In this document: positions 1 to 64,000 of the stretch, in pieces
Numbering within the stretch: position 1 is the first letter of the stretch
Layout of the letters: each line of letters begins with the position of its first letter
Assembly: GCF_900111255.1 (NCBI RefSeq)
Contig: NZ_FOGP01000002.1
Span: forward strand, 124,001 to 188,000
Reading direction: 5' to 3'
Length of the DNA stretch: 64,000 nucleotides
DNA from: Parafannyhessea umbonata
Lineage (GTDB): Bacteria > Actinomycetota > Coriobacteriia > Coriobacteriales > Atopobiaceae
Made by a program: the position numbers and the translations under genes
The notes under the pieces: model-generated
Seen by the model: the letters and a program-made list of their open reading frames with translations, nothing else
Told to the model about the DNA's origin: nothing
Database searches by the model: none

Positions 1-1930
1 TGTTGCGAGAGTAGTCACCGAAGTTGTAGCTCTCAAGCTGCTCGGTCGACTCGGCGACGACCTTCGCGAGGCGGGAGAGCATCCAGGCGTCCTCGGGCGT
101 CTCTGCCTTCGGGTCGCCCGGGACATAACCCTCGAGGTTCATCTGGACGAAGCGGCTGGCATTCCAGATCTTGGTGACGAACGACCTGGCCTGCTCGGTA
201 CGCGGGCTGTCGATGAGCTCCCTCGTCTTCTTGTCGATGTTGGCATCGAACTTGACGTCCTGGTTGTTGGTGATGAGTGTCAGCAGGTTGTAGCGCATAG
301 CGTCCGCACCGTACTTCTCCATGAGGTCCATGGGGTTGACGCCGTTGCCCTTCGACTTCGACATGCGGCTTCCGTCCTTCGCCAGGATGGTCGCGTAGAT
401 ATACACGTCGTGGAACGGAATCTGGTCCGTGAAGTAGAGCGAGCTCATGATCATGCGGGCGACCCACAGTGCGATGATGTCGCGCGCGGTGACGAGGACC
501 TTGGTCGGGTGGTGCTGGGCGAGCTCCTCGTTGTCGTCAGGCCAGCCCTGGGTGGCAAAGGTCCACAGCTGCGAGGAGAACCACGTGTCAAGGACATCCT
601 CGTCCTGGTGAACGTGGTGGCCTCCGCACTTCGGGCAGACGTCGGCGTCCTCCATAAGTGCGTCTTCCCAGCCGCAGTCCTCGCAATAGAACACGGGGAT
701 GCGGTGGCCCCACCAGAGCTGACGGCTGATGCACCAGTCCTTGAGGTTCTCCATCCAGGTGAGGTAGGTCTGGGTCCAACGCTCGGGGTGGAAGGTCACC
801 TCGCCGCTCTTCACGACCTCGGTCGCGCGCTCCTTGAGCTTGTCGACGGCGACGAACCACTGCTCGCTCAGCCACGGCTCGAGCGCCGTGTCGCAGCGAT
901 AGCAGTGCATGACGGAGTGGTCGAGCTCCTCGATGTGGTCGAGCAGGCCGTGCTCGTCGAACCAAGCGACGACGGCCTCGCGGCACTCGTCGCGGTCCAT
1001 TCCGCTAAACTCGCCGTAACCGTCCACCACGTGGGCGGTCTCGTCGAAGATATTGATCTGCTCGAGGTCGTGCGTCTGGCCCATGGCGTAGTCGTTGGGG
1101 TCGTGGGCGGGCGTGACCTTGACGAAGCCGGTGCCAAAGTTGGCGTCGACGTGCCAGTCGGAGAAGATCTCTATCTCGCGGTTGACGATCGGGAGCATGA
1201 CCTTCTTGCCGATGAGCTTCTGCTTCTCGGGGTCGGAGGGACTCACCGCGATGCCAGTGTCGCCGAGCATCGTCTCGGGACGGGTCGTCGCGACGGTGAT
1301 GTACTCGATGCCGTCGACGGGCTCGACCAGCGGGTAGCGAAGGAACCAGAGGTGGCCCTTCTCGTCGTGGTACTCGGCCTCGTCGTCAGAAATGGCCGTG
1401 CGACAATGGGGGCACCAGTTGACGATGCGCTTGCCGCGATAGATCAGGCCGTCGTGGTACCAGTCGACGAAGACCCTGCGGACGGCCTTCGAGAACTCGG
1501 GGCTCATCGTAAACTTCTCATCGTCGAAGTCGATGGAGCATCCCATGCGCTTGATCTGGCTGACGATCGTTCCACCGTACTCGTGGGTCCAGTCCCAACA
1601 GGCGTCGAGGAACTTCTCGCGGCCAATCTCGAGGCGGGAAACGCCCTCGCTCTTGAGCTTCTTGTCGACCTTGGTCTGAGTCGCGATGCCGGCATGGTCG
1701 GTGCCCAGAATCCAGCGGGTCGAGCGGCCGCGCATGCGGTTGTAGCGGATGAAGGTGTCCTGGATGGTGTCGTCCATCGCGTGGCCCATGTGCAGGATGC
1801 CCGTAACGTTGGGCGGCGGGATTACGACAGTGCAGTCTCCCACTCCCTTACTGCGCTGGTAGCATCCGGCGCTCATCCACTTATCGATGAGCTCGGGCTC
1901 TGCCGACTGAGGATCGTAGTTCTTAGGCAT
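1..1930 (-). CDS. valS: Valyl-tRNA synthetase, N-terminal 643 codons (runs off the window)
   Basis: Class I aminoacyl-tRNA synthetase that charges tRNA-Val with valine in the cytoplasm. I read the frame by hand from the ATG at 1930 (preceded by GGAAG), giving MPKNYDPQSAEPELIDKW. The HIGH-type signature follows as PPPNVTGILHMGHAMDD near residues 40-55. The editing-domain segment includes TTRPETMLGD, and the KMSKS loop reads SRMSKSKGNGV near residue 530. Paired Cys motifs around 'CEDCGWEDA' and 'CPKCGGHH' look like the zinc-binding insertion. The tRNA-binding C-terminus lies outside the window. It is divergent from tcdA with 237 bp between them; I found no convincing T-box in that leader. The family assignment is certain; only the 3' end is missing. 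Confidence 0.96.
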   Translation of the reverse strand, partial: MPKNYDPQSAEPELIDKWMSAGCYQRSKGVGDCTVVIPPPNVTGILHMGHAMDDTIQDTFIRYNRMRGRSTRWILGTDHAGIATQTKVDKKLKSEGVSRLEIGREKFLDACWDWTHEYGGTIVSQIKRMGCSIDFDDEKFTMSPEFSKAVRRVFVDWYHDGLIYRGKRIVNWCPHCRTAISDDEAEYHDEKGHLWFLRYPLVEPVDGIEYITVATTRPETMLGDTGIAVSPSDPEKQKLIGKKVMLPIVNREIEIFSDWHVDANFGTGFVKVTPAHDPNDYAMGQTHDLEQINIFDETAHVVDGYGEFSGMDRDECREAVVAWFDEHGLLDHIEELDHSVMHCYRCDTALEPWLSEQWFVAVDKLKERATEVVKSGEVTFHPERWTQTYLTWMENLKDWCISRQLWWGHRIPVFYCEDCGWEDALMEDADVCPKCGGHHVHQDEDVLDTWFSSQLWTFATQGWPDDNEELAQHHPTKVLVTARDIIALWVARMIMSSLYFTDQIPFHDVYIYATILAKDGSRMSKSKGNGVNPMDLMEKYGADAMRYNLLTLITNNQDVKFDANIDKKTRELIDSPRTEQARSFVTKIWNASRFVQMNLEGYVPGDPKAETPEDAWMLSRLAKVVAESTEQLESYNFGDYSRN

Positions 1931-2167
1931 TTCTTCCACGGTAATGACCGCCTTAGTACGCGCCCGACAGACGGTGTGGGCACTCGTGTCATGAGCGCGC
2001 GCCTCTGCCCGGCTGGGTTGCAAAACGGCTGCACGACGCAGCCAAGTAATGAGAATAGCACGCAAGCCTCGCCAGGCGGGCCACATCGAAACATAGAGTT
2101 AGGACTACAGAAAAGCGCGTGCTACCATGGGCGAGAAGAGCATGACCGACCACCCGAGGAGCCCTGC

Positions 2168-2962
2168 ATGACCGAAGACACGCTGCCCGTCGAAGCACAG
2201 GAGAGCCCGACCGACCGCCTGCGCATCGTCATGGGAGACGAGGCGCTCGAGCGCGTGCAGAACGCGCGCGTCATGATCTTGGGCATCGGAGGCGTCGGCT
2301 CCAACTGCGCCGAGGCGCTGGCGCGCGGCGGGGTGGGAGAGCTCGTCCTTGTCGACCGCGACGTCGTGGCGCCGTCGAACATCAACCGCCAGGCCGTGGC
2401 CTTCCACTCCACGGTTGGCCGGCCAAAGACCGAGGTCATGGCCGAGCTCATCGCCGACATCAACCCCGAGTGCAAGCTGACCCTGGTCCACAAGTTCCTT
2501 TCGAAGGAGAACCTCGTACCGACGCTCGCGGCGCTTCCCCGCCCCGACTACGTCGTCGACGCGATCGACACGGTCAGCCAAAAGCTCATCGTCGCGCAGT
2601 GGTGCCAGGACGAGGGGCTGCCCGAGATCTCGAGCATGGGCGGGGCAAACAAGCTCAACCCGGAGCGCCTGCGCTTCTCGACCATCGAGAAGACCAAGTC
2701 GGACCCCCTCTGCAAGGTAGTGCGCAAGGAGTGCCGCAAGCGCGGCATCAGGGGACTCCAGGTGCTCTACTCGTCGGAGGTGCCCCTCCCCGTCACGCCT
2801 CGCGGGCGCGAGCTGCCCGAGGACGGCTCGCGCCCTCAGAGGGGCGTGACGCTGGGCACCATGAGCTACATGCCGCCCATCATGGGCATGATGATCGCCG
2901 GCCGCGTGATCTGCGAGCTGGCCGGCCTCTCCAACGAACTCGACGTGCAGAAGCCGCTATGA
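2168..2962 (+). CDS. tcdA: tRNA threonylcarbamoyladenosine dehydratase (TcdA/CsdL family)
   Basis: E1-like ThiF/MoeB-fold enzyme of 264 residues, close to the 268 residues of E. coli TcdA. The family adenylates t6A37 in tRNA and dehydrates it to cyclic ct6A. Visible features are the nucleotide-binding loop LGIGGVGSNCAEALAR near residue 38, the acidic VDRD segment with NINRQ just after, and a VDAIDT motif near residue 130. An open frame continues far upstream, but the ATG at 2168 yields the family N-terminus and the leading frame is antisense to valS. Its TGA stop overlaps the ATG of the next gene (ATGA), so the two are probably co-translated. The fold is clear; the exact tRNA role is inferred from family. 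Confidence 0.88.
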   Translation: MTEDTLPVEAQESPTDRLRIVMGDEALERVQNARVMILGIGGVGSNCAEALARGGVGELVLVDRDVVAPSNINRQAVAFHSTVGRPKTEVMAELIADINPECKLTLVHKFLSKENLVPTLAALPRPDYVVDAIDTVSQKLIVAQWCQDEGLPEISSMGGANKLNPERLRFSTIEKTKSDPLCKVVRKECRKRGIRGLQVLYSSEVPLPVTPRGRELPEDGSRPQRGVTLGTMSYMPPIMGMMIAGRVICELAGLSNELDVQKPL

Positions 2963-3816
2963 GCGACGCGACGAAAGACAACGCCGCGTTCCCGCCCGAG
3001 GGCACGCGGCTCTTCGACGCGCACTGCCACCTCGACTTCATGACGAACGCGACCGAGGTGGCCGAGGACGCCCGGAGGATCGGGCTCTCCATCTTGGCGA
3101 CGACCATTGGGCCCGAAGGATACCGTTCGCTCGCGCACGTACTCGCGAACCGACCGAACGTTCGGGTCGCGCCGGGGCTTCATCCCTGGTGGGTAGCCGA
3201 TGGCCGAGCGGACGGGAGGGCCGTGGACGCAGCCTGCAGCCTCGCTGAGGGGTCATCCTGGGTGGGTGAGGTGGGCATCGACCTTTCGCCGCACCATGTA
3301 CCAGAAGGGTCTCGCGACATCCAGGCACAGGCCTTCGAGCGGGTCTGTCAGGCCGCCGCACGTTCAGCGCGAAAGAGCGGCTCTCCCACCGTCATCTCGA
3401 TTCACTCGGTCCGCGGGGCCACGCTCGCCCTCGACATACTGGAGGAGACGGGCTGCCTCGCGACCTGCCGACCCGTCTTCCACTGGTTCAGCGGCACGAG
3501 CGACGAGCTCACGCGCGCCGTCCGCTCCGGCCTCTGGTTCTCGGTGAACGAGATGATGCTCAAGACGCGTCGAGGCCGCGAGTACGCGCGGCAGATCCCA
3601 ATCGAGCGCCTCCTCACCGAGACGGACCTTCCTCCCGAGGAGGGCAAGCCCTTCTCAGCGCGGGCCGTCGCGGACTCGATCGAGCGCACCATCTCCGCAC
3701 TCGGCAAGATCCGCGACATGGACGAGGCGGAGCTCGCCGAGGCCATCGTGGACAACGCGTGCAGTCTCTTCTCCCCTGCCAGCCAAGCACAGCAAGGCCA
3801 CTACGCACGGAGGTGA
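2959..3816 (+). CDS. TatD-family metal-dependent hydrolase
   Basis: 285-residue amidohydrolase-superfamily protein. Metal-ligand motifs of the TatD family are visible: FDAHCHLD near residue 20, VGEVGID near residue 107, an IHS segment near residue 150 and TETD near residue 232. TatD proteins are Mg-dependent DNases/exonucleases or general phosphoesterases, and the true substrate here is unknown. The usual 'H-x-R' stretch is modified (PVISIHSVRG-like), so this is a divergent member, perhaps a TatD-related subfamily. The start is fixed by the ATGA overlap with tcdA. A hairpin terminator shared with clpX lies just downstream. Confidence 0.8.
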   Translation: MSDATKDNAAFPPEGTRLFDAHCHLDFMTNATEVAEDARRIGLSILATTIGPEGYRSLAHVLANRPNVRVAPGLHPWWVADGRADGRAVDAACSLAEGSSWVGEVGIDLSPHHVPEGSRDIQAQAFERVCQAAARSARKSGSPTVISIHSVRGATLALDILEETGCLATCRPVFHWFSGTSDELTRAVRSGLWFSVNEMMLKTRRGREYARQIPIERLLTETDLPPEEGKPFSARAVADSIERTISALGKIRDMDEAELAEAIVDNACSLFSPASQAQQGHYARR

Positions 3817-3880
3817 AACCCAGGGGAGAGGGGCACGACCCCCCGGGGAGCAAACCCATCGCGCATACGCGCATGGCAAA

Positions 3881-3905
3881 GGGGGCCGGACTCAGTCCGA
3901 CCCCC
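3881..3905. terminator. Bidirectional hairpin between tatD and clpX
   Basis: A 25-nt inverted repeat (GGGGG, one mismatch, CGGACT, 1-nt loop, then the complement) sits between the convergent ends of tatD-family gene and clpX. On the minus strand it is followed by TTTGCC. The T tract is short, so termination strength is uncertain. Confidence 0.6.
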
Positions 3906-3930
3906 TCGTTCGTTGCGCATTCGGCGACGA

Positions 3931-5220
3931 CTAGGCGCGCTTCTCGCTTTCCGTGTGACGCACGATCTGCGGCGACTCGTTTCCGCCGACGGACTCGGGC
4001 GTGACGATGACCTTCGTGATCTCAAGGTCGCTGGGCAAATCGAACATCGTGGCCTCGAGCGTGGACTCGCAGATTGCACGCAGGCCGCGGGCGCCGGTGT
4101 TGCGACTGATTGCCTGCCTGGCCATCTCGCGCAGCGACTCCTCCTGAAACTCCAGGTCGACGCCCTCGATCTCGAACATGCGCTTGTACTGCTTGACAAT
4201 CGCATTCTTAGGCTTGGTCAGAATCTCGACCAGGTCGTCCTCGGTCAGCTCCTTGGTAGAGGTGATGACGGGGATGCGGCCGATGAACTCGGGGATCATG
4301 CCGAACTTGTGCAGGTCCTGGGGCATGACCTTCGAGATGAGCTCGTCCTGGTTCTCCTCGACCTTCTTGTTGAGCTCGGCATTGAAGCCGATGCCCTTCT
4401 TGCCGATGCGATCGGCGACGATCTTGTCGAGGCCGACGAAGGCGCCGCCGCAGATGAACAGGATGTTGTCCGTGTTGATGCGGATGAGCTCCTGCTGCGG
4501 GTGCTTTCGACCGCCCTGAGGCGGAACGCTTGCCTCGGTGCCCTCGAGAATCTTGAGGAGCGACTGCTGGACGCCCTCGCCCGACACGTCACGCGTGATC
4601 GAGAGGTTCTCGGCCTTGCGGGCAATCTTGTCGATCTCGTCGATGTAGACGATGCCGACCTCGGCACGCGAGACGTCACCGTCGGCTGCCGTAATGAGCT
4701 TGAGCAGGATGTTCTCGACGTCCTCGCCCACATAGCCAGCCTCGGTGAGGGTGGTGGCGTCGGCGATGGCGAAGGGAACCTCCAGGAATCGGGCAAGCGT
4801 CTGCGCGAGCAGCGTCTTGCCCGTGCCGGTCGGTCCAAGCAGGAGAATGTTGCTCTTCGCGAGCTCAACCTCCTCGCCGTCGGCATTCACGCCGGAGTCG
4901 CCCTGCATAATGCGTCGATAGTGGTTGTAGACGGCGACGCTCATCGCGCGCTTGGCCGCCTCCTGGCCCATGACGTACTGCGACAGCTCGTCGTAGATCT
5001 CATGCGGCGTCGGAAGGTTCTGGAGGGGCTGCTGGGAGGTTTCCTCCTGTATGCCGGCGATGCTCGCGTCATCGTCAGAAATGATGTCCGCGCACTCGCC
5101 AACGCACTCGTCGCAGATGAAGACGCCGTTGGGCCCCTGGATGAGCTTGCGCACCTGGCTGCGGGTCTTGCCGCAGAAGGAGCAGCGCATCTCGGGCGTA
5201 TTGTTGTCGTTTGTCGGCAT
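3931..5220 (-). CDS. clpX: ClpX, ATP-dependent unfoldase subunit of ClpXP
   Basis: AAA+ unfoldase of 429 residues (normal length) that recognises tagged substrates and threads them into ClpP. The N-terminal zinc-binding domain uses C13, C16, C36 and C39. Walker A is GPTGTGKT at 129-136, Walker B is VYIDEID near 195, and RNTGARGLR carries the sensor-2 arginine near 370. The IGF-type ClpP-docking loop (KKGIGFNAE) is present. It is the third gene of tig-clpP-clpX on the minus strand, 35 nt after clpP and with AGGAG before its ATG. This order is the classical bacterial proteostasis operon. Confidence 0.97.
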
Positions 5221-5255
5221 GTACCTTCTCCTATAGAGATAAAGCTCAGAAAAAA

Positions 5256-5870
5256 CTAGTCGACCTGCTCCGTGCGAGAAGCAATCACCTTGTCGACCAG
5301 GCCGTACTCCATAGCCTCCTGTGCGCGCATGTAGTTGTCACGCTCGGTGTCGGCGTTGATCTTCTCCACGGACTGACCAGTATACTGCGCGAGAAGGCCA
5401 TTGAGATGCTGGCGAATGTACTTCGTCTCGTCCGCCACAATCTGGATGTCGGTCTGCTGGCCCTGCGCGCCGGAGAGCGGCTGGTGAATGAGGACCATGG
5501 AGTTGGGCAGCGCAAGGCGCTTGCCGGGGGTGCCTGCGGCGAGAAGGACGGAGGCCATCGAGGCAGCCATGCCCACGCAAATGGTGGAGACGTCCGGCTT
5601 GATGAAGTTCATCGTGTCAAGGATGCCGAGACCGGCGTAGACCTCTCCGCCAGGAGAGTCGATGTAGAGAGAGATGTCCTTGTCGGGGTCCTGGCTCTCG
5701 AGGTGCAGGAGCTGCGCGATCACAAGGTTGGCGGAGTCGCGCGTAATCTCCTCGCCGAGGAAGACGATGCGGTCGTTCAGAAGGCGGGAGTAGATGTCGT
5801 AGCTGCGCTCGCCACGGGGCGTTTGCTCGACGACATACGGAATAAGCGGAGTGTTGATGGGATTGTGCAT
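5256..5870 (-). CDS. clpP: ClpP serine protease subunit
   Basis: 204-residue tetradecameric serine protease that degrades proteins delivered by ClpX or ClpC. The catalytic triad is visible as S104 (GMAASMAS), H129 (LIHQPL) and D178 (DTERD), offset by +7 from mature E. coli numbering. I chose the ATG at 5870 because AAGGAGA lies 5-6 nt upstream and the protein then begins [13 protein letters not shown]; the open frame extends 19 codons further without a ribosome site. Only one clpP is in this window, although many actinobacteria carry tandem copies. It sits between tig and clpX. Confidence 0.97.
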
Positions 5871-5951
5871 ACGAGTCTCCTTACGATAAAAATGCGCTCC
5901 GAGGTTGAAGGTACCCCCGGAGCGCACGTGCTAGTCCTGAGACTAAACGGG

Positions 5952-7271
5952 TTACTCAGAATCCTTCTTCGCACGAGCCTCTGCGATCTCGTCGACTTCG
6001 GTGACGGAGGCGTTCTCGACGAGCCAGTTCACGGCCTTGGTGCGGCGGATGGACTCACGGATGGCGGGCATCTGGCCGCTCTCGGTGAACTCCTTCATGC
6101 TCTTCTCGACATCCTCGACGTTGGCGCGCTCGAACTCGGCCTTGACGTCGTCCTCGGTCGCCTCAAAGCCAAGCTTGGCGGCAAGCGCGTCGAGGGCAAG
6201 GGACTGGCGGGCACGCTCGGCAGCCTGCTCGTGGAGGTCGTTCAGGAAGTCCTCGCTCTTGATCTGGCGGGCAGCGAGGTACATGTCGAGGTTCATGCCC
6301 TGACGGCCGAGGGAGCCAAGGAACTCGTTGGCGAGCTCAGAGAAGACCTGGTTCTGGTAGGCCTCGGGAACCTCATCAAGGGTGAGGTGCTTGCCAATCT
6401 CCTCGACGACGCGATCCTCCTTGAGGGCAGGCAGGCTCGTCTTCTTGTCGTTCTCGATCTCCTCCTTGACGGCGTCACGAAGCTCGGCGACGGTGTCGAA
6501 GCCGAAGGACTTCTTGGCGAACTCGTCGTCGAGCTCGGGGGTGACGGTCTTCTTGAGGCCCTTGAGGGTGACGGAGACGGCGAAGTTGTGCTCGTGGTCG
6601 CCATGGGTCTGGGTCCAGCTGATGTCCTTCTGCTCGCCCTTGTTCATGCCGACGACGCCGGCGACGAACTCGGAGGGCAGGTAGGCGTTGCCGAGGCCGA
6701 ACTGGCGGTCGGTGCCGGCGAGCTCCGGGGCGCCCTCCTTGTTCTCGACGTCGAGGACGACGACGTCGCCCTCGACGACGGCGCGCTCCTCGGTCTCGTC
6801 CTCGAAGCTGACGTGGTAGCTCAGGAGCTGCTCGATCTGCTGGTCGATCTCTGCCTCGGTGGCGTTCTGGGGAGGCATGTTGATCGCGGGAGCGTCGTAG
6901 GAGTCAAGCTCGCAGGTAGGCGGAACGTTGATGGTGGCAACCAGGACGAGGTCCTCGTGCTCGACCGCGACGACGGCATCCTCGCCGTAGCTGGGGCGGT
7001 CGACGGGAACGATGTCGAGCTGCTCGAAGGCGGCCGGCTGGGCGTCGTTCACGATGTCCTCTGTTGCCTGGGCCAGGATCGCGTCACGACCGACGATGCC
7101 GTCGATGACGGGACGGGGTGCGTGGCCCTTGCGGAAGCCCTGGAAGTTGTACTTGGCGGCAACCTCCTTGTAGGTGTTGGCGATGGCCTTGTCGACCTCG
7201 GCAGCGGGGACGGTGATAGTGGCGACGACCTTGTCGCTCTCGGGCCTCTCGGCGGTGACGGTGATGTTCAA
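5952..7271 (-). CDS. tig: Trigger factor, ribosome-associated chaperone/PPIase
   Basis: 439-residue chaperone that binds ribosomal protein L23 at the exit tunnel and shields nascent chains. The ribosome-docking signature GFRKGHAPRPVI lies near residue 45, the FKBP-type PPIase domain spans roughly 150-240 (EGDVVVLDVE to VVGMNKGEQKD), and a helical C-terminal domain follows. The best start is TTG at 7271: GGAGG sits 4 nt upstream and the protein starts (M)NITVTAERPES. No in-frame ATG gives a sensible start; upstream frame runs into the tRNA-Leu gene. First gene of tig-clpP-clpX; the 81-nt gap to clpP may hold an internal promoter. Confidence 0.95.
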   Translation of the reverse strand: MNITVTAERPESDKVVATITVPAAEVDKAIANTYKEVAAKYNFQGFRKGHAPRPVIDGIVGRDAILAQATEDIVNDAQPAAFEQLDIVPVDRPSYGEDAVVAVEHEDLVLVATINVPPTCELDSYDAPAINMPPQNATEAEIDQQIEQLLSYHVSFEDETEERAVVEGDVVVLDVENKEGAPELAGTDRQFGLGNAYLPSEFVAGVVGMNKGEQKDISWTQTHGDHEHNFAVSVTLKGLKKTVTPELDDEFAKKSFGFDTVAELRDAVKEEIENDKKTSLPALKEDRVVEEIGKHLTLDEVPEAYQNQVFSELANEFLGSLGRQGMNLDMYLAARQIKSEDFLNDLHEQAAERARQSLALDALAAKLGFEATEDDVKAEFERANVEDVEKSMKEFTESGQMPAIRESIRRTKAVNWLVENASVTEVDEIAEARAKKDSE

Positions 7272-7336
7272 CGTTCCTCCAGTGTTCTCATGCCAGCGAC
7301 AAAGGCGCCCCTGGCCAGTACCTAAGCGGGTGTCAG

Positions 7337-7423
<87 letters not shown>

Positions 7424-7522
7424 AGTTCACACACAGCCTATGGATGATAGCAAAGGTTCGCGTTAATGGTCCTCATCACGCAAATCTTTCCACGTGCTAT
7501 GCGCAAACGGTAGCCACCTCCT

Positions 7523-10746
<3,224 letters not shown>

Positions 10747-10747
<1 letters not shown>

Positions 10748-12000
10748 TAGAAGCGCCTCCCCTCGCGAACGTCGATTGCAAGATAGTCCTCGCGGCCCTT
10801 CATGAGGCGCGCGAACGCCTCGAAGAGGTAGGCCGAGTCATGCGGCCCGGGGTTCGCCTCGGGATGGTACTGGACCGAGAACGCGGGGATATCGAGGAAC
10901 TGGATGCCCTCGGGGGTGCCGTCGTTGAGGTTGACGTGCGTGAGACGTACGCGACCGAAGCGCTCGGACTCGACCACGGGGGCAATGCGCTTCTCGCTCC
11001 AGAAGCGAAGATCGGCGTGGTGCTCCGTCTCGCCACCAGAGAGCTCGGGAACGAGCCTGCCGAGGCTCTCGAACACGAGGCCGTAGTTGTGGTTCTGGGC
11101 CGTGATCTCCACCTTGCCGGTCAGAAGGTTCATGACGGGCTCGTTGCCGCCGTGGTGGCCGAACGGAAGCTTCTGGATCTGGGCGCCTGCGGCGATGGAC
11201 ATGAGCTGGTTGCCCAGGCAGATGCCGAAGACCGGAACCTTGCCGAGCACCTCGCGCGCGCAGGCGGCGGTCTGGGTCACCTGCTCGGGGTCGCCGGGGC
11301 CGTTGGAGAAGAACACGCCATCCGGGCTCTCGGAAAGAACGCGGGCGGCAGGCGTGTCCCAAGGCATGACCGTAACCTCGCAGCCGACAGACGCGAGGCC
11401 CTGCTCGATGCCGCGCTTCTCGCCGCAGTCGAGCGCCACGATGTGGAAGCGCTTCTCGCCCTTTGCGGGAACCGTGTAGCTCTGCTTGGTCGATACGTCG
11501 GGGACGAAGTTGTGGGCCGAGATGGGCAGCGACGTGGCTACGCGGGACACCAGGCTCTCGGGGTCGAGGTCGACCGTCGAGATGGCGGCGCGCATCGCGC
11601 CGGCGGAGCGAATCTTGAGCGTGAGGGCGCGGGTGTCGATGCCCTCGATGGCCACGACGCCATTCTGCTTCAGGAGCTCGGGCAGGCTGCCCTCGCTCGT
11701 CCAGTTGCTGGGCTCATGGCACATGTCATGGACGACGAGACCGCGCAGGAAGAGGCCGCCGGACTGCATGACCTCCCTGCAGACGCCGTAGTTTCCCACC
11801 TGGGGATAGGTGAGCGTAACGATCTGCCCGGCGTAGCTGGGGTCGGAGACGATCTCCTGATAGCCTGCCATGGACGTGTTGAAGACGATCTCTCCGAAGG
11901 TCTCGCCCTCCGCGCCGGCGCACCAGCCCGAGAACGTCGACCCGTCCTCAAGGGCCAGAAGCGCGCGCGCGTGCCTGTGGCGTTGTGCGAGTAGATTCAT
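10747..12000 (-). CDS. carA: Carbamoyl-phosphate synthase, small (glutaminase) subunit
   Basis: 417-residue class I glutamine amidotransferase that hydrolyses glutamine and channels ammonia to CarB. The N-terminal CPSase small-chain domain has [11 protein letters not shown] and [17 protein letters not shown]. The GATase nucleophile is in [12 protein letters not shown], and the His-Glu pair is in [14 protein letters not shown]. It is slightly longer than the usual ~380 residues. GGAGG lies 5 nt before the chosen ATG; an ATG four bases upstream is out of frame. The leader contains a terminator 24 nt upstream of the start and other regulatory structure, so transcription into carA is probably attenuated. 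Confidence 0.97.
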
Positions 12001-12023
12001 TCATTCCTCCTTCTGCCCGTGCT

Positions 12024-12054
12024 AAAAAAAGAGAGTCCCCATAAGGGGGCTCTC
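12024..12054 (-). promoter_or_regulatory. Intrinsic terminator in the carA leader (attenuator)
   Basis: On the minus strand GAGAG-CCCC, a CTTAT loop, then GGGG-A-CTCTC is followed by seven T. It is a complete Rho-independent terminator located 24 nt before the carA start codon and co-directional with carAB, far from the gdhA end, which has its own terminator. This position makes it an attenuator rather than a gene-end terminator. Its CCTTAT (12046-12041) can instead pair with ATAAGG of the upstream hairpin. Confidence 0.82.
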
Positions 12055-12081
12055 GAGAAACTCAGCACTTCATTTTGGGCG

Positions 12082-12113
12082 CCTTATCGGTATCTCTGTA
12101 CCGTCCTTAAAGG
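12082..12113 (-). promoter_or_regulatory. PyrR-type RNA binding hairpin candidate upstream of carA
   Basis: Minus strand: CCTT, asymmetric purine-rich bulge TAAGGA, 5-bp upper stem CGGTA/TACCG, hexaloop CAGAGA, then AT and AAGG closing the lower stem. PyrR anti-antiterminator hairpins are known for a CNGNGA hexaloop above a purine-rich internal bulge, and this element has both. Its 3' arm CC-G-ATAAGG can pair with CCTTATGG of the terminator, forming an antiterminator. UMP-PyrR binding would favour termination. That mechanism is inferred; no pyrR gene is in the window. Confidence 0.65.
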
Positions 12114-12115
12114 TT

Positions 12116-12148
12116 GAAATGAATTCTAGAATGAATCGAATTCATTTC
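12116..12148. promoter_or_regulatory. Perfect 11-bp inverted repeat with ARG-box-like half-sites
   Basis: GAAATGAATTC and its exact complement flank an 11-nt spacer that itself contains another TGAAT, so TGAAT-CGA-ATTCA is embedded. ArgR operators have TGAAT/ATTCA half-sites with 4-bp spacing; here the spacing is 3. A regulator site for arginine control of carAB is plausible. A possible -10 (TATAAC, 12173-12168) lies just upstream, but I see no good -35. Confidence 0.5.
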
Positions 12149-12320
12149 TACGCAAATCAACACAGTCGTTATAAGATTGACATATATACAAGGTCTAGCT
12201 GCGAATATCCAGAAAATAGGCCACTGGTCGTATGAAAGCAAGCTCAGAGCGCATATATGAAACAGAGGTCGTCGAGGACGGACCGGGCAAGACCTCCCAC
12301 CCCAGGCAGGGACGCAAAAG

Positions 12321-12351
12321 AAAAAACCGGATGTCCGAGAGGGGCATCCGG
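12321..12351 (-). terminator. gdhA terminator
   Basis: CCGGATG/CATCCGG stem with an 11-nt loop, followed on the minus strand by TTTTTTCTTTT. It lies 29 nt beyond the gdhA stop and separates gdhA from the carA regulatory region. Confidence 0.88.
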
Positions 12352-12379
12352 CAAGTGGAGATGAACTGGAGAGCTGAGG

Positions 12380-13783
<1,404 letters not shown>

Positions 13784-13784
13784 T

Positions 13785-13796
13785 TACGAATTCGTA
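13785..13796. repeat. 12-bp perfect palindrome upstream of gdhA
   Basis: TACGAATTCGTA lies 50 nt upstream of the gdhA start, next to AT-rich sequence with -10-like hexamers (TATTCT, TATACG) on the minus strand. It could be an operator overlapping the gdhA promoter. No regulator can be named. Confidence 0.35.
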
Positions 13797-13949
13797 TAAA
13801 GAATACGTTCGAAGGATTTCAGAGGCATATCGTCCCAGCTCACCGTAACAAAGAGTAAACGCGAGCTGCCGTTCGCCCCGACGTGGAAAGAAAAGTTGAA
13901 AGCAACGTTGCCCAAAGCGATGCACTCGCCTATACTTCTAGAGCGGCTC

Positions 13950-14026
13950 CGGGGTGTGGCGCAGCTTGGTAGCGCATCTGCTTTGGGAGCAGAGGGTCGC
14001 TGGTTCGAATCCAGTCACCCCGACCA
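13950..14026 (+). tRNA. tRNA-Pro (anticodon UGG)
   Basis: 77-nt cloverleaf with encoded CCA. Anticodon loop TTTGGGA places UGG at 34-36, and acceptor CGGGGTG pairs with CACCCCG. It is followed four bases later by tRNA-Gly on the same strand. Confidence 0.97.
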
Positions 14027-14030
14027 TAAT

Positions 14031-14106
14031 GCGGCGGTAGTTCAATTGGTAGAGCAGCAGCCTTCCAAGCTGCCTGTTGCGGGTTCGAGTCCCGTCCGCC
14101 GCTCCA
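14031..14106 (+). tRNA. tRNA-Gly (anticodon UCC)
   Basis: 76-nt cloverleaf with encoded CCA. Anticodon arm CAGC-CTTCCAA-GCTG gives UCC, and acceptor GCGGCGG pairs with CCGCCGC. It is co-transcribed with the preceding tRNA-Pro and ends at the following terminator. Confidence 0.97.
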
Positions 14107-14117
14107 TGGATCCTCGA

Positions 14118-14146
14118 GGCCAGGTCCCAGTGACCTGGCCTTTTTT
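14118..14146 (+). terminator. Terminator of the tRNA-Pro/tRNA-Gly unit
   Basis: Nine-bp perfect stem GGCCAGGTC/GACCTGGCC with a 5-nt loop, followed by six T. Confidence 0.93.
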
Positions 14147-14298
14147 CTTACCGAATTTCGTCGCGCGTCAAACGACTCGCCAGCCGAGGGCGTCGATAGG
14201 GACGTCCCGTGCGCTTTATTCATCAAGCGCGGCGCGTTGCGTGCGCTCCGGCGCGGCAGCCGTAAAATGAACGCACGCAACAGACGACAGGAGAACCA

Positions 14299-15255
14299 AT
14301 GACCTCCCCCACCCTGGGAAAGACCCTCATTATCGCCAACCCGGCCTCGCGCAGCGGGCGTGGGGCGGACGCGACACGCTTTGTGGAGCGCTTCCTTTCG
14401 GCATATGACTCCGCGACCGACAGCTTCGAGGTGTGCAGAACCAGAAGCTCGGGAGACGCCACCATCAGGGCGACGCAGGCCAGGGGCTACGACTCGCTCA
14501 TCGTACTGGGCGGGGACGGGATAATCCACGAGACGGTCTGCGGCCTCATGCGGCTTGACAGGGAACTGCGCCCCGCCCTGGGCATCATCCCCATGGGGTC
14601 CGGCAACGACTTCGCCCGCTCGCTTGGCATGGTCCTCAACGAGCCACAGACGGCACTCTCCCAGATCATGTCAGGAGAGGCACGTCCGTGTGACATCGGG
14701 CGCGTGAACGTCAGGGACACCGGAGAGCTGACCTACTTCGTCGAGACCCTCTCGTTTGGAGTCGATGCCGCAATCGCGCTCGACACCACCGCCAGGCGCG
14801 CGGGCGGCTCCCACCAGGAGGGCGCGAGCCTCTTTGCAACCTCGGGGGTCAAGCTCTTCTCACATGCGCAAAAAGGTTGGCCCTACGCCGCATCCTTCGA
14901 CGGCGGCGAGCCGATATCGGGCCGGGAGATCATCTTTGCGGTGCAGAACGGCCCCACCTACGGCGGCGGCTTCAAAATCGCCCCTGACGCCATCGTAAAC
15001 GACGGCCTTCTGGACGTATGCCTCAACACGCGCGTCCCCCACGTGACGCACGCGCTGGCGCTGTTCGCAAAGGCACGCAGCGGCCGACACGTCGAATCGA
15101 GGGTCGTTCGCACGCTCAAGGCCAGGAGCATCGACGTTCGCTTCGAGGGAGAAGTTCCTCCCTGCCAGGTCGACGGCGAGGGACTCACGGGCAGCCACTT
15201 TGCGATTGATGTGATGCCCGCCGAACTCAGGCTGATCTGGCCCGGCCGCCTCTAG
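14299..15255 (+). CDS. Diacylglycerol/lipid kinase family protein (DagK/YegS-like)
   Basis: 318-residue protein with the catalytic-domain signature of the DAGK/LCB5 family: IIANPASRSGRG for the nucleotide site near residue 10, LGGDGIIHETVCGL near 71 and IPMGSGNDFARSLG near 97. The family phosphorylates diacylglycerol or other membrane lipids with ATP to recycle phosphatidate during envelope synthesis; the substrate here cannot be read from sequence. The glycine-rich loop GGDGTxNE is altered to GGDGIIHE. AGGAG lies 7 nt before the ATG. It is a single gene, closed by a terminator shared with ptsI. Confidence 0.85.
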   Translation: MTSPTLGKTLIIANPASRSGRGADATRFVERFLSAYDSATDSFEVCRTRSSGDATIRATQARGYDSLIVLGGDGIIHETVCGLMRLDRELRPALGIIPMGSGNDFARSLGMVLNEPQTALSQIMSGEARPCDIGRVNVRDTGELTYFVETLSFGVDAAIALDTTARRAGGSHQEGASLFATSGVKLFSHAQKGWPYAASFDGGEPISGREIIFAVQNGPTYGGGFKIAPDAIVNDGLLDVCLNTRVPHVTHALALFAKARSGRHVESRVVRTLKARSIDVRFEGEVPPCQVDGEGLTGSHFAIDVMPAELRLIWPGRL

Positions 15256-15308
15256 CACTTCTCCACGGGCGCGCCCAGCAGCCGCCGCGTCACACAACCA
15301 GCAGAGAC

Positions 15309-15344
15309 AAAAAGGCGGCCCCCTTGCGGAGGCCGCTTCGTTTT
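15309..15344. terminator. Bidirectional terminator between the lipid kinase and ptsI
   Basis: GCGGCC/GGCCGC stem with TTCGTTTT on the plus side and TTTTTG on the minus side, between two convergent gene ends. Confidence 0.82.
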
Positions 15345-15375
15345 AGCTATGTAGTCAGCGTGTTTCCTGATGCGA

Positions 15376-17079
15376 CTACTTTGCGGCAGCCTGGAGCGCA
15401 GCCTTGACCTCAGAGGCTGTCTTGAGCTTGAGGATCTTCTCGGTGAGGGCGTCTGCCTCCGCCTTGGTCCACTCGGAGATGATGCGACGGGTGCGCAGGA
15501 TCGAGGGGGCGGAAACGGAGAACTCGCTCAGGCCGAAGGAGAGCAGCACGGGGATGAGCAGGGGATCTGCCGCAGCCTCGCCGCACATGCCGACCATGAT
15601 GCCAGCCTTGTTGCCCTCGGAGATGACGCGCTTGAGGGAGCGAAGGACCGCAGGCTGGTACACCTCGTAGAGGTAGGACACGCGATCGTTGCCGCGGTCG
15701 GCGCACATGGTGTAGCCGATGAGGTCGTTGGTGCCAATCGAGAAGAAGTCGCACTCGGCGGCAAGGTCGTCAGCGATCAGGGAGGCCGCAGGGGTCTCGA
15801 TCATAGTGCCGACCTCTATGTTCTTGTTGTACGCAACGCCACGGGCGTCGAGCTCGGCCTTGCACTCCTCGATGAGGGCCTTGGCCTGGCGGACCTCGTC
15901 AAGAGAAGTCACGAGCGGCAGCATGATCTTGATGTCGCCGAAGGCGGAAGCGCGCAGGAGCGCGGTCAGCTGGACCTTGTACTGCTCGGGGTTGTTGAGG
16001 CAGTAGCGAACTGCGCGGAAGCCCATGAACGGGTTCTCTTCCTTCTGCAGGTTGAGGTACGGAATCTCCTTGTCGCCACCCACATCGAGCGTGCGGATGA
16101 TGACAGGTTGGTCCTTCAGGCGAAGGGCGACCTTCTGGTAGGCCGCGAACTGCTCGTCCTCGCTGGGAAGCTCGGAGGCATCCATGAAGAGGAACTCGGA
16201 GCGGAACAGGCCGACGCCCTCGGCATCGTGCTCTGCCGCAACGTTGGCGTCCTCAGGGTTGCCGATGTTGGCGACGAGAAGGACCTTGTCGCCGTCGCCC
16301 GTCACGGTCTCCTTGCCGCGGTAGGTCTCGAGGGCAGCCTTCTCGTCGGCGAAGTTCTTCGCCTTGGCGCGATAGTGCTCGAGGTCATGGTCGGAGGGAG
16401 AGACGAGGACCTTGCCAGCGCCGCCGTCGATGATGACCATGTCGCCGGTCTTGATGTTCTTGGTCGCGTCGGCGACGGAGAGGACGGCGGGGATCTCGAG
16501 GGCGCGGGCGATGATCGCGGAGTGAGAGGTGCGGCCACCGGTCTCGGTAATGATGCCCGCGACGTTCTTCTTGTCGATGTCGGCGGTCATCGAGGGCGTG
16601 AGCTCCTCCACGACGACAATCGAGTTCTCGGGGAGCGTGGAGAGGTCGACGACCTCTTTGCCCAGGAGGTCGGCAAGAAGGCCAGTCTTGACGTCGGCGA
16701 CGTCGGCGGCACGCTCACGGAAGAGCTCGTCCTCCATGTTGGAGAACATGTTGAAGTACATGTCGTAGGCCTCGCTCACGGCCTGCTCGGCGCACATGCC
16801 GGAGTCGATGGAGCCGTTGACCATGTCCTTGATGCCGTCGTCCTCGGCAAACTCGATGTGGGCGCCCATGATGAGGGCAGCCTCCTCGCCGACGGACTCC
16901 TTCATGCGATCGATCTGAGCGTTGGTCTGGGCCACGAACTTCTCGAGTGCCGCGTTGTAGCGCGCCTTCTCGGCCTCGGGATCATCCGGGGCCGTGGGGG
17001 TGAAGGACAGATCGGGAGCGACCGCGACCTGTGCAACGCCAATGCCATAGCCGTCAGAAGCGTTTACGCCTTCGTACAT
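15376..17079 (-). CDS. ptsI: PTS enzyme I (phosphoenolpyruvate-protein phosphotransferase)
   Basis: 567-residue cytoplasmic enzyme that takes phosphate from PEP and passes it to HPr, driving all PTS sugar uptake. The phospho-histidine lies in TGGRTSHSAIIAR near residue 190. The PEP-binding barrel carries GVGLFRSEFLFM, GFRAVRYCL and the active-site cysteine in VGMCGEAAADP near residue 502. AGGAGG precedes the ATG. Upstream on the same strand lies fruK, 105 nt away; ptsH and the membrane permeases are not in this window. The order fruK-ptsI suggests fructose-linked expression of the general PTS. Confidence 0.97.
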   Translation of the reverse strand: MYEGVNASDGYGIGVAQVAVAPDLSFTPTAPDDPEAEKARYNAALEKFVAQTNAQIDRMKESVGEEAALIMGAHIEFAEDDGIKDMVNGSIDSGMCAEQAVSEAYDMYFNMFSNMEDELFRERAADVADVKTGLLADLLGKEVVDLSTLPENSIVVVEELTPSMTADIDKKNVAGIITETGGRTSHSAIIARALEIPAVLSVADATKNIKTGDMVIIDGGAGKVLVSPSDHDLEHYRAKAKNFADEKAALETYRGKETVTGDGDKVLLVANIGNPEDANVAAEHDAEGVGLFRSEFLFMDASELPSEDEQFAAYQKVALRLKDQPVIIRTLDVGGDKEIPYLNLQKEENPFMGFRAVRYCLNNPEQYKVQLTALLRASAFGDIKIMLPLVTSLDEVRQAKALIEECKAELDARGVAYNKNIEVGTMIETPAASLIADDLAAECDFFSIGTNDLIGYTMCADRGNDRVSYLYEVYQPAVLRSLKRVISEGNKAGIMVGMCGEAAADPLLIPVLLSFGLSEFSVSAPSILRTRRIISEWTKAEADALTEKILKLKTASEVKAALQAAAK

Positions 17080-17184
17080 TGAATCCTCCTGTCGATTTGC
17101 AGAAACGGCATAGTGCTTTCCGAACTATTGAGCCGAACCGAAGTCCGGTTTCGATCACATGGTAAGAGCCTGGTGGAGAAGAGC

Positions 17185-18111
17185 CTACTTCTGCTCGGCA
17201 ATGAGCTTGTTGAGGTTCTCGTACACGCGGTCAATAGTAGCGCGCTTTGCGATGCCCTTGCTCGCAGCAGTTGCGGTGCCGCAAGCAGAGGCGAAGCGGA
17301 GGGCCGTCTCGTAGTCAGCGCCCTCCTGACACTTGGCGACAAAGCCAGCGACCATGGAGTCGCCGGCGCCGGTGGCGTTGACGAGGCGAATCTTTGCCGT
17401 AGGAACGGTGTGTACCTCGCCGTTCTCGTCGTAGAGGAGCGCACCGTGGCCACCGCAGGAAACGATGACGTTCTGCGCGCCGCGCTCGTGGAGCTCCTTG
17501 GCAAAGGGGATGCACTCCTCGGGCGTCTCGGGACGGGCGTCAAAGATGCGGCCAACCTCGTGGTTGTTGGGCTTGATGAGGAACGGACGTGCAGGCAGCG
17601 CCTCAAGCAGAAGGGAACCAGGCGCATCGACGACGAACCTGATGCCGCGGCCCGCGAGACGCTTCATGATGGTGTCGTACATATCCTCGGGGAGCGACTT
17701 GGGGATGGAGCCAGTGAGGATGAGCGTGTCGCCCTCGCCCACGTAGTCGATCCTCTCGAGAAGCTCGTCAACCTTCTTCTCGGAGATCTTGGGGCCCATG
17801 CCGTTGACCATGGTCATGACGATGCCGTTCAGCTTGACGTTGATGCGCGTAAAGCCGTGGTCGAGGCGGACGAAGTTAGACGAGATGCCATTCTTCTGAA
17901 GGGTCTCGATAAGGTAGTCACCCGTGAAACCTGCGGCAATGCCGTAGGCAACGTTGACGACCTTGAGCTCATTGAGCAACGTTGAAATGTTGATGCCATT
18001 GCCACCGCAGTAGAGCTCCTCGCTCGATGAGCGATTGGTGAAGCCCATGTCCAAAGTGAGCGGATGCATGACGTAGTCAATAGCCGGGTTCAACGTGACG
18101 GTGTAGATCAA
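17185..18111 (-). CDS. fruK: 1-phosphofructokinase (PfkB family)
   Basis: 308-residue PfkB/ribokinase-fold kinase. The N-terminus IYTVTLNPAIDYVM and the ATP/anion-hole motif NATGAGDSMVAGF (near residue 250) are those of 1-phosphofructokinases, which make fructose-1,6-bisphosphate from PTS-delivered fructose-1-phosphate. Tagatose-6-phosphate kinase is a close alternative. I start it at TTG 18111 because AAGGAG lies 6 nt upstream and family members begin at this point; an in-frame upstream start adds 15 residues unlike the family. It is followed by ptsI on the same strand. Confidence 0.87.
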   Translation of the reverse strand: MIYTVTLNPAIDYVMHPLTLDMGFTNRSSSEELYCGGNGINISTLLNELKVVNVAYGIAAGFTGDYLIETLQKNGISSNFVRLDHGFTRINVKLNGIVMTMVNGMGPKISEKKVDELLERIDYVGEGDTLILTGSIPKSLPEDMYDTIMKRLAGRGIRFVVDAPGSLLLEALPARPFLIKPNNHEVGRIFDARPETPEECIPFAKELHERGAQNVIVSCGGHGALLYDENGEVHTVPTAKIRLVNATGAGDSMVAGFVAKCQEGADYETALRFASACGTATAASKGIAKRATIDRVYENLNKLIAEQK

Positions 18112-18285
18112 CGGAAGCTCCTTCCAGCACACAATGTAGACTCCATTATGCCGCAAGAGTCATGCAGCCTGCTGCGAGAAACAACACACCGGACACGCAA
18201 ATTAGAATTATTTCTCAACATTTGAACGCTTGTCATCAAATAGTGGTCAACTTCTTGTGACAACATGACGAAAGCGTTAAGAAGA

Positions 18286-18314
18286 GGCCACGGCGCCCGA
18301 AGGCGGCCGTGGCC
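18286..18314 (-). terminator. Hairpin downstream of tRNA-Arg
   Basis: GGCCACGG/CCGTGGCC stem with an internal GC-rich loop, followed on the minus strand by TCTTCTTAAC. It is probably the tRNA-Arg terminator; the T tract is interrupted. Confidence 0.6.
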
Positions 18315-18324
18315 GACTAGTCTA

Positions 18325-18401
18325 TGGTGCGCCCTAGGCGATTCGAACGCCTGACCTGCGGTTTAGAAGACCGATGCTCTATCCAGCTGAGCTAAGGGCG
18401 C
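18325..18401 (-). tRNA. tRNA-Arg (anticodon UCU)
   Basis: 77-nt cloverleaf with encoded CCA; loop CTTCTAA gives UCU for AGA codons, which are rare in this GC-rich genome. Acceptor GCGCCCT pairs with AGGGCGC. Confidence 0.96.
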
Positions 18402-18474
18402 GCGCCGCTACATAGTAGCACGAAACTACGGTCGAAAGACAAGCCGCGTCGAGCCGTCAGCGCACGGCTCGCGA

Positions 18475-19365
18475 TCAGCGATCGGCCTGGGCCTCGAGCG
18501 CCCTCCTACCAAGCTCGAGGCAGCCAAGGATGCCCTGCTTCTCGTTGAGGCTGTTCGGGACGATGTAGCTGTCAAGGTCCTCAAGCTCAGGGGTCCTGAG
18601 GTACTTGTTCAGATATGCCGCAAACTTCTCGCGAACCAGCGGAAGCAGCTGCTCCTGGTGCATCACGCCGCCGCCGAGGATGATCTTCTGGGGAGAATAG
18701 CAGACCACATAGGTCTCGAGCGCCTGCGCGATGTAGTCGCTCTCGAGCTCCCAGACCTCGGGTCGGTCGACGAGCTTCTTTGCGGGGGCACCCCAGCGCG
18801 CCTCGATTGACGGGCCGCTCGCCAGGCCCTCGAAGCAGCGGTCGTGAGATGGACAGATGCAGGAGCCGGGGTCGCCGGGAGACACGGTAAGGAGGATGTG
18901 CCCGGCCTCGGGGTGAAGCATGCCGTGAACGAGCTCGCCGCCGATCATGACGCCCGCGCCGATGCCCGTACCGATGGTGATGTAGACTACGCTGTCGAGG
19001 CCACGGGCGCAGCCGAAGGTTGCCTCGCCGAGGCACGCGACGTTGACGTCGGTGTCGTAGCCCATGGGGACGTCGCAGCCCTTGCGCACGTTCCCCAGGA
19101 AGTCATAGCCCTGCCACGCCAGCTTGGGCGTGAAGAGGATGCGGCCGAAGTCGGGGCTCTTGGGATTGACGGCAGTGGGCCCGAAGGCGCCGATGCCGAT
19201 GGCGTCCACGTTCCTCTCGGCAAACCACGCGGCCATTTGGGGAACCACCTCGTCGGGAGCCACCGTGGGCATGGAAACCTGCTCTTCGATGTTGCCGTCT
19301 GCGTCGCCAACGGCAAGAACCATCTTCGTTCCGCCGGCCTCAAGGGCACCAATACGCTTGGACAT
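18475..19365 (-). CDS. ROK-family sugar kinase (fructokinase/glucokinase type)
   Basis: 296-residue ROK kinase. The ATP-binding segment GALEAGGTKMVLAVG is at the N-terminus, and TIGTGIGAGVMIGGELVHG lies near residue 130. The ROK zinc-site region HPEAGHILL is followed by SCICPSHDRCFEGLASGPS, with Cys and His ligands. The HPEAGH...CPSH arrangement resembles fructokinases of the ScrK/YdhR group more than glucokinases, but the sugar is not proven. The ATG at 19365 has GGGAGAG 3-5 nt upstream; an ATG five codons earlier overlaps that site. Single gene downstream of an AT-rich region. Confidence 0.86.
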   Translation of the reverse strand: MSKRIGALEAGGTKMVLAVGDADGNIEEQVSMPTVAPDEVVPQMAAWFAERNVDAIGIGAFGPTAVNPKSPDFGRILFTPKLAWQGYDFLGNVRKGCDVPMGYDTDVNVACLGEATFGCARGLDSVVYITIGTGIGAGVMIGGELVHGMLHPEAGHILLTVSPGDPGSCICPSHDRCFEGLASGPSIEARWGAPAKKLVDRPEVWELESDYIAQALETYVVCYSPQKIILGGGVMHQEQLLPLVREKFAAYLNKYLRTPELEDLDSYIVPNSLNEKQGILGCLELGRRALEAQADR

Positions 19366-19507
19366 GCTCTCTCCCATCAACGGGGCGCTACGCGCCGAAA
19401 CAAGCTAAGCTAATACTGCATCGTTGCAGCACATTCTATATGAGAACGATTCCATATTCATACAATACGCCTACTTTCGGCCCAAACCAAGAACGTGCAA
19501 GGACCAA

Positions 19508-20104
19508 TCAGCCCAAGTTGCGTGTTTTGGCGGCAAGCGCGGCAACGATGGTCTTGGAGTCCTGTATGAGCCCCGCCGCCACGGCGTCGACCACGTCGTC
19601 GAGCGGAACCCAGACGACGTCGGCGAACTCGCCCTCGTCCAGACAGCGCTCGCCCTCCCTCAGGCCGTGGGCAATATATATAGATGTTGCCTCGTCGCAA
19701 AAGCCGGGAGATCCGACGCTCCTCGCCAGGAACTCCAGGTTGTCCGCCACCAGCCCCGTCTCTTCCCGCAGCTCGCGCGCGGCGCAGACGGCAGGATCTT
19801 CTTGCCCATCGACCTTCCCGGCGGGAATCTCGAGCGTGGCTCGGCCCAGTGCGACTCGGTACTGCCTGACCAGGCACATACGGCCATCGCGCACCACGCA
19901 TACGCCCGCTCCCCCATGGTGACGGACGATCTCGCGCGCGGCACGGCGACCACCAGGCGGGGCCACCTCAAGAAGGTGCGCCGAGAAGATCGCGCCCCTC
20001 CAGACTGCACGGTCCGACAAGACCCGCTCCTCCAGCCGGGCGTCAGGCCCTAGGAGCCCCTCGATGGTCGAGAGCCCATCGGCCGATTCCGCATCTTGCC
20101 TCAA
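19508..20104 (-). CDS. NUDIX hydrolase, ADP-ribose pyrophosphatase type
   Basis: 198-residue NUDIX protein. The full Nudix box is present: G, five residues, E, seven residues, then RELREETGL (near residue 105). Preceding IPAGK and following VGSPGFCDEA segments match ADP-sugar pyrophosphatases of the NudF/YffH group, which hydrolyse ADP-ribose to AMP and ribose-5-phosphate. I start it at TTG 20104, since GGAGGT lies 7 nt upstream; the longer open frame upstream is non-coding. It is divergent from the RNA helicase. Confidence 0.84.
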   Translation of the reverse strand: MRQDAESADGLSTIEGLLGPDARLEERVLSDRAVWRGAIFSAHLLEVAPPGGRRAAREIVRHHGGAGVCVVRDGRMCLVRQYRVALGRATLEIPAGKVDGQEDPAVCAARELREETGLVADNLEFLARSVGSPGFCDEATSIYIAHGLREGERCLDEGEFADVVWVPLDDVVDAVAAGLIQDSKTIVAALAAKTRNLG

Positions 20105-20136
20105 CGTTGGCACCTCCGAATGATCGCGGCAGCGCG

Positions 20137-20188
20137 ATTGCGCGCAATACGTATATATCAATTCGCATATATCAAGCATACGTCTCGG
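20137..20188. promoter_or_regulatory. Repeat-rich divergent promoter region (NUDIX gene / RNA helicase)
   Basis: Between the two divergent genes there is a 12-bp palindrome ATTGCGCGCAAT (20137-20148). Next come two copies of ATATATCAA about 16 bp apart, bracketed by ACGTAT and ATACGT. AT-rich hexamers (TTGATA, TATATA) on the minus strand could be promoter elements for the NUDIX gene. The remaining sequence up to the helicase start holds nothing else I recognise. Confidence 0.35.
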
Positions 20189-20394
20189 CGGACGCGCAAA
20201 CGTGGTCGTGCTGTGCCGAGTATGCGCGTTTATTTCGGAAGATGCGCCACGCCTGTATTGCGCGACCCGCGCTCGCATACCATGGGCAAGGCGCGCAGGG
20301 CACATCTCGCCCGAAGGGGACGGCGAAAACACTCCCGAGGCCACCCCACGTCCAGAGCACGCTTGAAGCAATCCGAACGATTGGAACAACAAAT

Positions 20395-22014
20395 ATGTCA
20401 GAAACACAAGGGAGCCGAAGGGTTCCAAGGCACCATCATGCGAATGACGGTCGCGCAGATCGCGAGGCCTCCACGAGCGGCGCCGAGGGGTTCGCCGCGC
20501 TTGGCCTGAGCGACCAGACGCTCGCTGCCGTCAAGGACATGGGGCACACTGTGCCCACCCCCGTCCAGGCACAGTCCATCCCCCTCACCCTCGCAGGCAG
20601 GGACGTCCTCGCAGCCGCGCAGACCGGCACAGGCAAGACGGCCGCCTTCCTGCTGCCCACACTCGACCGCCTCTCGCACGCCGGACGCGGAGAGGGCCCG
20701 CTCATGCTGGTGGTCACCCCCACAAGGGAGCTCGCCCAGCAGATCGACGGCGTCGCGCAGGTCATCTGCAAGCACACGCACCACAAAGTGACGACCGTCG
20801 TAGGCGGCGTAAGCTACGAGCCGCAGAAGTCCGCGCTCAGGCACGGCTGCGACGTGCTCGTCGCCACGCCAGGCCGTCTGGAGGACCTCATCGCCCAGGG
20901 CGCGGCCAACCTCTCGCACGTTGAGGTGCTCGTTCTGGACGAGGCCGACCGCATGCTCGACATGGGCTTCCTGCCGGCAGTCAAGCGCATTGCGGCAAAG
21001 ACCCCCCAGTCAAGGCAGACGTTGCTCTTCTCGGCCACCCTCGACGAGGACGCCCAGGAGTGCACGGCTGGCCTCGTGAAGAACCCCGCCTGCGTGGAGA
21101 TTGCCCGCAGGGGCAGCATTGCCGACACCATCGACCAGTTCATCCTGCCCGTTTCGGCGAAGGCCAAGAACAACCTCCTGATCCAGCTCCTCAAGCGCGA
21201 GGGCTCGCAAAGGGTGATCGTCTTCTGCCGCGGCAAGCACCGTGCCGACGGCATTTGCCGCCGTCTTCGCAAGGCAGGCATCACCTGCGCGCCCATTCAC
21301 GGCAACAGGTCGCAGAAGCAACGCGAGAACGCGCTACGCAACTTCAGGTCCGGCGACGTCGACGTGCTGGTGGCGACCGACGTGCTGGCGCGCGGCATCG
21401 ACATCCCCGAGGTGTCCTACGTGGTCAACTTTGACGTCCCCGGCGAGGCCGAGGACTACATCCATCGCATCGGCCGCACCGGCCGCGCGGGAGAGTCCGG
21501 CTGGGCGCTAACCTTCGTCACCGAGGACGACTACCTCGACCTTCGCGATGCCGAGCAGCTGATGAAGTCCATCGTCCCCCTGTACCAGAAGACGGACGGT
21601 CTCGACCAGGGAGCAGACCTTCCCAAGATCGACCCACACCGTGACCCCCTGGAGAAGCTTCCCGGGAAGAAGGCCCGAAAGAAGATGGCCGAGGCCCGCG
21701 AGGCCAGGCGCAAGTCCCAGGAAGGCAAAGTCGCACTCCAGGACGACGCCAAGTCCCAAGGCAACGCCAAGTCCCAGAGCGGTACCCAGAAGAGGAGCTC
21801 CGAGCGCGGCAATAGGAAGCGCGAGCGCGGTGGAAAGCGCCTGGCCGACAGAACACAGAAGCCCAGGCGCAAGTCAGGCGGCGAAAAGAGAGGGCCTTCG
21901 CGGGCGAACGAGCCTTCTGGCCGCGCGGTGCAGAAGTTCGGTCCCGCTGGCAAGCCGACGGCAAAGCCGAAGCGCCTGAAGCGTCATCCCGGCGACCGCG
22001 GCGGAAGACGGTAA
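20395..22014 (+). CDS. DEAD-box RNA helicase (RhlE-like)
   Basis: 539-residue ATP-dependent RNA helicase. Motifs in order: Q motif (GLSDQTLAAV...PTPVQAQSIP), Walker A AQTGTGKT at 75-82, PTRELAQQ, TPGR, DEAD in VLDEADRMLDMGF, SAT, RGIDIPEVSYVVNFDVP and HRIGRTGRAG. The C-terminal ~150 residues are a Lys/Arg/Ser-rich unstructured tail typical of RhlE/CsdA-type RNA-binding extensions. Such helicases act in ribosome assembly and mRNA decay, often at low temperature. The ATG at 20395 is the first plausible start but has no clear Shine-Dalgarno site, so the N-terminal ~30 residues are uncertain. Confidence 0.92.
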   Translation: MSETQGSRRVPRHHHANDGRADREASTSGAEGFAALGLSDQTLAAVKDMGHTVPTPVQAQSIPLTLAGRDVLAAAQTGTGKTAAFLLPTLDRLSHAGRGEGPLMLVVTPTRELAQQIDGVAQVICKHTHHKVTTVVGGVSYEPQKSALRHGCDVLVATPGRLEDLIAQGAANLSHVEVLVLDEADRMLDMGFLPAVKRIAAKTPQSRQTLLFSATLDEDAQECTAGLVKNPACVEIARRGSIADTIDQFILPVSAKAKNNLLIQLLKREGSQRVIVFCRGKHRADGICRRLRKAGITCAPIHGNRSQKQRENALRNFRSGDVDVLVATDVLARGIDIPEVSYVVNFDVPGEAEDYIHRIGRTGRAGESGWALTFVTEDDYLDLRDAEQLMKSIVPLYQKTDGLDQGADLPKIDPHRDPLEKLPGKKARKKMAEAREARRKSQEGKVALQDDAKSQGNAKSQSGTQKRSSERGNRKRERGGKRLADRTQKPRRKSGGEKRGPSRANEPSGRAVQKFGPAGKPTAKPKRLKRHPGDRGGRR

Positions 22015-22043
22015 CACCGGCATAAGCCAGACATGGCAAGCGT

Positions 22044-22071
22044 CAGGGGGCATCCGAGAGGGTGCCCCCTG
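22044..22071 (+). terminator. Terminator-like hairpin after the RNA helicase
   Basis: Perfect 9-bp stem CAGGGGGCA/TGCCCCCTG with a 10-nt loop; only a poor T tract (GCATCTC) follows. Confidence 0.65.
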
Positions 22072-22197
22072 CATCTCGAGCACGAGGCCCACACGTAGAA
22101 ATCAACCGTCCCTTTCGAACACCCAGGGCCTGTTTGCCTATTCACCACTGGAGGAACGCCCCAGAGTAACATGAGCGGAATTACCTCTTCCGCCCCC

Positions 22198-22404
22198 CTA
22201 CTCAACGACCGTCGGGTACAGGCCGTAGTTGGCAAGCGTTAGGGGGTACATCGCCCACTCGTTCTGAAGCCTCTCGCGACGGGCCGCCAATAGTTCGGCG
22301 TCGTTCCCACACGCCCCCGAACGCTGGTAGCGCTCCAACGCGTTCTCGCCCCCAATGGCGCGCGTCGGCGAGGACGTACCGCACGGTGCAGAGGATGAGA
22401 TCCA
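22198..22404 (-). pseudogene. Broken reading frame, possible remnant gene
   Basis: Two overlapping minus-strand frames together give a plausible protein. One begins MDLILCTVRYVLADA at 22404. After an apparent one-base shift near 22355-22360 the other continues GENALERYQRSG and AARRERLQNEWAMYPLTL, ending LYPTVVE at 22198. Neither half alone looks complete. I do not recognise the family. This could equally be a chance frame. Confidence 0.3.
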
Positions 22405-22601
22405 TTGCATTTCCGTCATCCCCGTCCACCCTGCACGCGGCTTGCGCGCCGCACGGCGGCGAGAGCCCCATGCCCTATATGATCATGTAGACAGGGCGAT
22501 TACTCCCTATGGCCGTAGTGTGGTGAAGTCGCGTTTAGAGCGCGAGGGCAATATCATGCGAAAGCACTCTAAGAATCTACGGTTTTGTGTGGCATTGCGC
22601 T

Positions 22602-22832
22602 ATGGCAAGGGAATTCGCAGTGTCGTTCTACGACTCCGAGCAATGGTAGGGGACACGCGAGGAGTACATGAACATGCCAGGAAAACAATGCTCGGAACGT
22701 GTCTGGGCACGCCCCGCAAACGCCGCTGAGTGCACTGGCAACGTGACGGCACCGCAAGGGGCTATACGGACAGAGAGCTTTCCGATCGCGAAGCTCAACC
22801 GAAGTCGCGTAAAAACCAGACCGCGCTTCTGA
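22602..22832 (+). pseudogene. Degenerate phage-type HNH endonuclease fragment
   Basis: Reading from the ATG at 22602 gives MAREFAVSFYDSEQW, then an in-frame TAG, then GTREEYMNMPGKQCSER-VWAR. Small HNH endonucleases of phages and integrative elements typically start MAREFA-x-x-FY-x-S-x-x-W and continue with EYM...PG..C..C. The internal stop, the loss of the second cysteine (V in its place) and the missing catalytic HNH region mark it as non-functional. The match rests on remembered family patterns and is unverified. Confidence 0.5.
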
Positions 22833-22870
22833 GTCACATTGCTTTGCAATTATTGGCGATTCTTCTAAAA

Positions 22871-22900
22871 GAAAAAGGTCAGAGGACAAAACCTCTGACC
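22871..22900 (-). terminator. Terminator of the tRNA-His/tRNA-Lys cluster
   Basis: Nine-bp stem GGTCAGAGG/CCTCTGACC with a 6-nt loop, followed on the minus strand by TTTTTC; placed 13 nt after the distal tRNA-Lys. Confidence 0.92.
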
Positions 22901-22912
22901 TGCTGTTCCAGA

Positions 22913-22988
22913 TGGTGGGTCGTGAGGGGGTCGAACCCTCGACCTTGGGATTAAGAGTCCCCTGCTCTACCAACTGAGCTAACGACCC
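22913..22988 (-). tRNA. tRNA-Lys (anticodon CUU), copy 2
   Basis: 76-nt cloverleaf with encoded CCA. Loop CTCTTAA gives CUU; acceptor GGGTCGT pairs with ACGACCC. It is identical over its full length to the copy at 23031-23106. Position 27-43 is a G-A mismatch in both copies. Confidence 0.96.
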
Positions 22989-22991
22989 AAA

Positions 22992-23015
22992 GAAAAACCA
23001 GTCGCAAGCGACTGG
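22992..23015 (-). terminator. Hairpin between the two tRNA-Lys genes
   Basis: CCAGTCGC/GCGACTGG with a tight 2-nt apex, followed on the minus strand by TTTTTCTTT. It could terminate part of the transcripts or serve as a processing signal. Confidence 0.75.
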
Positions 23016-23030
23016 CCCTGGTATGTAAGA

Positions 23031-23106
23031 TGGTGGGTCGTGAGGGGGTCGAACCCTCGACCTTGGGATTAAGAGTCCCCTGCTCTACCAACTGAGCTAA
23101 CGACCC
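23031..23106 (-). tRNA. tRNA-Lys (anticodon CUU), copy 1
   Basis: Same 76-nt sequence as the downstream copy, with encoded CCA. The duplication points to recent gene conversion or tandem duplication. Confidence 0.96.
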
Positions 23107-23122
23107 ATCTACGGTTATAAAA

Positions 23123-23199
23123 TGGGGTGGGTAGAGGGGCTCGAACCCTCGACCTACGGAGCCACGGTCCGTCGCTCTGCCAACTGAGCTACACCCACC
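23123..23199 (-). tRNA. tRNA-His (anticodon GUG) with C33
   Basis: 77-nt cloverleaf. The 5' extra G (G-1) opposite C73 and the encoded CCA are the tRNA-His identity elements. The anticodon arm is ACGGA-CCGTGGC-TCCGT, so the anticodon is GUG. Positions 32-33 are CC rather than the usual U33 preceded by a pyrimidine. D-arm (GCTC/GAGC) and T-arm (GAGGG TTCGAGC CCCTC) are normal. Confidence 0.92.
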
Positions 23200-23626
23200 A
23201 TTTGGTCCACTCGATAACGCGCTTGATTATCATGCCTAAACCTGAGCGATGATGCAAGGGCGATTTTCAAATTCTTTTCCGAACCCCCGATTCATCACAT
23301 TCCATTCCCATTTTTGTTGACGTCTGCGTGTTAGGTGTCACTGCAAAAGCAGCCTCGGGATAGCTTTGCTCACTGCACATCACCTTTTTAATTACCAACC
23401 AACAAATGGCGTTTTAAATCAAAAAGTGGCTTCTTTCGAGGGTCTCTCGCATGCAATAATCCGTCATCCATTACCCGGCGAGCATAAATGGAGACGAGAT
23501 GAAGCATCGAGGCGACACACGAGCGCGCAAGGCAATCCCTCCCCCACTTTGACCACAGACAGCCAGACGGCCCAGTCGGCCATAGGGCAAGGCGCACCCC
23601 ATGCGCCCAAAAGACGGGAGGAAGCC
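23200..23626. other. Intergenic region upstream of the adhesin gene
   Basis: About 430 bp, AT-rich in its first half. On the plus strand TTGACG (in TTTTTGTTGACGTC, near 23317) is a plausible -35 for the adhesin, but no good -10 follows at the right spacing. On the minus strand TGATAAT (near 23232-23226) could be the extended -10 for the tRNA cluster. An open frame runs through into the adhesin gene, but the first well-placed ribosome site is at 23615-23622. Confidence 0.4.
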
Positions 23627-26600
23627 ATGAGAGCGTCACCAAGGTTCCAGCAGAGCAAGGCCGCGGCAGCGAAGGCGCTGCCGCGAGGAAAGCGCGTCAT
23701 GCCCATGCTCGTGATGGCCATCGTCCTGATAGCGATCACTGTGCTCGCGTCGAGCGGATACGGGCTCGACGCAGGACAGAAGACCTTCACGGGATTCAAG
23801 ACAGAGTCGGGGCAATGGGGATACAAGTCGAACTCAGACGAGGTCGCGTACTGCCTCGACGGCCAGAAGGCGGGTCCGGACGGAGCAACCTACGCGGCCT
23901 GCAGCGAAAAGGCAACCGGGGCCGCCGGCTACATAGCCTTCCACGGATACCCACGCACGACCTCGATATGCGGACGGGACCTCACGCCCAATGAGGCGCG
24001 CATGGCGACCCAATGGGCCCTCTGGATCCATGGGGGCTTCCTCACGCGTTCCGGCCTCACCGCAAAGGCCAACGCGGCCGAGGGCTATCCTGCAGGGGCT
24101 CGATGGCTCCCCTGGCACCAGTCTCGCAAGGAGGTGCGCGACGCGGCTCTCGCGCTCTTGGACGAGGCGGAGGCCTGGGAGCGTGCGGGCTCGGACGGAA
24201 GCGAGTCCGAGTATGCAATCGTGTACCAGCCCACGGGCGCAGGCGACCGACAGCGCATACTGCTCGCGCCCAACACCGGCTCCATCGAGCTCCGCAAGCA
24301 AAGCGCCGCCCCCGGCGTGACGCGAGACAATCCCAACTACTCCCTTGGTCAGGCGTCATACCTTGTCTACCTGGACGAGTCCTGCACGCACCGCGCTCGG
24401 GACATCTTCGGCCGCGAGGTCGATATCACGACCGACGAGAGCGGCCGCGGAAGGGCTGACGACCTGCAGGAGGGGACATACTACGTCAAGGAAGCCGGAT
24501 CTCCGCGCGGATTCGCGCTCAGCCCCGAAATACACCGCGTCACCGTCACGAGGGACGACGTCTCGACCGTCGAGGGCAAGGTCGAGGACAACCCGGAGAC
24601 GGCGATGGCCACAGTGCAGAAGCTCGACCAAGACGGCGTAGCCCTCGGCTCGGACGCCGTGGTCGCGAGCGCACAGGGCAACGCGAGCCTGGAGGGGGCG
24701 CTCTTCGAGCTGTCCTTCTACGCGAGTGCAGACGGAAGGCGCGAGGGAAGGCCAACGAGGGTCTGGACGTTTCAAACAGACGAGAAGGGCGTAGCGACCT
24801 TCGATGAGGCGCACTTCTCGTCCGGAGACGAGCTGTACAGGAACGCCTCCGGGAAGATCGTTCTCCCCCTTGGGAGCTATTCGGTCAGGGAGGTCGCGGC
24901 GCCTTCCGGATACCAGCTGAGCGATGCCGATTCGCACCCGTTCGACATCGTGCAGGAGAACGGGGTCGCGAAGGTGAAAAGCGACAGCTGGAACGTTCCC
25001 CAAGCCAAGGGCGCAGAGGGACGCGCGATATCGGACAGGGTCCTCAGAGCGGGCATCTGCGTCCGGAAGGAGGACACCGAGCACGGGCGAGCGCAGGGAG
25101 ACGCCTCTCTCGCGGGCATCAGCTTCGATATCGTCAACAAGAGCCGCGGCGCCGTCGTCGTGGACGGCAACGTCTACCAGCCCGGGGACCGCATCGAGGG
25201 CCGGCTCGTGACGGACGAGAGCGGGCGGGCGAGCACGGCGTGCGATCTTCTGCCCGTGGGAACCTACGAGGTCGTCGAGGCCGCCTCAAACGAATCTATG
25301 CGTCTCGGTGGCGAGGGGAAGACCGTCACCATAGCTCCCAGCGACGTCGGCCGGCTCGTCGAAGTGGACTCGGCCTTTTCCGACGAGGTGAAGCGCGGCG
25401 GCATGAGCGTCAGGAAGGTCGACCTCGAGACGGAGGCGAACAGGCCTCTGGGCGCCGCCAGTCTGGATGGCGCGCACTTCTCGGTGAGGAACGCGTCTGA
25501 CGCCCCCGTGGTGGTCGGAGGAAAGGCCTACGCCCCCGGAGAGACCATCGACAAGGCAGAGCTGGTGACAGACGACAAGGGGGCCGCGCAGACGGCGGGC
25601 GACCTCCTGCCCTACGGGACCTACGAGGTGTGGGAGAGCGCCGCCCCGCGAGGCTACCTCCTGTCAGACGAGAAGTGCCGGGCCACCCGGCAGACGGTCA
25701 TGCTGCGGGAAGACGGGGCCATCGTGTCGCAGCCCGAGGGCCCCACGAAAGACCAGGTGATCCGCGGTGACATCGCCTTCACCAAGAAGGAGGCCGGAAG
25801 CATGCGGCCCCTGGCCGGGTGTGCCTTCAAGATCACCTCGCTCACCACGGGGGAGTCTCACGTTGTCGTCGCAGACCAGAACGGCATGGTCGACACCTCG
25901 GCCGGCTGGGTCCCGCACACGCGCGACACCAACAAGAACGACGCCGCCGACAACCAGGATGGGTCCGCGGACGAGTCCAAGGGCACGCCCAACGCGGGCG
26001 TCTGGTTCAGCGGCACGAAGGACGGCGAAGCTAGGCCGGACGACTCCCTTGGCGCCCTTCCCTTCGACAGCTACGAGGTCGACGAGCTCACGGGCCCGTC
26101 CAATGAGGGGACCTCGCAGGTGAGCTTCACCGTTACCATCACCCGAGACGACGTGAAGGTCGACCTGGGAACCATCGACGACGAGCCGCTGCCGAGGCTC
26201 GAGACCGTCGCCCGCGGAGACCTGGGCCCGAAGACCAGCGCTGCATCCGCCGAGGCAAAGCTGGTGGACACCATCTACTACGACAACGTGAAGCCCAACT
26301 CCCGCTACACCGCCGTGGCCACGCTGATGGACAAGCGCACCGGAAAGATGGTCACGTGCGACGACGGCAGCGCGGTGGAGGGAAGGTGCACCTTCAGCAC
26401 GAACGCCCCCTACGGGACCGCAGAGGTCGACATTCCGGTTGACGCGACTGGTCTGGGCGAGCGCGACCTCGTCATCTTCGAGACGCTCCTGGACAACAGG
26501 GGCAGACGCGTGGCAATCCACAACGACCCGGACAACGCCGACCAGACAATCAGCATCCAGCCGACCATTTCGACCAAGGCCAGCGACGGGGCTGACGGAA

Positions 26601-28153
26601 ACCACGAGGTACCCTCCGCCGGAGCACAGACCATTGACGACGAGGTCTCCTACAGCGGCCTGATTCCGGGCGAGAAGTACGTGATCTCCGGATGCCTGAT
26701 GGACGGAAGGACCGGACAGCCGCTACTGGACGCAGACGGCAATCGCCTGACGAGCGAGGTGTCGCTCGCTCCGGTGGAGCCGACAGGAAAGGCACGCGTC
26801 TCGTTCCATCTTGAGGGAGAGCAGGGGCAGACGGACTCCATCGTCGTGTTCGAGAGACTGACGCGAGGCGACGAGGTCGTCGCCACGCACGAGGATCTCT
26901 CCGACGAGAGTCAGACGATCAAGGTGCCGCGCATCGAGACCTCAGCGTCAAACGCGCCTGACGGGACCAGCCAAAACCAGGCAGGTGACAATCCGACGGT
27001 GACCGACCGCGTCACCTACACCGGGCTCGAGCCGAACGCCACGTACGTGCTGACGGGCAGGCTGGTTGACAAGGACAACGGACAGGAGTTGACGGATCCG
27101 AACGGAAGGACGCTCGAGGCAGAGCTCGAGTTCACCCCCGAGGAGGCCTCGGGGACGGTGAGCCTGTCCTTCTCGGCGCCCAGAGAGACGCTCGCGGGAA
27201 GGAGGGCCGTGGCGTTCGAGAAGCTCGAACGAGACGGAGTCGTGCTCGCCTCCCACGAGGATCTCGACAGCGAGGAGCAGAGCGTGAGCTTCCCGGAGCT
27301 CCAAACCGAGGCCTGCGAGACCGAGGACGACTCGCACTTCGCGGGAAGCGAGGCGCCGTGCCAGATACGGGACGTAGTCACGTACAGCGGACTCACGCCC
27401 GGTGCCACCTACGTCGTCAGGGGCTCGCTCAGACAGGGCGGAACCGGGGAAGCGCTTCCGGAGGGCAGCGGCCAGGCCGTCGAGTCTCAAGCGGAATTCG
27501 TGCCTGAGACGCCAAGCGGGTCGGTCGAGGTTGCCTTCGACGTCGACGGGAGCAAGCTCAAGGGAAAGGCGGTCGTCGCGTTTGAGGAGCTCTGGGCAGG
27601 CGACAGGAAGGTCGCCGAGCACGCCGACGCGAACGACAAAGCACAGTCGGTCCACTTCGCGCGCATGGCGACAAGAGCGTTCGACAAGGCGGACGGTGAC
27701 TCGGCCGTCGATGCCGGAAGGGCCGAGCTGGCAGACGAGGTCTCATACGAGAACCTCGTCGCGGGCCAGGAGTACAAGCTTTCGGGGACGCTGATGGACA
27801 AGGAAACCGGACAGCCGGCACGGGACGCCGAGGGAAGCGAGATCCGTGGAGAGGCGACGTTCACCCCACATGAGGCAAGCGGAACGGCGGAAGTAACCTG
27901 CAAGGCTGATTTGGCCACACTTGATGGGCATGAGCTGGTATTTTTCGAGAGCCTGACAAAAGGCGACGTAGAGATCGCGTCTCACAAGGACATCGAGGAC
28001 AAGGAGCAGACCGTTCGAGTCGAAAAGAGGAAGGGGGCGGCCATGCCCCAGACCGGCGTCATGTCGCTTGCCGCCGTGGCCATCGCAATCGGGGTCGCGC
28101 TCTTGATAGTGCAGGGCCTTGCCAAGCCGAGGTCGGGCACGCGCCATGAGTAG
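23627..28153 (+). CDS. Large sortase-anchored adhesin: thioester domain, SpaA-type and VaFE repeats
   Basis: 1508-residue surface protein. After a basic stretch, a membrane segment (residues ~25-43, VMPMLVMAIVLIAITVLA) acts as signal peptide. Residues ~50-215 look like a thioester domain: C76 in AYCLDG and Q129 in the TQWALW (TQXA) motif, the pair that forms a Cys-Gln thioester for covalent host attachment. About five SpaA/Cna-B-like prealbumin domains follow (starting near 220, 324, 474, 590, 713; each with LRK/VQKLD-type strand and GTYxVxE ending). Then five VaFE repeats span ~870-1460 (IFETLL, VVFERL, VAFEKL, VAFEEL, VFFESL). The C-terminus has MPQTG at 1473-1477, a hydrophobic span and a basic tail. 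GGGAGGA precedes the ATG. The following sortase overlaps its end. Confidence 0.9.
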   Translation: MRASPRFQQSKAAAAKALPRGKRVMPMLVMAIVLIAITVLASSGYGLDAGQKTFTGFKTESGQWGYKSNSDEVAYCLDGQKAGPDGATYAACSEKATGAAGYIAFHGYPRTTSICGRDLTPNEARMATQWALWIHGGFLTRSGLTAKANAAEGYPAGARWLPWHQSRKEVRDAALALLDEAEAWERAGSDGSESEYAIVYQPTGAGDRQRILLAPNTGSIELRKQSAAPGVTRDNPNYSLGQASYLVYLDESCTHRARDIFGREVDITTDESGRGRADDLQEGTYYVKEAGSPRGFALSPEIHRVTVTRDDVSTVEGKVEDNPETAMATVQKLDQDGVALGSDAVVASAQGNASLEGALFELSFYASADGRREGRPTRVWTFQTDEKGVATFDEAHFSSGDELYRNASGKIVLPLGSYSVREVAAPSGYQLSDADSHPFDIVQENGVAKVKSDSWNVPQAKGAEGRAISDRVLRAGICVRKEDTEHGRAQGDASLAGISFDIVNKSRGAVVVDGNVYQPGDRIEGRLVTDESGRASTACDLLPVGTYEVVEAASNESMRLGGEGKTVTIAPSDVGRLVEVDSAFSDEVKRGGMSVRKVDLETEANRPLGAASLDGAHFSVRNASDAPVVVGGKAYAPGETIDKAELVTDDKGAAQTAGDLLPYGTYEVWESAAPRGYLLSDEKCRATRQTVMLREDGAIVSQPEGPTKDQVIRGDIAFTKKEAGSMRPLAGCAFKITSLTTGESHVVVADQNGMVDTSAGWVPHTRDTNKNDAADNQDGSADESKGTPNAGVWFSGTKDGEARPDDSLGALPFDSYEVDELTGPSNEGTSQVSFTVTITRDDVKVDLGTIDDEPLPRLETVARGDLGPKTSAASAEAKLVDTIYYDNVKPNSRYTAVATLMDKRTGKMVTCDDGSAVEGRCTFSTNAPYGTAEVDIPVDATGLGERDLVIFETLLDNRGRRVAIHNDPDNADQTISIQPTISTKASDGADGNHEVPSAGAQTIDDEVSYSGLIPGEKYVISGCLMDGRTGQPLLDADGNRLTSEVSLAPVEPTGKARVSFHLEGEQGQTDSIVVFERLTRGDEVVATHEDLSDESQTIKVPRIETSASNAPDGTSQNQAGDNPTVTDRVTYTGLEPNATYVLTGRLVDKDNGQELTDPNGRTLEAELEFTPEEASGTVSLSFSAPRETLAGRRAVAFEKLERDGVVLASHEDLDSEEQSVSFPELQTEACETEDDSHFAGSEAPCQIRDVVTYSGLTPGATYVVRGSLRQGGTGEALPEGSGQAVESQAEFVPETPSGSVEVAFDVDGSKLKGKAVVAFEELWAGDRKVAEHADANDKAQSVHFARMATRAFDKADGDSAVDAGRAELADEVSYENLVAGQEYKLSGTLMDKETGQPARDAEGSEIRGEATFTPHEASGTAEVTCKADLATLDGHELVFFESLTKGDVEIASHKDIEDKEQTVRVEKRKGAAMPQTGVMSLAAVAIAIGVALLIVQGLAKPRSGTRHE

Positions 28154-28907
28154 GCGGAGGGCGCCGCGCGGCAGAGCACCCCGGCACCCTTCCCTCAGGC
28201 GTCTGGCGCTCGTCGTAGGGCTAGCCCTACTAGCCCTGGGGCTTGCTTCCGTCGCCCGTGACAGCTGGGCGCTCCACAGACTGGGCGCTCTCGGCAAGCC
28301 CGCGCAGGAGGCCTCAGGGAACGCGGCAAGACCAGACGCCTGGACGCGCGTGCCGAGCCTTTGCGCCTGGCTCGCCATCGACGGCGCCGGCATAGACTTT
28401 CCCGTGTGTCAGGCGGACGCGAGCGACCCGGAATACTACCTGGACCACGACCCTTGGGGAGCGCCCTCGAGGGTCGGGGTCCCTTTCGTCGACGCGGACA
28501 CAAACGCAAACGCACCACACGTCATGGTATACGGCCATCACCTCGCGCTGACGGGCGGCATGTTCACCCCGCTCTTCGACTGCTACAGGCAAGAGCGGTT
28601 CGACCAGGTCCTGGGAGAGGCGCGCTGCAGATGGACGACGACGGAGAAGGGCAAGCAGTCCTTCTTGCCGCTTTGCGCCCTCTCCGTGGACAAGGCGGAC
28701 GGTGAGGCCCGGTTCTTCGCGGCGACGAGCGGGATCGACCTGAGACGATGGGCGGCAGGGATGCTCAAGAGGTCGACCGCCAGGTCCAAGGACGCGGAGG
28801 AGCTCTGCGCTCAGGGAGAGCGGTTTCTCACCCTGGTCACGTGCAGCTCGGTCTTCGCGGGAAGGAGAGAACGCACGCTCGTCATCTTCGCCCTGTGCAA
28901 GAAATAG
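28146..28907 (+). CDS. Class B-type sortase
   Basis: 253-residue membrane-bound cysteine transpeptidase. A single N-terminal anchor (about residues 20-42) precedes the catalytic domain. Catalytic residues are H131 in MVYGHHLAL, C233 in LTLVTCSSVF and R243 in RRERTLVIF. The TLVTCS context and the GMFTPLFDCY segment after the histidine resemble class B sortases. The start codon overlaps the adhesin stop by 8 nt, so adhesin and sortase are translationally coupled. It most likely anchors that adhesin to peptidoglycan through MPQTG, an unusual pairing because class B enzymes are best known for NPQTN-like signals. Confidence 0.88.
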   Translation: MSRRRAPRGRAPRHPSLRRLALVVGLALLALGLASVARDSWALHRLGALGKPAQEASGNAARPDAWTRVPSLCAWLAIDGAGIDFPVCQADASDPEYYLDHDPWGAPSRVGVPFVDADTNANAPHVMVYGHHLALTGGMFTPLFDCYRQERFDQVLGEARCRWTTTEKGKQSFLPLCALSVDKADGEARFFAATSGIDLRRWAAGMLKRSTARSKDAEELCAQGERFLTLVTCSSVFAGRRERTLVIFALCKK

Positions 28908-29024
28908 CAGCTAGAAACATACAGTTAATTGGCTCAACCTTGAAGGAGCAACCCATAGCGACTATGCTTGCTCCATCTCGCTAAAGTGCTTGACGGCCAT
29001 CGTGGCCCGACGATTGGAGGAGCA

Positions 29025-29873
29025 ATGAGAACCATCTATCGCGCAGTTGACCGCAGGCAGTTTCTGAAGGCATCAGCGGCGGCGCTCGCCATAGGGACCC
29101 TCGCGGGCTGCGGGGCGCCGGCGGCAGATAAGGACGGCGGCACCGGCTTCGACGGCAACCTCATCGTTGGCTTCGATCAGGACTTCCCTCCCTACGGCTA
29201 CGTCGCCGACGACGGCAGCTACACCGGGTTCGACCTTGACCTTGCGAAGGCCGTCTGCGACAAGGAGGGCTGGACCTTCTCGCCCAGCCCCATTTCCTGG
29301 GACGCAAAGGACGGCCTGCTCAACAGCGGCCAGATCACGTGCATCTGGAACGGCTTCACCATCGAGGGCCGAGAGGACGACTACGCATTCACTGCGGCCT
29401 ACATGGAGAACAGACAGGTCGTAGTCGTGCGCAGGGACTCCGGCATCGCATCGCTGGCCGACCTTGCCGGAAAGCACGTCGTCACCCAGGCCGACTCGAC
29501 GGCGTACAACCTCCTGAACGACGGAGGCGACCAGGCCGGTCTGGGCAAGAGCTTCGCGGACCTGCAGACCATCGGCGAATACAACACGGCCTTCATGATG
29601 CTCGAGAGCGGTTCCGTCGACGCGGTTGCGATCGACTATCCCGTCGCCGTCTACAACATGGGCGGGAAGGACGATGTCTTCTCCATTCTTGACGAGGCGC
29701 TCAACTCGGAGCACTACGGCGTCGGATTCGCCAAGACGGACGCCGGCAAGGAGCTGGCCGCAAAGGTCGAGACCGACCTCAAGGAGCTCTACAAAGACGG
29801 GAAGGTCAAGGAGCTCTGCGACAAGTATGCCGACCGTGGCGTCTCGTACGATCTGTGGATGCTCAAGGACTAG
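29025..29873 (+). CDS. Polar amino-acid ABC transporter, substrate-binding lipoprotein
   Basis: 282-residue family 3 periplasmic-type binding protein. The N-terminus has a twin-arginine-like RRQFLK followed by a lipobox TLAGC with C29 as the lipidated residue, suggesting Tat export and membrane anchoring. The binding fold has FPPYGYVADDGSYTGFDLDLAKAVC and WNGFTIEGRED, as in glutamine/cystine/histidine-type receptors. Ligand specificity cannot be told. GGAGGAGC lies just upstream of the ATG. It is the first gene of a three-gene importer unit with the permease and ATPase downstream. Confidence 0.92.
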   Translation: MRTIYRAVDRRQFLKASAAALAIGTLAGCGAPAADKDGGTGFDGNLIVGFDQDFPPYGYVADDGSYTGFDLDLAKAVCDKEGWTFSPSPISWDAKDGLLNSGQITCIWNGFTIEGREDDYAFTAAYMENRQVVVVRRDSGIASLADLAGKHVVTQADSTAYNLLNDGGDQAGLGKSFADLQTIGEYNTAFMMLESGSVDAVAIDYPVAVYNMGGKDDVFSILDEALNSEHYGVGFAKTDAGKELAAKVETDLKELYKDGKVKELCDKYADRGVSYDLWMLKD

Positions 29874-29913
29874 CGGCGCAAGCGCAAAAACCACTCTGAT
29901 CAGGAGAGATAGT

Positions 29914-30567
29914 TTGGAACTCTCAACGATGACATCGATGCTGGCCGAGGGCTACGTCGTCTCGATGCAGATTTTCGCGATTACGCTCGTGGGCTCGATT
30001 CCCCTGGGCGCACTCGTGGCGGTTGGCCGGCTGTCCAAGGTTAGGCCCCTCTCGTGGCTGACGAGCCTCTACATCTCCGTCATGCGCGGAACGCCGCTCA
30101 TGCTCCAGATGTTCGCCGTGTTCTTCGTCCCGTTCTACGTGTTCGGAAGGCAGACGCCGCCCAGCTACATGTTCGTGGCCGTGATCATAGCCTTCGTGAT
30201 CAACTACGCGGCCTACTTCGCCGAGATCTTCCGCTCGGGAATCCAGAGCATGCCGCGCGGACAGTACGAGGCGGCGCAGGTTCTGGGCTACACGAGCAGA
30301 CAGACCTTCTTCCGTATCGTGCTCCCCCAGGTCATCAAGAAGATCCTGCCAGCGATGGGAAACGAGGTCGTCACGCTGGTAAAGGACACGTCACTGGCGT
30401 TCTCCATCGGACTCGCGGAGATGTTCACGACCAGCAGGGCCCTCGTGGCCTCGCAGCGAACGATGGTCCCCTTCATGATCGCAGCGCTCATCTACTGGCT
30501 GACCTGTCTGCTCATCGAGCTCTTGCTGGGCAGGCTCGAGAAGAAACTGGACTACTACCATGACTAA
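29914..30567 (+). CDS. Polar amino-acid ABC transporter permease
   Basis: 217-residue integral membrane permease of the HisM/GlnP type, with about five membrane helices. The EAA loop that docks the ATPase is visible as QYEAAQVLGYTSRQTFFRIVLPQ near residue 130, preceded by YFAEIFRSGIQSMPRG. I start it at TTG 29914 because AGGAGA lies 6 nt upstream; the much longer open frame is antisense-like coding of the binding protein. It overlaps the ATPase gene by 8 nt. Confidence 0.92.
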   Translation: MELSTMTSMLAEGYVVSMQIFAITLVGSIPLGALVAVGRLSKVRPLSWLTSLYISVMRGTPLMLQMFAVFFVPFYVFGRQTPPSYMFVAVIIAFVINYAAYFAEIFRSGIQSMPRGQYEAAQVLGYTSRQTFFRIVLPQVIKKILPAMGNEVVTLVKDTSLAFSIGLAEMFTTSRALVASQRTMVPFMIAALIYWLTCLLIELLLGRLEKKLDYYHD

Positions 30568-31381
30568 CTCGCACCTGCGCCCGATACCCACGCCCGAGGT
30601 CAGCTTCGCCTCGGCGACGGGCCTGCCGGCGGTATACCTCAGAGGAGCCCGGAAGTCATTCGGCCAGAACGAGATCCTGCGCGGGGTCGACCTGACCATC
30701 TCCAAGGGAGAAGTTCTTTCCCTTCTGGGCCCGTCCGGCGCCGGCAAGTCCACGATCCTCAGGTGCCTGGCCACCCTCGACAAGTTCGACGGCGGAGAGC
30801 TCGCCTACGGCAGCCTCCGCGTGTGTACGAACGACCCACAGGGAAAGGCCGTATACGACCGCGAGGCCATGTACAAGGCGCGCATGAAGTTCGGCATTGT
30901 CTTTCAGGACTACAACCTCTTCCCACACTTCAGCGTTATGAGGAACGTCACTGACGCGCCCATATGCGTGCAGGGACGCGACCCCGAGGAGGTCGAAGAG
31001 CAGGCAAGGGGGATCCTCCGGAAGCTGGGTCTAGCCGAACGCGCCGACATGGTGCCCTGCCAGCTCTCGGGAGGCCAGCAGCAGCGCGTGGCAATCGCGC
31101 GAGCGCTCTGCATGAACCCGAACGTGCTCTTCTTCGACGAGGCAACCTCCGCCCTGGACCCCAAGCTCACCGAGGAGATGCTGAAGATCATCCGCGACCT
31201 CGCCGGCGAGGGAATGGCCATCGGCATCGTTACCCATGAGGTCGGCTTCGCGCGGGACGCCTCCGACCGCATCGCCGTGATGCTCGACGGCGAGATTGCC
31301 GAGGTCGGAAAGCCCAAGGACGTTCTTGGAAGCCCGCGCGACGAGCGCGTCGCGGCGTTCCTCTCGCACTCCATGGAATAG
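30560..31381 (+). CDS. Polar amino-acid ABC transporter ATPase
   Basis: 273-residue ABC ATPase of the GlnQ/HisP class. Walker A GPSGAGKST lies near residue 57, the Q-loop in VFQDYNLFPHFSV, signature LSGGQQQR near 170, Walker B VLFFDEATSALD and the switch histidine in VTHEVGFA. It powers the importer formed with the two genes upstream. The N-terminal ~25 residues before the ABC domain are longer than usual. A strong terminator shared with asd closes the operon. Confidence 0.94.
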   Translation: MTNSHLRPIPTPEVSFASATGLPAVYLRGARKSFGQNEILRGVDLTISKGEVLSLLGPSGAGKSTILRCLATLDKFDGGELAYGSLRVCTNDPQGKAVYDREAMYKARMKFGIVFQDYNLFPHFSVMRNVTDAPICVQGRDPEEVEEQARGILRKLGLAERADMVPCQLSGGQQQRVAIARALCMNPNVLFFDEATSALDPKLTEEMLKIIRDLAGEGMAIGIVTHEVGFARDASDRIAVMLDGEIAEVGKPKDVLGSPRDERVAAFLSHSME

Positions 31382-31424
31382 GAGAAGGGCGAGGCTCGTT
31401 TGAGCACGCCTAAGGCAAAGTGCG

Positions 31425-31460
31425 AAAAGGCGGGGCCGTCACAAACGTGACGGCCCCGCC
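31425..31460. terminator. Strong bidirectional hairpin between the ABC operon and asd
   Basis: Perfect 14-bp stem (GGCGGGGCCGTCAC and complement) with a 4-nt loop, followed on the minus strand by TTTTCGC. It sits between convergent ends; the T tract favours asd. Confidence 0.85.
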
Positions 31461-31496
31461 CCATCAGCCAAGCGGCACCATGCTGCGAGCCAGTCC

Positions 31497-32510
31497 CTAC
31501 ACGAGGTACTCGGCAATCTGTACGGCGTTCGTCGCGGCACCCTTACGAATCTGGTCACCACAGCAGAAGAACGTGAGCGCGTTGACGCCGTCGGGCGCAG
31601 ACAGGTCGCGACGGATGCGTCCGACGTAGACGAGGTCCTGGTCGGAGGAGTCAAGCGGCATCGGGTAGGCAAGGGAGGCCGGATCGTCGACCACCTTGAC
31701 GCCAGGCGCGCCCGCAAGGACCTCGCGCGCCTCGTCGGGCGAGATGGGCCTGTCGAACTCGCAGGTGATGGACTCGGAGTGCGAGCGCACGATGGGAACG
31801 CGCACGCAGGTGCAGTTGAAGCGGCAGTCCGGGAGATGCATGATCTTGCGGCCCTCGTTCTGCATCTTGAGCTCCTCGGACGTATAGCCATCGTCCTTGA
31901 AGCCGCCAATCTGCGGAATGAGGTTGTAGGCAAGCTGGTATGCGAAGGGATCGCTGTCGCCGACCTCTCCCCCGTCAGCCAGAACCTTCGTCTCGCGCTC
32001 GAGCTCCCTCAGGCCGGGCATGCCTGCGCCCGAGGCGGCCTGGTAGGTCGAGACGATCATGCGCCTGAGGCCCGCGGCCTGGTGAAGCGGCCAAGTCGGC
32101 ACGAGGCCGATGATGGTAGCGCAGTTGGGGTTGGCGATGATGTTGCGCGGGTGGTTCTGGATGTCCTCGGGGTTAATCTCGGGAACGACCAGGGGGACGT
32201 CCGCGTCAAGGCGGAAGGCGTGGCTGTTGTCTACGCAGACCGCACCGCGAGCCGCGGCCTCGGGAAGAAGCTGCTTGGCCTGAGCGTCTCCGGCCGCGCC
32301 GAGGACGATGTCGACTCCCTCGAAGGCCTCGGGAGTCGCCTCCTGGACGGTCACCTTCTCGCCGTGAAAGTCAATCAGCTTGCCGCGCGAGCGGGCGCTT
32401 GCGAGCGGAACGAGCCTGGATACGGGGAAGTTCCTCTCCTCGAGGCACTGCAGCATCTGAGTGCCGACGACTCCGGTGGCCCCCAGGATGGCGACGACCT
32501 TTCCTGACAT
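31497..32510 (-). CDS. asd: Aspartate-semialdehyde dehydrogenase
   Basis: 337-residue NADP-dependent enzyme reducing aspartyl phosphate to aspartate semialdehyde, the branch point to lysine/diaminopimelate, threonine and methionine. The N-terminal Rossmann motif is VAILGATGVVGTQML, and the catalytic cysteine lies in IIANPNCATI near residue 130. RMIVSTYQAASGAG follows directly. I start at ATG 32510 (GGAGGAGG 6-8 nt upstream); a TTG two codons earlier is also possible. It is the last gene of hom-lysC-asd on this strand, 51 nt after lysC. Confidence 0.95.
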   Translation of the reverse strand: MSGKVVAILGATGVVGTQMLQCLEERNFPVSRLVPLASARSRGKLIDFHGEKVTVQEATPEAFEGVDIVLGAAGDAQAKQLLPEAAARGAVCVDNSHAFRLDADVPLVVPEINPEDIQNHPRNIIANPNCATIIGLVPTWPLHQAAGLRRMIVSTYQAASGAGMPGLRELERETKVLADGGEVGDSDPFAYQLAYNLIPQIGGFKDDGYTSEELKMQNEGRKIMHLPDCRFNCTCVRVPIVRSHSESITCEFDRPISPDEAREVLAGAPGVKVVDDPASLAYPMPLDSSDQDLVYVGRIRRDLSAPDGVNALTFFCCGDQIRKGAATNAVQIAEYLV

Positions 32511-32561
32511 GTGCAAATCCTCCTCCTGCTAAAGCAGCGTTAGACAAAAGAGCGGGGGCGC

Positions 32562-33905
32562 TTAGGCGCTGGCTCCGTCGGCGGTAACCATCTCTCCCTC
32601 GACGAACTTGTCGTAGATCACCCTGATGGCGCGAGAGAAGTCATCGTTGTTCACGCCGAGGATGATGGAGATCTCCTGCGAGCTTTGGGTGATCATGCGG
32701 ATGTTGATGCCAGCCTCGCCCAGGACGCCGAAGATGCGTCCGGAAGTGCCGGCACGGCGGCTCATGTTGCGGCCGACGACGGAGATGAGGGCAAGCTCGT
32801 CGACGACGTTGATCGAGTCCGGCTTGAGCTCCTGCTGAAGGTCGCTCACGATGGAGTAGATGGTGTCCTTGACGTCCGACCCGCTCACGACGATGCCGAA
32901 GGAATCGACTCCAGTCGGGATGTGCTCGACCGAGACGCCGTAACGCTCGAAGACCGCCAGCGCGCGACGGATGAAGCCAATGGCGTTCGACATGTGGGCC
33001 TTCTGCACGTGGACGGCCATGAAGTCCTTCTTGCCAGCAATGCCGGTGATGAGGTGCTCGCGCTCGTGCTCGGAAGCAGTCTCGCGAATGACCGTGCCCA
33101 TTGCCTCGGGGTCGTTGGTGTTCTTGATCTGGATGGGGATACCAACCTCGCGGACGGGGAAGATCGCCTCCTCCTGGAGGACGGACGCGCCCATGTAGGA
33201 GAGCTCGCGCATCTCGTCGAAGGTGATGCGGTGAATCGAGCGCGGCTTGTCGACGATGCCGGGGTCCGCCGCCATAAAGCCAGAGACGTCGGTCCAGTTC
33301 TCGTAGACGGTCGCGTCTATGCAGCGAGCGAGGATGGCGCCGGAGATGTCGCCGCCGCCGCGCTGGAAGAGCTTGACGGTGCCGTCGACCGTGGAGCCAT
33401 AGAAGCCCGGGAGGACGAAGCCGCCCAGGCGCGCGACGGCCTCGCGGACGTGGGTCTGGGTGCGCTCCATGTCGACCGTCCCGTCATGGTGGAAGACGAT
33501 GACGTCGGACGCGTCAAGGAAGGGCATGTTGAGGTACTCGGCCATGAGCTGTGCCGTGAAGAACTCTCCGCGTGAGACGATGTACTCGGGAGAGAGGCTC
33601 TTGATGACCGAGGAGAACTCCTCGAACTTCTCCTCAATGGGATACTTGAGCCCGAGCTCGTCTCGGATGTCCACGAAGCGCTGCTCGATGTCCTTGAGAA
33701 GAGCGGTGCAGTCAACGTGGTACTCGATGTGGGCGTTCACGAGCAGGAGCAGGTCCGTGAGCTTGTTGTCGCCCGCAAAGCGCTTGCCCGAGGCAGACAC
33801 GACGACGTAGCGGCGGTCGGGGTCGGCCTTGACGATGTCCCGGACCTTCTTGAACTGCCCGGCGTTGGCGACGCTCGAGCCACCGAACTTTGCAACCTTG
33901 ATCAT
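32562..33905 (-). CDS. lysC: Aspartate kinase
   Basis: 447-residue kinase phosphorylating L-aspartate, the entry of the aspartate pathway. The catalytic domain begins KVAKFGGSSVANAGQF, with QRGGGDISGAI and the FDEMRELSYMGASVLQ segment near residue 230. Two C-terminal ACT domains (from about residue 310: KDFMAVHVQKAHMS... and ALISVVGRNMS...) are the usual sites of lysine/threonine feedback. The length matches monofunctional class III-type kinases. AGGAGG overlaps the hom stop region and only 3 nt separate the two genes, so they are coupled. Confidence 0.96.
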   Translation of the reverse strand: MIKVAKFGGSSVANAGQFKKVRDIVKADPDRRYVVVSASGKRFAGDNKLTDLLLLVNAHIEYHVDCTALLKDIEQRFVDIRDELGLKYPIEEKFEEFSSVIKSLSPEYIVSRGEFFTAQLMAEYLNMPFLDASDVIVFHHDGTVDMERTQTHVREAVARLGGFVLPGFYGSTVDGTVKLFQRGGGDISGAILARCIDATVYENWTDVSGFMAADPGIVDKPRSIHRITFDEMRELSYMGASVLQEEAIFPVREVGIPIQIKNTNDPEAMGTVIRETASEHEREHLITGIAGKKDFMAVHVQKAHMSNAIGFIRRALAVFERYGVSVEHIPTGVDSFGIVVSGSDVKDTIYSIVSDLQQELKPDSINVVDELALISVVGRNMSRRAGTSGRIFGVLGEAGINIRMITQSSQEISIILGVNNDDFSRAIRVIYDKFVEGEMVTADGASA

Positions 33906-33908
33906 CTG

Positions 33909-35039
33909 TTAGTCCTCCTGGGGAAGTGCGGCCATGAAGCTCGTCGGGTCGGACGCAAGGGCGGTTTCCAGGATCTCACGCGCGTCCTGGGCGGTGGTGC
34001 CCCTCACGACCTTGAGGCCGCCTTCAATCTCCAGGGCGCCTGCGACGTCAGCCTTCGTGCGGAAGACGTAGTCAGACGTCAGGAGCGTGGGGTCATACGC
34101 GAGGTCTGACGAGAAGTCGTAGCTGGGACGCCTGCCCGCGGCGAAGTCGAGGACATCCTGGACCATGGCGTTGCCCGTGGGGAGCATACCGGCACCCTGA
34201 CCGTAGAACTTGAGCTCGCCGACGGTCGTGGCGTCGAACGTGACCAGGTTGAAGTTCGAGGGGACGTTCGCCTCGAGGGAGTCCAGCGGAACGGCGACGG
34301 GCTCGACGGCAACGGCATAGCTGCCCTTCTCCATCACTCCGCGTCCCAGGAGCTTCACTCCCCTGCCGAGCTTCCTCAGGGCGTCGAGATCAGCCTTGGT
34401 GAGCGTGCGGATGCCCGTGACGGGGAAGTCACTCGTGCAGGCAACGTCGAAGGCGACGCTCGCCGAAATGATCGTCTTGTTCTTGACGTCGATGCCGTCG
34501 ATGTCAGCCGAGGGGTCGCGCTCTGCATAGCCGAGCTCCTGCGCACGACGGAGAACGTCCTCGAAGTCGGCGCCCTCCTTCACCATGGCGTCGACGATGT
34601 AGTTCGTCGTTCCGTTCATGATGCCGTAGAACGAGATGACCTCGTCGATTCTGCGGGCCTTCTCGATCGAGGCGATCCAGGGGATGCCACCTCCGACCGA
34701 CGCCTCGATGAGCAGCGAGGCGCCAGAGGTGCGGGCCTGCCTCGCGAACTCCTCGAAGTAGGCAGCGACGACGGCCTTGTTGGACGTGACGACGCTCTTG
34801 CCCGCGGCAAGCGCGTCCATGATGAACGTGTGAGCCGGCTCGAGACCGCCCATGCACTCGACGACGAGGTCGATCGAGGGGTCACCCACGATCTGCGAGT
34901 AGTCCGAGGTCATGCGCTCGTCCGTAAGCCTGTCAGGCAACTCAAGGATGCGCGCGACCTCGACTTCCTCGAGGCGGTTCGTGATGATCTCGTCGACGCC
35001 GCGACCGACGGTGCCGTGGCCGAGAATGGCAATCTTCAT
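33909..35039 (-). CDS. hom: Homoserine dehydrogenase (short form)
   Basis: 376-residue NAD(P)-dependent enzyme reducing aspartate semialdehyde to homoserine. The N-terminal nucleotide motif is IAILGHGTVGRGVDEII. The family signature lies in the GIMNGTTNYIVDAM and DGIDVKNKTIISA segments near residues 145-195, with the catalytic lysines there. At 376 residues it is shorter than Gram-positive enzymes of ~430 that carry a C-terminal ACT domain; the end (about residue 340 onward) has only a short remnant-like tail. First gene of hom-lysC-asd, divergent from thrC. Confidence 0.94.
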   Translation of the reverse strand: MKIAILGHGTVGRGVDEIITNRLEEVEVARILELPDRLTDERMTSDYSQIVGDPSIDLVVECMGGLEPAHTFIMDALAAGKSVVTSNKAVVAAYFEEFARQARTSGASLLIEASVGGGIPWIASIEKARRIDEVISFYGIMNGTTNYIVDAMVKEGADFEDVLRRAQELGYAERDPSADIDGIDVKNKTIISASVAFDVACTSDFPVTGIRTLTKADLDALRKLGRGVKLLGRGVMEKGSYAVAVEPVAVPLDSLEANVPSNFNLVTFDATTVGELKFYGQGAGMLPTGNAMVQDVLDFAAGRRPSYDFSSDLAYDPTLLTSDYVFRTKADVAGALEIEGGLKVVRGTTAQDAREILETALASDPTSFMAALPQED

Positions 35040-35144
35040 CGCTGTCCAATCTTTCTACTGTGTGACGGATGGGAAACGGCAGATACCGCAAAGCTATGAT
35101 ATTGCTGAGGAAAGCCCAACGAGCTCGAGGCAAGGAGCGTATCC

Positions 35145-36629
35145 GTGAACACGTTCTATCACAGCACGCGTGGCAATAGCGAAACCGTAACAAGCAAGCA
35201 AGCAATCCTGACGGGCATCGCTCCAGATGGGGGCCTGTTCGTGTCCGACCAGCTCGGCGACGCAAAGCTTGACCTTGCCCAGGTGGCCAGCCAGACGTAC
35301 CACGAGACCGCGGCCCAAGTCCTCTCAGCGCTTCTCGACGACTACCAGAAGGACGAGATCGAGAGCTGTGTCGCAGGCGCCTACGGCGACAACTTCGACA
35401 CAAGTGCCGTCACCCCGGTAAGCGCCCTCGGCGACGACTGGCTGCTCGAGCTCTACCACGGACCCACCTGCGCGTTCAAGGACGTAGCGCTCCAGATGCT
35501 CCCCCGTCTGATGTCCTGCGCCCGCAAGGGCGACGGTCGCAACGTCATGATCGTCACCGCGACCTCGGGAGACACGGGCAAGGCCGCGCTCGCGGGCTTC
35601 ACCGGCATCGAGGGCTGCGGCGTCACGGTCTTCTACCCCGACGGCAAGGTGTCCGACATCCAGAGGCTCCAGATGGCAACACAGGAAGGCTCGAACGTCG
35701 CCGTCTGCGCAATTCGCGGAACATTCGACGACGCCCAGACCGAGGTCAAGCGCATCTTCGCCAACCAGGAGCTCGCACAGCGCCTGGCCGAGCGCGGGAC
35801 CATGCTCTCGAGCGCCAACTCCATCAACGTCGGCCGCCTCGTTCCCCAGGTGACGTACTACTTCGACGCCTACGCCCAGCTCGTGCGCAACGGGAGCCTG
35901 AGCGTCGGCGACGCCGTCGACTTCTGCGTGCCCACCGGCAACTTCGGAGACGTGCTCGCGGGCTACTACGCGAAGCGCCTGGGCCTTCCGGTCGGAAAGC
36001 TCATCGTGGCCTCCAACACCAACAAGGTCCTCACCGACTTCCTTGAGACCGGAACCTACGACCGCCGCCGCGACTTTGTTAAGACGATCTCCCCCTCGAT
36101 GGACATCCTGGTGTCCTCGAACCTCGAGCGCATGCTCTACTACCTGACCGACGGCGACTGCGAGAGGGTCTCGTCCTTCATGAGGGACCTCGCAGAGAAG
36201 GGCTTCTACACCCTGCCCGGCGCCCTTCTTGCAAAGCTTCGCGAGACCTTCGACTGCGGCTTCGCGACCGACGACGAGACGCGCGCGACCATCCGCTCGG
36301 CGTGGAAGCAGCACCACGTGCTCATAGACCCGCACACCGCGGTTGCCAAGACGGTCCTCGACCGCAAGGAGCGCGGCGGCAACCAGCGCGTCTGTCTGTC
36401 CACCGCCAGCCCCTACAAGTTCTCGGCGGACGTGCTCTCCGCCCTGGGCGCCAGCGTCGACGGCCTTGGCGGCTTCGCCTGCATGGACGAGCTCCAGAGG
36501 CTGACCGGCATCGCCGCGCCCACGCAGCTCTCCACGCTCCGCAGCAAGGACGTCCTTCACAAGGACGTCGTCGACCGCGACCAGATGCCCGACTTCGTCG
36601 AATCGTCCTGCAAGAGGGTCTTCGCATGA
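35145..36629 (+). CDS. thrC: Threonine synthase
   Basis: 494-residue PLP enzyme converting O-phosphohomoserine to threonine. The PLP lysine is K112 in TCAFKDVALQ. TATSGDTGKAALAG near residue 135 binds the phosphate, and the first ~100 residues (YHSTRGN, APDGGLFV) form the N-terminal domain of the long-form enzyme. It starts at GTG with AAGGAG 7 nt upstream. A -10-like TATGAT lies about 50 nt upstream. It overlaps thrB by the ATGA arrangement and is divergent from hom, so homoserine use and supply share one intergenic region. Confidence 0.96.
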   Translation: MNTFYHSTRGNSETVTSKQAILTGIAPDGGLFVSDQLGDAKLDLAQVASQTYHETAAQVLSALLDDYQKDEIESCVAGAYGDNFDTSAVTPVSALGDDWLLELYHGPTCAFKDVALQMLPRLMSCARKGDGRNVMIVTATSGDTGKAALAGFTGIEGCGVTVFYPDGKVSDIQRLQMATQEGSNVAVCAIRGTFDDAQTEVKRIFANQELAQRLAERGTMLSSANSINVGRLVPQVTYYFDAYAQLVRNGSLSVGDAVDFCVPTGNFGDVLAGYYAKRLGLPVGKLIVASNTNKVLTDFLETGTYDRRRDFVKTISPSMDILVSSNLERMLYYLTDGDCERVSSFMRDLAEKGFYTLPGALLAKLRETFDCGFATDDETRATIRSAWKQHHVLIDPHTAVAKTVLDRKERGGNQRVCLSTASPYKFSADVLSALGASVDGLGGFACMDELQRLTGIAAPTQLSTLRSKDVLHKDVVDRDQMPDFVESSCKRVFA

Positions 36630-37543
36630 GCGACACAAGGGACGAGGTCCGCAAGGTCGTCGTGACGGTACCTGCTACGTCGGCAAACGTCGGAGTGGGA
36701 TACGACTGCCTGGGCCTCGCGCTCGACCTTCCGGCCCGCTTCACCTTCGAACCCGCGCGCGAGCTGCTGATCGACGGCTGCGAGGAGCGCTTCAGGGGCG
36801 AGGACAACCTCGTCTGGACGAGCTATCTCGAGACCTGCAAGAACCTGCTGGCAAAGCCGATTCCCCTGCACATAACCATCGACTCCCCCATCCCCCTCTC
36901 CGGAGGACTAGGCTCTAGCTCCACCTGCGTCGTCGCCGGCGTCGCGGCAGCGCAGGTCTTCTGCGGCAGGGGGTACGAGCCGCAGTCCGCCCTCGAGGCG
37001 GCCTGCCGCATCGAGGGGCATCCCGACAACGTGGCCCCGGCCATCATGGGCGGCCTCGTGAGCTCCTTCGCCGATGCGGAGGGAACGCACTCGATTAGGT
37101 TCGACATCGCAGACAACCTTGCCTTCGTCGTCATCGCACCACCCTACGAGGTGCGCACCGCGGACGCACGCAAGGTCATGCCCGAAAGCGTCTCGACCGA
37201 CGTGGCGGTGTGGCAGATTGGCCATGCCGTCGCAGCGGTGAACGCGCTCGAATCGGGAGACGCGGCCCTTCTCGCCCGCGCCTGCCAGGACAAGCTCCAC
37301 GAGCCCCATCGCTCGGCACTCATTGCCGACTACGAGCCCCTTAGGAGGACTGCGCTCGCCGCGGGCGCAGCGACCTTCCTCATCTCGGGTTCGGGCTCGA
37401 CGATGCTCGCCATCGCCGACGGCAAGGCTGCCGCGCAGAGGGTCGCGGATGCCGTCGAGAACATGGTCGAGAACCACGTGGACGGCGTGTGGGTGCGCGT
37501 GCTGGACGCCAATGCGTGCGGCGCGACCGTCGAGGTCGCCTAG
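36626..37543 (+). CDS. thrB: Homoserine kinase
   Basis: 305-residue GHMP-superfamily kinase making O-phosphohomoserine for ThrC. The N-terminus VVVTVPATSANVGVGYDCLGLAL is characteristic. The ATP-binding motif 2, PIPLSGGLGSSSTCVVAG, lies near residue 90, and the C-terminal FLISGSGSTMLAI is motif 3. The start is fixed by the ATGA overlap with thrC, indicating translational coupling. It completes the local route from aspartate to threonine with asd, lysC, hom and thrC. Confidence 0.96.
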   Translation: MSDTRDEVRKVVVTVPATSANVGVGYDCLGLALDLPARFTFEPARELLIDGCEERFRGEDNLVWTSYLETCKNLLAKPIPLHITIDSPIPLSGGLGSSSTCVVAGVAAAQVFCGRGYEPQSALEAACRIEGHPDNVAPAIMGGLVSSFADAEGTHSIRFDIADNLAFVVIAPPYEVRTADARKVMPESVSTDVAVWQIGHAVAAVNALESGDAALLARACQDKLHEPHRSALIADYEPLRRTALAAGAATFLISGSGSTMLAIADGKAAAQRVADAVENMVENHVDGVWVRVLDANACGATVEVA

Positions 37544-37567
37544 CGGGACGTGCGGCCAGTCCCTGGA

Positions 37568-38389
37568 TCACAGCGTGTCGAGCGCGACCTGCCTGAGGGC
37601 GACGTCGCCGAGCGAGTCATGCTCGAGCACGTTCACGTGGGTGAAGCCGGCGGCAATCGCCCGCTCGACGGCGACGTCGAACCCGCCGTTGAGCAGCTCG
37701 CGCTGGTGGGCGTCGGATGAGATGAGTATTTCTCCCCCAAAGCGCCGGAGGGCAATCAGAAGCTCCTGGCGGGGATAGAGCTCCGCCTTCCTGCCGCGGT
37801 TGAGGGCGCCGCAGTTGATCTCGAACGGGACTCCCTGGGACACAAGACGCTCCATCGCGTCGAGGGCGGGCCCGAGGTAGCGGGCGTCGGTCTCATCCAG
37901 CACGTGCATCTGGTCGTTGAACCTCACCACAAGGTCGAAATGGCCGACGAAGGTGCAGCGCGTCCGGTCGTACACCTGTGACTCGAACTCGTAATAGGCC
38001 TTCGAGAGGGCATAGTAGTCTCCGCCGTAGTACTCGCGGCAGAGCTGCGAGAAGAGCTCGGGCGTATTGTCGACGCTCATGGGAACCGGCGAGTCAACGG
38101 GGAGGAAGTGCGTAGAGCCGATGACGTACTCGGCCCCCGGGCAGCAGGCGGGATCGTAGGCGTTGTCGAGCTCGACGCCCATGAGGATGTCCATGCGGTC
38201 GCGATAGAGCTCCCGCACGCGCGCCACCTCGGCGACGTACGCTCCCCAGTCCATGTGGATGTCGGGGTCCATGTGACCCGAGAAGCCCAGCGCCAGAAAG
38301 CCGATCTCGTTCGCACGGCGCGCCATGTCCTCGATGGTGTCGGAGCCGTCGCACAGCGTGCTATGGGTGTGGTAGTTGGCACGAAGCAT
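37568..38389 (-). CDS. PHP-domain phosphoesterase (histidinol-phosphatase-like)
   Basis: 273-residue protein of the PHP superfamily, which uses a multi-metal site for phosphoester hydrolysis. Metal ligands are visible in NYHTHSTLCDG (residues 5-15), GFSGHMD near 37, VGSTH-like IGSTHF near 92, GHFDL near 149 and SSDAH near 226. The overall layout matches HisJ-type histidinol-phosphate phosphatases (about 260-280 residues). No other his gene is nearby, so another substrate is possible. It is convergent with thrB and has 131 nt without a gene before the regulator on the same strand. Confidence 0.8.
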   Translation of the reverse strand: MLRANYHTHSTLCDGSDTIEDMARRANEIGFLALGFSGHMDPDIHMDWGAYVAEVARVRELYRDRMDILMGVELDNAYDPACCPGAEYVIGSTHFLPVDSPVPMSVDNTPELFSQLCREYYGGDYYALSKAYYEFESQVYDRTRCTFVGHFDLVVRFNDQMHVLDETDARYLGPALDAMERLVSQGVPFEINCGALNRGRKAELYPRQELLIALRRFGGEILISSDAHQRELLNGGFDVAVERAIAAGFTHVNVLEHDSLGDVALRQVALDTL

Positions 38390-38519
38390 TCTAGCCCCTT
38401 CTGTAAGAGCCCCATGACAGCCGCATCATCTCGCGCCGGCGGGCCGGGCGCAATGCGGCGCAGCAAAGGCGAAACATAGCGTCGAGGCAGGCTCGCCGAG
38501 AGGCAGGCGCGACGGCCGG

Positions 38520-38876
38520 CTAGAGATTCTCTTCTCCCCAGTCCTTCAGTTCCATGAGGATGGGTATGAGGCTGCGGCCCGTGTCGGTGAGGCTGTACTC
38601 GACGCGCACAGGCATCTCGTCATACTGCCTGCGCGAGACGAGCCCGTCGGACTCGAGCTCACGAAGCGAGTTGGCGAGCATCGTGTTAGTGATGCCGAAG
38701 ACGAGTCGTCTGAGCTCGCCATACCGAAGCTCCTCGTCCTGGGACAGAGCGACCAACAAGAGGATCTTCCACTTTCCGCCCACGGCGTTGAGGACGCGGC
38801 GCAGGGCGCAGCCCGCCCCGGTGATAGACGGGTCCGCGCTGCCGAGACAGCTCATGAGGTCATTTGCTCCGGACAT
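38520..38876 (-). CDS. HxlR-family transcriptional regulator
   Basis: 118-residue winged-helix protein. The HxlR pattern is clear: a Cys in GCALRRVLNAVGGKWKILLL, then the recognition region LRYGELRRLVFGITNTMLANSLREL and the wing with VRVEYSLTDTGRSL. The family senses aldehydes, oxidants or disulfides through such cysteines. I start at ATG 38876 with AAGGAAAAG upstream; a longer frame begins 20 codons earlier. It is divergent from trxA with a promoter in the shared region, so thiol-responsive control of thioredoxin is a reasonable inference. Confidence 0.85.
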   Translation of the reverse strand: MSGANDLMSCLGSADPSITGAGCALRRVLNAVGGKWKILLLVALSQDEELRYGELRRLVFGITNTMLANSLRELESDGLVSRRQYDEMPVRVEYSLTDTGRSLIPILMELKDWGEENL

Positions 38877-38924
38877 GGTCAGCTTTTCCTTACCACATTT
38901 CTTTAAACTGCGTACTTGCTCAGA

Positions 38925-38952
38925 ATTATATACCACGTAGACTCGATGTCAG
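38925..38952 (-). promoter_or_regulatory. Promoter of the hxlR-type gene
   Basis: On the minus strand CTGACA (38952-38947), a 16-nt spacer and TATAAT (38930-38925), about 49 nt before the regulator start. It is a near-consensus housekeeping promoter located in the hxlR/trxA intergenic region. Confidence 0.65.
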
Positions 38953-38991
38953 ATAGAAGCAAGACATGCCACAAGCGAAAGGAACACCGCC

Positions 38992-39309
38992 ATGGAGTAT
39001 TCGTTCACCGCAGAGAACTTCGAGCAAGAGGTGCTCAACAGCGATATCCCCGTCCTCATCGACTTCTACGCCGACTGGTGCGGCCCCTGCCGCTCGATGC
39101 TGCCCATCGTCGAGAGCCTGGCACAGAAGTACGAGGGCCGCGTCAAAGTCGGCAAGGTGAACTCCGACGAGCAGCAGGAGCTCGCCAAGGCCTTCAACGT
39201 GATGAGCATCCCAAGCTTCTTCATCGTGAAGGACGGCAAGGTCATCGACAACCTGGTGGGACGTCTCCCCCAGGAGATGCTCGAGCAGAAGCTCGACGCC
39301 ATCGCGTAA
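38992..39309 (+). CDS. trxA: Thioredoxin
   Basis: 105-residue thioredoxin with the redox motif WCGPC (C30 and C33) and the cis-proline in MSIPSFFIV near residue 74. It is a cytoplasmic disulfide reductant for ribonucleotide reductase, methionine sulfoxide reductase and peroxiredoxins. AAAGGA lies about 8 nt before the ATG. It is divergent from an HxlR regulator whose promoter lies in the same 115-bp gap. No thioredoxin reductase gene is adjacent. Confidence 0.96.
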   Translation: MEYSFTAENFEQEVLNSDIPVLIDFYADWCGPCRSMLPIVESLAQKYEGRVKVGKVNSDEQQELAKAFNVMSIPSFFIVKDGKVIDNLVGRLPQEMLEQKLDAIA

Positions 39310-39454
39310 CGTCCGAGCAAGGCCACAGGCAGCGAGCTCAGTCCAGGGAGAAGGACCAGCGTTGCCGTCGCAACGGACTGCGGGACGCAGCTCCCCTACG
39401 CTTGCGGGGTATCGCAAGCACGCGGGCATGGCCCGCAGACAGAAGGAGACCCGC

Positions 39455-39862
39455 ATGACCGACCAACAGAACCGGCTGCTTGGGGCCGTGGTCGCGCTTG
39501 GCGCGACAATCGCGGACGCCATGGACGACGCACCGGGATTCACGCCCTGCGCGACGCCGGCGCAGATGATTCTCGTGGGGCTCCGCACGTGCTCGGCACA
39601 AGACGACACAGGCGTCGAGCAGAGGATTGCCGAGACGCTCGAGCTCGCAGCGCACGTGGCAGACCATCGCGGCGTGGCAGTGCACACGGCCGCGGATGTG
39701 GAGTCCTTCTCCCCCGCCCAGAGACGGCTCGCAGACGAGCTGCAGAGCCGCGCGAGCGCCGCGGACATCCAGATGATAACCGAGACGGAGGTCGCATGGC
39801 TCTACCGTGCCCTCGCCGCACTCGAGGGTGACGACGACCAGGCCACCAGACTTCTAGCCTAG
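39455..39862 (+). CDS. Hypothetical protein, 135 residues
   Basis: I do not recognise this protein. It starts MTDQQNRLLGAVVALGATIADAM with AAGGAGA 6 nt before the ATG, which supports a real start. The sequence is Ala-rich, mostly helical in appearance, without signal peptide or membrane span, and has two cysteines (in FTPCATPA and RTCSAQDD). It follows trxA by 145 nt on the same strand and is closed by a strong terminator, so it may be co-transcribed with trxA. Confidence 0.65.
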   Translation: MTDQQNRLLGAVVALGATIADAMDDAPGFTPCATPAQMILVGLRTCSAQDDTGVEQRIAETLELAAHVADHRGVAVHTAADVESFSPAQRRLADELQSRASAADIQMITETEVAWLYRALAALEGDDDQATRLLA

Positions 39863-39917
39863 GAGCCTACGCTGACGCAGCCACGGGAAAGAAGAAATCG
39901 TATCCCCGGCGCAAAGA

Positions 39918-39951
39918 GGGAGCCGGCCCACGTGGAGGTGGGTCGGCTCCC
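39918..39951. terminator. Hairpin between the 135-residue gene and livF
   Basis: GGGAGCCG-x-CCCAC paired with GTGGG-x-CGGCTCCC, about 13 bp with one mismatch. On the minus strand it is followed by TCTTTGC, on the plus strand by CCTTCGC; it lies between convergent ends. Confidence 0.72.
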
Positions 39952-40029
39952 CTTCGCATGAGTGGGCTCGCGCGAGACCAAGGGCGCGCTCAAGCGCCCC
40001 GGGTTCCGGGAGTGTCCCAGGATGACCTG

Positions 40030-40740
40030 CTAGCCTCCCAGGTAGGCCTTCCTGACGTCGTCGTCGTGCAGGAGGTCCCTTCCCGTGCCCGTCTTGCTGA
40101 TGTGACCCACCTCGAGCACGTAACCACGGTCTGCAACAGACAGAGCCATCGACGCGTTCTGCTCGACGAGCAGGATGGTCGTGCCCTGGTCGTTGAGAGC
40201 CCTGATGATCTCGAAGATCTCGTCGACCAGAATGGGAGCGAGCCCCATCGAGGGCTCGTCGAGCATCAGGAGGTCCGGCCTGCTCATGAGCGCGCGACCC
40301 ATGGCGAGCATCTGCTGCTCTCCGCCGGACATCGTGCCAGCGGACTGGTTGACCCTCTCCCTCAGGCGCGGGAAGCGCTCGTAGACGTGTTCTATGGTCT
40401 CGGCATTCTCGGCATCGGTCCTTGTGTAGCCGCCCATGTCGAGATTCTCGGCAACCGAAAGCTGGGTGAAGACCCGGCGTCCCTCGGGACAGAGCGCCAG
40501 GCCGCGCTCGACGATCTTGTGAGGCTTGATGCCCACCAAGCTCTCGCCCTTGAAGTCGATCGAACCGCTGTCAGGCTTGATGAGGCCCGAGATCGTGTTG
40601 AGCGTGGTCGACTTTCCTGCGCCGTTGGCGCCGATGAGCGTGACGATCTCTCCCTCGTTGATGTCAAAGGAGACGCCCTGCACGGCCTTGATGGCGCCAT
40701 ACGAGACGTGCAGGTCCCTAACGGAAAGAAGTGCCGCCAT
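40030..40740 (-). CDS. livF: Branched-chain amino-acid ABC transporter ATPase LivF
   Basis: 236-residue ABC ATPase, standard for LivF. Walker A GANGAGKST lies near residue 37, signature MSGGEQQMLAM near 137, Walker B LLMLDEPSMGLAP and the switch histidine region is replaced by LLVEQNASMAL as usual in LivF. It pairs with LivG to power uptake of leucine/isoleucine/valine or related substrates such as amides and urea. One base separates it from the livG stop. Last gene of the transporter operon. Confidence 0.95.
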   Translation of the reverse strand: MAALLSVRDLHVSYGAIKAVQGVSFDINEGEIVTLIGANGAGKSTTLNTISGLIKPDSGSIDFKGESLVGIKPHKIVERGLALCPEGRRVFTQLSVAENLDMGGYTRTDAENAETIEHVYERFPRLRERVNQSAGTMSGGEQQMLAMGRALMSRPDLLMLDEPSMGLAPILVDEIFEIIRALNDQGTTILLVEQNASMALSVADRGYVLEVGHISKTGTGRDLLHDDDVRKAYLGG

Positions 40741-40741
40741 C

Positions 40742-41590
40742 CTAGTTCACCCCCTGCTTTCCCAGATATGCCTCGATGACCCTCGGGTCGTTCTGGATCT
40801 CCTCGGGCGTTCCCTTCGCAATGATCTTGCCGTAGTCGAGGACGCCAACCGCCTCACAGACGCCCATGACCAGGCTCATGTCGTGCTCGATGAGCAGAAT
40901 GGCGATCTGGAACTCGTCGCGAATCTTCTGGATGTTCTCCATCAGCTCTTCCGTCTCGGCGGGGTTCATACCAGCGGCGGGCTCGTCGAGCAGCAGGACC
41001 TTGGGACGCGTTCCCAGGGCGCGCAGGATCTCGAGGCGGCGCTGCGCGCCGTACGGGAGGCTCCCGGCCTGCGCCTTCGCATACTTCTGCATGTCGAAGA
41101 TGGCGAGAAGGTCCATGGCCTTGTCATGGAACTCTGCCTCCTGCCTCCAATGCTGGGGAAGGCGGAAGAGGTCCGTGACGAGCTTGGTAGACATGGAGTT
41201 GCCGAGACCCACGAGGATGTTCTCCTCGACCGTCATCTTGCTGAAAAGCCTGATGTTCTGGAAGGTGCGCGCGATTCCCATCTTGTTGACCTGGACCATG
41301 CTCTTGCCGGCGGTGTCGTAGCCGTCCAAAAGAACGGTCCCGCGCGTGGGCTTGTACACGTTGGTGAGCAGGTTGAAGATGGTGGTCTTGCCGGCTCCGT
41401 TAGGTCCGATGAGACCCGATATCTCCGTTCGCCCCATGGCAAGGTTGAAGTCGTCGACCGCCGTCAGGCCGCCAAAGTCGATGCCAAGGTGCTTTGCCTG
41501 AAGCACGGGAATGTGCCCAAGGTCGCGCTCGGGAATGAGGTTGGGCTCCTCCATCTGAACGAGGACCGAGCGCTTCTTCTCGCTAGTCAT
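40742..41590 (-). CDS. livG: Branched-chain amino-acid ABC transporter ATPase LivG
   Basis: 282-residue ABC ATPase. Walker A is GPNGAGKTT near residue 66, the ARTFQNIRLF Q-loop follows, the signature is degenerate (LPYGAQRRLEI, typical of LivG), Walker B is VLLLDEPAAGMNP and the switch is IEHDMSLVM. An N-terminal extension of ~28 residues precedes the domain. The ATG at 41590 with AGGAGG upstream overlaps the livM stop by 8 nt. Confidence 0.94.
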   Translation of the reverse strand: MTSEKKRSVLVQMEEPNLIPERDLGHIPVLQAKHLGIDFGGLTAVDDFNLAMGRTEISGLIGPNGAGKTTIFNLLTNVYKPTRGTVLLDGYDTAGKSMVQVNKMGIARTFQNIRLFSKMTVEENILVGLGNSMSTKLVTDLFRLPQHWRQEAEFHDKAMDLLAIFDMQKYAKAQAGSLPYGAQRRLEILRALGTRPKVLLLDEPAAGMNPAETEELMENIQKIRDEFQIAILLIEHDMSLVMGVCEAVGVLDYGKIIAKGTPEEIQNDPRVIEAYLGKQGVN

Positions 41591-42707
41591 TTTCGTCCAC
41601 CTCCTTCTTCGGCTTCCTCCAGGGGAGCTCGCCGTTGATGACACGCTCGAGGGTACCGGTGAGCGAGAAATCATAGGTGCCCAGAAGGCCCTGCGGACGG
41701 AATACCATGACGATGATTAGCACGACAGCGTAGACGACCATGCGGTAGTCGGCAAACGCACGCAGCGCCTCGGGAAGGATGGTCAGGACGGTGGCGGAGA
41801 GCACGGAGCCCAGCATGGAACCCATGCCACCAAGGACGACCATGACGAGGATCTCGATCGACTTCATGAAACCAAACTTGGCAGGCGCCATGACGCCGAT
41901 GCAGCCGGCGTAAAGGCCACCGGCGATGCCAGCGAAGAAGGCGGACACAACGAACGCTAGCGTCTTGTAGTACGTGGTGTGGACGCCCGAGGCTTCGGCG
42001 GCAATCTCGTTGTCGCGGATGGCCAGGATTGCACGACCGTGGCGCGACTTCATCATCGTGTGGATGAGGAAGAGCGAGATGACGACAACCAGGAACGTGT
42101 TGAGGAAGTTGGTGTAGCTGGGAATGCCCGTAAGGCCCCTGGCGCCACCCGTCAGCTCGAAGCCCAGGACGCCGTCGATGTTAAGCATTACGACACGGAT
42201 GATCTCCGCAAAGCCGAGCGTAATGATCGCAAGGTAGTCACCCTTGAGACGAAGCGCCGGGATGCCGATGATGAGACCGCAGATTGCGGCCATGACACCG
42301 CCGAAGAGCAGGCCCGCGCAGAAGAGGACGACGGCGGCGGGGCTTCCGGTGACGAAGTCGCGCACGGTGAGCCCCAGCGTGCCCTGCATATGCATGATGA
42401 ACAGCGCGCAGGAGTAGCCGCCCACCGACATGAAGCCGGCATGGCCAAGCGGCAGCTGGCCAAGATAGCCCGTGGCGATGTTGAGCGACACGGCCATAAG
42501 GATGTAGATGCCCACCTGCTCGAGAACGGTAGTCTGGTAGCGGGTGATCGTACCGGAGCCAATCATGAGCTCGCCAACAACGATGAACACGGCGACCAAG
42601 ACGGCGTTGATGAGGTAGCGCACGGGCATGGACAGTTTCTTGCGAGAAGAGCCAGAGGTCGACGCCGCCGAAGACTCAACCGCCTCGCTGAGATTGCTCT
42701 CTTCCAT
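41583..42707 (-). CDS. livM: Branched-chain amino-acid ABC transporter permease LivM
   Basis: 374-residue integral membrane permease with about ten hydrophobic segments. LivM hallmarks are SLNIATGYLGQLPLGHAGFM near residue 75 and the cytoplasmic loop GRAILAIRDNEIAAEASGV near 228. The N-terminal ~25 residues are a Ser-rich cytoplasmic stretch. It forms the channel with LivH. Twelve nt separate it from livH upstream and it overlaps livG downstream. Confidence 0.95.
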   Translation of the reverse strand: MEESNLSEAVESSAASTSGSSRKKLSMPVRYLINAVLVAVFIVVGELMIGSGTITRYQTTVLEQVGIYILMAVSLNIATGYLGQLPLGHAGFMSVGGYSCALFIMHMQGTLGLTVRDFVTGSPAAVVLFCAGLLFGGVMAAICGLIIGIPALRLKGDYLAIITLGFAEIIRVVMLNIDGVLGFELTGGARGLTGIPSYTNFLNTFLVVVISLFLIHTMMKSRHGRAILAIRDNEIAAEASGVHTTYYKTLAFVVSAFFAGIAGGLYAGCIGVMAPAKFGFMKSIEILVMVVLGGMGSMLGSVLSATVLTILPEALRAFADYRMVVYAVVLIIVMVFRPQGLLGTYDFSLTGTLERVINGELPWRKPKKEVDEND

Positions 42708-42719
42708 GGTTCGCCTCCC

Positions 42720-43595
42720 TTAGACTTTCTCGTTCATGGTGCGGCCGAGGATGCCCGTCGGCCTCACGATGAGGACGATGATCAGAAGTAGGAACACGAC
42801 GGCATCCTTCCAGACGGAAAGGCCGATGGCCGAGACGAAGACCTCGGCAAAGCCGACGAGGAGACCACCGATGACGGCCCCAGGGATCGAGCCGATGCCA
42901 CCTAGGACGGCGGCGACGAAGGCCTTGGTGCCCAGCATGATGCCCATTGTCGGCGTCGCCTGCGTGTAGGCCATCGCGTAGAGCACCGCACCGATGCCGG
43001 CAAGCGCCGAGCCGACGGCAAAGGTGAACGAGATGGTCGTGTTCACGTTGATGCCCATGAGGCGCGCTGCACCCATGTCCTCGGACACGGCGCGCATGGC
43101 CTTGCCGAGCTTCGTCTTTTGGACGAGGAACGTCAGAATGGCCGTGGAGACGACGGTCACCGCAATCGTGAGCAGGGCGATGGGTGACAGCTGCACGCTG
43201 CCGAACGAGAGAGGTGAGGCGTCAAAGTACGGCGGCACGACCTTCGCGTCGGCGCCGAAGACGAGCTGGGCGCCATTCTCGAGAAAGTAGGAAACGCCAA
43301 TGGCCGTGATAAGGATGGAAAGACGCGGGGCGTTGCGAAGCGGCGCGTAGGCGACCTTGTCGATCATGACTCCAAGCAGCGTGCAGCCCACGACGGAAAG
43401 CAAGATCGCAATCGCGGGATGGAAGCCCATCTGGGCCATGACGATCCAGGAGATATACGCACCCACCATGATGATGTCGCCATGGGCGAAGTTAAGCAGC
43501 AAGATGATGCCATACACCATCGTGTAGCCCAGGGCGACGAGCGCGTAGATGCTGCCAAGCTGGAGGCCGTTGAGCACCTGCGTCAAAAACGTCAC
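42720..43595 (-). CDS. livH: Branched-chain amino-acid ABC transporter permease LivH
   Basis: 291-residue membrane permease partner of LivM. The N-terminus NGLQLGSIYALVALGYTMVYGI and LLNFAHGDIIMVG are family signatures, and the EAA-like loop is KLGKAMRAVSEDMGAARLMGI. I prefer the GTG at 43595, because GAGAGGAAG lies upstream and family proteins start at MTFLTQ; an ATG seven codons earlier has no ribosome site. It follows the second binding-protein gene by 169 nt. Confidence 0.92.
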   Translation of the reverse strand: MTFLTQVLNGLQLGSIYALVALGYTMVYGIILLLNFAHGDIIMVGAYISWIVMAQMGFHPAIAILLSVVGCTLLGVMIDKVAYAPLRNAPRLSILITAIGVSYFLENGAQLVFGADAKVVPPYFDASPLSFGSVQLSPIALLTIAVTVVSTAILTFLVQKTKLGKAMRAVSEDMGAARLMGINVNTTISFTFAVGSALAGIGAVLYAMAYTQATPTMGIMLGTKAFVAAVLGGIGSIPGAVIGGLLVGFAEVFVSAIGLSVWKDAVVFLLLIIVLIVRPTGILGRTMNEKV

Positions 43596-43764
43596 GGCAA
43601 ACACTTCCTCTCTCATAGTTAATTAACGAGCGACGGATGGGACATTGGAACCAGGCGAGCAACGACCGCGCGGGCCTGGCGGCAGAACGAAGAACGTACT
43701 AGAAAGACGCGGGAGCGTCGGGACCCGAATGCCCCGACGTTCCAACGGTAGTGCAAAGAAGAAC

Positions 43765-44958
43765 CTAGGCGCCGACCTCGTCAAACACCTTCTGGGAGCC
43801 ACCCTCGAAGGTGATTACCAGAGTAGGCTTGACGGGGTCTCCACTGCCATCGTACTTGATGGTGCCGGTGACGCCGTCAACGGAGCCTTGCGCGATTCCG
43901 TCGACTATTGCCTGACGACCATCGTCAGACGAGAGGTCGACGCCCTTGGAGAGCGCAGTCTTGATACCGCCGAGCAGAACCATCGCCGCATCGTAGCCGA
44001 GTGCGCAGAAGTTCGTGGGAGCCTCGCCGTACTCGTCCTGGAACGCCTTGACGAACTTCTGAACGTCCTCGGACTCGTTCTCGATGACGAACGAGCAGTC
44101 GTAGAAGCATCCCTCGAGGTCTTCCGCAGAGGCATACTCCTGGTCACCGCCGACGATGTTGGACCAGCCGTCGGCGCCGAGAAACGCCCCGGTGTAGCCC
44201 AGCTGACGAGCCTGTGTAACGATCTGGCCGTCCTCCTGGTAGTAGTTCGGAGAGAGAACGGCATCAGGCTTGACGGCGATGATGCTGGTCAGCTGACCCT
44301 TGAAGTCAACGTCACCAGACTGGTAGCCCTGCTCGGTGGCAACGGAAAGGCCGATCTCCTTGCATCGGGCCACGAACGCGTCGTTAACGCCCTTCTCGTA
44401 GTCACCACCGCTGTTGTAGATGGTGGCAACCGTCTTGAAGCCCTGGCTGGCGGCAAAGTCCGCCATGAGTTTGCCCTGGTAGGGGTCGGTGATGCACGCA
44501 CGGAAGGCATTCGGACCGAAGGAGACGAAGTCGGCTGCCGTGGCTGCCGCAGAGACGAGCGGCATGTTGTCCCCGGCTGCGACCTGGGCGACGGCTATCG
44601 AGGGCGTCGAGGTTACGTCACCGATGATGCCAACGACGCCGCCCTCCACCATCTTGTTGTAGACGTTGACGGCCTCGGTGGCATCGCCCTTCTCGTCCTG
44701 GGTGTCGAGCTCGATCTTCTTGCCGTCGAGCCCGCCGTCCGCATTAAGCTGCTTGACGTAGAGCTCCGCGCCCTTACGAACCGCGAGCCCATACTGGGCG
44801 ACGTCACCCGAGTAGGGCCCCATGAGCCCAACCTTGATGGTATCGCTCGAGGAAGACCCGGAGCCCCCGCACGCGCTCAGAATCGAAGCGGCGCCCAGAC
44901 CGACGGCGGAAATGCCGCTCAACTTAACGAAGTCGCGCCTACAAAATGCGTTAGCCAT
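43765..44958 (-). CDS. livK: Branched-chain amino-acid-type substrate-binding lipoprotein (paralog 2)
   Basis: 397-residue type I periplasmic binding protein. The signal sequence contains CRRDFVKLSG, a twin-arginine-like motif, followed by the lipobox ILSACGG. The mature protein starts TIKVGLMGPYSGDVAQYG, the family hallmark, and binds amino acids or other small ligands between two lobes. AGGAGG lies 6-7 nt before the ATG. It is very similar to the protein encoded immediately upstream (same order of motifs and near-identical 'QDEKGDATEAVNVYN' stretch), so it arose by tandem duplication and may widen ligand range for LivHMGF. Confidence 0.94.
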   Translation of the reverse strand: MANAFCRRDFVKLSGISAVGLGAASILSACGGSGSSSSDTIKVGLMGPYSGDVAQYGLAVRKGAELYVKQLNADGGLDGKKIELDTQDEKGDATEAVNVYNKMVEGGVVGIIGDVTSTPSIAVAQVAAGDNMPLVSAAATAADFVSFGPNAFRACITDPYQGKLMADFAASQGFKTVATIYNSGGDYEKGVNDAFVARCKEIGLSVATEQGYQSGDVDFKGQLTSIIAVKPDAVLSPNYYQEDGQIVTQARQLGYTGAFLGADGWSNIVGGDQEYASAEDLEGCFYDCSFVIENESEDVQKFVKAFQDEYGEAPTNFCALGYDAAMVLLGGIKTALSKGVDLSSDDGRQAIVDGIAQGSVDGVTGTIKYDGSGDPVKPTLVITFEGGSQKVFDEVGA

Positions 44959-45100
44959 GCTCAACCTCCTAGTTGTCAACAGGCGTGCGGCCTTGTGGCC
45001 ACGCGTTAGGGGCTACTGTAGAGGCATCTTTGTCACGGCCGATGCATCCCCGGAAACCTTTGCCTTTCCGTAACAGCAAGAAAACCTGAGGTACATCATA

Positions 45101-45129
45101 TGGCCGCCATCACATAACGATGACGGCCA
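45101..45129. terminator. Hairpin between the two binding-protein genes
   Basis: TGGCCGCCATC pairs with GATGACGGCCA (one mismatch) over a 7-nt loop, 67 nt past the stop of the first binding-protein gene. No T tract follows on the minus strand, so it is more likely an mRNA-stabilising or partial-termination element that would raise the first gene's expression over the rest. Confidence 0.5.
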
Positions 45130-45195
45130 CGGGGACTCTTGCCGACCCTCTGACCTGTAGAGGGGTGGCTTGCCATAAGCCGACACAGCCGAGCA

Positions 45196-46410
45196 CTACT
45201 CCTGGTAGGGGACGCTCTCCTCCACCTTCTCGGTGCCATCGGGCTCAAAGCCGATGATGAGCGTGGACTTCGCGGGGTCGCCGTTCTTGGGATAGGAGAT
45301 CTGGCCCGAGACGCCGTCAACGGTACCGTTCTTGATGCCGTCGATAATCGCCTGCCTGCCGTCATCGGAGGCCAGGTCGCTCACGCCGGAATCGAGCGCG
45401 GCCTTGATGCCCTCGGCAAGGACCATGGCTGCGTCGTAGCCCATGGCGCAGAACGACGTGGGAGTCTCATTGAACTTGGCTTTATAGTCGGACACGAACT
45501 GTTGGACCTTCTCGTCCTCGTCGTTTGCCGAGAACGCGGCGCAGTAGTAGCAGTTCTGCAGGTCCTGTCCGGAGGCGTAGGACTGGCCCTCGGGATTGGA
45601 GATTGCGGTCCATCCGTCGGTTCCGATGAAGGAGCCCGAGAAGCCCTGCTTGCGGGCCTGCGTAATGATCTTGCCCGTGTCCTGGTAGTAGTTGGGGCAG
45701 AAGATCGCGTCGGGAGATGTCGAAAGAATCGAGGTGATCTGGCTGTTGAAGTCAGCGTCACCGGCCTGGTAGGCCTGCTCGGAGGTGATGGAGATGCCCT
45801 TCTTGGCGGCCTCGTCCTTGAACGCCTCGGTTACGCCGACCTCGTAGTCACCGCCGACGTTGTAGATGATGCCCACCGTCTTGAGGCCCCTCTCAGCCGC
45901 AAAGTCAGCCATGAGCTTGCCCTGGTAGGGGTCCGTGAAGCAGGCGCGGAACACGTTGTTGCCACCCTGGTTGACGACGTCCGCTGCCGTGGCGACGGGA
46001 GTCACCATGGGCATGTTGTCTGCGACGGACGCCTGGGCGACAGCGATGGTGGGAGTCGAAGTGATGTCACCGAGAATCGCGACGACGCCGTCCTCGACGA
46101 GCTTGTTGTAGACGTTGACGGCCTCGGTGGCATCGCCCTTCTCGTCCTGCTCGTTGAGCTCGACCTGCTTGCCGCCGATTCCTCCCTGGCTGTTGATCTG
46201 CTCGAAGTACAGCTCCGCGCCATAGCGACACGGAAGGCCGTACTGCGCGACGTCACCGGAGTACGGTCCCATGACGCCGATCTTGATGGTGTCGGAGGAG
46301 CCGCCGGACGATCCGCCACAGGCAGTTACTACGACAGAGCTCCCCATTCCAGCCGCGGTTACGCCCATGAGCCTCACAAAGCTCCTACGCGATATTTTTT
46401 CAAATCTCAT
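45196..46410 (-). CDS. livK: Branched-chain amino-acid-type substrate-binding lipoprotein (paralog 1)
   Basis: 404-residue paralog of the neighbouring binding protein. The N-terminus has SRRSFVRLMGV (Tat-like) and the lipobox VVTACGG. The mature part begins TIKIGVMGPYSGDVAQYGLP, and FRACFTDPYQGKLMADFAAERG is shared with its neighbour. AAGGAGGGG lies upstream of the ATG. Together with the next five genes it forms a six-gene importer operon; the first position plus a hairpin after it suggests it is the most highly expressed component. Confidence 0.94.
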   Translation of the reverse strand: MRFEKISRRSFVRLMGVTAAGMGSSVVVTACGGSSGGSSDTIKIGVMGPYSGDVAQYGLPCRYGAELYFEQINSQGGIGGKQVELNEQDEKGDATEAVNVYNKLVEDGVVAILGDITSTPTIAVAQASVADNMPMVTPVATAADVVNQGGNNVFRACFTDPYQGKLMADFAAERGLKTVGIIYNVGGDYEVGVTEAFKDEAAKKGISITSEQAYQAGDADFNSQITSILSTSPDAIFCPNYYQDTGKIITQARKQGFSGSFIGTDGWTAISNPEGQSYASGQDLQNCYYCAAFSANDEDEKVQQFVSDYKAKFNETPTSFCAMGYDAAMVLAEGIKAALDSGVSDLASDDGRQAIIDGIKNGTVDGVSGQISYPKNGDPAKSTLIIGFEPDGTEKVEESVPYQE

Positions 46411-46563
46411 GCCAGCCCCTCCTTTTCGCAGGACGCGCGCGAATCCCTCTGACCCGCGCATTGGTGAGACTGACTGTAAGGCATGAGATTGCCAATGGCC
46501 TCCTGGTTGCAGAAGGCGTTTCATCTCGTTAACAGTTGAAGCGTGGCGTAAAGACAGACGGTG

Positions 46564-47022
46564 TCAGATGCTTTTCAAGCGGCCGCGACGCAGAAGCGCG
46601 TGGCAGAAGAGCGTGCCGACGAGCACGCCACCCAGGTCGATGAGCACGTCCGTGACAAGCCCGGCTCGGCCGGGAACGAATAGTTGGATGGTCTCGTCGA
46701 GGCAGGGCGCGAGCATCGCCCAGACGACGCTCAGCCCAAAGGGCAGAAGGCTCTCGCGAGGAAGGGACGAGCGCAGCCCGTGGGTAAGGAAGCCGAGAAG
46801 CGCGTACTCGCTGAAGTGGGCACACTTCCGGACCAGAAGGGTCATGACCGTGCGGTCACAGACCCCCGCCATGCCAAAGAGCGGGGCGAGGAGCTGCACG
46901 ACAAAGCTACTCTCAGACGTCGAGGCGGGGCCGGGAACCATGGAATGGACCCAGATGAGCGCGGTCCACGCAAGCGACAGCGCGAACCAGACCGCGGCGC
47001 CCCGTCGCTTCCCACGTGACAA
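46564..47022 (-). CDS. VanZ-like family membrane protein
   Basis: 152-residue protein with four hydrophobic segments. The VanZ signature is visible: VRKCAHFSEYALLGFL near residue 65, DETIQLFVPGRAGLVTDVLIDLGGVLVG near residue 108. VanZ-like proteins are linked to teicoplanin resistance and to envelope or lipid adaptation, but their biochemistry is unclear, so no drug-resistance role is claimed. It starts 3 nt after the stop of the large unknown gene upstream and must share its transcript. Confidence 0.85.
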   Translation of the reverse strand: MSRGKRRGAAVWFALSLAWTALIWVHSMVPGPASTSESSFVVQLLAPLFGMAGVCDRTVMTLLVRKCAHFSEYALLGFLTHGLRSSLPRESLLPFGLSVVWAMLAPCLDETIQLFVPGRAGLVTDVLIDLGGVLVGTLFCHALLRRGRLKSI

Positions 47023-47025
47023 GGG

Positions 47026-48435
47026 CTAGGCCTCCTGGGCGGCGTCAGGAACGGCCATGTGCCTGGGCACGTAGGCTTTCTCGCTGTGCGACGAGCGATG
47101 CGAACCCATCCTGCGAAGGGTAACCGTCGACTTGAGGCTCTGACTTCCGCCCCTGATGAGTCGAAGGTACCTGCGCGACGAGGTGCGGACGGCCTTGGAG
47201 GAGCTGCGGGAGAACTCCTCGCTGATGAGGTAATCAACGTAGCTAGCGGTGTCGACAACCTCAGGGTGGCCCGCAGGAGTCCTGAACGGGATGAAGCTCG
47301 TGGCCTCTTCGAGGTTGTCGGGCTCGTCGATGGTGTCGACGCCGCCGATGACGTCCTCGAAGACGGGCGCGGAGGAGTACTGCGCGATCCTCTCGCCCAT
47401 CGCCTGGAGGGCACTCTCCCAGACGTCGTCGTGGTCAAGCTCGTCGACGCTGCGCTTCTCGGGATACACGCCCTGGTTCACGGGTGCGACGGCCTGTGCG
47501 ATGCGGACGGAGCGCGCCTGCGCCTGACGCTTGGCCGCCTCTTCCGACACGGGGGCCTGGGCGAATGCCGAACGAGCGACAGGCTCGCTGGAGACGTCAC
47601 CCATCCAGTCGGGAATGGTGAGGTCGCCCATGGTAGCCGTCGGCGAGACCTCGCCGACGCGCAGGACGGAGTCGCCCAGTCGCGCGTTCCACCAGCCGGT
47701 GCCCACGTCGCCAACGGTTCCGTCGGCGCGTTCGATGATGGGAAGGCCTTCGAAGCGGTCGCCGCCAAGGCGCTCGGAGAGGACCTCCGCGACACCGCGG
47801 GCGCGGGACGCCATGCGCTCCTTGAAGGTCTGGCGACGGACATAGTTCTCGGCAATCTTGCCATAGTCGTTCGTTGCGTGCGCGGGACCCTGGGCCTGCA
47901 CGACCGCGGGAGCCTCAGCTGCTCGAGTCGCTCCAGCCGCCGAAGACCGGGAGACGGACGCGGCGCGCGGGGCGTCGACGTTAACCTCGGGGATGCGTGC
48001 GCCAAGGTTGCGGGTGGCGCGAGCGGAAGACGTGACGCCAGCGGAAGCCGGTGCCGGCAGGTTGACCGAGGGAAGATCGACAAGGCTGCTTTGGCCCGCA
48101 GAGGGCTTCGTCACATTGGTGTTGGAGACGACCGTGGGCTCCTCCGCCGCAAGGTCGCTCGTCGCGTCCTCTTTGGCATTGGCCGCGACGCCTGCCACCG
48201 CGGGGAAGTCAAACAGTTCCTCGTTGCCGCGCTCGTGGGAATGTGCGATGCGGGAGACTATGATTCCAACGGCACCGGCAAATGCGGCACCCGAGACGCA
48301 ACCCAAGGCAAACGGAATTACCGGAGAATCGATGACGCTGGCCTGGGTAGCCCCAAGCGCGACATGCGGTGCGCTGAATGCCACGACCCCAAGGAGACCT
48401 GCGACGACTGCCGGATTCCTCTTCTCTTGACACAT
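47026..48435 (-). CDS. Unknown envelope-associated protein, 469 residues
   Basis: I recognise no known family. Residues ~8-28 form a signal-like hydrophobic segment (AVVAGLLGVVAFSAPHVALG), and a second membrane span follows at about 38-60 (PFALGCVSGAAFAGAVGIIVS). The middle (about 75-190) is Ala/Ser/Pro/Thr-rich and probably disordered. A more conserved-looking region includes GDRFEGLPIIERADGTVGDVG and WWNARLGDSVLRVG. The C-terminus is basic (RTSSRRYLRLIRGGS, TLRRMGSHRSS). GGAGGAG lies 5-6 nt before the ATG. Co-transcription with a VanZ-like gene suggests a cell-envelope role. Confidence 0.75.
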   Translation of the reverse strand: MCQEKRNPAVVAGLLGVVAFSAPHVALGATQASVIDSPVIPFALGCVSGAAFAGAVGIIVSRIAHSHERGNEELFDFPAVAGVAANAKEDATSDLAAEEPTVVSNTNVTKPSAGQSSLVDLPSVNLPAPASAGVTSSARATRNLGARIPEVNVDAPRAASVSRSSAAGATRAAEAPAVVQAQGPAHATNDYGKIAENYVRRQTFKERMASRARGVAEVLSERLGGDRFEGLPIIERADGTVGDVGTGWWNARLGDSVLRVGEVSPTATMGDLTIPDWMGDVSSEPVARSAFAQAPVSEEAAKRQAQARSVRIAQAVAPVNQGVYPEKRSVDELDHDDVWESALQAMGERIAQYSSAPVFEDVIGGVDTIDEPDNLEEATSFIPFRTPAGHPEVVDTASYVDYLISEEFSRSSSKAVRTSSRRYLRLIRGGSQSLKSTVTLRRMGSHRSSHSEKAYVPRHMAVPDAAQEA

Positions 48436-48616
48436 AGAGCACTCCTCCCCCGAAACGCCTCGAAAGCGCAGCAAACAGCAAAGGAGATAAAGGAATCAAG
48501 TATGTAGATGATGGTCTTCTCGAACGAGCGAGCCCCCATATACAACGGCTTGGTGTGATTTATCTTCGTGTACCGTCGCGATGCGCCCAAGGCATAACAA
48601 ACCTCAGACTGAACAA

Positions 48617-48644
48617 ATAGTAGCGCTTATCGAGGCATTTGCAA
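48617..48644 (-). promoter_or_regulatory. Promoter candidate for the unknown envelope gene and vanZ-like gene
   Basis: Minus strand TTGCAA (48644-48639), 16-nt spacer, TACTAT (48622-48617). It leaves a leader of about 175 nt before the start at 48435. A second TTGACA lies further upstream (near 48671) without a matching -10. Confidence 0.5.
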
Positions 48645-48693
48645 GCGCATCTGCCGCAAAAACAGTGTCAATTGTGGGAAAGTGTCGACAAAG

Positions 48694-48725
48694 GTGGGGG
48701 GTCGCCCTGTGCGAGCAACCCCCCA
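48694..48725 (-). terminator. rho terminator hairpin
   Basis: GTGGGGGGT-C-GC paired with GC-AACCCCCCAC around a short loop, 25 nt past the rho stop; on the minus strand it is followed by CTTTGTCG, a weak T tract. Confidence 0.7.
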
Positions 48726-48749
48726 CGAGATCGTAACCGTGTTTCGGAA

Positions 48750-50891
48750 CTAAGCGCCGAAGTATTCGGTCTGCTGGGCCTTCTTGGCGGACCTGATAAG
48801 GAACTCCTCGTTGTCCTTCGTGCCCTTGAGGCCCTTTACGAGCGCCGATGCCGCTCGCTCTGTGCTGTTCATGTTGGCCAGGATGCGACGGATGCCCCAA
48901 ACGAAAGGCTGGAGCTCCGCATCGATGAGAAGGTCCTCGTTTCGGGTGCCCGAGGAGACCGGGTCGATGGCAGGGAAGATCCTCCTGTCCGCCAGCTCAC
49001 GGTCGAGCTTGAGCTCCATGTTGCCAGTGCCCTTGAACTCCTCGAAAATGACCTCGTCCATCTTCGACCCGGTGTCGACGAGCGCGGACGCCAGGATGGT
49101 CAGTGAGCCCCCATTCTCGATGTTGCGCGCGGCACCCAGGAACTTCTTGGGGGGATAGAGCGCCGCCGAGTCGACGCCGCCCGAGAGGATACGGCCGCTC
49201 GCAGGCTGCGCGAGGTTGTACGCGCGGGCCAGACGGGTGATTGAGTCCAGAACGACGACAACATCCTCGCCCAGCTCGACAAGGCGCTTTGCGCGCTCGA
49301 TAACGAGCTCGGCTACGGCCGTGTGGTTGCTCGCGGGCATGTCGAACGTCGACGCGACGACCTCTCCCCTGATGGAGCGCTCCATGTCGGTGACCTCTTC
49401 GGGACGCTCGTCGACCAGCAGGCAGAACAGGTGAACCTCAGGGTTGTTTGCCGCGATGGACTGGCAGATCTTCTTGAGAACAGTCGTCTTGCCCGCCTTG
49501 GGAGGCGACACGATGAGTCCACGCTGGCCCTTGCCGATAGGTGCGACGAGGTCGATCGCACGACCCGTAATGGACTCGCGACCGTGCTCCATGGTAAGCC
49601 TGACGTTGGGATAGATGGGCGTCAGGTCGCGGAAACGGGCACGGGACTTCATCTCTTCGGGCACGCGCCCGTTGACGAGCTCGACCTTGTTGAGAGGGGG
49701 ATACTTGTTGTTGCCCTTGGACGGGGCAACGCTGCCCTTGATCCAGTCGCCCGGACGCAGGCCGTACTGCCGGATGACCTGCTGATGGACGAAGGCGTCC
49801 GACTCGCCGGCCATGTAGTTGCCGGTCCTCACGTAGGCGTAGCCCTCGTTCTGGAAGTCGAGGACTCCCTCGACCGGACGGAAGCCCTCTGCGAGGGCGG
49901 CGGCGCGATAGATGGAATCGACGAGCTCGGCCTTGCGAGCTCCAACGTGATCCACGCCGAGCTCTGCAGCCTTGGAGCGAAGCTCGACGACCTTCATGCC
50001 CTCGAGCTCCTCGCGCGAGAGGCTGGGCTCGAGGACCTCCTGCTGGTTCCTGCGGTTGCGGCGGCGCTGGCTCCTGCCCTGCCGCTTGCCGCCAAAGTCA
50101 TTGCGGGAGTTCTGGTCGCGGTCGCGATCGCGCTCCCCCCTCTTGTGGCGACGCCTGCCCTCGCCCTCCTGCTTGCCATGGCCCTTTCGCCCATCGTCCT
50201 CGCCCTTGGAGGCAGATGCCGGGCGCGCTGCACCGTCCGCCTCGCCCAGAGTCGTCGCAGGCGCGTCCTGCACCTGGGAGGAGGCGTGGGTGGCGTCCTG
50301 GGTAAGCTTGTTCAGCTTCTCGACGTCCAGCTCCTCGCCCTCTGCCGAAGAGACCTTCTTGCGACGCGAGCGCGTCTTCGAGGGGACCTTCTTATCGGAT
50401 CCCTCCCCGCCCGCAGGCTCCGTCTCAGCGGCAGACGCAGACTCGGACTCGGCTGAGTCCTCTCCCTTGTCCTTGGTCGCCTTGCGAGAGCGACGCGCCT
50501 TCTTCTTGAGAGCCTCCGCGTCCTCGGCGGCGCCCTGTGCGACAGGCTCGGAGTCGCCCTTCGGCTCGGCAGCAGCCTCTTCCTTCGTCGCGGCGCCCTC
50601 CTTCTTCGAAGTTGCCTTGCGAGCGCGCGTGCGCTTCGCCTTTGGCTTTTCCGCGACGTCCTCGCCGGACTCGGAAACGGGCTCCGCGACCTCGCCCTCG
50701 TCAGACTTCTTTTTGCGAGTGGCACGCTTACGAGGCTTCTTGGGCTCCTCGCCACCCTCTGCCGCGCTCGCCTCAGCCGGCTCAGCGCTCTCACTGGCCT
50801 TCTTGGTACGGCGACGCTTGGGCTTCTGGGGAGCCTTCTCCGCCTCAACGGCAGCGGTCGCAGAAACGGACTCGACGTATTCTTCCGCCAT
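48750..50891 (-). CDS. rho: Transcription termination factor Rho with long N-terminal extension
   Basis: 713-residue hexameric RNA helicase that terminates transcription at unstructured C-rich RNA. The conserved core starts near residue 288 (SREELEGMKVVELRSKAAEL, Rho_N), continues with the RNA-binding cold-shock-like domain (GVLDFQNEGYAYVR), and has Walker A SPPKAGKTT near 464, VDERPEEVTDM and VLDSITRLARAYN. The first ~285 residues are an extension of Lys/Arg clusters (PKRRRTKK, KPRKRATRKKK, KAKRTRARKATSKK) alternating with acidic Glu/Ala/Ser stretches, then an RG/RD-rich stretch. E. coli Rho has only ~420 residues; insertions of this kind are known in actinobacteria and may add RNA binding. 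Confidence 0.96.
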   Translation of the reverse strand: MAEEYVESVSATAAVEAEKAPQKPKRRRTKKASESAEPAEASAAEGGEEPKKPRKRATRKKKSDEGEVAEPVSESGEDVAEKPKAKRTRARKATSKKEGAATKEEAAAEPKGDSEPVAQGAAEDAEALKKKARRSRKATKDKGEDSAESESASAAETEPAGGEGSDKKVPSKTRSRRKKVSSAEGEELDVEKLNKLTQDATHASSQVQDAPATTLGEADGAARPASASKGEDDGRKGHGKQEGEGRRRHKRGERDRDRDQNSRNDFGGKRQGRSQRRRNRRNQQEVLEPSLSREELEGMKVVELRSKAAELGVDHVGARKAELVDSIYRAAALAEGFRPVEGVLDFQNEGYAYVRTGNYMAGESDAFVHQQVIRQYGLRPGDWIKGSVAPSKGNNKYPPLNKVELVNGRVPEEMKSRARFRDLTPIYPNVRLTMEHGRESITGRAIDLVAPIGKGQRGLIVSPPKAGKTTVLKKICQSIAANNPEVHLFCLLVDERPEEVTDMERSIRGEVVASTFDMPASNHTAVAELVIERAKRLVELGEDVVVVLDSITRLARAYNLAQPASGRILSGGVDSAALYPPKKFLGAARNIENGGSLTILASALVDTGSKMDEVIFEEFKGTGNMELKLDRELADRRIFPAIDPVSSGTRNEDLLIDAELQPFVWGIRRILANMNSTERAASALVKGLKGTKDNEEFLIRSAKKAQQTEYFGA

Positions 50892-51092
50892 TATCGTATA
50901 AACCTTTCTGGAGCTGTGTCTCAGACAGTCATGCCCACGGCCATCCCGCGTGAACGCACGCAGAACCCGGGCTTACAAAAAATGAAAATGAAAAACAGAT
51001 AGTAGTTGGCAAACGCCAGAGAAAAATGCGCAGGGCGCAAAACAACGTGACCATAGCATAAACGGTCTATCGGAGCAAAGGGTCGCCACAAG

Positions 51093-51119
51093 AAAAAAGG
51101 CAGGCGAGAAATGCCTGCC
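51093..51119 (-). terminator. Terminator of the MarR-like gene
   Basis: GGCAGGC/GCCTGCC stem with a 7-nt loop followed by six T on the minus strand, 15 nt past the stop. Confidence 0.93.
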
Positions 51120-51133
51120 CATACCATCGGAAG

Positions 51134-51805
51134 CTAATGCTTACGCGGCTTTCTGCGAACAATCACGTCAGTGATTATGTCGATGAGGTCCTCGGCGGCC
51201 TTGCGACCGGCCTCCGATAGCGCGACGCGAAGAGTCTTCGCCTCGCCCTCGCTCACACGGGTGATCATCCCCTCCTGCTCGAGGGCGGCAACCGACATGG
51301 ACACAGTCGGCTGGAGCAGGCCAAGGTCCTCGACGAGTTGGGAGATGCTGCGAGAGCCCACGCCCGCCTCGTACAGGCCGAGGAGCGTGAGCTCGCCGGC
51401 GGCGCAGGGGACGGAGCCCATGGCGTCGGCGTATCGGCAGATGCGCTCCGGAGTCGTCCTCGCAAGGGCGTGACCCGCAGATATCTCCTTGCAGGCGCTC
51501 TCGCACAGCTCGTGGACGTAGGCGACGCCAGCGTCAGATATGGTACAGACGACGTTACGCCTGTCGGAGTCGCCCTTGTCACGCTCTATGAGCCCGAGCT
51601 TCGAAAGATGCTTGGTCCTGTGCGTCATGGTCGGACGCAACGACCCCTGATACTCGGCAATCTCGGAGGTCTTGAGGCTGGTTCCAACGTTGAGAAGACG
51701 ACAGAGGATGGCGAACTCGGCAAAGGTCAGGCGACTCGAGGAGTCTACGCGCTGCCGCACGAGGTTGTAGGCACGTCGTATCGACGTGTACTCACGAAGC
51801 TCCAC
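51134..51805 (-). CDS. Tandem winged-helix MarR-like regulator
   Basis: 223-residue transcription factor that appears to hold two MarR-type winged-helix domains in one chain. The first, about residues 20-95, has FAEFAILCRLL, the recognition region KTSEIAEYQGSLRPTMTHRTKHL and a wing DKGDSDRRNVVCTIS. The second, about 135-215, has AAGELTLLGLYEAG, QLVEDLGLLQPTVSMSVAALE and a wing SEGEAKTLRVALS. Typical MarR proteins are ~140-160 residues and dimerise; this could act as a pseudo-dimer. It starts at GTG with GGGAGG 5 nt upstream. Target genes are unknown; it lies downstream of argS behind two hairpins, with its own terminator. Confidence 0.78.
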   Translation of the reverse strand: MELREYTSIRRAYNLVRQRVDSSSRLTFAEFAILCRLLNVGTSLKTSEIAEYQGSLRPTMTHRTKHLSKLGLIERDKGDSDRRNVVCTISDAGVAYVHELCESACKEISAGHALARTTPERICRYADAMGSVPCAAGELTLLGLYEAGVGSRSISQLVEDLGLLQPTVSMSVAALEQEGMITRVSEGEAKTLRVALSEAGRKAAEDLIDIITDVIVRRKPRKH

Positions 51806-51835
51806 CCATACCTCCCATGCTCGAATATGAAAGGA

Positions 51836-51859
51836 GCCCCACCAATGGCTTGGTGGGGC
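51836..51859 (-). terminator. Hairpin upstream of the MarR-like gene
   Basis: Perfect 9-bp stem GCCCCACCA/TGGTGGGGC with a 6-nt loop; TCCTTTCAT follows on the minus strand. It lies 31 nt before the MarR-like start, so it could act as a second argS terminator or as a leader element for the regulator gene. Confidence 0.6.
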
Positions 51860-51920
51860 CTAAATAGCTATCTACGCTACCCAGACGAAAAACATCCATA
51901 AAGCGATGATGCCCGCTCCG

Positions 51921-51949
51921 AAAAATGCTAAATCACCGATAGGTGATTT
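51921..51949 (-). terminator. argS terminator
   Basis: Perfect 8-bp stem AAATCACC/GGTGATTT with a 4-nt loop, then AGCATTTTT on the minus strand, 27 nt past the argS stop. The plus strand also reads TTTTAGTTCATTTTT, so it can work in both directions. Confidence 0.8.
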
Positions 51950-51975
51950 TAGTTCATTTTTACGCCAAGGAAACC

Positions 51976-53820
51976 TTACATGACGTCCGGAGCCGTGACG
52001 CCTATCAGCTTGAGAGCGACCTCAAGGTTGATGCGGACGGCATCGCAGGCTGCAAGACGCGCCTTGGAAAGCCCTGCGTCAACGGGGCGTCCCTCGCTCG
52101 GAAGGACCTGGCAGGCCGCATAGAAGCCGTGATAGGCAGCAGCGAGCTCCTCGCAGAAGTGTGTGAGGCGGAACGGGGCACGGTCGCGAGCAGCGCCGGC
52201 AATGAGGTCCGGGAACTCGGAGAGCTTGCGCGCGAGCGCAGCCTCGGTGGGGTCGGTCAGGAGCGAGAGGTCATAGTCCTCGCCGATTGCCTTGGCAGCA
52301 ACGGCCTCCATGCCCATCTCAAGGGCCTCGTCCTCCGTGACGCCCGCGGCGCGGCGAAGGATGGAGCAGATGCGCGCGTGCGCATACTGCACGTAATAGA
52401 CGGGGTTGGCGTTCGACTTCTGCTTGACAGCCTCGATGTCGAAGTCAATCGTCTGGTTGGAGGAACGGCTGATGAGCGTGTAGCGCGTGGCGTCGGTGCC
52501 GACCTCGTCCAGAAGCTCCTGGAACGAGATCATGGTGCCCTTGCGCTTGGACATGCGGACGGGCTCACCGTTCCTCAGGAGGTTGACGAACTGACCGAGG
52601 AGAATCTCGTACTTTCCGGGGTAGCCAAAGGCCTCGGCGACGGACTGGACGCGCTTGATGTAGCCGTGGTGGTCGGCGCCCCAGATGTTGATCTCGTAGT
52701 CGACGCGGTCAAACTTGTCGAGGCAGTAGGCGACGTCGGATGCGAAGTAGGTATACTCGCCGTTGTGCTTGATGAGGACGCGGTCCTTGTCGTCGCCGAA
52801 GGCCGTCGACTTGAACCAGACGACGCCCTCCTCGTCATCGTAGACGTAGCCCTCCTTGCGGAGGGTGTCGAAGGCACGGTCGACCATGCTCATGCCGTTC
52901 TCGTCCTTCACATAGAAGGAGCGCTCGCTCCTCCACTCGTCGAACACGCAACGGGACTGGTCACAGGTCTTCTTGATGCGGGCGAGCATGTAGCGGTAGG
53001 AGCGCTCGCGGAACTCGTCGTCGCGCTCCTGCTGGTCGGCCTCCATCCACTTGTCGCCGTCGTGCGCCCAGAACTCCTTGGCGATGTCGACGATGTAGTC
53101 GCCGCCGTAGGAGTTTCCACCCAGCGCCTCGTTGAAGGCGTCCATGTAGGGGTGCGTCTCGGGGTGCTCGTCGGCGTCGTCCTCGACGAAGTTTCCACGG
53201 TCCTCTACCAGGACCTGGGCGGCGGCATCGATGTCTATGCCCTTCTCGCTGGCGATCTGGCCAAGCTGCAGGTAGCGCATGGCGACGGAGCGGCCGAAGA
53301 CGTCCATCTGGGAGCCGTGGTCGTTGATGTAGTACTCGCGCTGGATGTCAAAGTTGGCGAACTCCAGGACGTTGCAGAGGGAGTCTCCCAGGGCGGCCCA
53401 GCGACCATGTCCGACGTGGAGCGGCCCCGTGGGGTTGGCAGAGACGAACTCGACCTGGGTGCGCAGGCCGTTGCCGACGTTGACGCGGCCCCAGTCGTCG
53501 CCCTTCTGGCGAACCTCGCGGAAGACGTCGTTGTTGGCGGACGTGCTCATGTAGAAGTTGATGAAGCCGGGTCCCGCGACCTCTACCTTGGCGACAGAGG
53601 GGTCGGAGGGTAGGTTGTCGACGATGGCCTGGGCAATCTTCGCGGGAGCCATGTGCGCGAGACGAGCGGAACGCATGGCCACGGTCGAGGACCAGTCGCC
53701 ATTCGTGGTGTCAGCAGGTCGCTCGATGCCGCAATCCTCGATCTCGAACTCTGGCAGAGTGCCTGCGGACTGCGCGGCAGCGATAGCTTGCTTGACAAGC
53801 TCTTCGATGGTCTCGGGCAT
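51976..53820 (-). CDS. argS: Arginyl-tRNA synthetase
   Basis: 614-residue class I synthetase charging tRNA-Arg. The N-terminal additional domain for D-loop recognition is present. The HIGH-like site is GPLHVGHGRWAALGD near residue 130, and the KMSK-like site is VRMSKRKGTMISF near 430. The C-terminal DALR anticodon-binding domain ends at RINLEVALKLIGVTAPDVM, the family C-terminus. AAGGAG lies 6 nt before the ATG. An insertion of acidic residues (FVEDDADEHPETHP) near 205 makes it longer than the ~560-residue norm. Confidence 0.97.
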   Translation of the reverse strand: MPETIEELVKQAIAAAQSAGTLPEFEIEDCGIERPADTTNGDWSSTVAMRSARLAHMAPAKIAQAIVDNLPSDPSVAKVEVAGPGFINFYMSTSANNDVFREVRQKGDDWGRVNVGNGLRTQVEFVSANPTGPLHVGHGRWAALGDSLCNVLEFANFDIQREYYINDHGSQMDVFGRSVAMRYLQLGQIASEKGIDIDAAAQVLVEDRGNFVEDDADEHPETHPYMDAFNEALGGNSYGGDYIVDIAKEFWAHDGDKWMEADQQERDDEFRERSYRYMLARIKKTCDQSRCVFDEWRSERSFYVKDENGMSMVDRAFDTLRKEGYVYDDEEGVVWFKSTAFGDDKDRVLIKHNGEYTYFASDVAYCLDKFDRVDYEINIWGADHHGYIKRVQSVAEAFGYPGKYEILLGQFVNLLRNGEPVRMSKRKGTMISFQELLDEVGTDATRYTLISRSSNQTIDFDIEAVKQKSNANPVYYVQYAHARICSILRRAAGVTEDEALEMGMEAVAAKAIGEDYDLSLLTDPTEAALARKLSEFPDLIAGAARDRAPFRLTHFCEELAAAYHGFYAACQVLPSEGRPVDAGLSKARLAACDAVRINLEVALKLIGVTAPDVM

Positions 53821-53940
53821 ACTAACTCCTTCTTTTTTCCTAACCGGGATGCTCCCCGGATTTCTCACGACGAAAAGTCTAGCAGAGCGGGTATCAAGCG
53901 AAACCCAACTCCGAAAAAAGTGACATCAGCTCCTTAGCTT

Positions 53941-53958
53941 TAATCACAAAGGTGATTA
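53941..53958 (-). terminator. Short hairpin overlapping the pncB stop
   Basis: TAATCAC/GTGATTA with a 4-nt loop; the pncB TAA is part of the stem. CTTTTTTC lies 20-25 nt further on the minus strand, so termination is uncertain. Confidence 0.4.
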
Positions 53959-55443
53959 CTTGGAGCTGCGTCCCGAACCGAGTCGCTCGCGACGCGTCAG
54001 GTCGGACCTGAGCGCGGCGAGTCCCATCTCGAGACCCACGGGATAGGTCTGGGGGTTCAGGAAGCGACGGTGGGCGACGTCGAGACTCGAGAGCGCCTCG
54101 CGGCAGCGGCTCTTGGCGCGCTCGATGTCCTCGTCGGGGCCAAGGCGACGGCCCCTCTCGACCAGCTGGACGAGCAGCTCGCGCGACTCCGCGCCCGAGA
54201 CGTCGTAGGAGGTGAGGTCGTCGACAACGTCCACGATCGTGCTCGCGTCCCCACGCGCGACGGAGTCGTCAACGATCATGTCGGCGACCGGAGCGCCCGA
54301 GCCGTCGAAGTAGCGCATGACGTGCTGGATGCCGGGAACGGTGCGCTTGTAGGCCACCTCGGAGAGCTTGATGACCGGCTCCCAGGGCGCATCGGGCGTG
54401 GCACGCGTGGCCGAGAGCTTGTAGACGCCGCCGAGGGAGGGCTGCTGGTCGCAGGTCGCGAGCTTGGTGCCCACGCCGAACGAGTCGATGGGCGCACCCT
54501 GGGCGAGAAGGGACTGGATGGTGTACTCGTCCAGGTCGTTCGAGACCGAGATCTTCACGTACCCGAGACCCTCGGCGTCAAACGCCCTCCTGGTCTCCTT
54601 GGACAGCTTGGCGAGGTCACCCGAATCGATGCGAATCGCGGCAAGGCGCTCGCCGCGCCCCTCCATCTCCTTCGCAACGACGATGGCATTCTTGATGCCC
54701 TGGTGGACATCGTAGGTATCGAGAAGAAGAACGCAGTTCTTGGGGCTGGACTCCGCGAAGGCGCGAAACGCCTCGAGCTCGGAGGGGAACGCCATGACCC
54801 AAGAGTGCGCATGGGTCCCGAACACGGGGATGCCGTAGATCTTTCCCGCCAGGACGTTGGAGGTCGAGTTGCAGCCGCCGATGTAGGAGGCGCGCGCAAC
54901 CGCAAGGCCGCCGTCGGGACCCTGTGCGCGGCGCAGGCCGAAGTCAGACACAGCTCGACCCCGCGCGGCCTGGACGACGCGGGCGGCCTTGGTGGCCACG
55001 AGGGTCTGGAAGTTCACGAGATTGAGTAGGGCCGTCTCGAGCAGCTGGCAGTCGATGAGCGGGCCCTCGACGCGCACCATGGGCTCGCGCGGAAACACAA
55101 GATCGCCCTCGGGAACCGCCCAGACGCTCACGCGCATGCGAAAGTCTCCGAGGTAGTCGAGGAAGCCCTCTTTGAACATCGGACCGCCGCCGGGGGCCTG
55201 TACCCCACGCAGGTACTCGATCGCATCGTCGTCGAACCTGAAGTTCTCGACCAGCTGGGCGATCTGCCCCATGCCGCAGGCGATGGCGTAGCCCCCGCCA
55301 AAGGGGTTCTCCCTAAAGAACACGTTGAAGCAGCCCTCGACGTCCACCAGGCCGGACTCCCAGAAGCCCTGGGCCATCGTGAGCTCGTAAAGGTCGGTGT
55401 TGAGTGCGACGTCGGTCGCTTTGGCGCAATCGGTCAGAGCCAT
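53956..55443 (-). CDS. pncB: Nicotinate phosphoribosyltransferase
   Basis: 495-residue enzyme joining nicotinate and PRPP with ATP to give nicotinate mononucleotide, the Preiss-Handler salvage route to NAD. Visible signatures are NTDLYELTMAQGFWESG at the N-terminus, the autophosphorylated-histidine region PVFGTHAHSWVMAF near residue 215, and IRIDSGDLAKLSK near 285. Length fits the actinobacterial/Firmicutes long form. AGGGGAGA lies about 6 nt before the ATG at 55443; an upstream in-frame start has no site. The leader contains a long hairpin described separately. Confidence 0.96.
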   Translation of the reverse strand: MALTDCAKATDVALNTDLYELTMAQGFWESGLVDVEGCFNVFFRENPFGGGYAIACGMGQIAQLVENFRFDDDAIEYLRGVQAPGGGPMFKEGFLDYLGDFRMRVSVWAVPEGDLVFPREPMVRVEGPLIDCQLLETALLNLVNFQTLVATKAARVVQAARGRAVSDFGLRRAQGPDGGLAVARASYIGGCNSTSNVLAGKIYGIPVFGTHAHSWVMAFPSELEAFRAFAESSPKNCVLLLDTYDVHQGIKNAIVVAKEMEGRGERLAAIRIDSGDLAKLSKETRRAFDAEGLGYVKISVSNDLDEYTIQSLLAQGAPIDSFGVGTKLATCDQQPSLGGVYKLSATRATPDAPWEPVIKLSEVAYKRTVPGIQHVMRYFDGSGAPVADMIVDDSVARGDASTIVDVVDDLTSYDVSGAESRELLVQLVERGRRLGPDEDIERAKSRCREALSSLDVAHRRFLNPQTYPVGLEMGLAALRSDLTRRERLGSGRSSK

Positions 55444-55491
55444 TTGTTCTTCTCCCCTAGCCGCCTCGTGGGCAGCGGACACGAAAGAGGG

Positions 55492-55567
55492 GCGCCCGAG
55501 TCACTCTTGGGCATCGGTCGAGAAGGGCGTCTCCCCTCGCGTGAAGCCCAAGGGACTCGCGGGGCGC
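55492..55567 (-). promoter_or_regulatory. Long stem-loop in the pncB leader
   Basis: On the minus strand, three helices stack: GCGCC/GGCGC, CGAGTC/GACTCG and CTTGGGC/GCCCAAG, separated by 1-3 nt internal loops. They enclose a ~33-nt apex that can form an inner hairpin (GAGGGGA...TTCTCG). The structure starts at the stop codon of the small membrane-protein gene and ends 49 nt before pncB. It has only CTCTTTCG behind it, so it may be a terminator of the upstream gene or a regulatory leader for pncB. Confidence 0.5.
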
Positions 55568-55881
55568 TACCTTCCCAGATTCATTGCGATGACGATGATG
55601 ACTACAAGAGCGAGGACGGCGAGGAGGACTATCTTCTGGCCCACGGGCATGCGAAGGTCGTCGTCGGGCTCCATGAGCTTGGCGTTGCGCTCTCGAATCC
55701 TGCGCGTGCGCTCGTCGGCAGCGGCGCGCTCGTCAACCCGGCGCTGCTCGCGCTTGAGACGCTCGAGCTCGGCGCGCTCGCTCTGTGCGCGGGCGGCCGC
55801 GTCACGCTTGGCCTTCTCGGCGCGAAGCTGCTCGAGCTCCGCACGCTCTTCGTCGCTCAGACCCTGGGGGTCGTCAGCCAT
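55567..55881 (-). CDS. Small tail-anchored coiled-coil protein
   Basis: 104-residue protein of unknown function. Residues ~8-68 are highly charged with heptad-like Leu spacing (EERAELEQLRAEKAKRD, RAELERLKREQRR), predicting a coiled coil. A single C-terminal membrane span follows (VGQKIVLLAVLALVVIIVIA, about residues 79-98) and it ends NLGR. This topology suggests a tail-anchored membrane protein with a cytoplasmic helical domain. GAGAAG lies upstream of the ATG. It lies between the radical SAM gene and pncB on one strand and may be co-transcribed with both. Confidence 0.7.
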   Translation of the reverse strand: MADDPQGLSDEERAELEQLRAEKAKRDAAARAQSERAELERLKREQRRVDERAAADERTRRIRERNAKLMEPDDDLRMPVGQKIVLLAVLALVVIIVIAMNLGR

Positions 55882-55976
55882 CTCTTCTCCAATCGAAGGC
55901 GGGTCATCCCGCTGGTTTTGCGTCCTAACTATATGTCAAAACGCGCCATTTCGATGCGACGGAGGCAAGCGCTCGG

Positions 55977-56921
55977 CTACGGTCGCCCAACCGAGACCTC
56001 GGGACCTTCGACGCCGGTCGCGTCGAAGCCGGGGACGAAGCTCTCGGACACCGTTCCGCCCTGCTGCCACCAGAGGTTTTCAAAGCCAAGGTCATCGGCG
56101 TGGTCGAGGACCATTTCGTACTCGACGTTGCTCAGGGCGCGCGCAAGGTTGCCGCCCGCCTTACGGCAGCGCTCGTTGGGCGTGTACTGATTCATGACGG
56201 AAAGGTCGCACTCGTTTCCACAGATCTGCCACACGTGGTCGAGAACGCGCAGGGAGTCGCTCACATGGCCCGGCAGGACGAGATGCCTCACAATGATTCC
56301 ATGCCGCATGACGCCCTCGTCGTCGACCTTTCGCCCTCCCGCGCGACGAAGCGATGCCAGCATCTCGGCAAGCGCGCCCGCGGCGACCTGTGGATAGTCC
56401 TTCACGGCAGAAAGCGACCCCGCGACCTTGGGATCCTCGTACTTCCAATCCGTAAGCCAGATGTCGACGAGGTCGGCCATCGCACGCACCGACTCGACAG
56501 TCTCGTATCCAGAGGTATTGCACACGATGGGAAGGCAGAGCCCCGCCGCACGCGCAAGAGACAGCGCCTCCCTGATGTGCGGGGCGAAGTGCAGGGGCGT
56601 CACCAGGTTGATGTTAAGGGCGCCTTGCTCCTGCAGCTCGATCATCATCTGTGCGAGGCGGGCGGTAGAGACCTCGAGGCCGAAGCCTTCCTGCGAAATC
56701 TCGTGGTTCTGGCAGAAGACGCACCTCAGAGGGCATCCCGTAAAGAAGATCGCACCGCTTCCGGCCTCGCCGGAGATTGGCGGCTCCTCCCAAAAGTGAA
56801 GGGCGCTGCGAGCGACCCTCAGTGTCGAGGTCGCACCGCAGAATCCCGCTTTGCCCTCGTTGCGCCTGGCGTGGCAGCGTCTGGGACAGAGCTCGCATGA
56901 ATCGTACTCGGGATAGGTCAC
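55977..56921 (-). CDS. Radical SAM protein, PFL-activase-like
   Basis: 314-residue radical SAM enzyme. The SAM-binding cluster motif is GCPLRCVFCQNHEIS (C-x3-C-x2-C, near residue 61), as in pyruvate-formate-lyase-activating-type proteins. An N-terminal Cys-rich stretch CELCPRRCHARR...GFCG could hold an extra cluster. This architecture matches the PflX/YjjW-like group of uncharacterised activases rather than PflA itself. No glycyl-radical enzyme gene lies nearby. It starts at GTG with GAGG 7 nt upstream. The activity presumes anaerobic growth, consistent with the proposed lineage. Confidence 0.83.
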   Translation of the reverse strand: MTYPEYDSCELCPRRCHARRNEGKAGFCGATSTLRVARSALHFWEEPPISGEAGSGAIFFTGCPLRCVFCQNHEISQEGFGLEVSTARLAQMMIELQEQGALNINLVTPLHFAPHIREALSLARAAGLCLPIVCNTSGYETVESVRAMADLVDIWLTDWKYEDPKVAGSLSAVKDYPQVAAGALAEMLASLRRAGGRKVDDEGVMRHGIIVRHLVLPGHVSDSLRVLDHVWQICGNECDLSVMNQYTPNERCRKAGGNLARALSNVEYEMVLDHADDLGFENLWWQQGGTVSESFVPGFDATGVEGPEVSVGRP

Positions 56922-56936
56922 ACAATCGCCTCTAAT

Positions 56937-56965
56937 AAAAAAGCCCGAATGCTAGGCACCCGGGC
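56937..56965 (-). terminator. tRNA-Ala terminator
   Basis: GCCCG/CGGGC stem with a 13-nt loop followed by six T on the minus strand, 12 nt past the tRNA and just before the radical SAM gene start. Confidence 0.82.
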
Positions 56966-56976
56966 GACGGTTTAAA

Positions 56977-57052
56977 TGGTGGAGATGAAGGGATTCGAAC
57001 CCTCGGCCTCTGCCTTGCGAAGGCAGCGCTCTCCCAACTGAGCTACATCCCC
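56977..57052 (-). tRNA. tRNA-Ala (anticodon CGC)
   Basis: 76-nt cloverleaf with encoded CCA. Anticodon arm CTGCC-TTCGCAA-GGCAG gives CGC for GCG codons. The acceptor 5' strand is GGGGATG and the 3' strand CATCTCC, leaving a G-U pair at 3-70, the identity element of alanine tRNAs. Confidence 0.96.
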
Positions 57053-57071
57053 AAGAAAACGCGCAAGAAGC

Positions 57072-57100
57072 ATTTTTGCAATTAGTCTGAACAATGTCAA
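57072..57100 (-). promoter_or_regulatory. Promoter of tRNA-Ala
   Basis: Consensus TTGACA (57100-57095), 17-nt spacer, AAAAAT (57077-57072) on the minus strand, 20 nt before the mature tRNA 5' end. Confidence 0.6.
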
Positions 57101-57179
57101 CAAGAATTTTGGGCTCACGTTATGTAAGAAAAAGTCGCCCCCTGCGGTTGCGAAATGAACCCACCTCCATAAGGTGGGT

Positions 57180-57396
57180 GCCCGCGTCGCCTTTTCCAGC
57201 TTCCTCATCAACGGAGGATGCCTGTAATGGGGACGATATATGGGCTCCCTCAAAACGCTTGTCGGTTCACCCAATTGTTTCCGCAGGGGGACGACACCTC
57301 AAACTATATCGAACTCTCCCGCAGATGCCAGTCTTGACTTATGGCATCAAATGGGCAACATTAGAAGATGTGCGCGGCGCTGCCGCGCTCTTTTTT
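57180..57396 (+). ncRNA. Candidate small RNA or attenuated leader before wecA
   Basis: The plus strand ends here in an intrinsic terminator although no gene precedes it on that strand. Upstream, CTG/CAG (57222/57321), GGGGA/TCTCC (57229/57314) and CGATATA/TATATCG (57234/57304) pair in register into an interrupted rod. An inner TCCC/GGGA helix (57246/57288) continues it. A rod with internal bubbles is reminiscent of 6S RNA, but I cannot align it to 6S. The 5' end is unknown. Confidence 0.4.
57372..57396 (+). terminator. Orphan intrinsic terminator upstream of wecA
   Basis: GCGCGGC/GCCGCGC stem with a 3-nt loop, then TCTTTTTT. Plus-strand polarity is clear, since the minus side lacks a T run. 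Confidence 0.88.
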
Positions 57397-57492
57397 CGTA
57401 GCCACCTCCGGCTCGTTTAGCAGCGGGGTCTCATCGAGTACTATTGAAACGTCATGTAGACCTACTTTCATGTTTGGAGGGCTCCCGAAAGC

Positions 57493-58707
57493 ATGCCGAT
57501 GCAGCCTTCACCATGGGTTCCCTACCTTTGCCTCTTTCTAGCAGCGCTCATCATGTCGCTCATGATGACTCCCGTCGCCCACAGGATCGCCTGGCAGCTC
57601 GGCGCCGTGGATCGCCCAGGCAAGCGCCGCATCAACAAGACTGCAATCCCCCGAATGGGTGGCATAGCGGTCTTCCTGGGCATCATCGCAGCCTTCGTCG
57701 TCCAGTACGTCGGCACCATGCATCTTGGCTGGCCCGTGATCCTCTCCCCCGCGCCCCACTTCCACTCCCTCAACTACCAGATGGTCGCCCTGGGCTTCTT
57801 CGCAATATTCGTCACCGGCGCGCTTGACGACGTGTTTCAGCTCACGCCGCTCCAGAAGTTCTTCGGACAGGTCGTCGCAGCATCCATTGCCGTTGCGAGT
57901 GGCGTGGTGATCGGTGTCATCGTCAACCCATTCACCGAGGGCGCGTTGCAGCTGGGACCACTCGCCTATCCCATCACCGTTCTTTACCTGGTGGCGTACG
58001 TAAACATCTTCAATCTCATCGACGGTCTCGACGGACTCGCCTCCGGAATCGCCTGCATCTCGGGCTTCACGATGTTCGTGCTCTCCGTCATGGCGCACCG
58101 CATGGACGCCGCGTCGCTCTCCATCGCGCTCGTCGGGGCGACCCTTGGCTTCCTCAGGTACAACTTCCACCCAGCGTCCATCTTCCTCGGCGACTCCGGC
58201 TCGCTGCTCCTCGGCTACACGCTCGGCATCGTATCGCTCCTTTCGGTCACGCGCGTCGCGGGCCTCACGACGATTATCGTCCCCCTCGTCATCGCCGGCA
58301 TACCCATTATCGATACGTTCTCCGCCATCGTGAGACGCAAGCGCGCCCACGTCAGCATTGGGCAGGCCGACCGCGGCCACATTCACCACAGGCTCATCGA
58401 CGAGGGTTTCGACCAGCGCCAGGCCGTACTTCTAATGTACGGATGGTCGGCACTTCTCTGCCTGGGGACTTTCGTAATGACTCAGGTAAGCGTCATTCCT
58501 CGCATCGTGATATTCACGTCGCTCTTTGTGGCTTCAGCCGTCATCGCGATGAAGCTCCACCTGTTCCGCCCGGTCCTTTTGCACCACATGAACCCTGAGA
58601 CAGGAGACGATGAGCTGGTATCGCCTCAGGACCCCGAGTTCAAGCAGGAGGAAGAGAAGCTCCTCGAAGAGGAGGAGAAGCGCCACATGCACCACTTGGG
58701 ATCCTAG
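57493..58707 (+). CDS. wecA: Undecaprenyl-phosphate GlcNAc-1-phosphate transferase (WecA/TagO family)
   Basis: 404-residue polytopic membrane enzyme (about 10-11 spans) that transfers GlcNAc-1-phosphate from UDP-GlcNAc to undecaprenyl phosphate, starting teichoic-acid or other wall-polymer synthesis. Family signatures are DRPGKRRINKTAIPRMGG near residue 40, GALDDVFQLTPLQKFFGQ near 110 (Asp pair), NIFNLIDGLDGLASG near 178 and HIHHRLIDEGFDQRQA near 297 (HxHH motif). MraY is excluded by this C-terminal motif. The last ~30 residues are a very charged Glu/Lys tail. GGAGGG lies 12 nt before the ATG; a second ATG two codons later is possible. Confidence 0.93.
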   Translation: MPMQPSPWVPYLCLFLAALIMSLMMTPVAHRIAWQLGAVDRPGKRRINKTAIPRMGGIAVFLGIIAAFVVQYVGTMHLGWPVILSPAPHFHSLNYQMVALGFFAIFVTGALDDVFQLTPLQKFFGQVVAASIAVASGVVIGVIVNPFTEGALQLGPLAYPITVLYLVAYVNIFNLIDGLDGLASGIACISGFTMFVLSVMAHRMDAASLSIALVGATLGFLRYNFHPASIFLGDSGSLLLGYTLGIVSLLSVTRVAGLTTIIVPLVIAGIPIIDTFSAIVRRKRAHVSIGQADRGHIHHRLIDEGFDQRQAVLLMYGWSALLCLGTFVMTQVSVIPRIVIFTSLFVASAVIAMKLHLFRPVLLHHMNPETGDDELVSPQDPEFKQEEEKLLEEEEKRHMHHLGS

Positions 58708-58747
58708 TCTCCTGGTCGGCCCACTGCAGCAACCAACGGCACGCAAC

Positions 58748-58790
58748 GCGCCCTTCTGCCCTGACTAAGGGAGGAGGGGCGCATTCTTTT
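58748..58790 (+). terminator. wecA terminator
   Basis: GCGCCC/GGGCGC stem extended by CTTCT/AGGAG with a mismatch, then ATTCTTTT on the plus strand, 40 nt past the stop. Confidence 0.72.
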
Positions 58791-59040
58791 GGAGATACTG
58801 GTACGTCGCAGGAAGGGCAGCCGTCCGCCCGACGCCATTAAGCGCCCCCATCGTCAGCGCGACGAGAAGCGGCCATGAACGATCGGGCGGACGAAGAGAG
58901 CATCAACCGCAAGTTGTTCAGACGCAAAGAACACCTCGCCGAATAGGCGTTGAGCCTTGAAAGCGCCGAAAGACGGCGAGTTCCACGAATCAGGACCCCG
59001 GTGGTACAAGGGCCATGGGAAAGGCATGCCATTCAAGCGC

Positions 59041-59076
59041 AAAAGAAATGGGACCTGCCACTTGTGGCGGGTCCCA
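59041..59076 (-). terminator. infC-rpmI-rplT operon terminator
   Basis: Stem TGGGACC-GCCAC/GTGG-GGTCCCA, about 13 bp with one wobble or mismatch and a 2-nt apex, then TTTCTTTT on the minus strand, 25 nt past rplT. Confidence 0.9.
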
Positions 59077-59101
59077 TGTAGCCAAAGCCTTAGGCCAAAG
59101 A

Positions 59102-59464
59102 CTACTCGGCGTCGAGAGCCTTCTTGGCTACTGCGGCGAGATCGGCGAAAGCAGCCTCGTCCTCATAGGCGAGCTGAGCGAGAACCTTGCGGTCAAGCTC
59201 AACGCCAGCAAGCTTCAGGCCGTGCATGAACTTGCTGTAAGAGAGGTCGTTGATGCGAGCCGCAGCGTTGATGCGCTGAATCCAGAGTGCGCGGATGTCA
59301 CGCTTCTTGTTGCGACGATCACGGTACTGATACTGACCAGAGTGCTGGGCCTGCTCCTTCATGCCGCGGAAGGTGCGGGAGGAAGTGCCGTAGTAACCCT
59401 TGGTGCGCTCGACGAGCGTCTGACGCTTCTTACGGCCGGCGACTGCGCGCTTAACACGTGCCAT
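59102..59464 (-). CDS. rplT: Ribosomal protein L20
   Basis: 120-residue 50S protein that binds 23S rRNA early in assembly; the start [14 protein letters not shown] and the [16 protein letters not shown] segment are characteristic. It is the last gene of infC-rpmI-rplT, 47 nt after rpmI, and ends at a strong terminator. In other bacteria L20 feeds back on this operon's leader; I could not identify such a site here. Confidence 0.98.
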
Positions 59465-59511
59465 ATCTAATCAACTCCTTGGAAAAATGCAAACGAAATG
59501 ACGCGGCGCGC

Positions 59512-59712
59512 CTAGTTCTTGGAACCCATGCGCTGGGAGACAACCTGTGCGTCACCCTTGGTGAGGACGGCCTCCTTGCGGAAACCGCGAATGCGCTTCT
59601 GGGACTTCTTGGTCAGAATGTGGCTCTTGAAAGCCTTGGCACGCATAATCTTGCCAGTGCCGGTGCGGCGGAAACGCTTTGCCGAACCCTTGTGCGTCTT
59701 CATCTTGGGCAT
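59512..59712 (-). CDS. rpmI: Ribosomal protein L35
   Basis: 66-residue 50S protein beginning [20 protein letters not shown], the standard N-terminus, with the ILTKKSQKR centre. It starts one base after the infC stop, so the pair is translationally coupled. The GAAGGAG-type site lies inside the end of infC. Confidence 0.97.
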
Positions 59713-59713
59713 G

Positions 59714-60283
59714 CTAGTTCTCCTTCTCACTCTCGGCGTCGCCCTCATCTGCCTTCTCGTCGAAGGCACCCTTAATCGGGGCAACGAGCATGTGCATGTT
59801 ACGACCTTCCATCTTGGGCTGCTGCTCGACCGTGGCATAAGGCCGCAGGTCTTCAGCAAGCCTTTCGAGGACGTTAAGACCCTGCTCAGGATGAGCCATC
59901 TCGCGGCCACGGAACATGATCGTGACCTTTACGCGAGCGCCCTTCTTGAGGAAACGCATGACGTGGTTCTTCTTGGTCGTATAGTCGCCCACGTCAATCT
60001 TGGGTCTGAACTTCATCTCTTTGACCTCGACCCTGACCTGCTTCTTGCGAGCGGCCTTGGCCTTGCGATCCTGCTCGTACTTGAACTTGCGATAATCCAT
60101 TACCTTGCACACGGGAGGCTCGGCATTGGGAGCAATCTCGACAAGGTCAAGGTTCTGCTCGTCGGCGATGCGCTGGGCATCGCGAACACCGAACAGACCA
60201 AGCTGTGAACCATCAACACCAATCAGTCGGCAGGTGCGCGACGTGATTGCGCCGTTGATGCGAGGACCCTCGTTCTTGGCTAT
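59714..60283 (-). CDS. infC: Translation initiation factor IF-3, probable AUA start
   Basis: 189-residue factor that binds the 30S subunit, discards non-initiator tRNA and rejects non-canonical start codons. The N-domain has [17 protein letters not shown] and [27 protein letters not shown], and the C-domain [14 protein letters not shown] and [14 protein letters not shown]. The family N-terminus ([12 protein letters not shown]) is preceded by ATA at 60283 with AAGGGAAGG ending 8 nt upstream, ideal spacing. The only nearby canonical start, GTG at 60292, lies inside that ribosome site. Rare starts (AUU) autoregulate infC in E. coli, so AUA here is plausible. The ~25-residue acidic tail is longer than usual. 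Confidence 0.9.
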
Positions 60284-60535
60284 CTTGGACACCTTCCCTT
60301 CACGATGCGGCAGGGCCGCATAAAAAATATCCCCCGGCACAGTAGCATCCAGGAGACAGGCACCCGAGCGGGCGAGAAAAATTGTCTGACCAGACAGCTA
60401 CCTGATGGCGCCGTTTAGGTGGGGATGAAATCCCGCTTTCAAATCGTACTTTGGATATGGTACACCGCCAGAGCGAAGACGCAAGCCCGATGCGAGGTAT
60501 TTCTAGCGATTCACATTTTTCAGACACGGCCGAAT

Positions 60536-60564
60536 AAAAAGAGAGGGGTCCATTGGCCCCCTCC
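60536..60564 (-). terminator. tRNA-Leu(CAA) terminator
   Basis: GAGGGG-x-CC/GG-x-CCCCTC stem with a 4-nt loop and TCTTTTT on the minus strand, 12 nt past the tRNA. Confidence 0.85.
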
Positions 60565-60575
60565 CCTGATATCTC

Positions 60576-60662
60576 TGGTGCCTGAGGTGGGACTCGAACC
60601 CACACGCCGTTGCCGACAACAGATTTTGAGTCTGTCGTGTCTGCCAATTCCACCACTCAGGC
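60576..60662 (-). tRNA. tRNA-Leu (anticodon CAA)
   Basis: 87-nt class II cloverleaf with encoded CCA and long variable arm. Loop CTCAAAA gives CAA for UUG codons. Acceptor GCCTGAG pairs with CTCAGGC. Confidence 0.96.
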
Positions 60663-60712
60663 AAAACGCAGGCCAAGGCCCGCTTCGAAGACTATAGCAG
60701 ATTCCAAGCCAA

Positions 60713-61510
60713 CTACTTGAGGTAAGCGTTGCTCTGGAGCTCGTCTTCCATCGTGGTCAGCTCACCGTGGCCGCAGAAAAGGTTGGTCTGCGCGGGAATC
60801 TCACGCTTGAGACGCTCGAGGGTCGCCTTGAGAGCCTCCGAGTCGCCACCGGCAAGGTCAGTCCTTCCACACGAACCCTGGAACAGGGTGTCACCTACGA
60901 AGCAGACGTGCTCGGCGGTCTCCTCGCCCAGGAGGACGACGCCGCCGGGCGTATGTCCAGGAGCCTCGATCACGCGAAACCTTGCCGTGCCCACCTCGAG
61001 CACGTCACCCTCAGAGAGCGTCATGTCGGGTTCGGGAGCGTTGTCGTCGTAGGAGCGCCCCTGCTCACTCGGCTCCCCCGCGTGCTGCGCAAGTTCGGCA
61101 TCACGCGCGTTGATGCACCACGTTCCGCCCATAGCTTCACGCAGGGCCTTGACGCCGCCCACGTGGTCGCCATGGCCGTGCGTGGCGACAATGTACTTCA
61201 GGCGAATGCCCTCGGGAAGGTGCTCGGCGATGGCCGCGCCGGAATTGCCGGCGTCGACGACCATGCACTCGTCCTGTGACACGTAAGCATAGCAGTTGGT
61301 CTCAATCGGACCTACGACAAACATCGCAATCTGGTCACCGTGTCCGTGGCAGCAGCCTCCATGGCCGCCGCAGCACTCGTGGCCCTCGTCGTGGTGGTGG
61401 CCGCCGCAGCAGCCCTCGTGGCCCTCGTCGTGGTGGTGGCCGCCGCAGCAGCCCTCGTGGCCCTCGTCGTGGTGGTGGCCGCCGCAGCAGCCCTCGATCT
61501 CTTCAGCCAT
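60713..61510 (-). CDS. MBL-fold hydrolase (glyoxalase II-like) with Cys/His-rich repeat N-terminus
   Basis: 265-residue protein. From about residue 60 it is a metallo-beta-lactamase-fold hydrolase: VGPIETNCYAYV, VVDAG, the metal motif THGHGDHVGG near residue 113, the EAPGHTPGGVVLL histidine near 183, GDTLFQGSCGRTDL near 205 and FCGHGELTT near 245. This fits the glyoxalase II-like subgroup that hydrolyses thioesters, but the substrate is unproven. The first ~60 residues are unusual: three exact copies of EGCCGGHHHDEGH and then ECCGGHGGCCHGHGD, about 22 His and Cys, probably a metal-binding tail. AGGAGG lies 9 nt before the ATG inside the end of the RelA/SpoT gene; the two genes touch. Confidence 0.87.
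   Translation of the reverse strand: MAEEIEGCCGGHHHDEGHEGCCGGHHHDEGHEGCCGGHHHDEGHECCGGHGGCCHGHGDQIAMFVVGPIETNCYAYVSQDECMVVDAGNSGAAIAEHLPEGIRLKYIVATHGHGDHVGGVKALREAMGGTWCINARDAELAQHAGEPSEQGRSYDDNAPEPDMTLSEGDVLEVGTARFRVIEAPGHTPGGVVLLGEETAEHVCFVGDTLFQGSCGRTDLAGGDSEALKATLERLKREIPAQTNLFCGHGELTTMEDELQSNAYLK
61379..61495 (-). repeat. 39-bp tandem repeat, three copies, coding for Cys/His motif
   Basis: Three head-to-tail 39-bp units, essentially identical, each encoding EGCCGGHHHDEGH. They lie inside the coding frame of the MBL-fold gene. Identity at the DNA level points to recent slippage or unequal crossover, so copy number may vary among strains. Confidence 0.9.
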
Positions 61511-63856
61511 TTACTTGGCCCTCCTCTTCATCTGGTTTGCGCCCTCGCCAGGCATGATTCGGCGAGCATCGTAGACGGATGGTACACGACTGACGGTCGC
61601 AAGCAAGGTGCCAAGCAACGAAGCATCGGAAATGGCCACGAGGAAGCGGAGGCGCGCCATACCCATGGAGGAGGTTTGCGTGGCCGCCGAGAGGATGTTG
61701 GCGCCAGCGTCTCCAATCGCAATGGTAACGTCCTTCAGCAGGCCCATGCGGTCCGTCGCCTCGACGACGATCTCGACCTGAAACTCCGTCGCGCCGGTCG
61801 TGTCCCACTCGACGGCGATCATGCGCTCTGGATGTGCCATGAGCCCCTTGCAGTTGGGGCAGTTGGCTCGATGGACCGAGACACCTCGGCCACGTGTGAT
61901 AAATCCAACGATGTCGTCTCCGGCCACCGGGTTGCAGCAGTGCGCGAGGTGAACCAGAAGGTCCGGATCACCCTTGACCACGACGCCGCAGTTGTTGCGG
62001 CGGCGCTTGCCGGAAGCGATCTTCCTCGCGTTGCTGACCAGGGGCATGTCCTCGCTCATGGCACGCTCGTGCTCGGCGGCCTTGGCGGCCGCGCGCTCGC
62101 GGGCGGCGATGCGCTCGGGAGAGTTCTTCTCGAGCTCGGCCTCGACCTTGTTGGCCACCTGCTTGGCCGAGATCTTGTTCGTGCCGACCGCGGCGAACAG
62201 GTCGTCGACGCGAACGTAGTCGAGCTGGTGCATTACCTCGTCGAGCGCCTTGGTAGTACGCTGCGTGGAGATGCCGTAGCCGCGCTTCCTGAGCTCGTGA
62301 GCGACGTCGCTCCTGCCCTGCTCGGCATCGTCGCTCTTGGAGACCGCGGTGAAGTACTTGCGAATCTTCGCCTTTGCCGAGGGCGTCGCGACAATGTTCA
62401 GCCAGTCGCGGCTGGGCTTGGCGTTTTTGTTCGTCAGAATCTCAACGCGGTCGCCACTTTGGAGCCTGTTGGTCAGGGGGGCAACGGCACCGTTGACCTT
62501 GGCACCGACGCAGTGGTTGCCCACCTCGGTGTGAACCGCGTACGCGAAGTCGAGAGGTGTCGAGTCTCGCCTGAGGCTCATCACTTCTCCCTTGGGCGTG
62601 AACACGAAGATCTCGTCCTCGAACAAGTCGACGCGCAGGCTGTTGAGGTACTCGTGCGGATCGCCCATCTCGTCGTCAGTCGCCCAGTCCAGGCTTCGCC
62701 TGATCCAGTTGATCTGGCTGTCGATGTCCCTGTCGTCGGCCGACATGTTGCCGCTCGAGTTGCCGGCCTTCTTGTAGAGCCAGTGGGCGGCGATACCATA
62801 TTCGGCCTGTTCGTGCATGTCGTACGTGCGGATCTGGATCTCGATGGGACGTGCGTCGGAGCCAATGACCGTCGTATGGAGCGACTGGTAGCCATTGGGC
62901 TTCGGCATGGCGATGTAGTCCTTGAAGCGTCCGGGCAGCGGGTGCCAGAGCGCGTGGACGGCACCCAGCGTCGAGTAGCAGTCGCCGACCGTGCCGGTAA
63001 GAACGCGAAGGGCAATCAGGTCGTAGATGTCAGAGAACTCCTTGCCCTTTCTTGTCATCTTCTGATAGATGGACCAGAGGTGCTTCGGGCGGCCGGTGAT
63101 CTGGTAGCCCGAGAGTCCCACGCGCTTGAGCTCGTTGTCGATTATCTTGATGGCCTCGGAGGTGTTCCGCTCGCGCTGCGCACGAGAGTCTTGCACCATG
63201 CGGGCGATCCTCTCGTACTCGTCAGGCTCGAGATAGAAGAAAGCCAGGTCCTCGAGCTCCCACTTGATCGAGCTGATGCCCAGTCGGTCGGCAAGCGGCG
63301 CGTAGACGTCCATGGTCTCGCGAGCCTTGAACTTGCGGCGCTCTGCGGGAAGTGCCGCGAGCGTCCTCATGTTGTGCAGACGGTCAGCAAGCTTGATGAT
63401 GACGACGCGGATATCCTTCGACATCGCCAGGAACATCTTCCTGAGGTTGAGAGCCTGCTTCTCGTCCATTGAGTTGACCTCGATGGACGTCAGCTTTGTG
63501 ACGCCGTCGACGAGCTCTGACACGGTGGCACCAAAGCGATCGGTCAGGTCATCGAGCGTCGCGTCGGTATCCTCGACCGTATCGTGGAGAAGGGCGGCGC
63601 AGATGGGGTCCGCATCCATGTGCAGGTCCTTTGCCAGAATGAACGCGACCTCCACGGGATGGTTGATGTACGGCTCGCCCGAACGCCTCTTCTGGTCACG
63701 ATGGCAGTTGGCCGCGAACTCATAGGCGTCCACGACCTTCTGGACCGACTCCCCGTCCAAGTATTCAGAGCAGGCGACCTGAAGCACGCGCCAGTTGTCG
63801 GCCTGCGGAATGCAACGTCGTCGAGAAGGGCCCTTCTCCGTTGCTGACTCGCTCAT
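61511..63856 (-). CDS. relA: Bifunctional (p)ppGpp synthetase/hydrolase (RelA/SpoT homolog)
   Basis: 781-residue stringent-response enzyme making and degrading (p)ppGpp. The hydrolase HD site is intact: H66 in YINHPVEVA, H91-D92 in ALLHDTVEDT, and IKLADRLHNMRTL near 160. The synthetase domain has GAVHALWHPLPGRFKDYIAMPKPNGYQSLHTTV near residue 300. The TGS domain (VFTPKGEVMSLRRDSTPLDFAY) is near 430, and a C-terminal ACT domain (from about 700) ends it. This is the bifunctional Rel of Gram-positive bacteria. AAGGAGG precedes the ATG. It lies 10 nt after the preceding gene and directly abuts the MBL-fold gene. Confidence 0.97.
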   Translation of the reverse strand: MSESATEKGPSRRRCIPQADNWRVLQVACSEYLDGESVQKVVDAYEFAANCHRDQKRRSGEPYINHPVEVAFILAKDLHMDADPICAALLHDTVEDTDATLDDLTDRFGATVSELVDGVTKLTSIEVNSMDEKQALNLRKMFLAMSKDIRVVIIKLADRLHNMRTLAALPAERRKFKARETMDVYAPLADRLGISSIKWELEDLAFFYLEPDEYERIARMVQDSRAQRERNTSEAIKIIDNELKRVGLSGYQITGRPKHLWSIYQKMTRKGKEFSDIYDLIALRVLTGTVGDCYSTLGAVHALWHPLPGRFKDYIAMPKPNGYQSLHTTVIGSDARPIEIQIRTYDMHEQAEYGIAAHWLYKKAGNSSGNMSADDRDIDSQINWIRRSLDWATDDEMGDPHEYLNSLRVDLFEDEIFVFTPKGEVMSLRRDSTPLDFAYAVHTEVGNHCVGAKVNGAVAPLTNRLQSGDRVEILTNKNAKPSRDWLNIVATPSAKAKIRKYFTAVSKSDDAEQGRSDVAHELRKRGYGISTQRTTKALDEVMHQLDYVRVDDLFAAVGTNKISAKQVANKVEAELEKNSPERIAARERAAAKAAEHERAMSEDMPLVSNARKIASGKRRRNNCGVVVKGDPDLLVHLAHCCNPVAGDDIVGFITRGRGVSVHRANCPNCKGLMAHPERMIAVEWDTTGATEFQVEIVVEATDRMGLLKDVTIAIGDAGANILSAATQTSSMGMARLRFLVAISDASLLGTLLATVSRVPSVYDARRIMPGEGANQMKRRAK

Positions 63857-63866
63857 AACATCCTCC

Positions 63867-64000
63867 TTAGCTCACCAATACGCCAAAGGCAGGCGTGATG
63901 GGCTTGTTGATCCTATCGAGGAGTTCCTCCCCACTACAGGAGAGTACCCAATCACGGAATTCGGAAAACTCATTTCTGGAACGCATACCCTCAAGATAGC
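63867..64000 (-). CDS. C-terminal 43 codons of an unidentified gene
   Basis: An open frame entering from the window end reads YLEGMRSRNEFSEFRDWVL, then continues to ELLDRINKPITPAFGVLVS and TAA at 63867. Its stop lies 10 nt before the relA start and GGAGG overlaps the junction, so it is likely the upstream gene of the same operon. The peptide has normal coding character, but I cannot assign a family from the tail alone. Confidence 0.55.
   Translation of the reverse strand, partial: YLEGMRSRNEFSEFRDWVLSCSGEELLDRINKPITPAFGVLVS

Follow-up and report, generated by a model that had tools for sequence, protein, structure and literature searches.

The window analysed here is a 64,000-nucleotide stretch of the Parafannyhessea umbonata genome (contig NZ_FOGP01000002.1, positions 124,001 to 188,000), in which carA and carB are encoded on the minus strand behind a leader carrying several putative regulatory features (Table 1). 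Orthologues of carA were found with identities of up to 79%. Since gdhA, the upstream gene, has its own terminator, carAB needs a promoter of its own.

Table 1. Predicted features of the carAB leader and neighbouring genes in the window
Feature	Position	Strand	Basis
-10 box TAGAAT of the carA promoter	12123..12128	-	Consensus scan match, 16-nt spacer; weak -35
PyrR-type hairpin (predicted binding; anti-antiterminator)	12082..12113	-	RF00515 alignment, R1/R2 models, covariation
Antiterminator region	12038..12113	-	Folding during elongation and covariation of complementary arms
Intrinsic terminator, GAGAG.CCCC-UUAU-GGGG.CUCUC and U7	12024..12054	-	Hairpin of -14.9 kcal/mol; homologous leaders
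carA Shine-Dalgarno GGAGG, clear of the hairpin	12006..12010	-	Sequence
carA, glutamine-dependent carbamoyl-phosphate synthase, small subunit	10747..12000	-	ORF of 417 aa; orthologues
carB, large subunit, abutting carA	7523..10747	-	ORF of 1074 aa; name from sequence and context
gdhA terminator (CCGGATG...CATCCGG, T6)	12321..12351	-	Read from sequence

The hairpin at 12113-12082 (CCUUUAAGGACGGUACAGAGAUACCGAUAAGG) consists of a lower stem CCUU/AAGG, a purine-rich bulge UAAGGA, an upper stem CGGUA/UACCG and a hexaloop CAGAGA, just as the initial annotation had described it, and its 3' end lies 81 nt from the carA start codon. The terminator stem at 12054-12031 (GAGAGCCCCCUUAUGGGGACUCUC) contains one C.A mismatch and is followed by U7 at 12030-12024. 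A full intrinsic terminator before carA, as claimed earlier, is thus present, but 23 nt and not 24 nt separate its U run from the carA ATG (12000). A simple terminator scan of the leader reported none, probably owing to the internal mismatch. Also as claimed, the 3' arm of the hairpin, CC-G-AUAAGG (12090-12082), is complementary to CCUUAUGG of the terminator, with one mismatch. Of 200 dinucleotide shuffles of the complete leader, 197 folded less stably than the native sequence (z -2.7).

Running a PyrR covariance model had been suggested as a check, and RF00515 aligned end to end with positions 12117-12025, conserved loop and bulge included, at 31.6 bits (E 0.014). Neither this match nor the element at pyrR in the same genome (42.2 bits) reached the gathering cut-off of 54 bits, and at the curated threshold Rfam gave the leader no match. 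Scores above this cut-off were obtained for just one genome among 150 of Coriobacteriia and for eight among 120 of Actinomycetota, indicating that the RF00515 model is tuned to other phyla, which limits Rfam annotation and not the functional claim. We also used our own models: R1, with 38 positions, built from ten elements (nine carA, one pyrR), and its refined version R2 scored the window hairpin at 56.1 and 50.7 bits, respectively.

A single pyrR gene is present in the 2.06-Mb genome, as the initial reading required. The nearest solved structures to its product are PyrR proteins (E 1e-61; B. subtilis PyrR 1a3c, E 4e-59), and TRIAHE and a second stretch (22 residues) are kept. The gene is itself preceded by the one further element of the genome, at C7:30202-30327, which a simple hairpin pattern run over the whole genome missed owing to its 5-base loop, returning the window copy only. 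The operon order is pyrR-pyrB-pyrC-pyrK-pyrD-pyrF (names from sequence), and its leader likewise ends in a terminator. Because this second copy precedes pyrR-pyrBCKDF, the regulator gene, the operon that it presumably controls itself and carAB as a separate unit appear to have one element in common. In four relatives an apparent in-frame TAG codon of pyrR turned out to be the normal stop, placed a few codons early.

The element is widely conserved in the class. The block CCUUUAA-n-CGGUA-loop-UACCG-nn-AAGG recurs in orthologous carA leaders of Atopobiaceae, in most cases 100-230 nt upstream of the gene. With R1 the hairpin was detected in 123 of the 150 Coriobacteriia genomes scanned, and all 59 loci fetched from its matches (L153-L211) preceded either carA or pyrR. 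As the bulge is of variable length, sequences were aligned with a model of a subset and then under guidance of the model. Among 81 distinct sequences the helices of the hairpin covaried (0.148 as against 0.089 when shuffled; 0 of 500 shuffles as high), with 32 cells showing two-sided changes compared to 12.6 in shuffles and far lower values in controls with slid partners. An element (by R1 or RF00515) was present in 140 of 142 genomes with pyrR and in none of the 8 without (Fisher 9e-12), a co-occurrence that is partly physical, as most elements adjoin pyrR, and that involves pyrR-less genomes which are mostly incomplete. It was found only at pyrR, and not at carA, in a third, contaminated genome of the genus. 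Nine Atopobiaceae carA loci (L279 of genome G048, L026, L029, L031, L034, L036, L044, L070, and L072) had no PyrR element, and G048 keeps one at pyrR; at these carA genes PyrR control would appear to have been lost or replaced.

The class-wide conservation also bears on whether the terminator belongs to some other attenuator, based on a leader peptide or a small-molecule riboswitch, next to a hairpin that resembles a PyrR site by coincidence. The score below the curated RF00515 cut-off would agree with such a view, but other Rfam families gave no convincing score in the leader, and the covariation across the class, the restriction to carA and pyrR and the co-occurrence with pyrR make this explanation scarcely credible.

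Terminators accompany the hairpin well beyond the window. In 83 leaders the hairpin and the gene are 50 nt or more apart, and 71 of these had one by a strict criterion, compared to a mean of 10.7 after dinucleotide shuffling; in most of the others, family f3 excepted, a stem resembling a terminator but followed by a shorter run of U was seen by eye. The arms predicted to pair change together between groups: AUAAGG/CCUUAU in the window, GACAAGG/CCUUUGUC in family f2, CGGCAAG/CUUGCCG in other families, and CGAGAAGG/CCUCUCGG in other Atopobiaceae. Across 68 leaders the 3' arm of the hairpin covaried with the 5' arm of the terminator (-649 as against -537, sd 17), with none of 10,000 permutations as good, and the same test gave 9 of 10,000 for carA leaders alone and 11 of 10,000 for Atopobiaceae carA alone; these permutations ignore the relatedness of the leaders, and families f2 and f3 and the outer families had too few distinct arms for a test of their own. 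The covariation of helices in relatives, on which the initial annotation had staked its reading, was thus borne out for the hairpin and for the arm pairs alike, and the latter supports an antiterminator.

Folding of the leader (ViennaRNA with soft constraints) pointed to a second way of forming this antiterminator. As the transcript extends past 12046, the model leaves the hairpin for a long structure (-21.9 kcal/mol at 12034) in which the segment CCUUA.GGG (12046-12038) is bound by CCU (12113-12111) and UAAGG (12109-12105), and which encloses the helices GGU/GCC and GGCGC/GUGCU. The antiterminator proposed initially, in which CC-G-AUAAGG (12090-12082) pairs with CCUUAUGGG at 12046-12038, is much weaker (-12.4 kcal/mol at the same length and -17.8 for the whole leader). 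Both pairings exclude the hairpin and the terminator, so the claim that binding loop, antiterminator and terminator are mutually exclusive stood, although its 3'-arm antiterminator is not energetically the best one here. Modelling of the window leader favours the bulge pairing, covariation throughout the class points to the 3' arm, and either pairing may be the one used here. The terminator state (-23.6 kcal/mol with the hairpin closed, -26.5 when free) was slightly more stable than the antiterminator, and read-through at carA would therefore have to be kinetic; on these calculated energies switching is plausible. The gap between antiterminator and terminator with closed hairpin, 1.7 kcal/mol here, had a median of 1.4 in 71 leaders, with the antiterminator more stable in 28 of the 71 and the terminator favoured in most carA leaders.

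In nearly all aligned terminator-type leaders a TAnnnT box was located about 8-9 nt upstream of the hairpin CCUUU. Given this conserved -10 box at a fixed distance, transcripts should begin at the base of the hairpin, which for carA places the probable start at about 12116-12114. A start downstream of 12082, raised earlier as an objection, would not agree with this predicted position. A perfect 11-bp inverted repeat, GAAATGAATTC...GAATTCATTTC (12148-12138/12126-12116, minus strand), spans the carA promoter and is a possible operator; at the same place and with equal spacing the O. intestinalis leader has another inverted repeat, GATTTGCAT...ATGCAATTC. Control of initiation through this repeat, perhaps by ArgR, could then dominate and leave PyrR attenuation a minor part. 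The overlap of the repeat with the -10 box and start site, the different repeat in O. intestinalis and an argR gene in the genome (L283) would fit this view, but the repeat is not conserved outside the genus whereas the PyrR element is, and an operator would add to attenuation and not replace it. We thus consider dominant initiation control very unlikely; an ArgR box at the repeat was rejected, as the canonical ARG box spacing was not found despite the presence of argR. Further upstream, the block TGTCAATCTTATAACG at 12182-12167 (minus strand) also occurs in O. intestinalis (L014), with looser versions upstream of carA in L021, L031, L032, and L040, and has one copy only in the genome. The conserved upstream block TGTCNATNNNATAA was present as a single copy in the genome, and hence no regulon was seen.

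The following features of a PyrR attenuator can be recognised at this locus: a CAGAGA-type hexaloop and a purine-rich internal bulge on a stable upper stem, an intrinsic terminator between hairpin and gene, a pyrimidine-synthesis gene downstream, pyrR in the genome, and an antiterminator that is mutually exclusive with hairpin and terminator, with covarying arms and two alternative pairings in this leader. The mark of the mycobacterial type, a hairpin over the Shine-Dalgarno sequence, is absent at the window carA, where GGAGG lies outside the hairpin. By its anatomy the carAB leader belongs with the PyrR attenuators, and the Rfam cut-off is the sole formal criterion on which it falls short. 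We conclude, with a probability of roughly 0.9, that the leader is a PyrR-dependent transcription attenuator causing termination before carA; that PyrR binds, that a nucleotide is the signal and in which direction control runs are inferred. Transcription would begin at the foot of the hairpin. When UMP or UTP is plentiful, nucleotide-bound PyrR would grip the bulge and loop and keep the hairpin closed, blocking the antiterminator, so that the terminator could form and transcription would end short of carA. Under pyrimidine shortage PyrR would be released and bases of the hairpin could pair with the 5' side of the terminator, allowing read-through into carAB. Through the second copy of the element, PyrR would likewise control its own operon.

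The hairpin does not lead to termination everywhere. At all four carA loci examined from family f3 (L184, L186, L188, and L191), which is probably Coriobacteriaceae with Collinsella, the 3' arm reads AAGGAG, an in-frame start codon follows 4-5 nt later and there is no terminator. Compared to the window protein, CarA of these four loci has an N-terminal extension of about 22-49 residues, because the hairpin is immediately followed by the start codon. This ribosome-site type without a terminator is also seen in three carA leaders of Atopobiaceae (L040, L069, and L071), giving seven carA loci with the hairpin over the Shine-Dalgarno sequence. The f3 pyrR leaders that were examined have terminators, and in three f3 genomes (G118, G156, and G077) both carA and pyrR leaders were examined. 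The same hairpin site thus seems to have changed its output between termination and covering of the Shine-Dalgarno sequence. With such close relatives in mind, PyrR might bind the window hairpin and act mainly on translation or RNA stability, as in Mycobacterium, with the terminator secondary. We regard this as very unlikely for the window itself, since 81 nt separate its hairpin from the start codon, GGAGG at 12010-12006 is left untouched, and a terminator with U7, of a kind that is conserved, lies in between.

Two forms of the loop were found. The window genome has the six-base CAGAGA at carA and the five-base CGAGA at pyrR (L001 1500-1537). Five-base loops (CGAGA or CGGGA) were present in 12 of 12 Atopobiaceae pyrR leaders and in all five classifiable f3 pyrR leaders, and six-base loops in f2 and the outer families, while Atopobiaceae carA leaders were mixed (17 five-base, nine six-base). 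This difference in size may matter for PyrR affinity. Taking outputs and loops together, we tentatively suggest, at slightly less than even odds, that the PyrR site is an exchangeable module with two outputs even in single genomes, switched more than once, and that, with two loop forms, one PyrR may differ in its affinity for the two operons and so repress them one after the other.

The initial annotation presented a terminator-based version in this lineage as a contrast to mycobacteria. Such a version is very probably present, but the lineage is Olsenella/Atopobiaceae within the class Coriobacteriia, which is not close to mycobacteria, and terminator-type leaders are not unusual in the wider phylum. 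R2 (E up to 0.1) matched 181 of 247 Actinomycetota genomes, a sample of 247 that includes 22 genomes of Coriobacteriia. All 39 loci taken from 36 families outside Coriobacteriia precede pyrR, and terminator-type leaders occurred in 20 of these 36 families and at about half of the loci, with L248 too weak to count and the terminator of L268 missed by the script; most others have the hairpin beside the start codon. Because about half of the sampled loci outside Coriobacteriia have a terminator, terminator-type PyrR control appears to be common in Actinomycetota, and translational control of the mycobacterial type would be one of two recurrent outputs. PyrR transcription attenuation would thereby extend through the phylum beyond the translational form studied in mycobacteria. 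Among open-access papers, none was found that describes PyrR attenuation for Coriobacteriia, and Rfam annotates almost none of these elements. Our findings give carAB and pyr operons a testable pyrimidine control across a large class of gut Actinomycetota, and the terminator and ribosome-site versions in close relatives allow one to ask how the output of a regulatory RNA can change when the site for its protein is retained.

The closest known counterparts are the pyr attenuators of B. subtilis (RF00515, reviewed in PMC7430163), which share with the window leader an anti-antiterminator hairpin with a purine-rich bulge and CAGAGA loop, an alternative antiterminator and an intrinsic terminator, as well as the location of pyrR within a regulated pyr operon. 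They differ in the two top pairs of the upper stem, which are U-A and A-U in the window (CGGUA/UACCG) as against ARUC/GGYU in the B. subtilis consensus, in that carAB is here a separate unit with its own element, and in that many Atopobiaceae elements, including the pyrR copy of this genome, have the 5-nt CGAGA loop. Moreover, most Coriobacteriia elements fall under the Rfam cut-off, unlike those of B. subtilis. The M. smegmatis system belongs to the same phylum and has the same regulator and a similar hairpin, and its PyrR is described as a translational repressor (Fields and Switzer, 2007, as cited in PMC13328217). Its output is translation, in contrast to the window, where a terminator is present and the Shine-Dalgarno sequence lies free, whereas the seven carA loci with the hairpin over the Shine-Dalgarno sequence correspond to the mycobacterial type.
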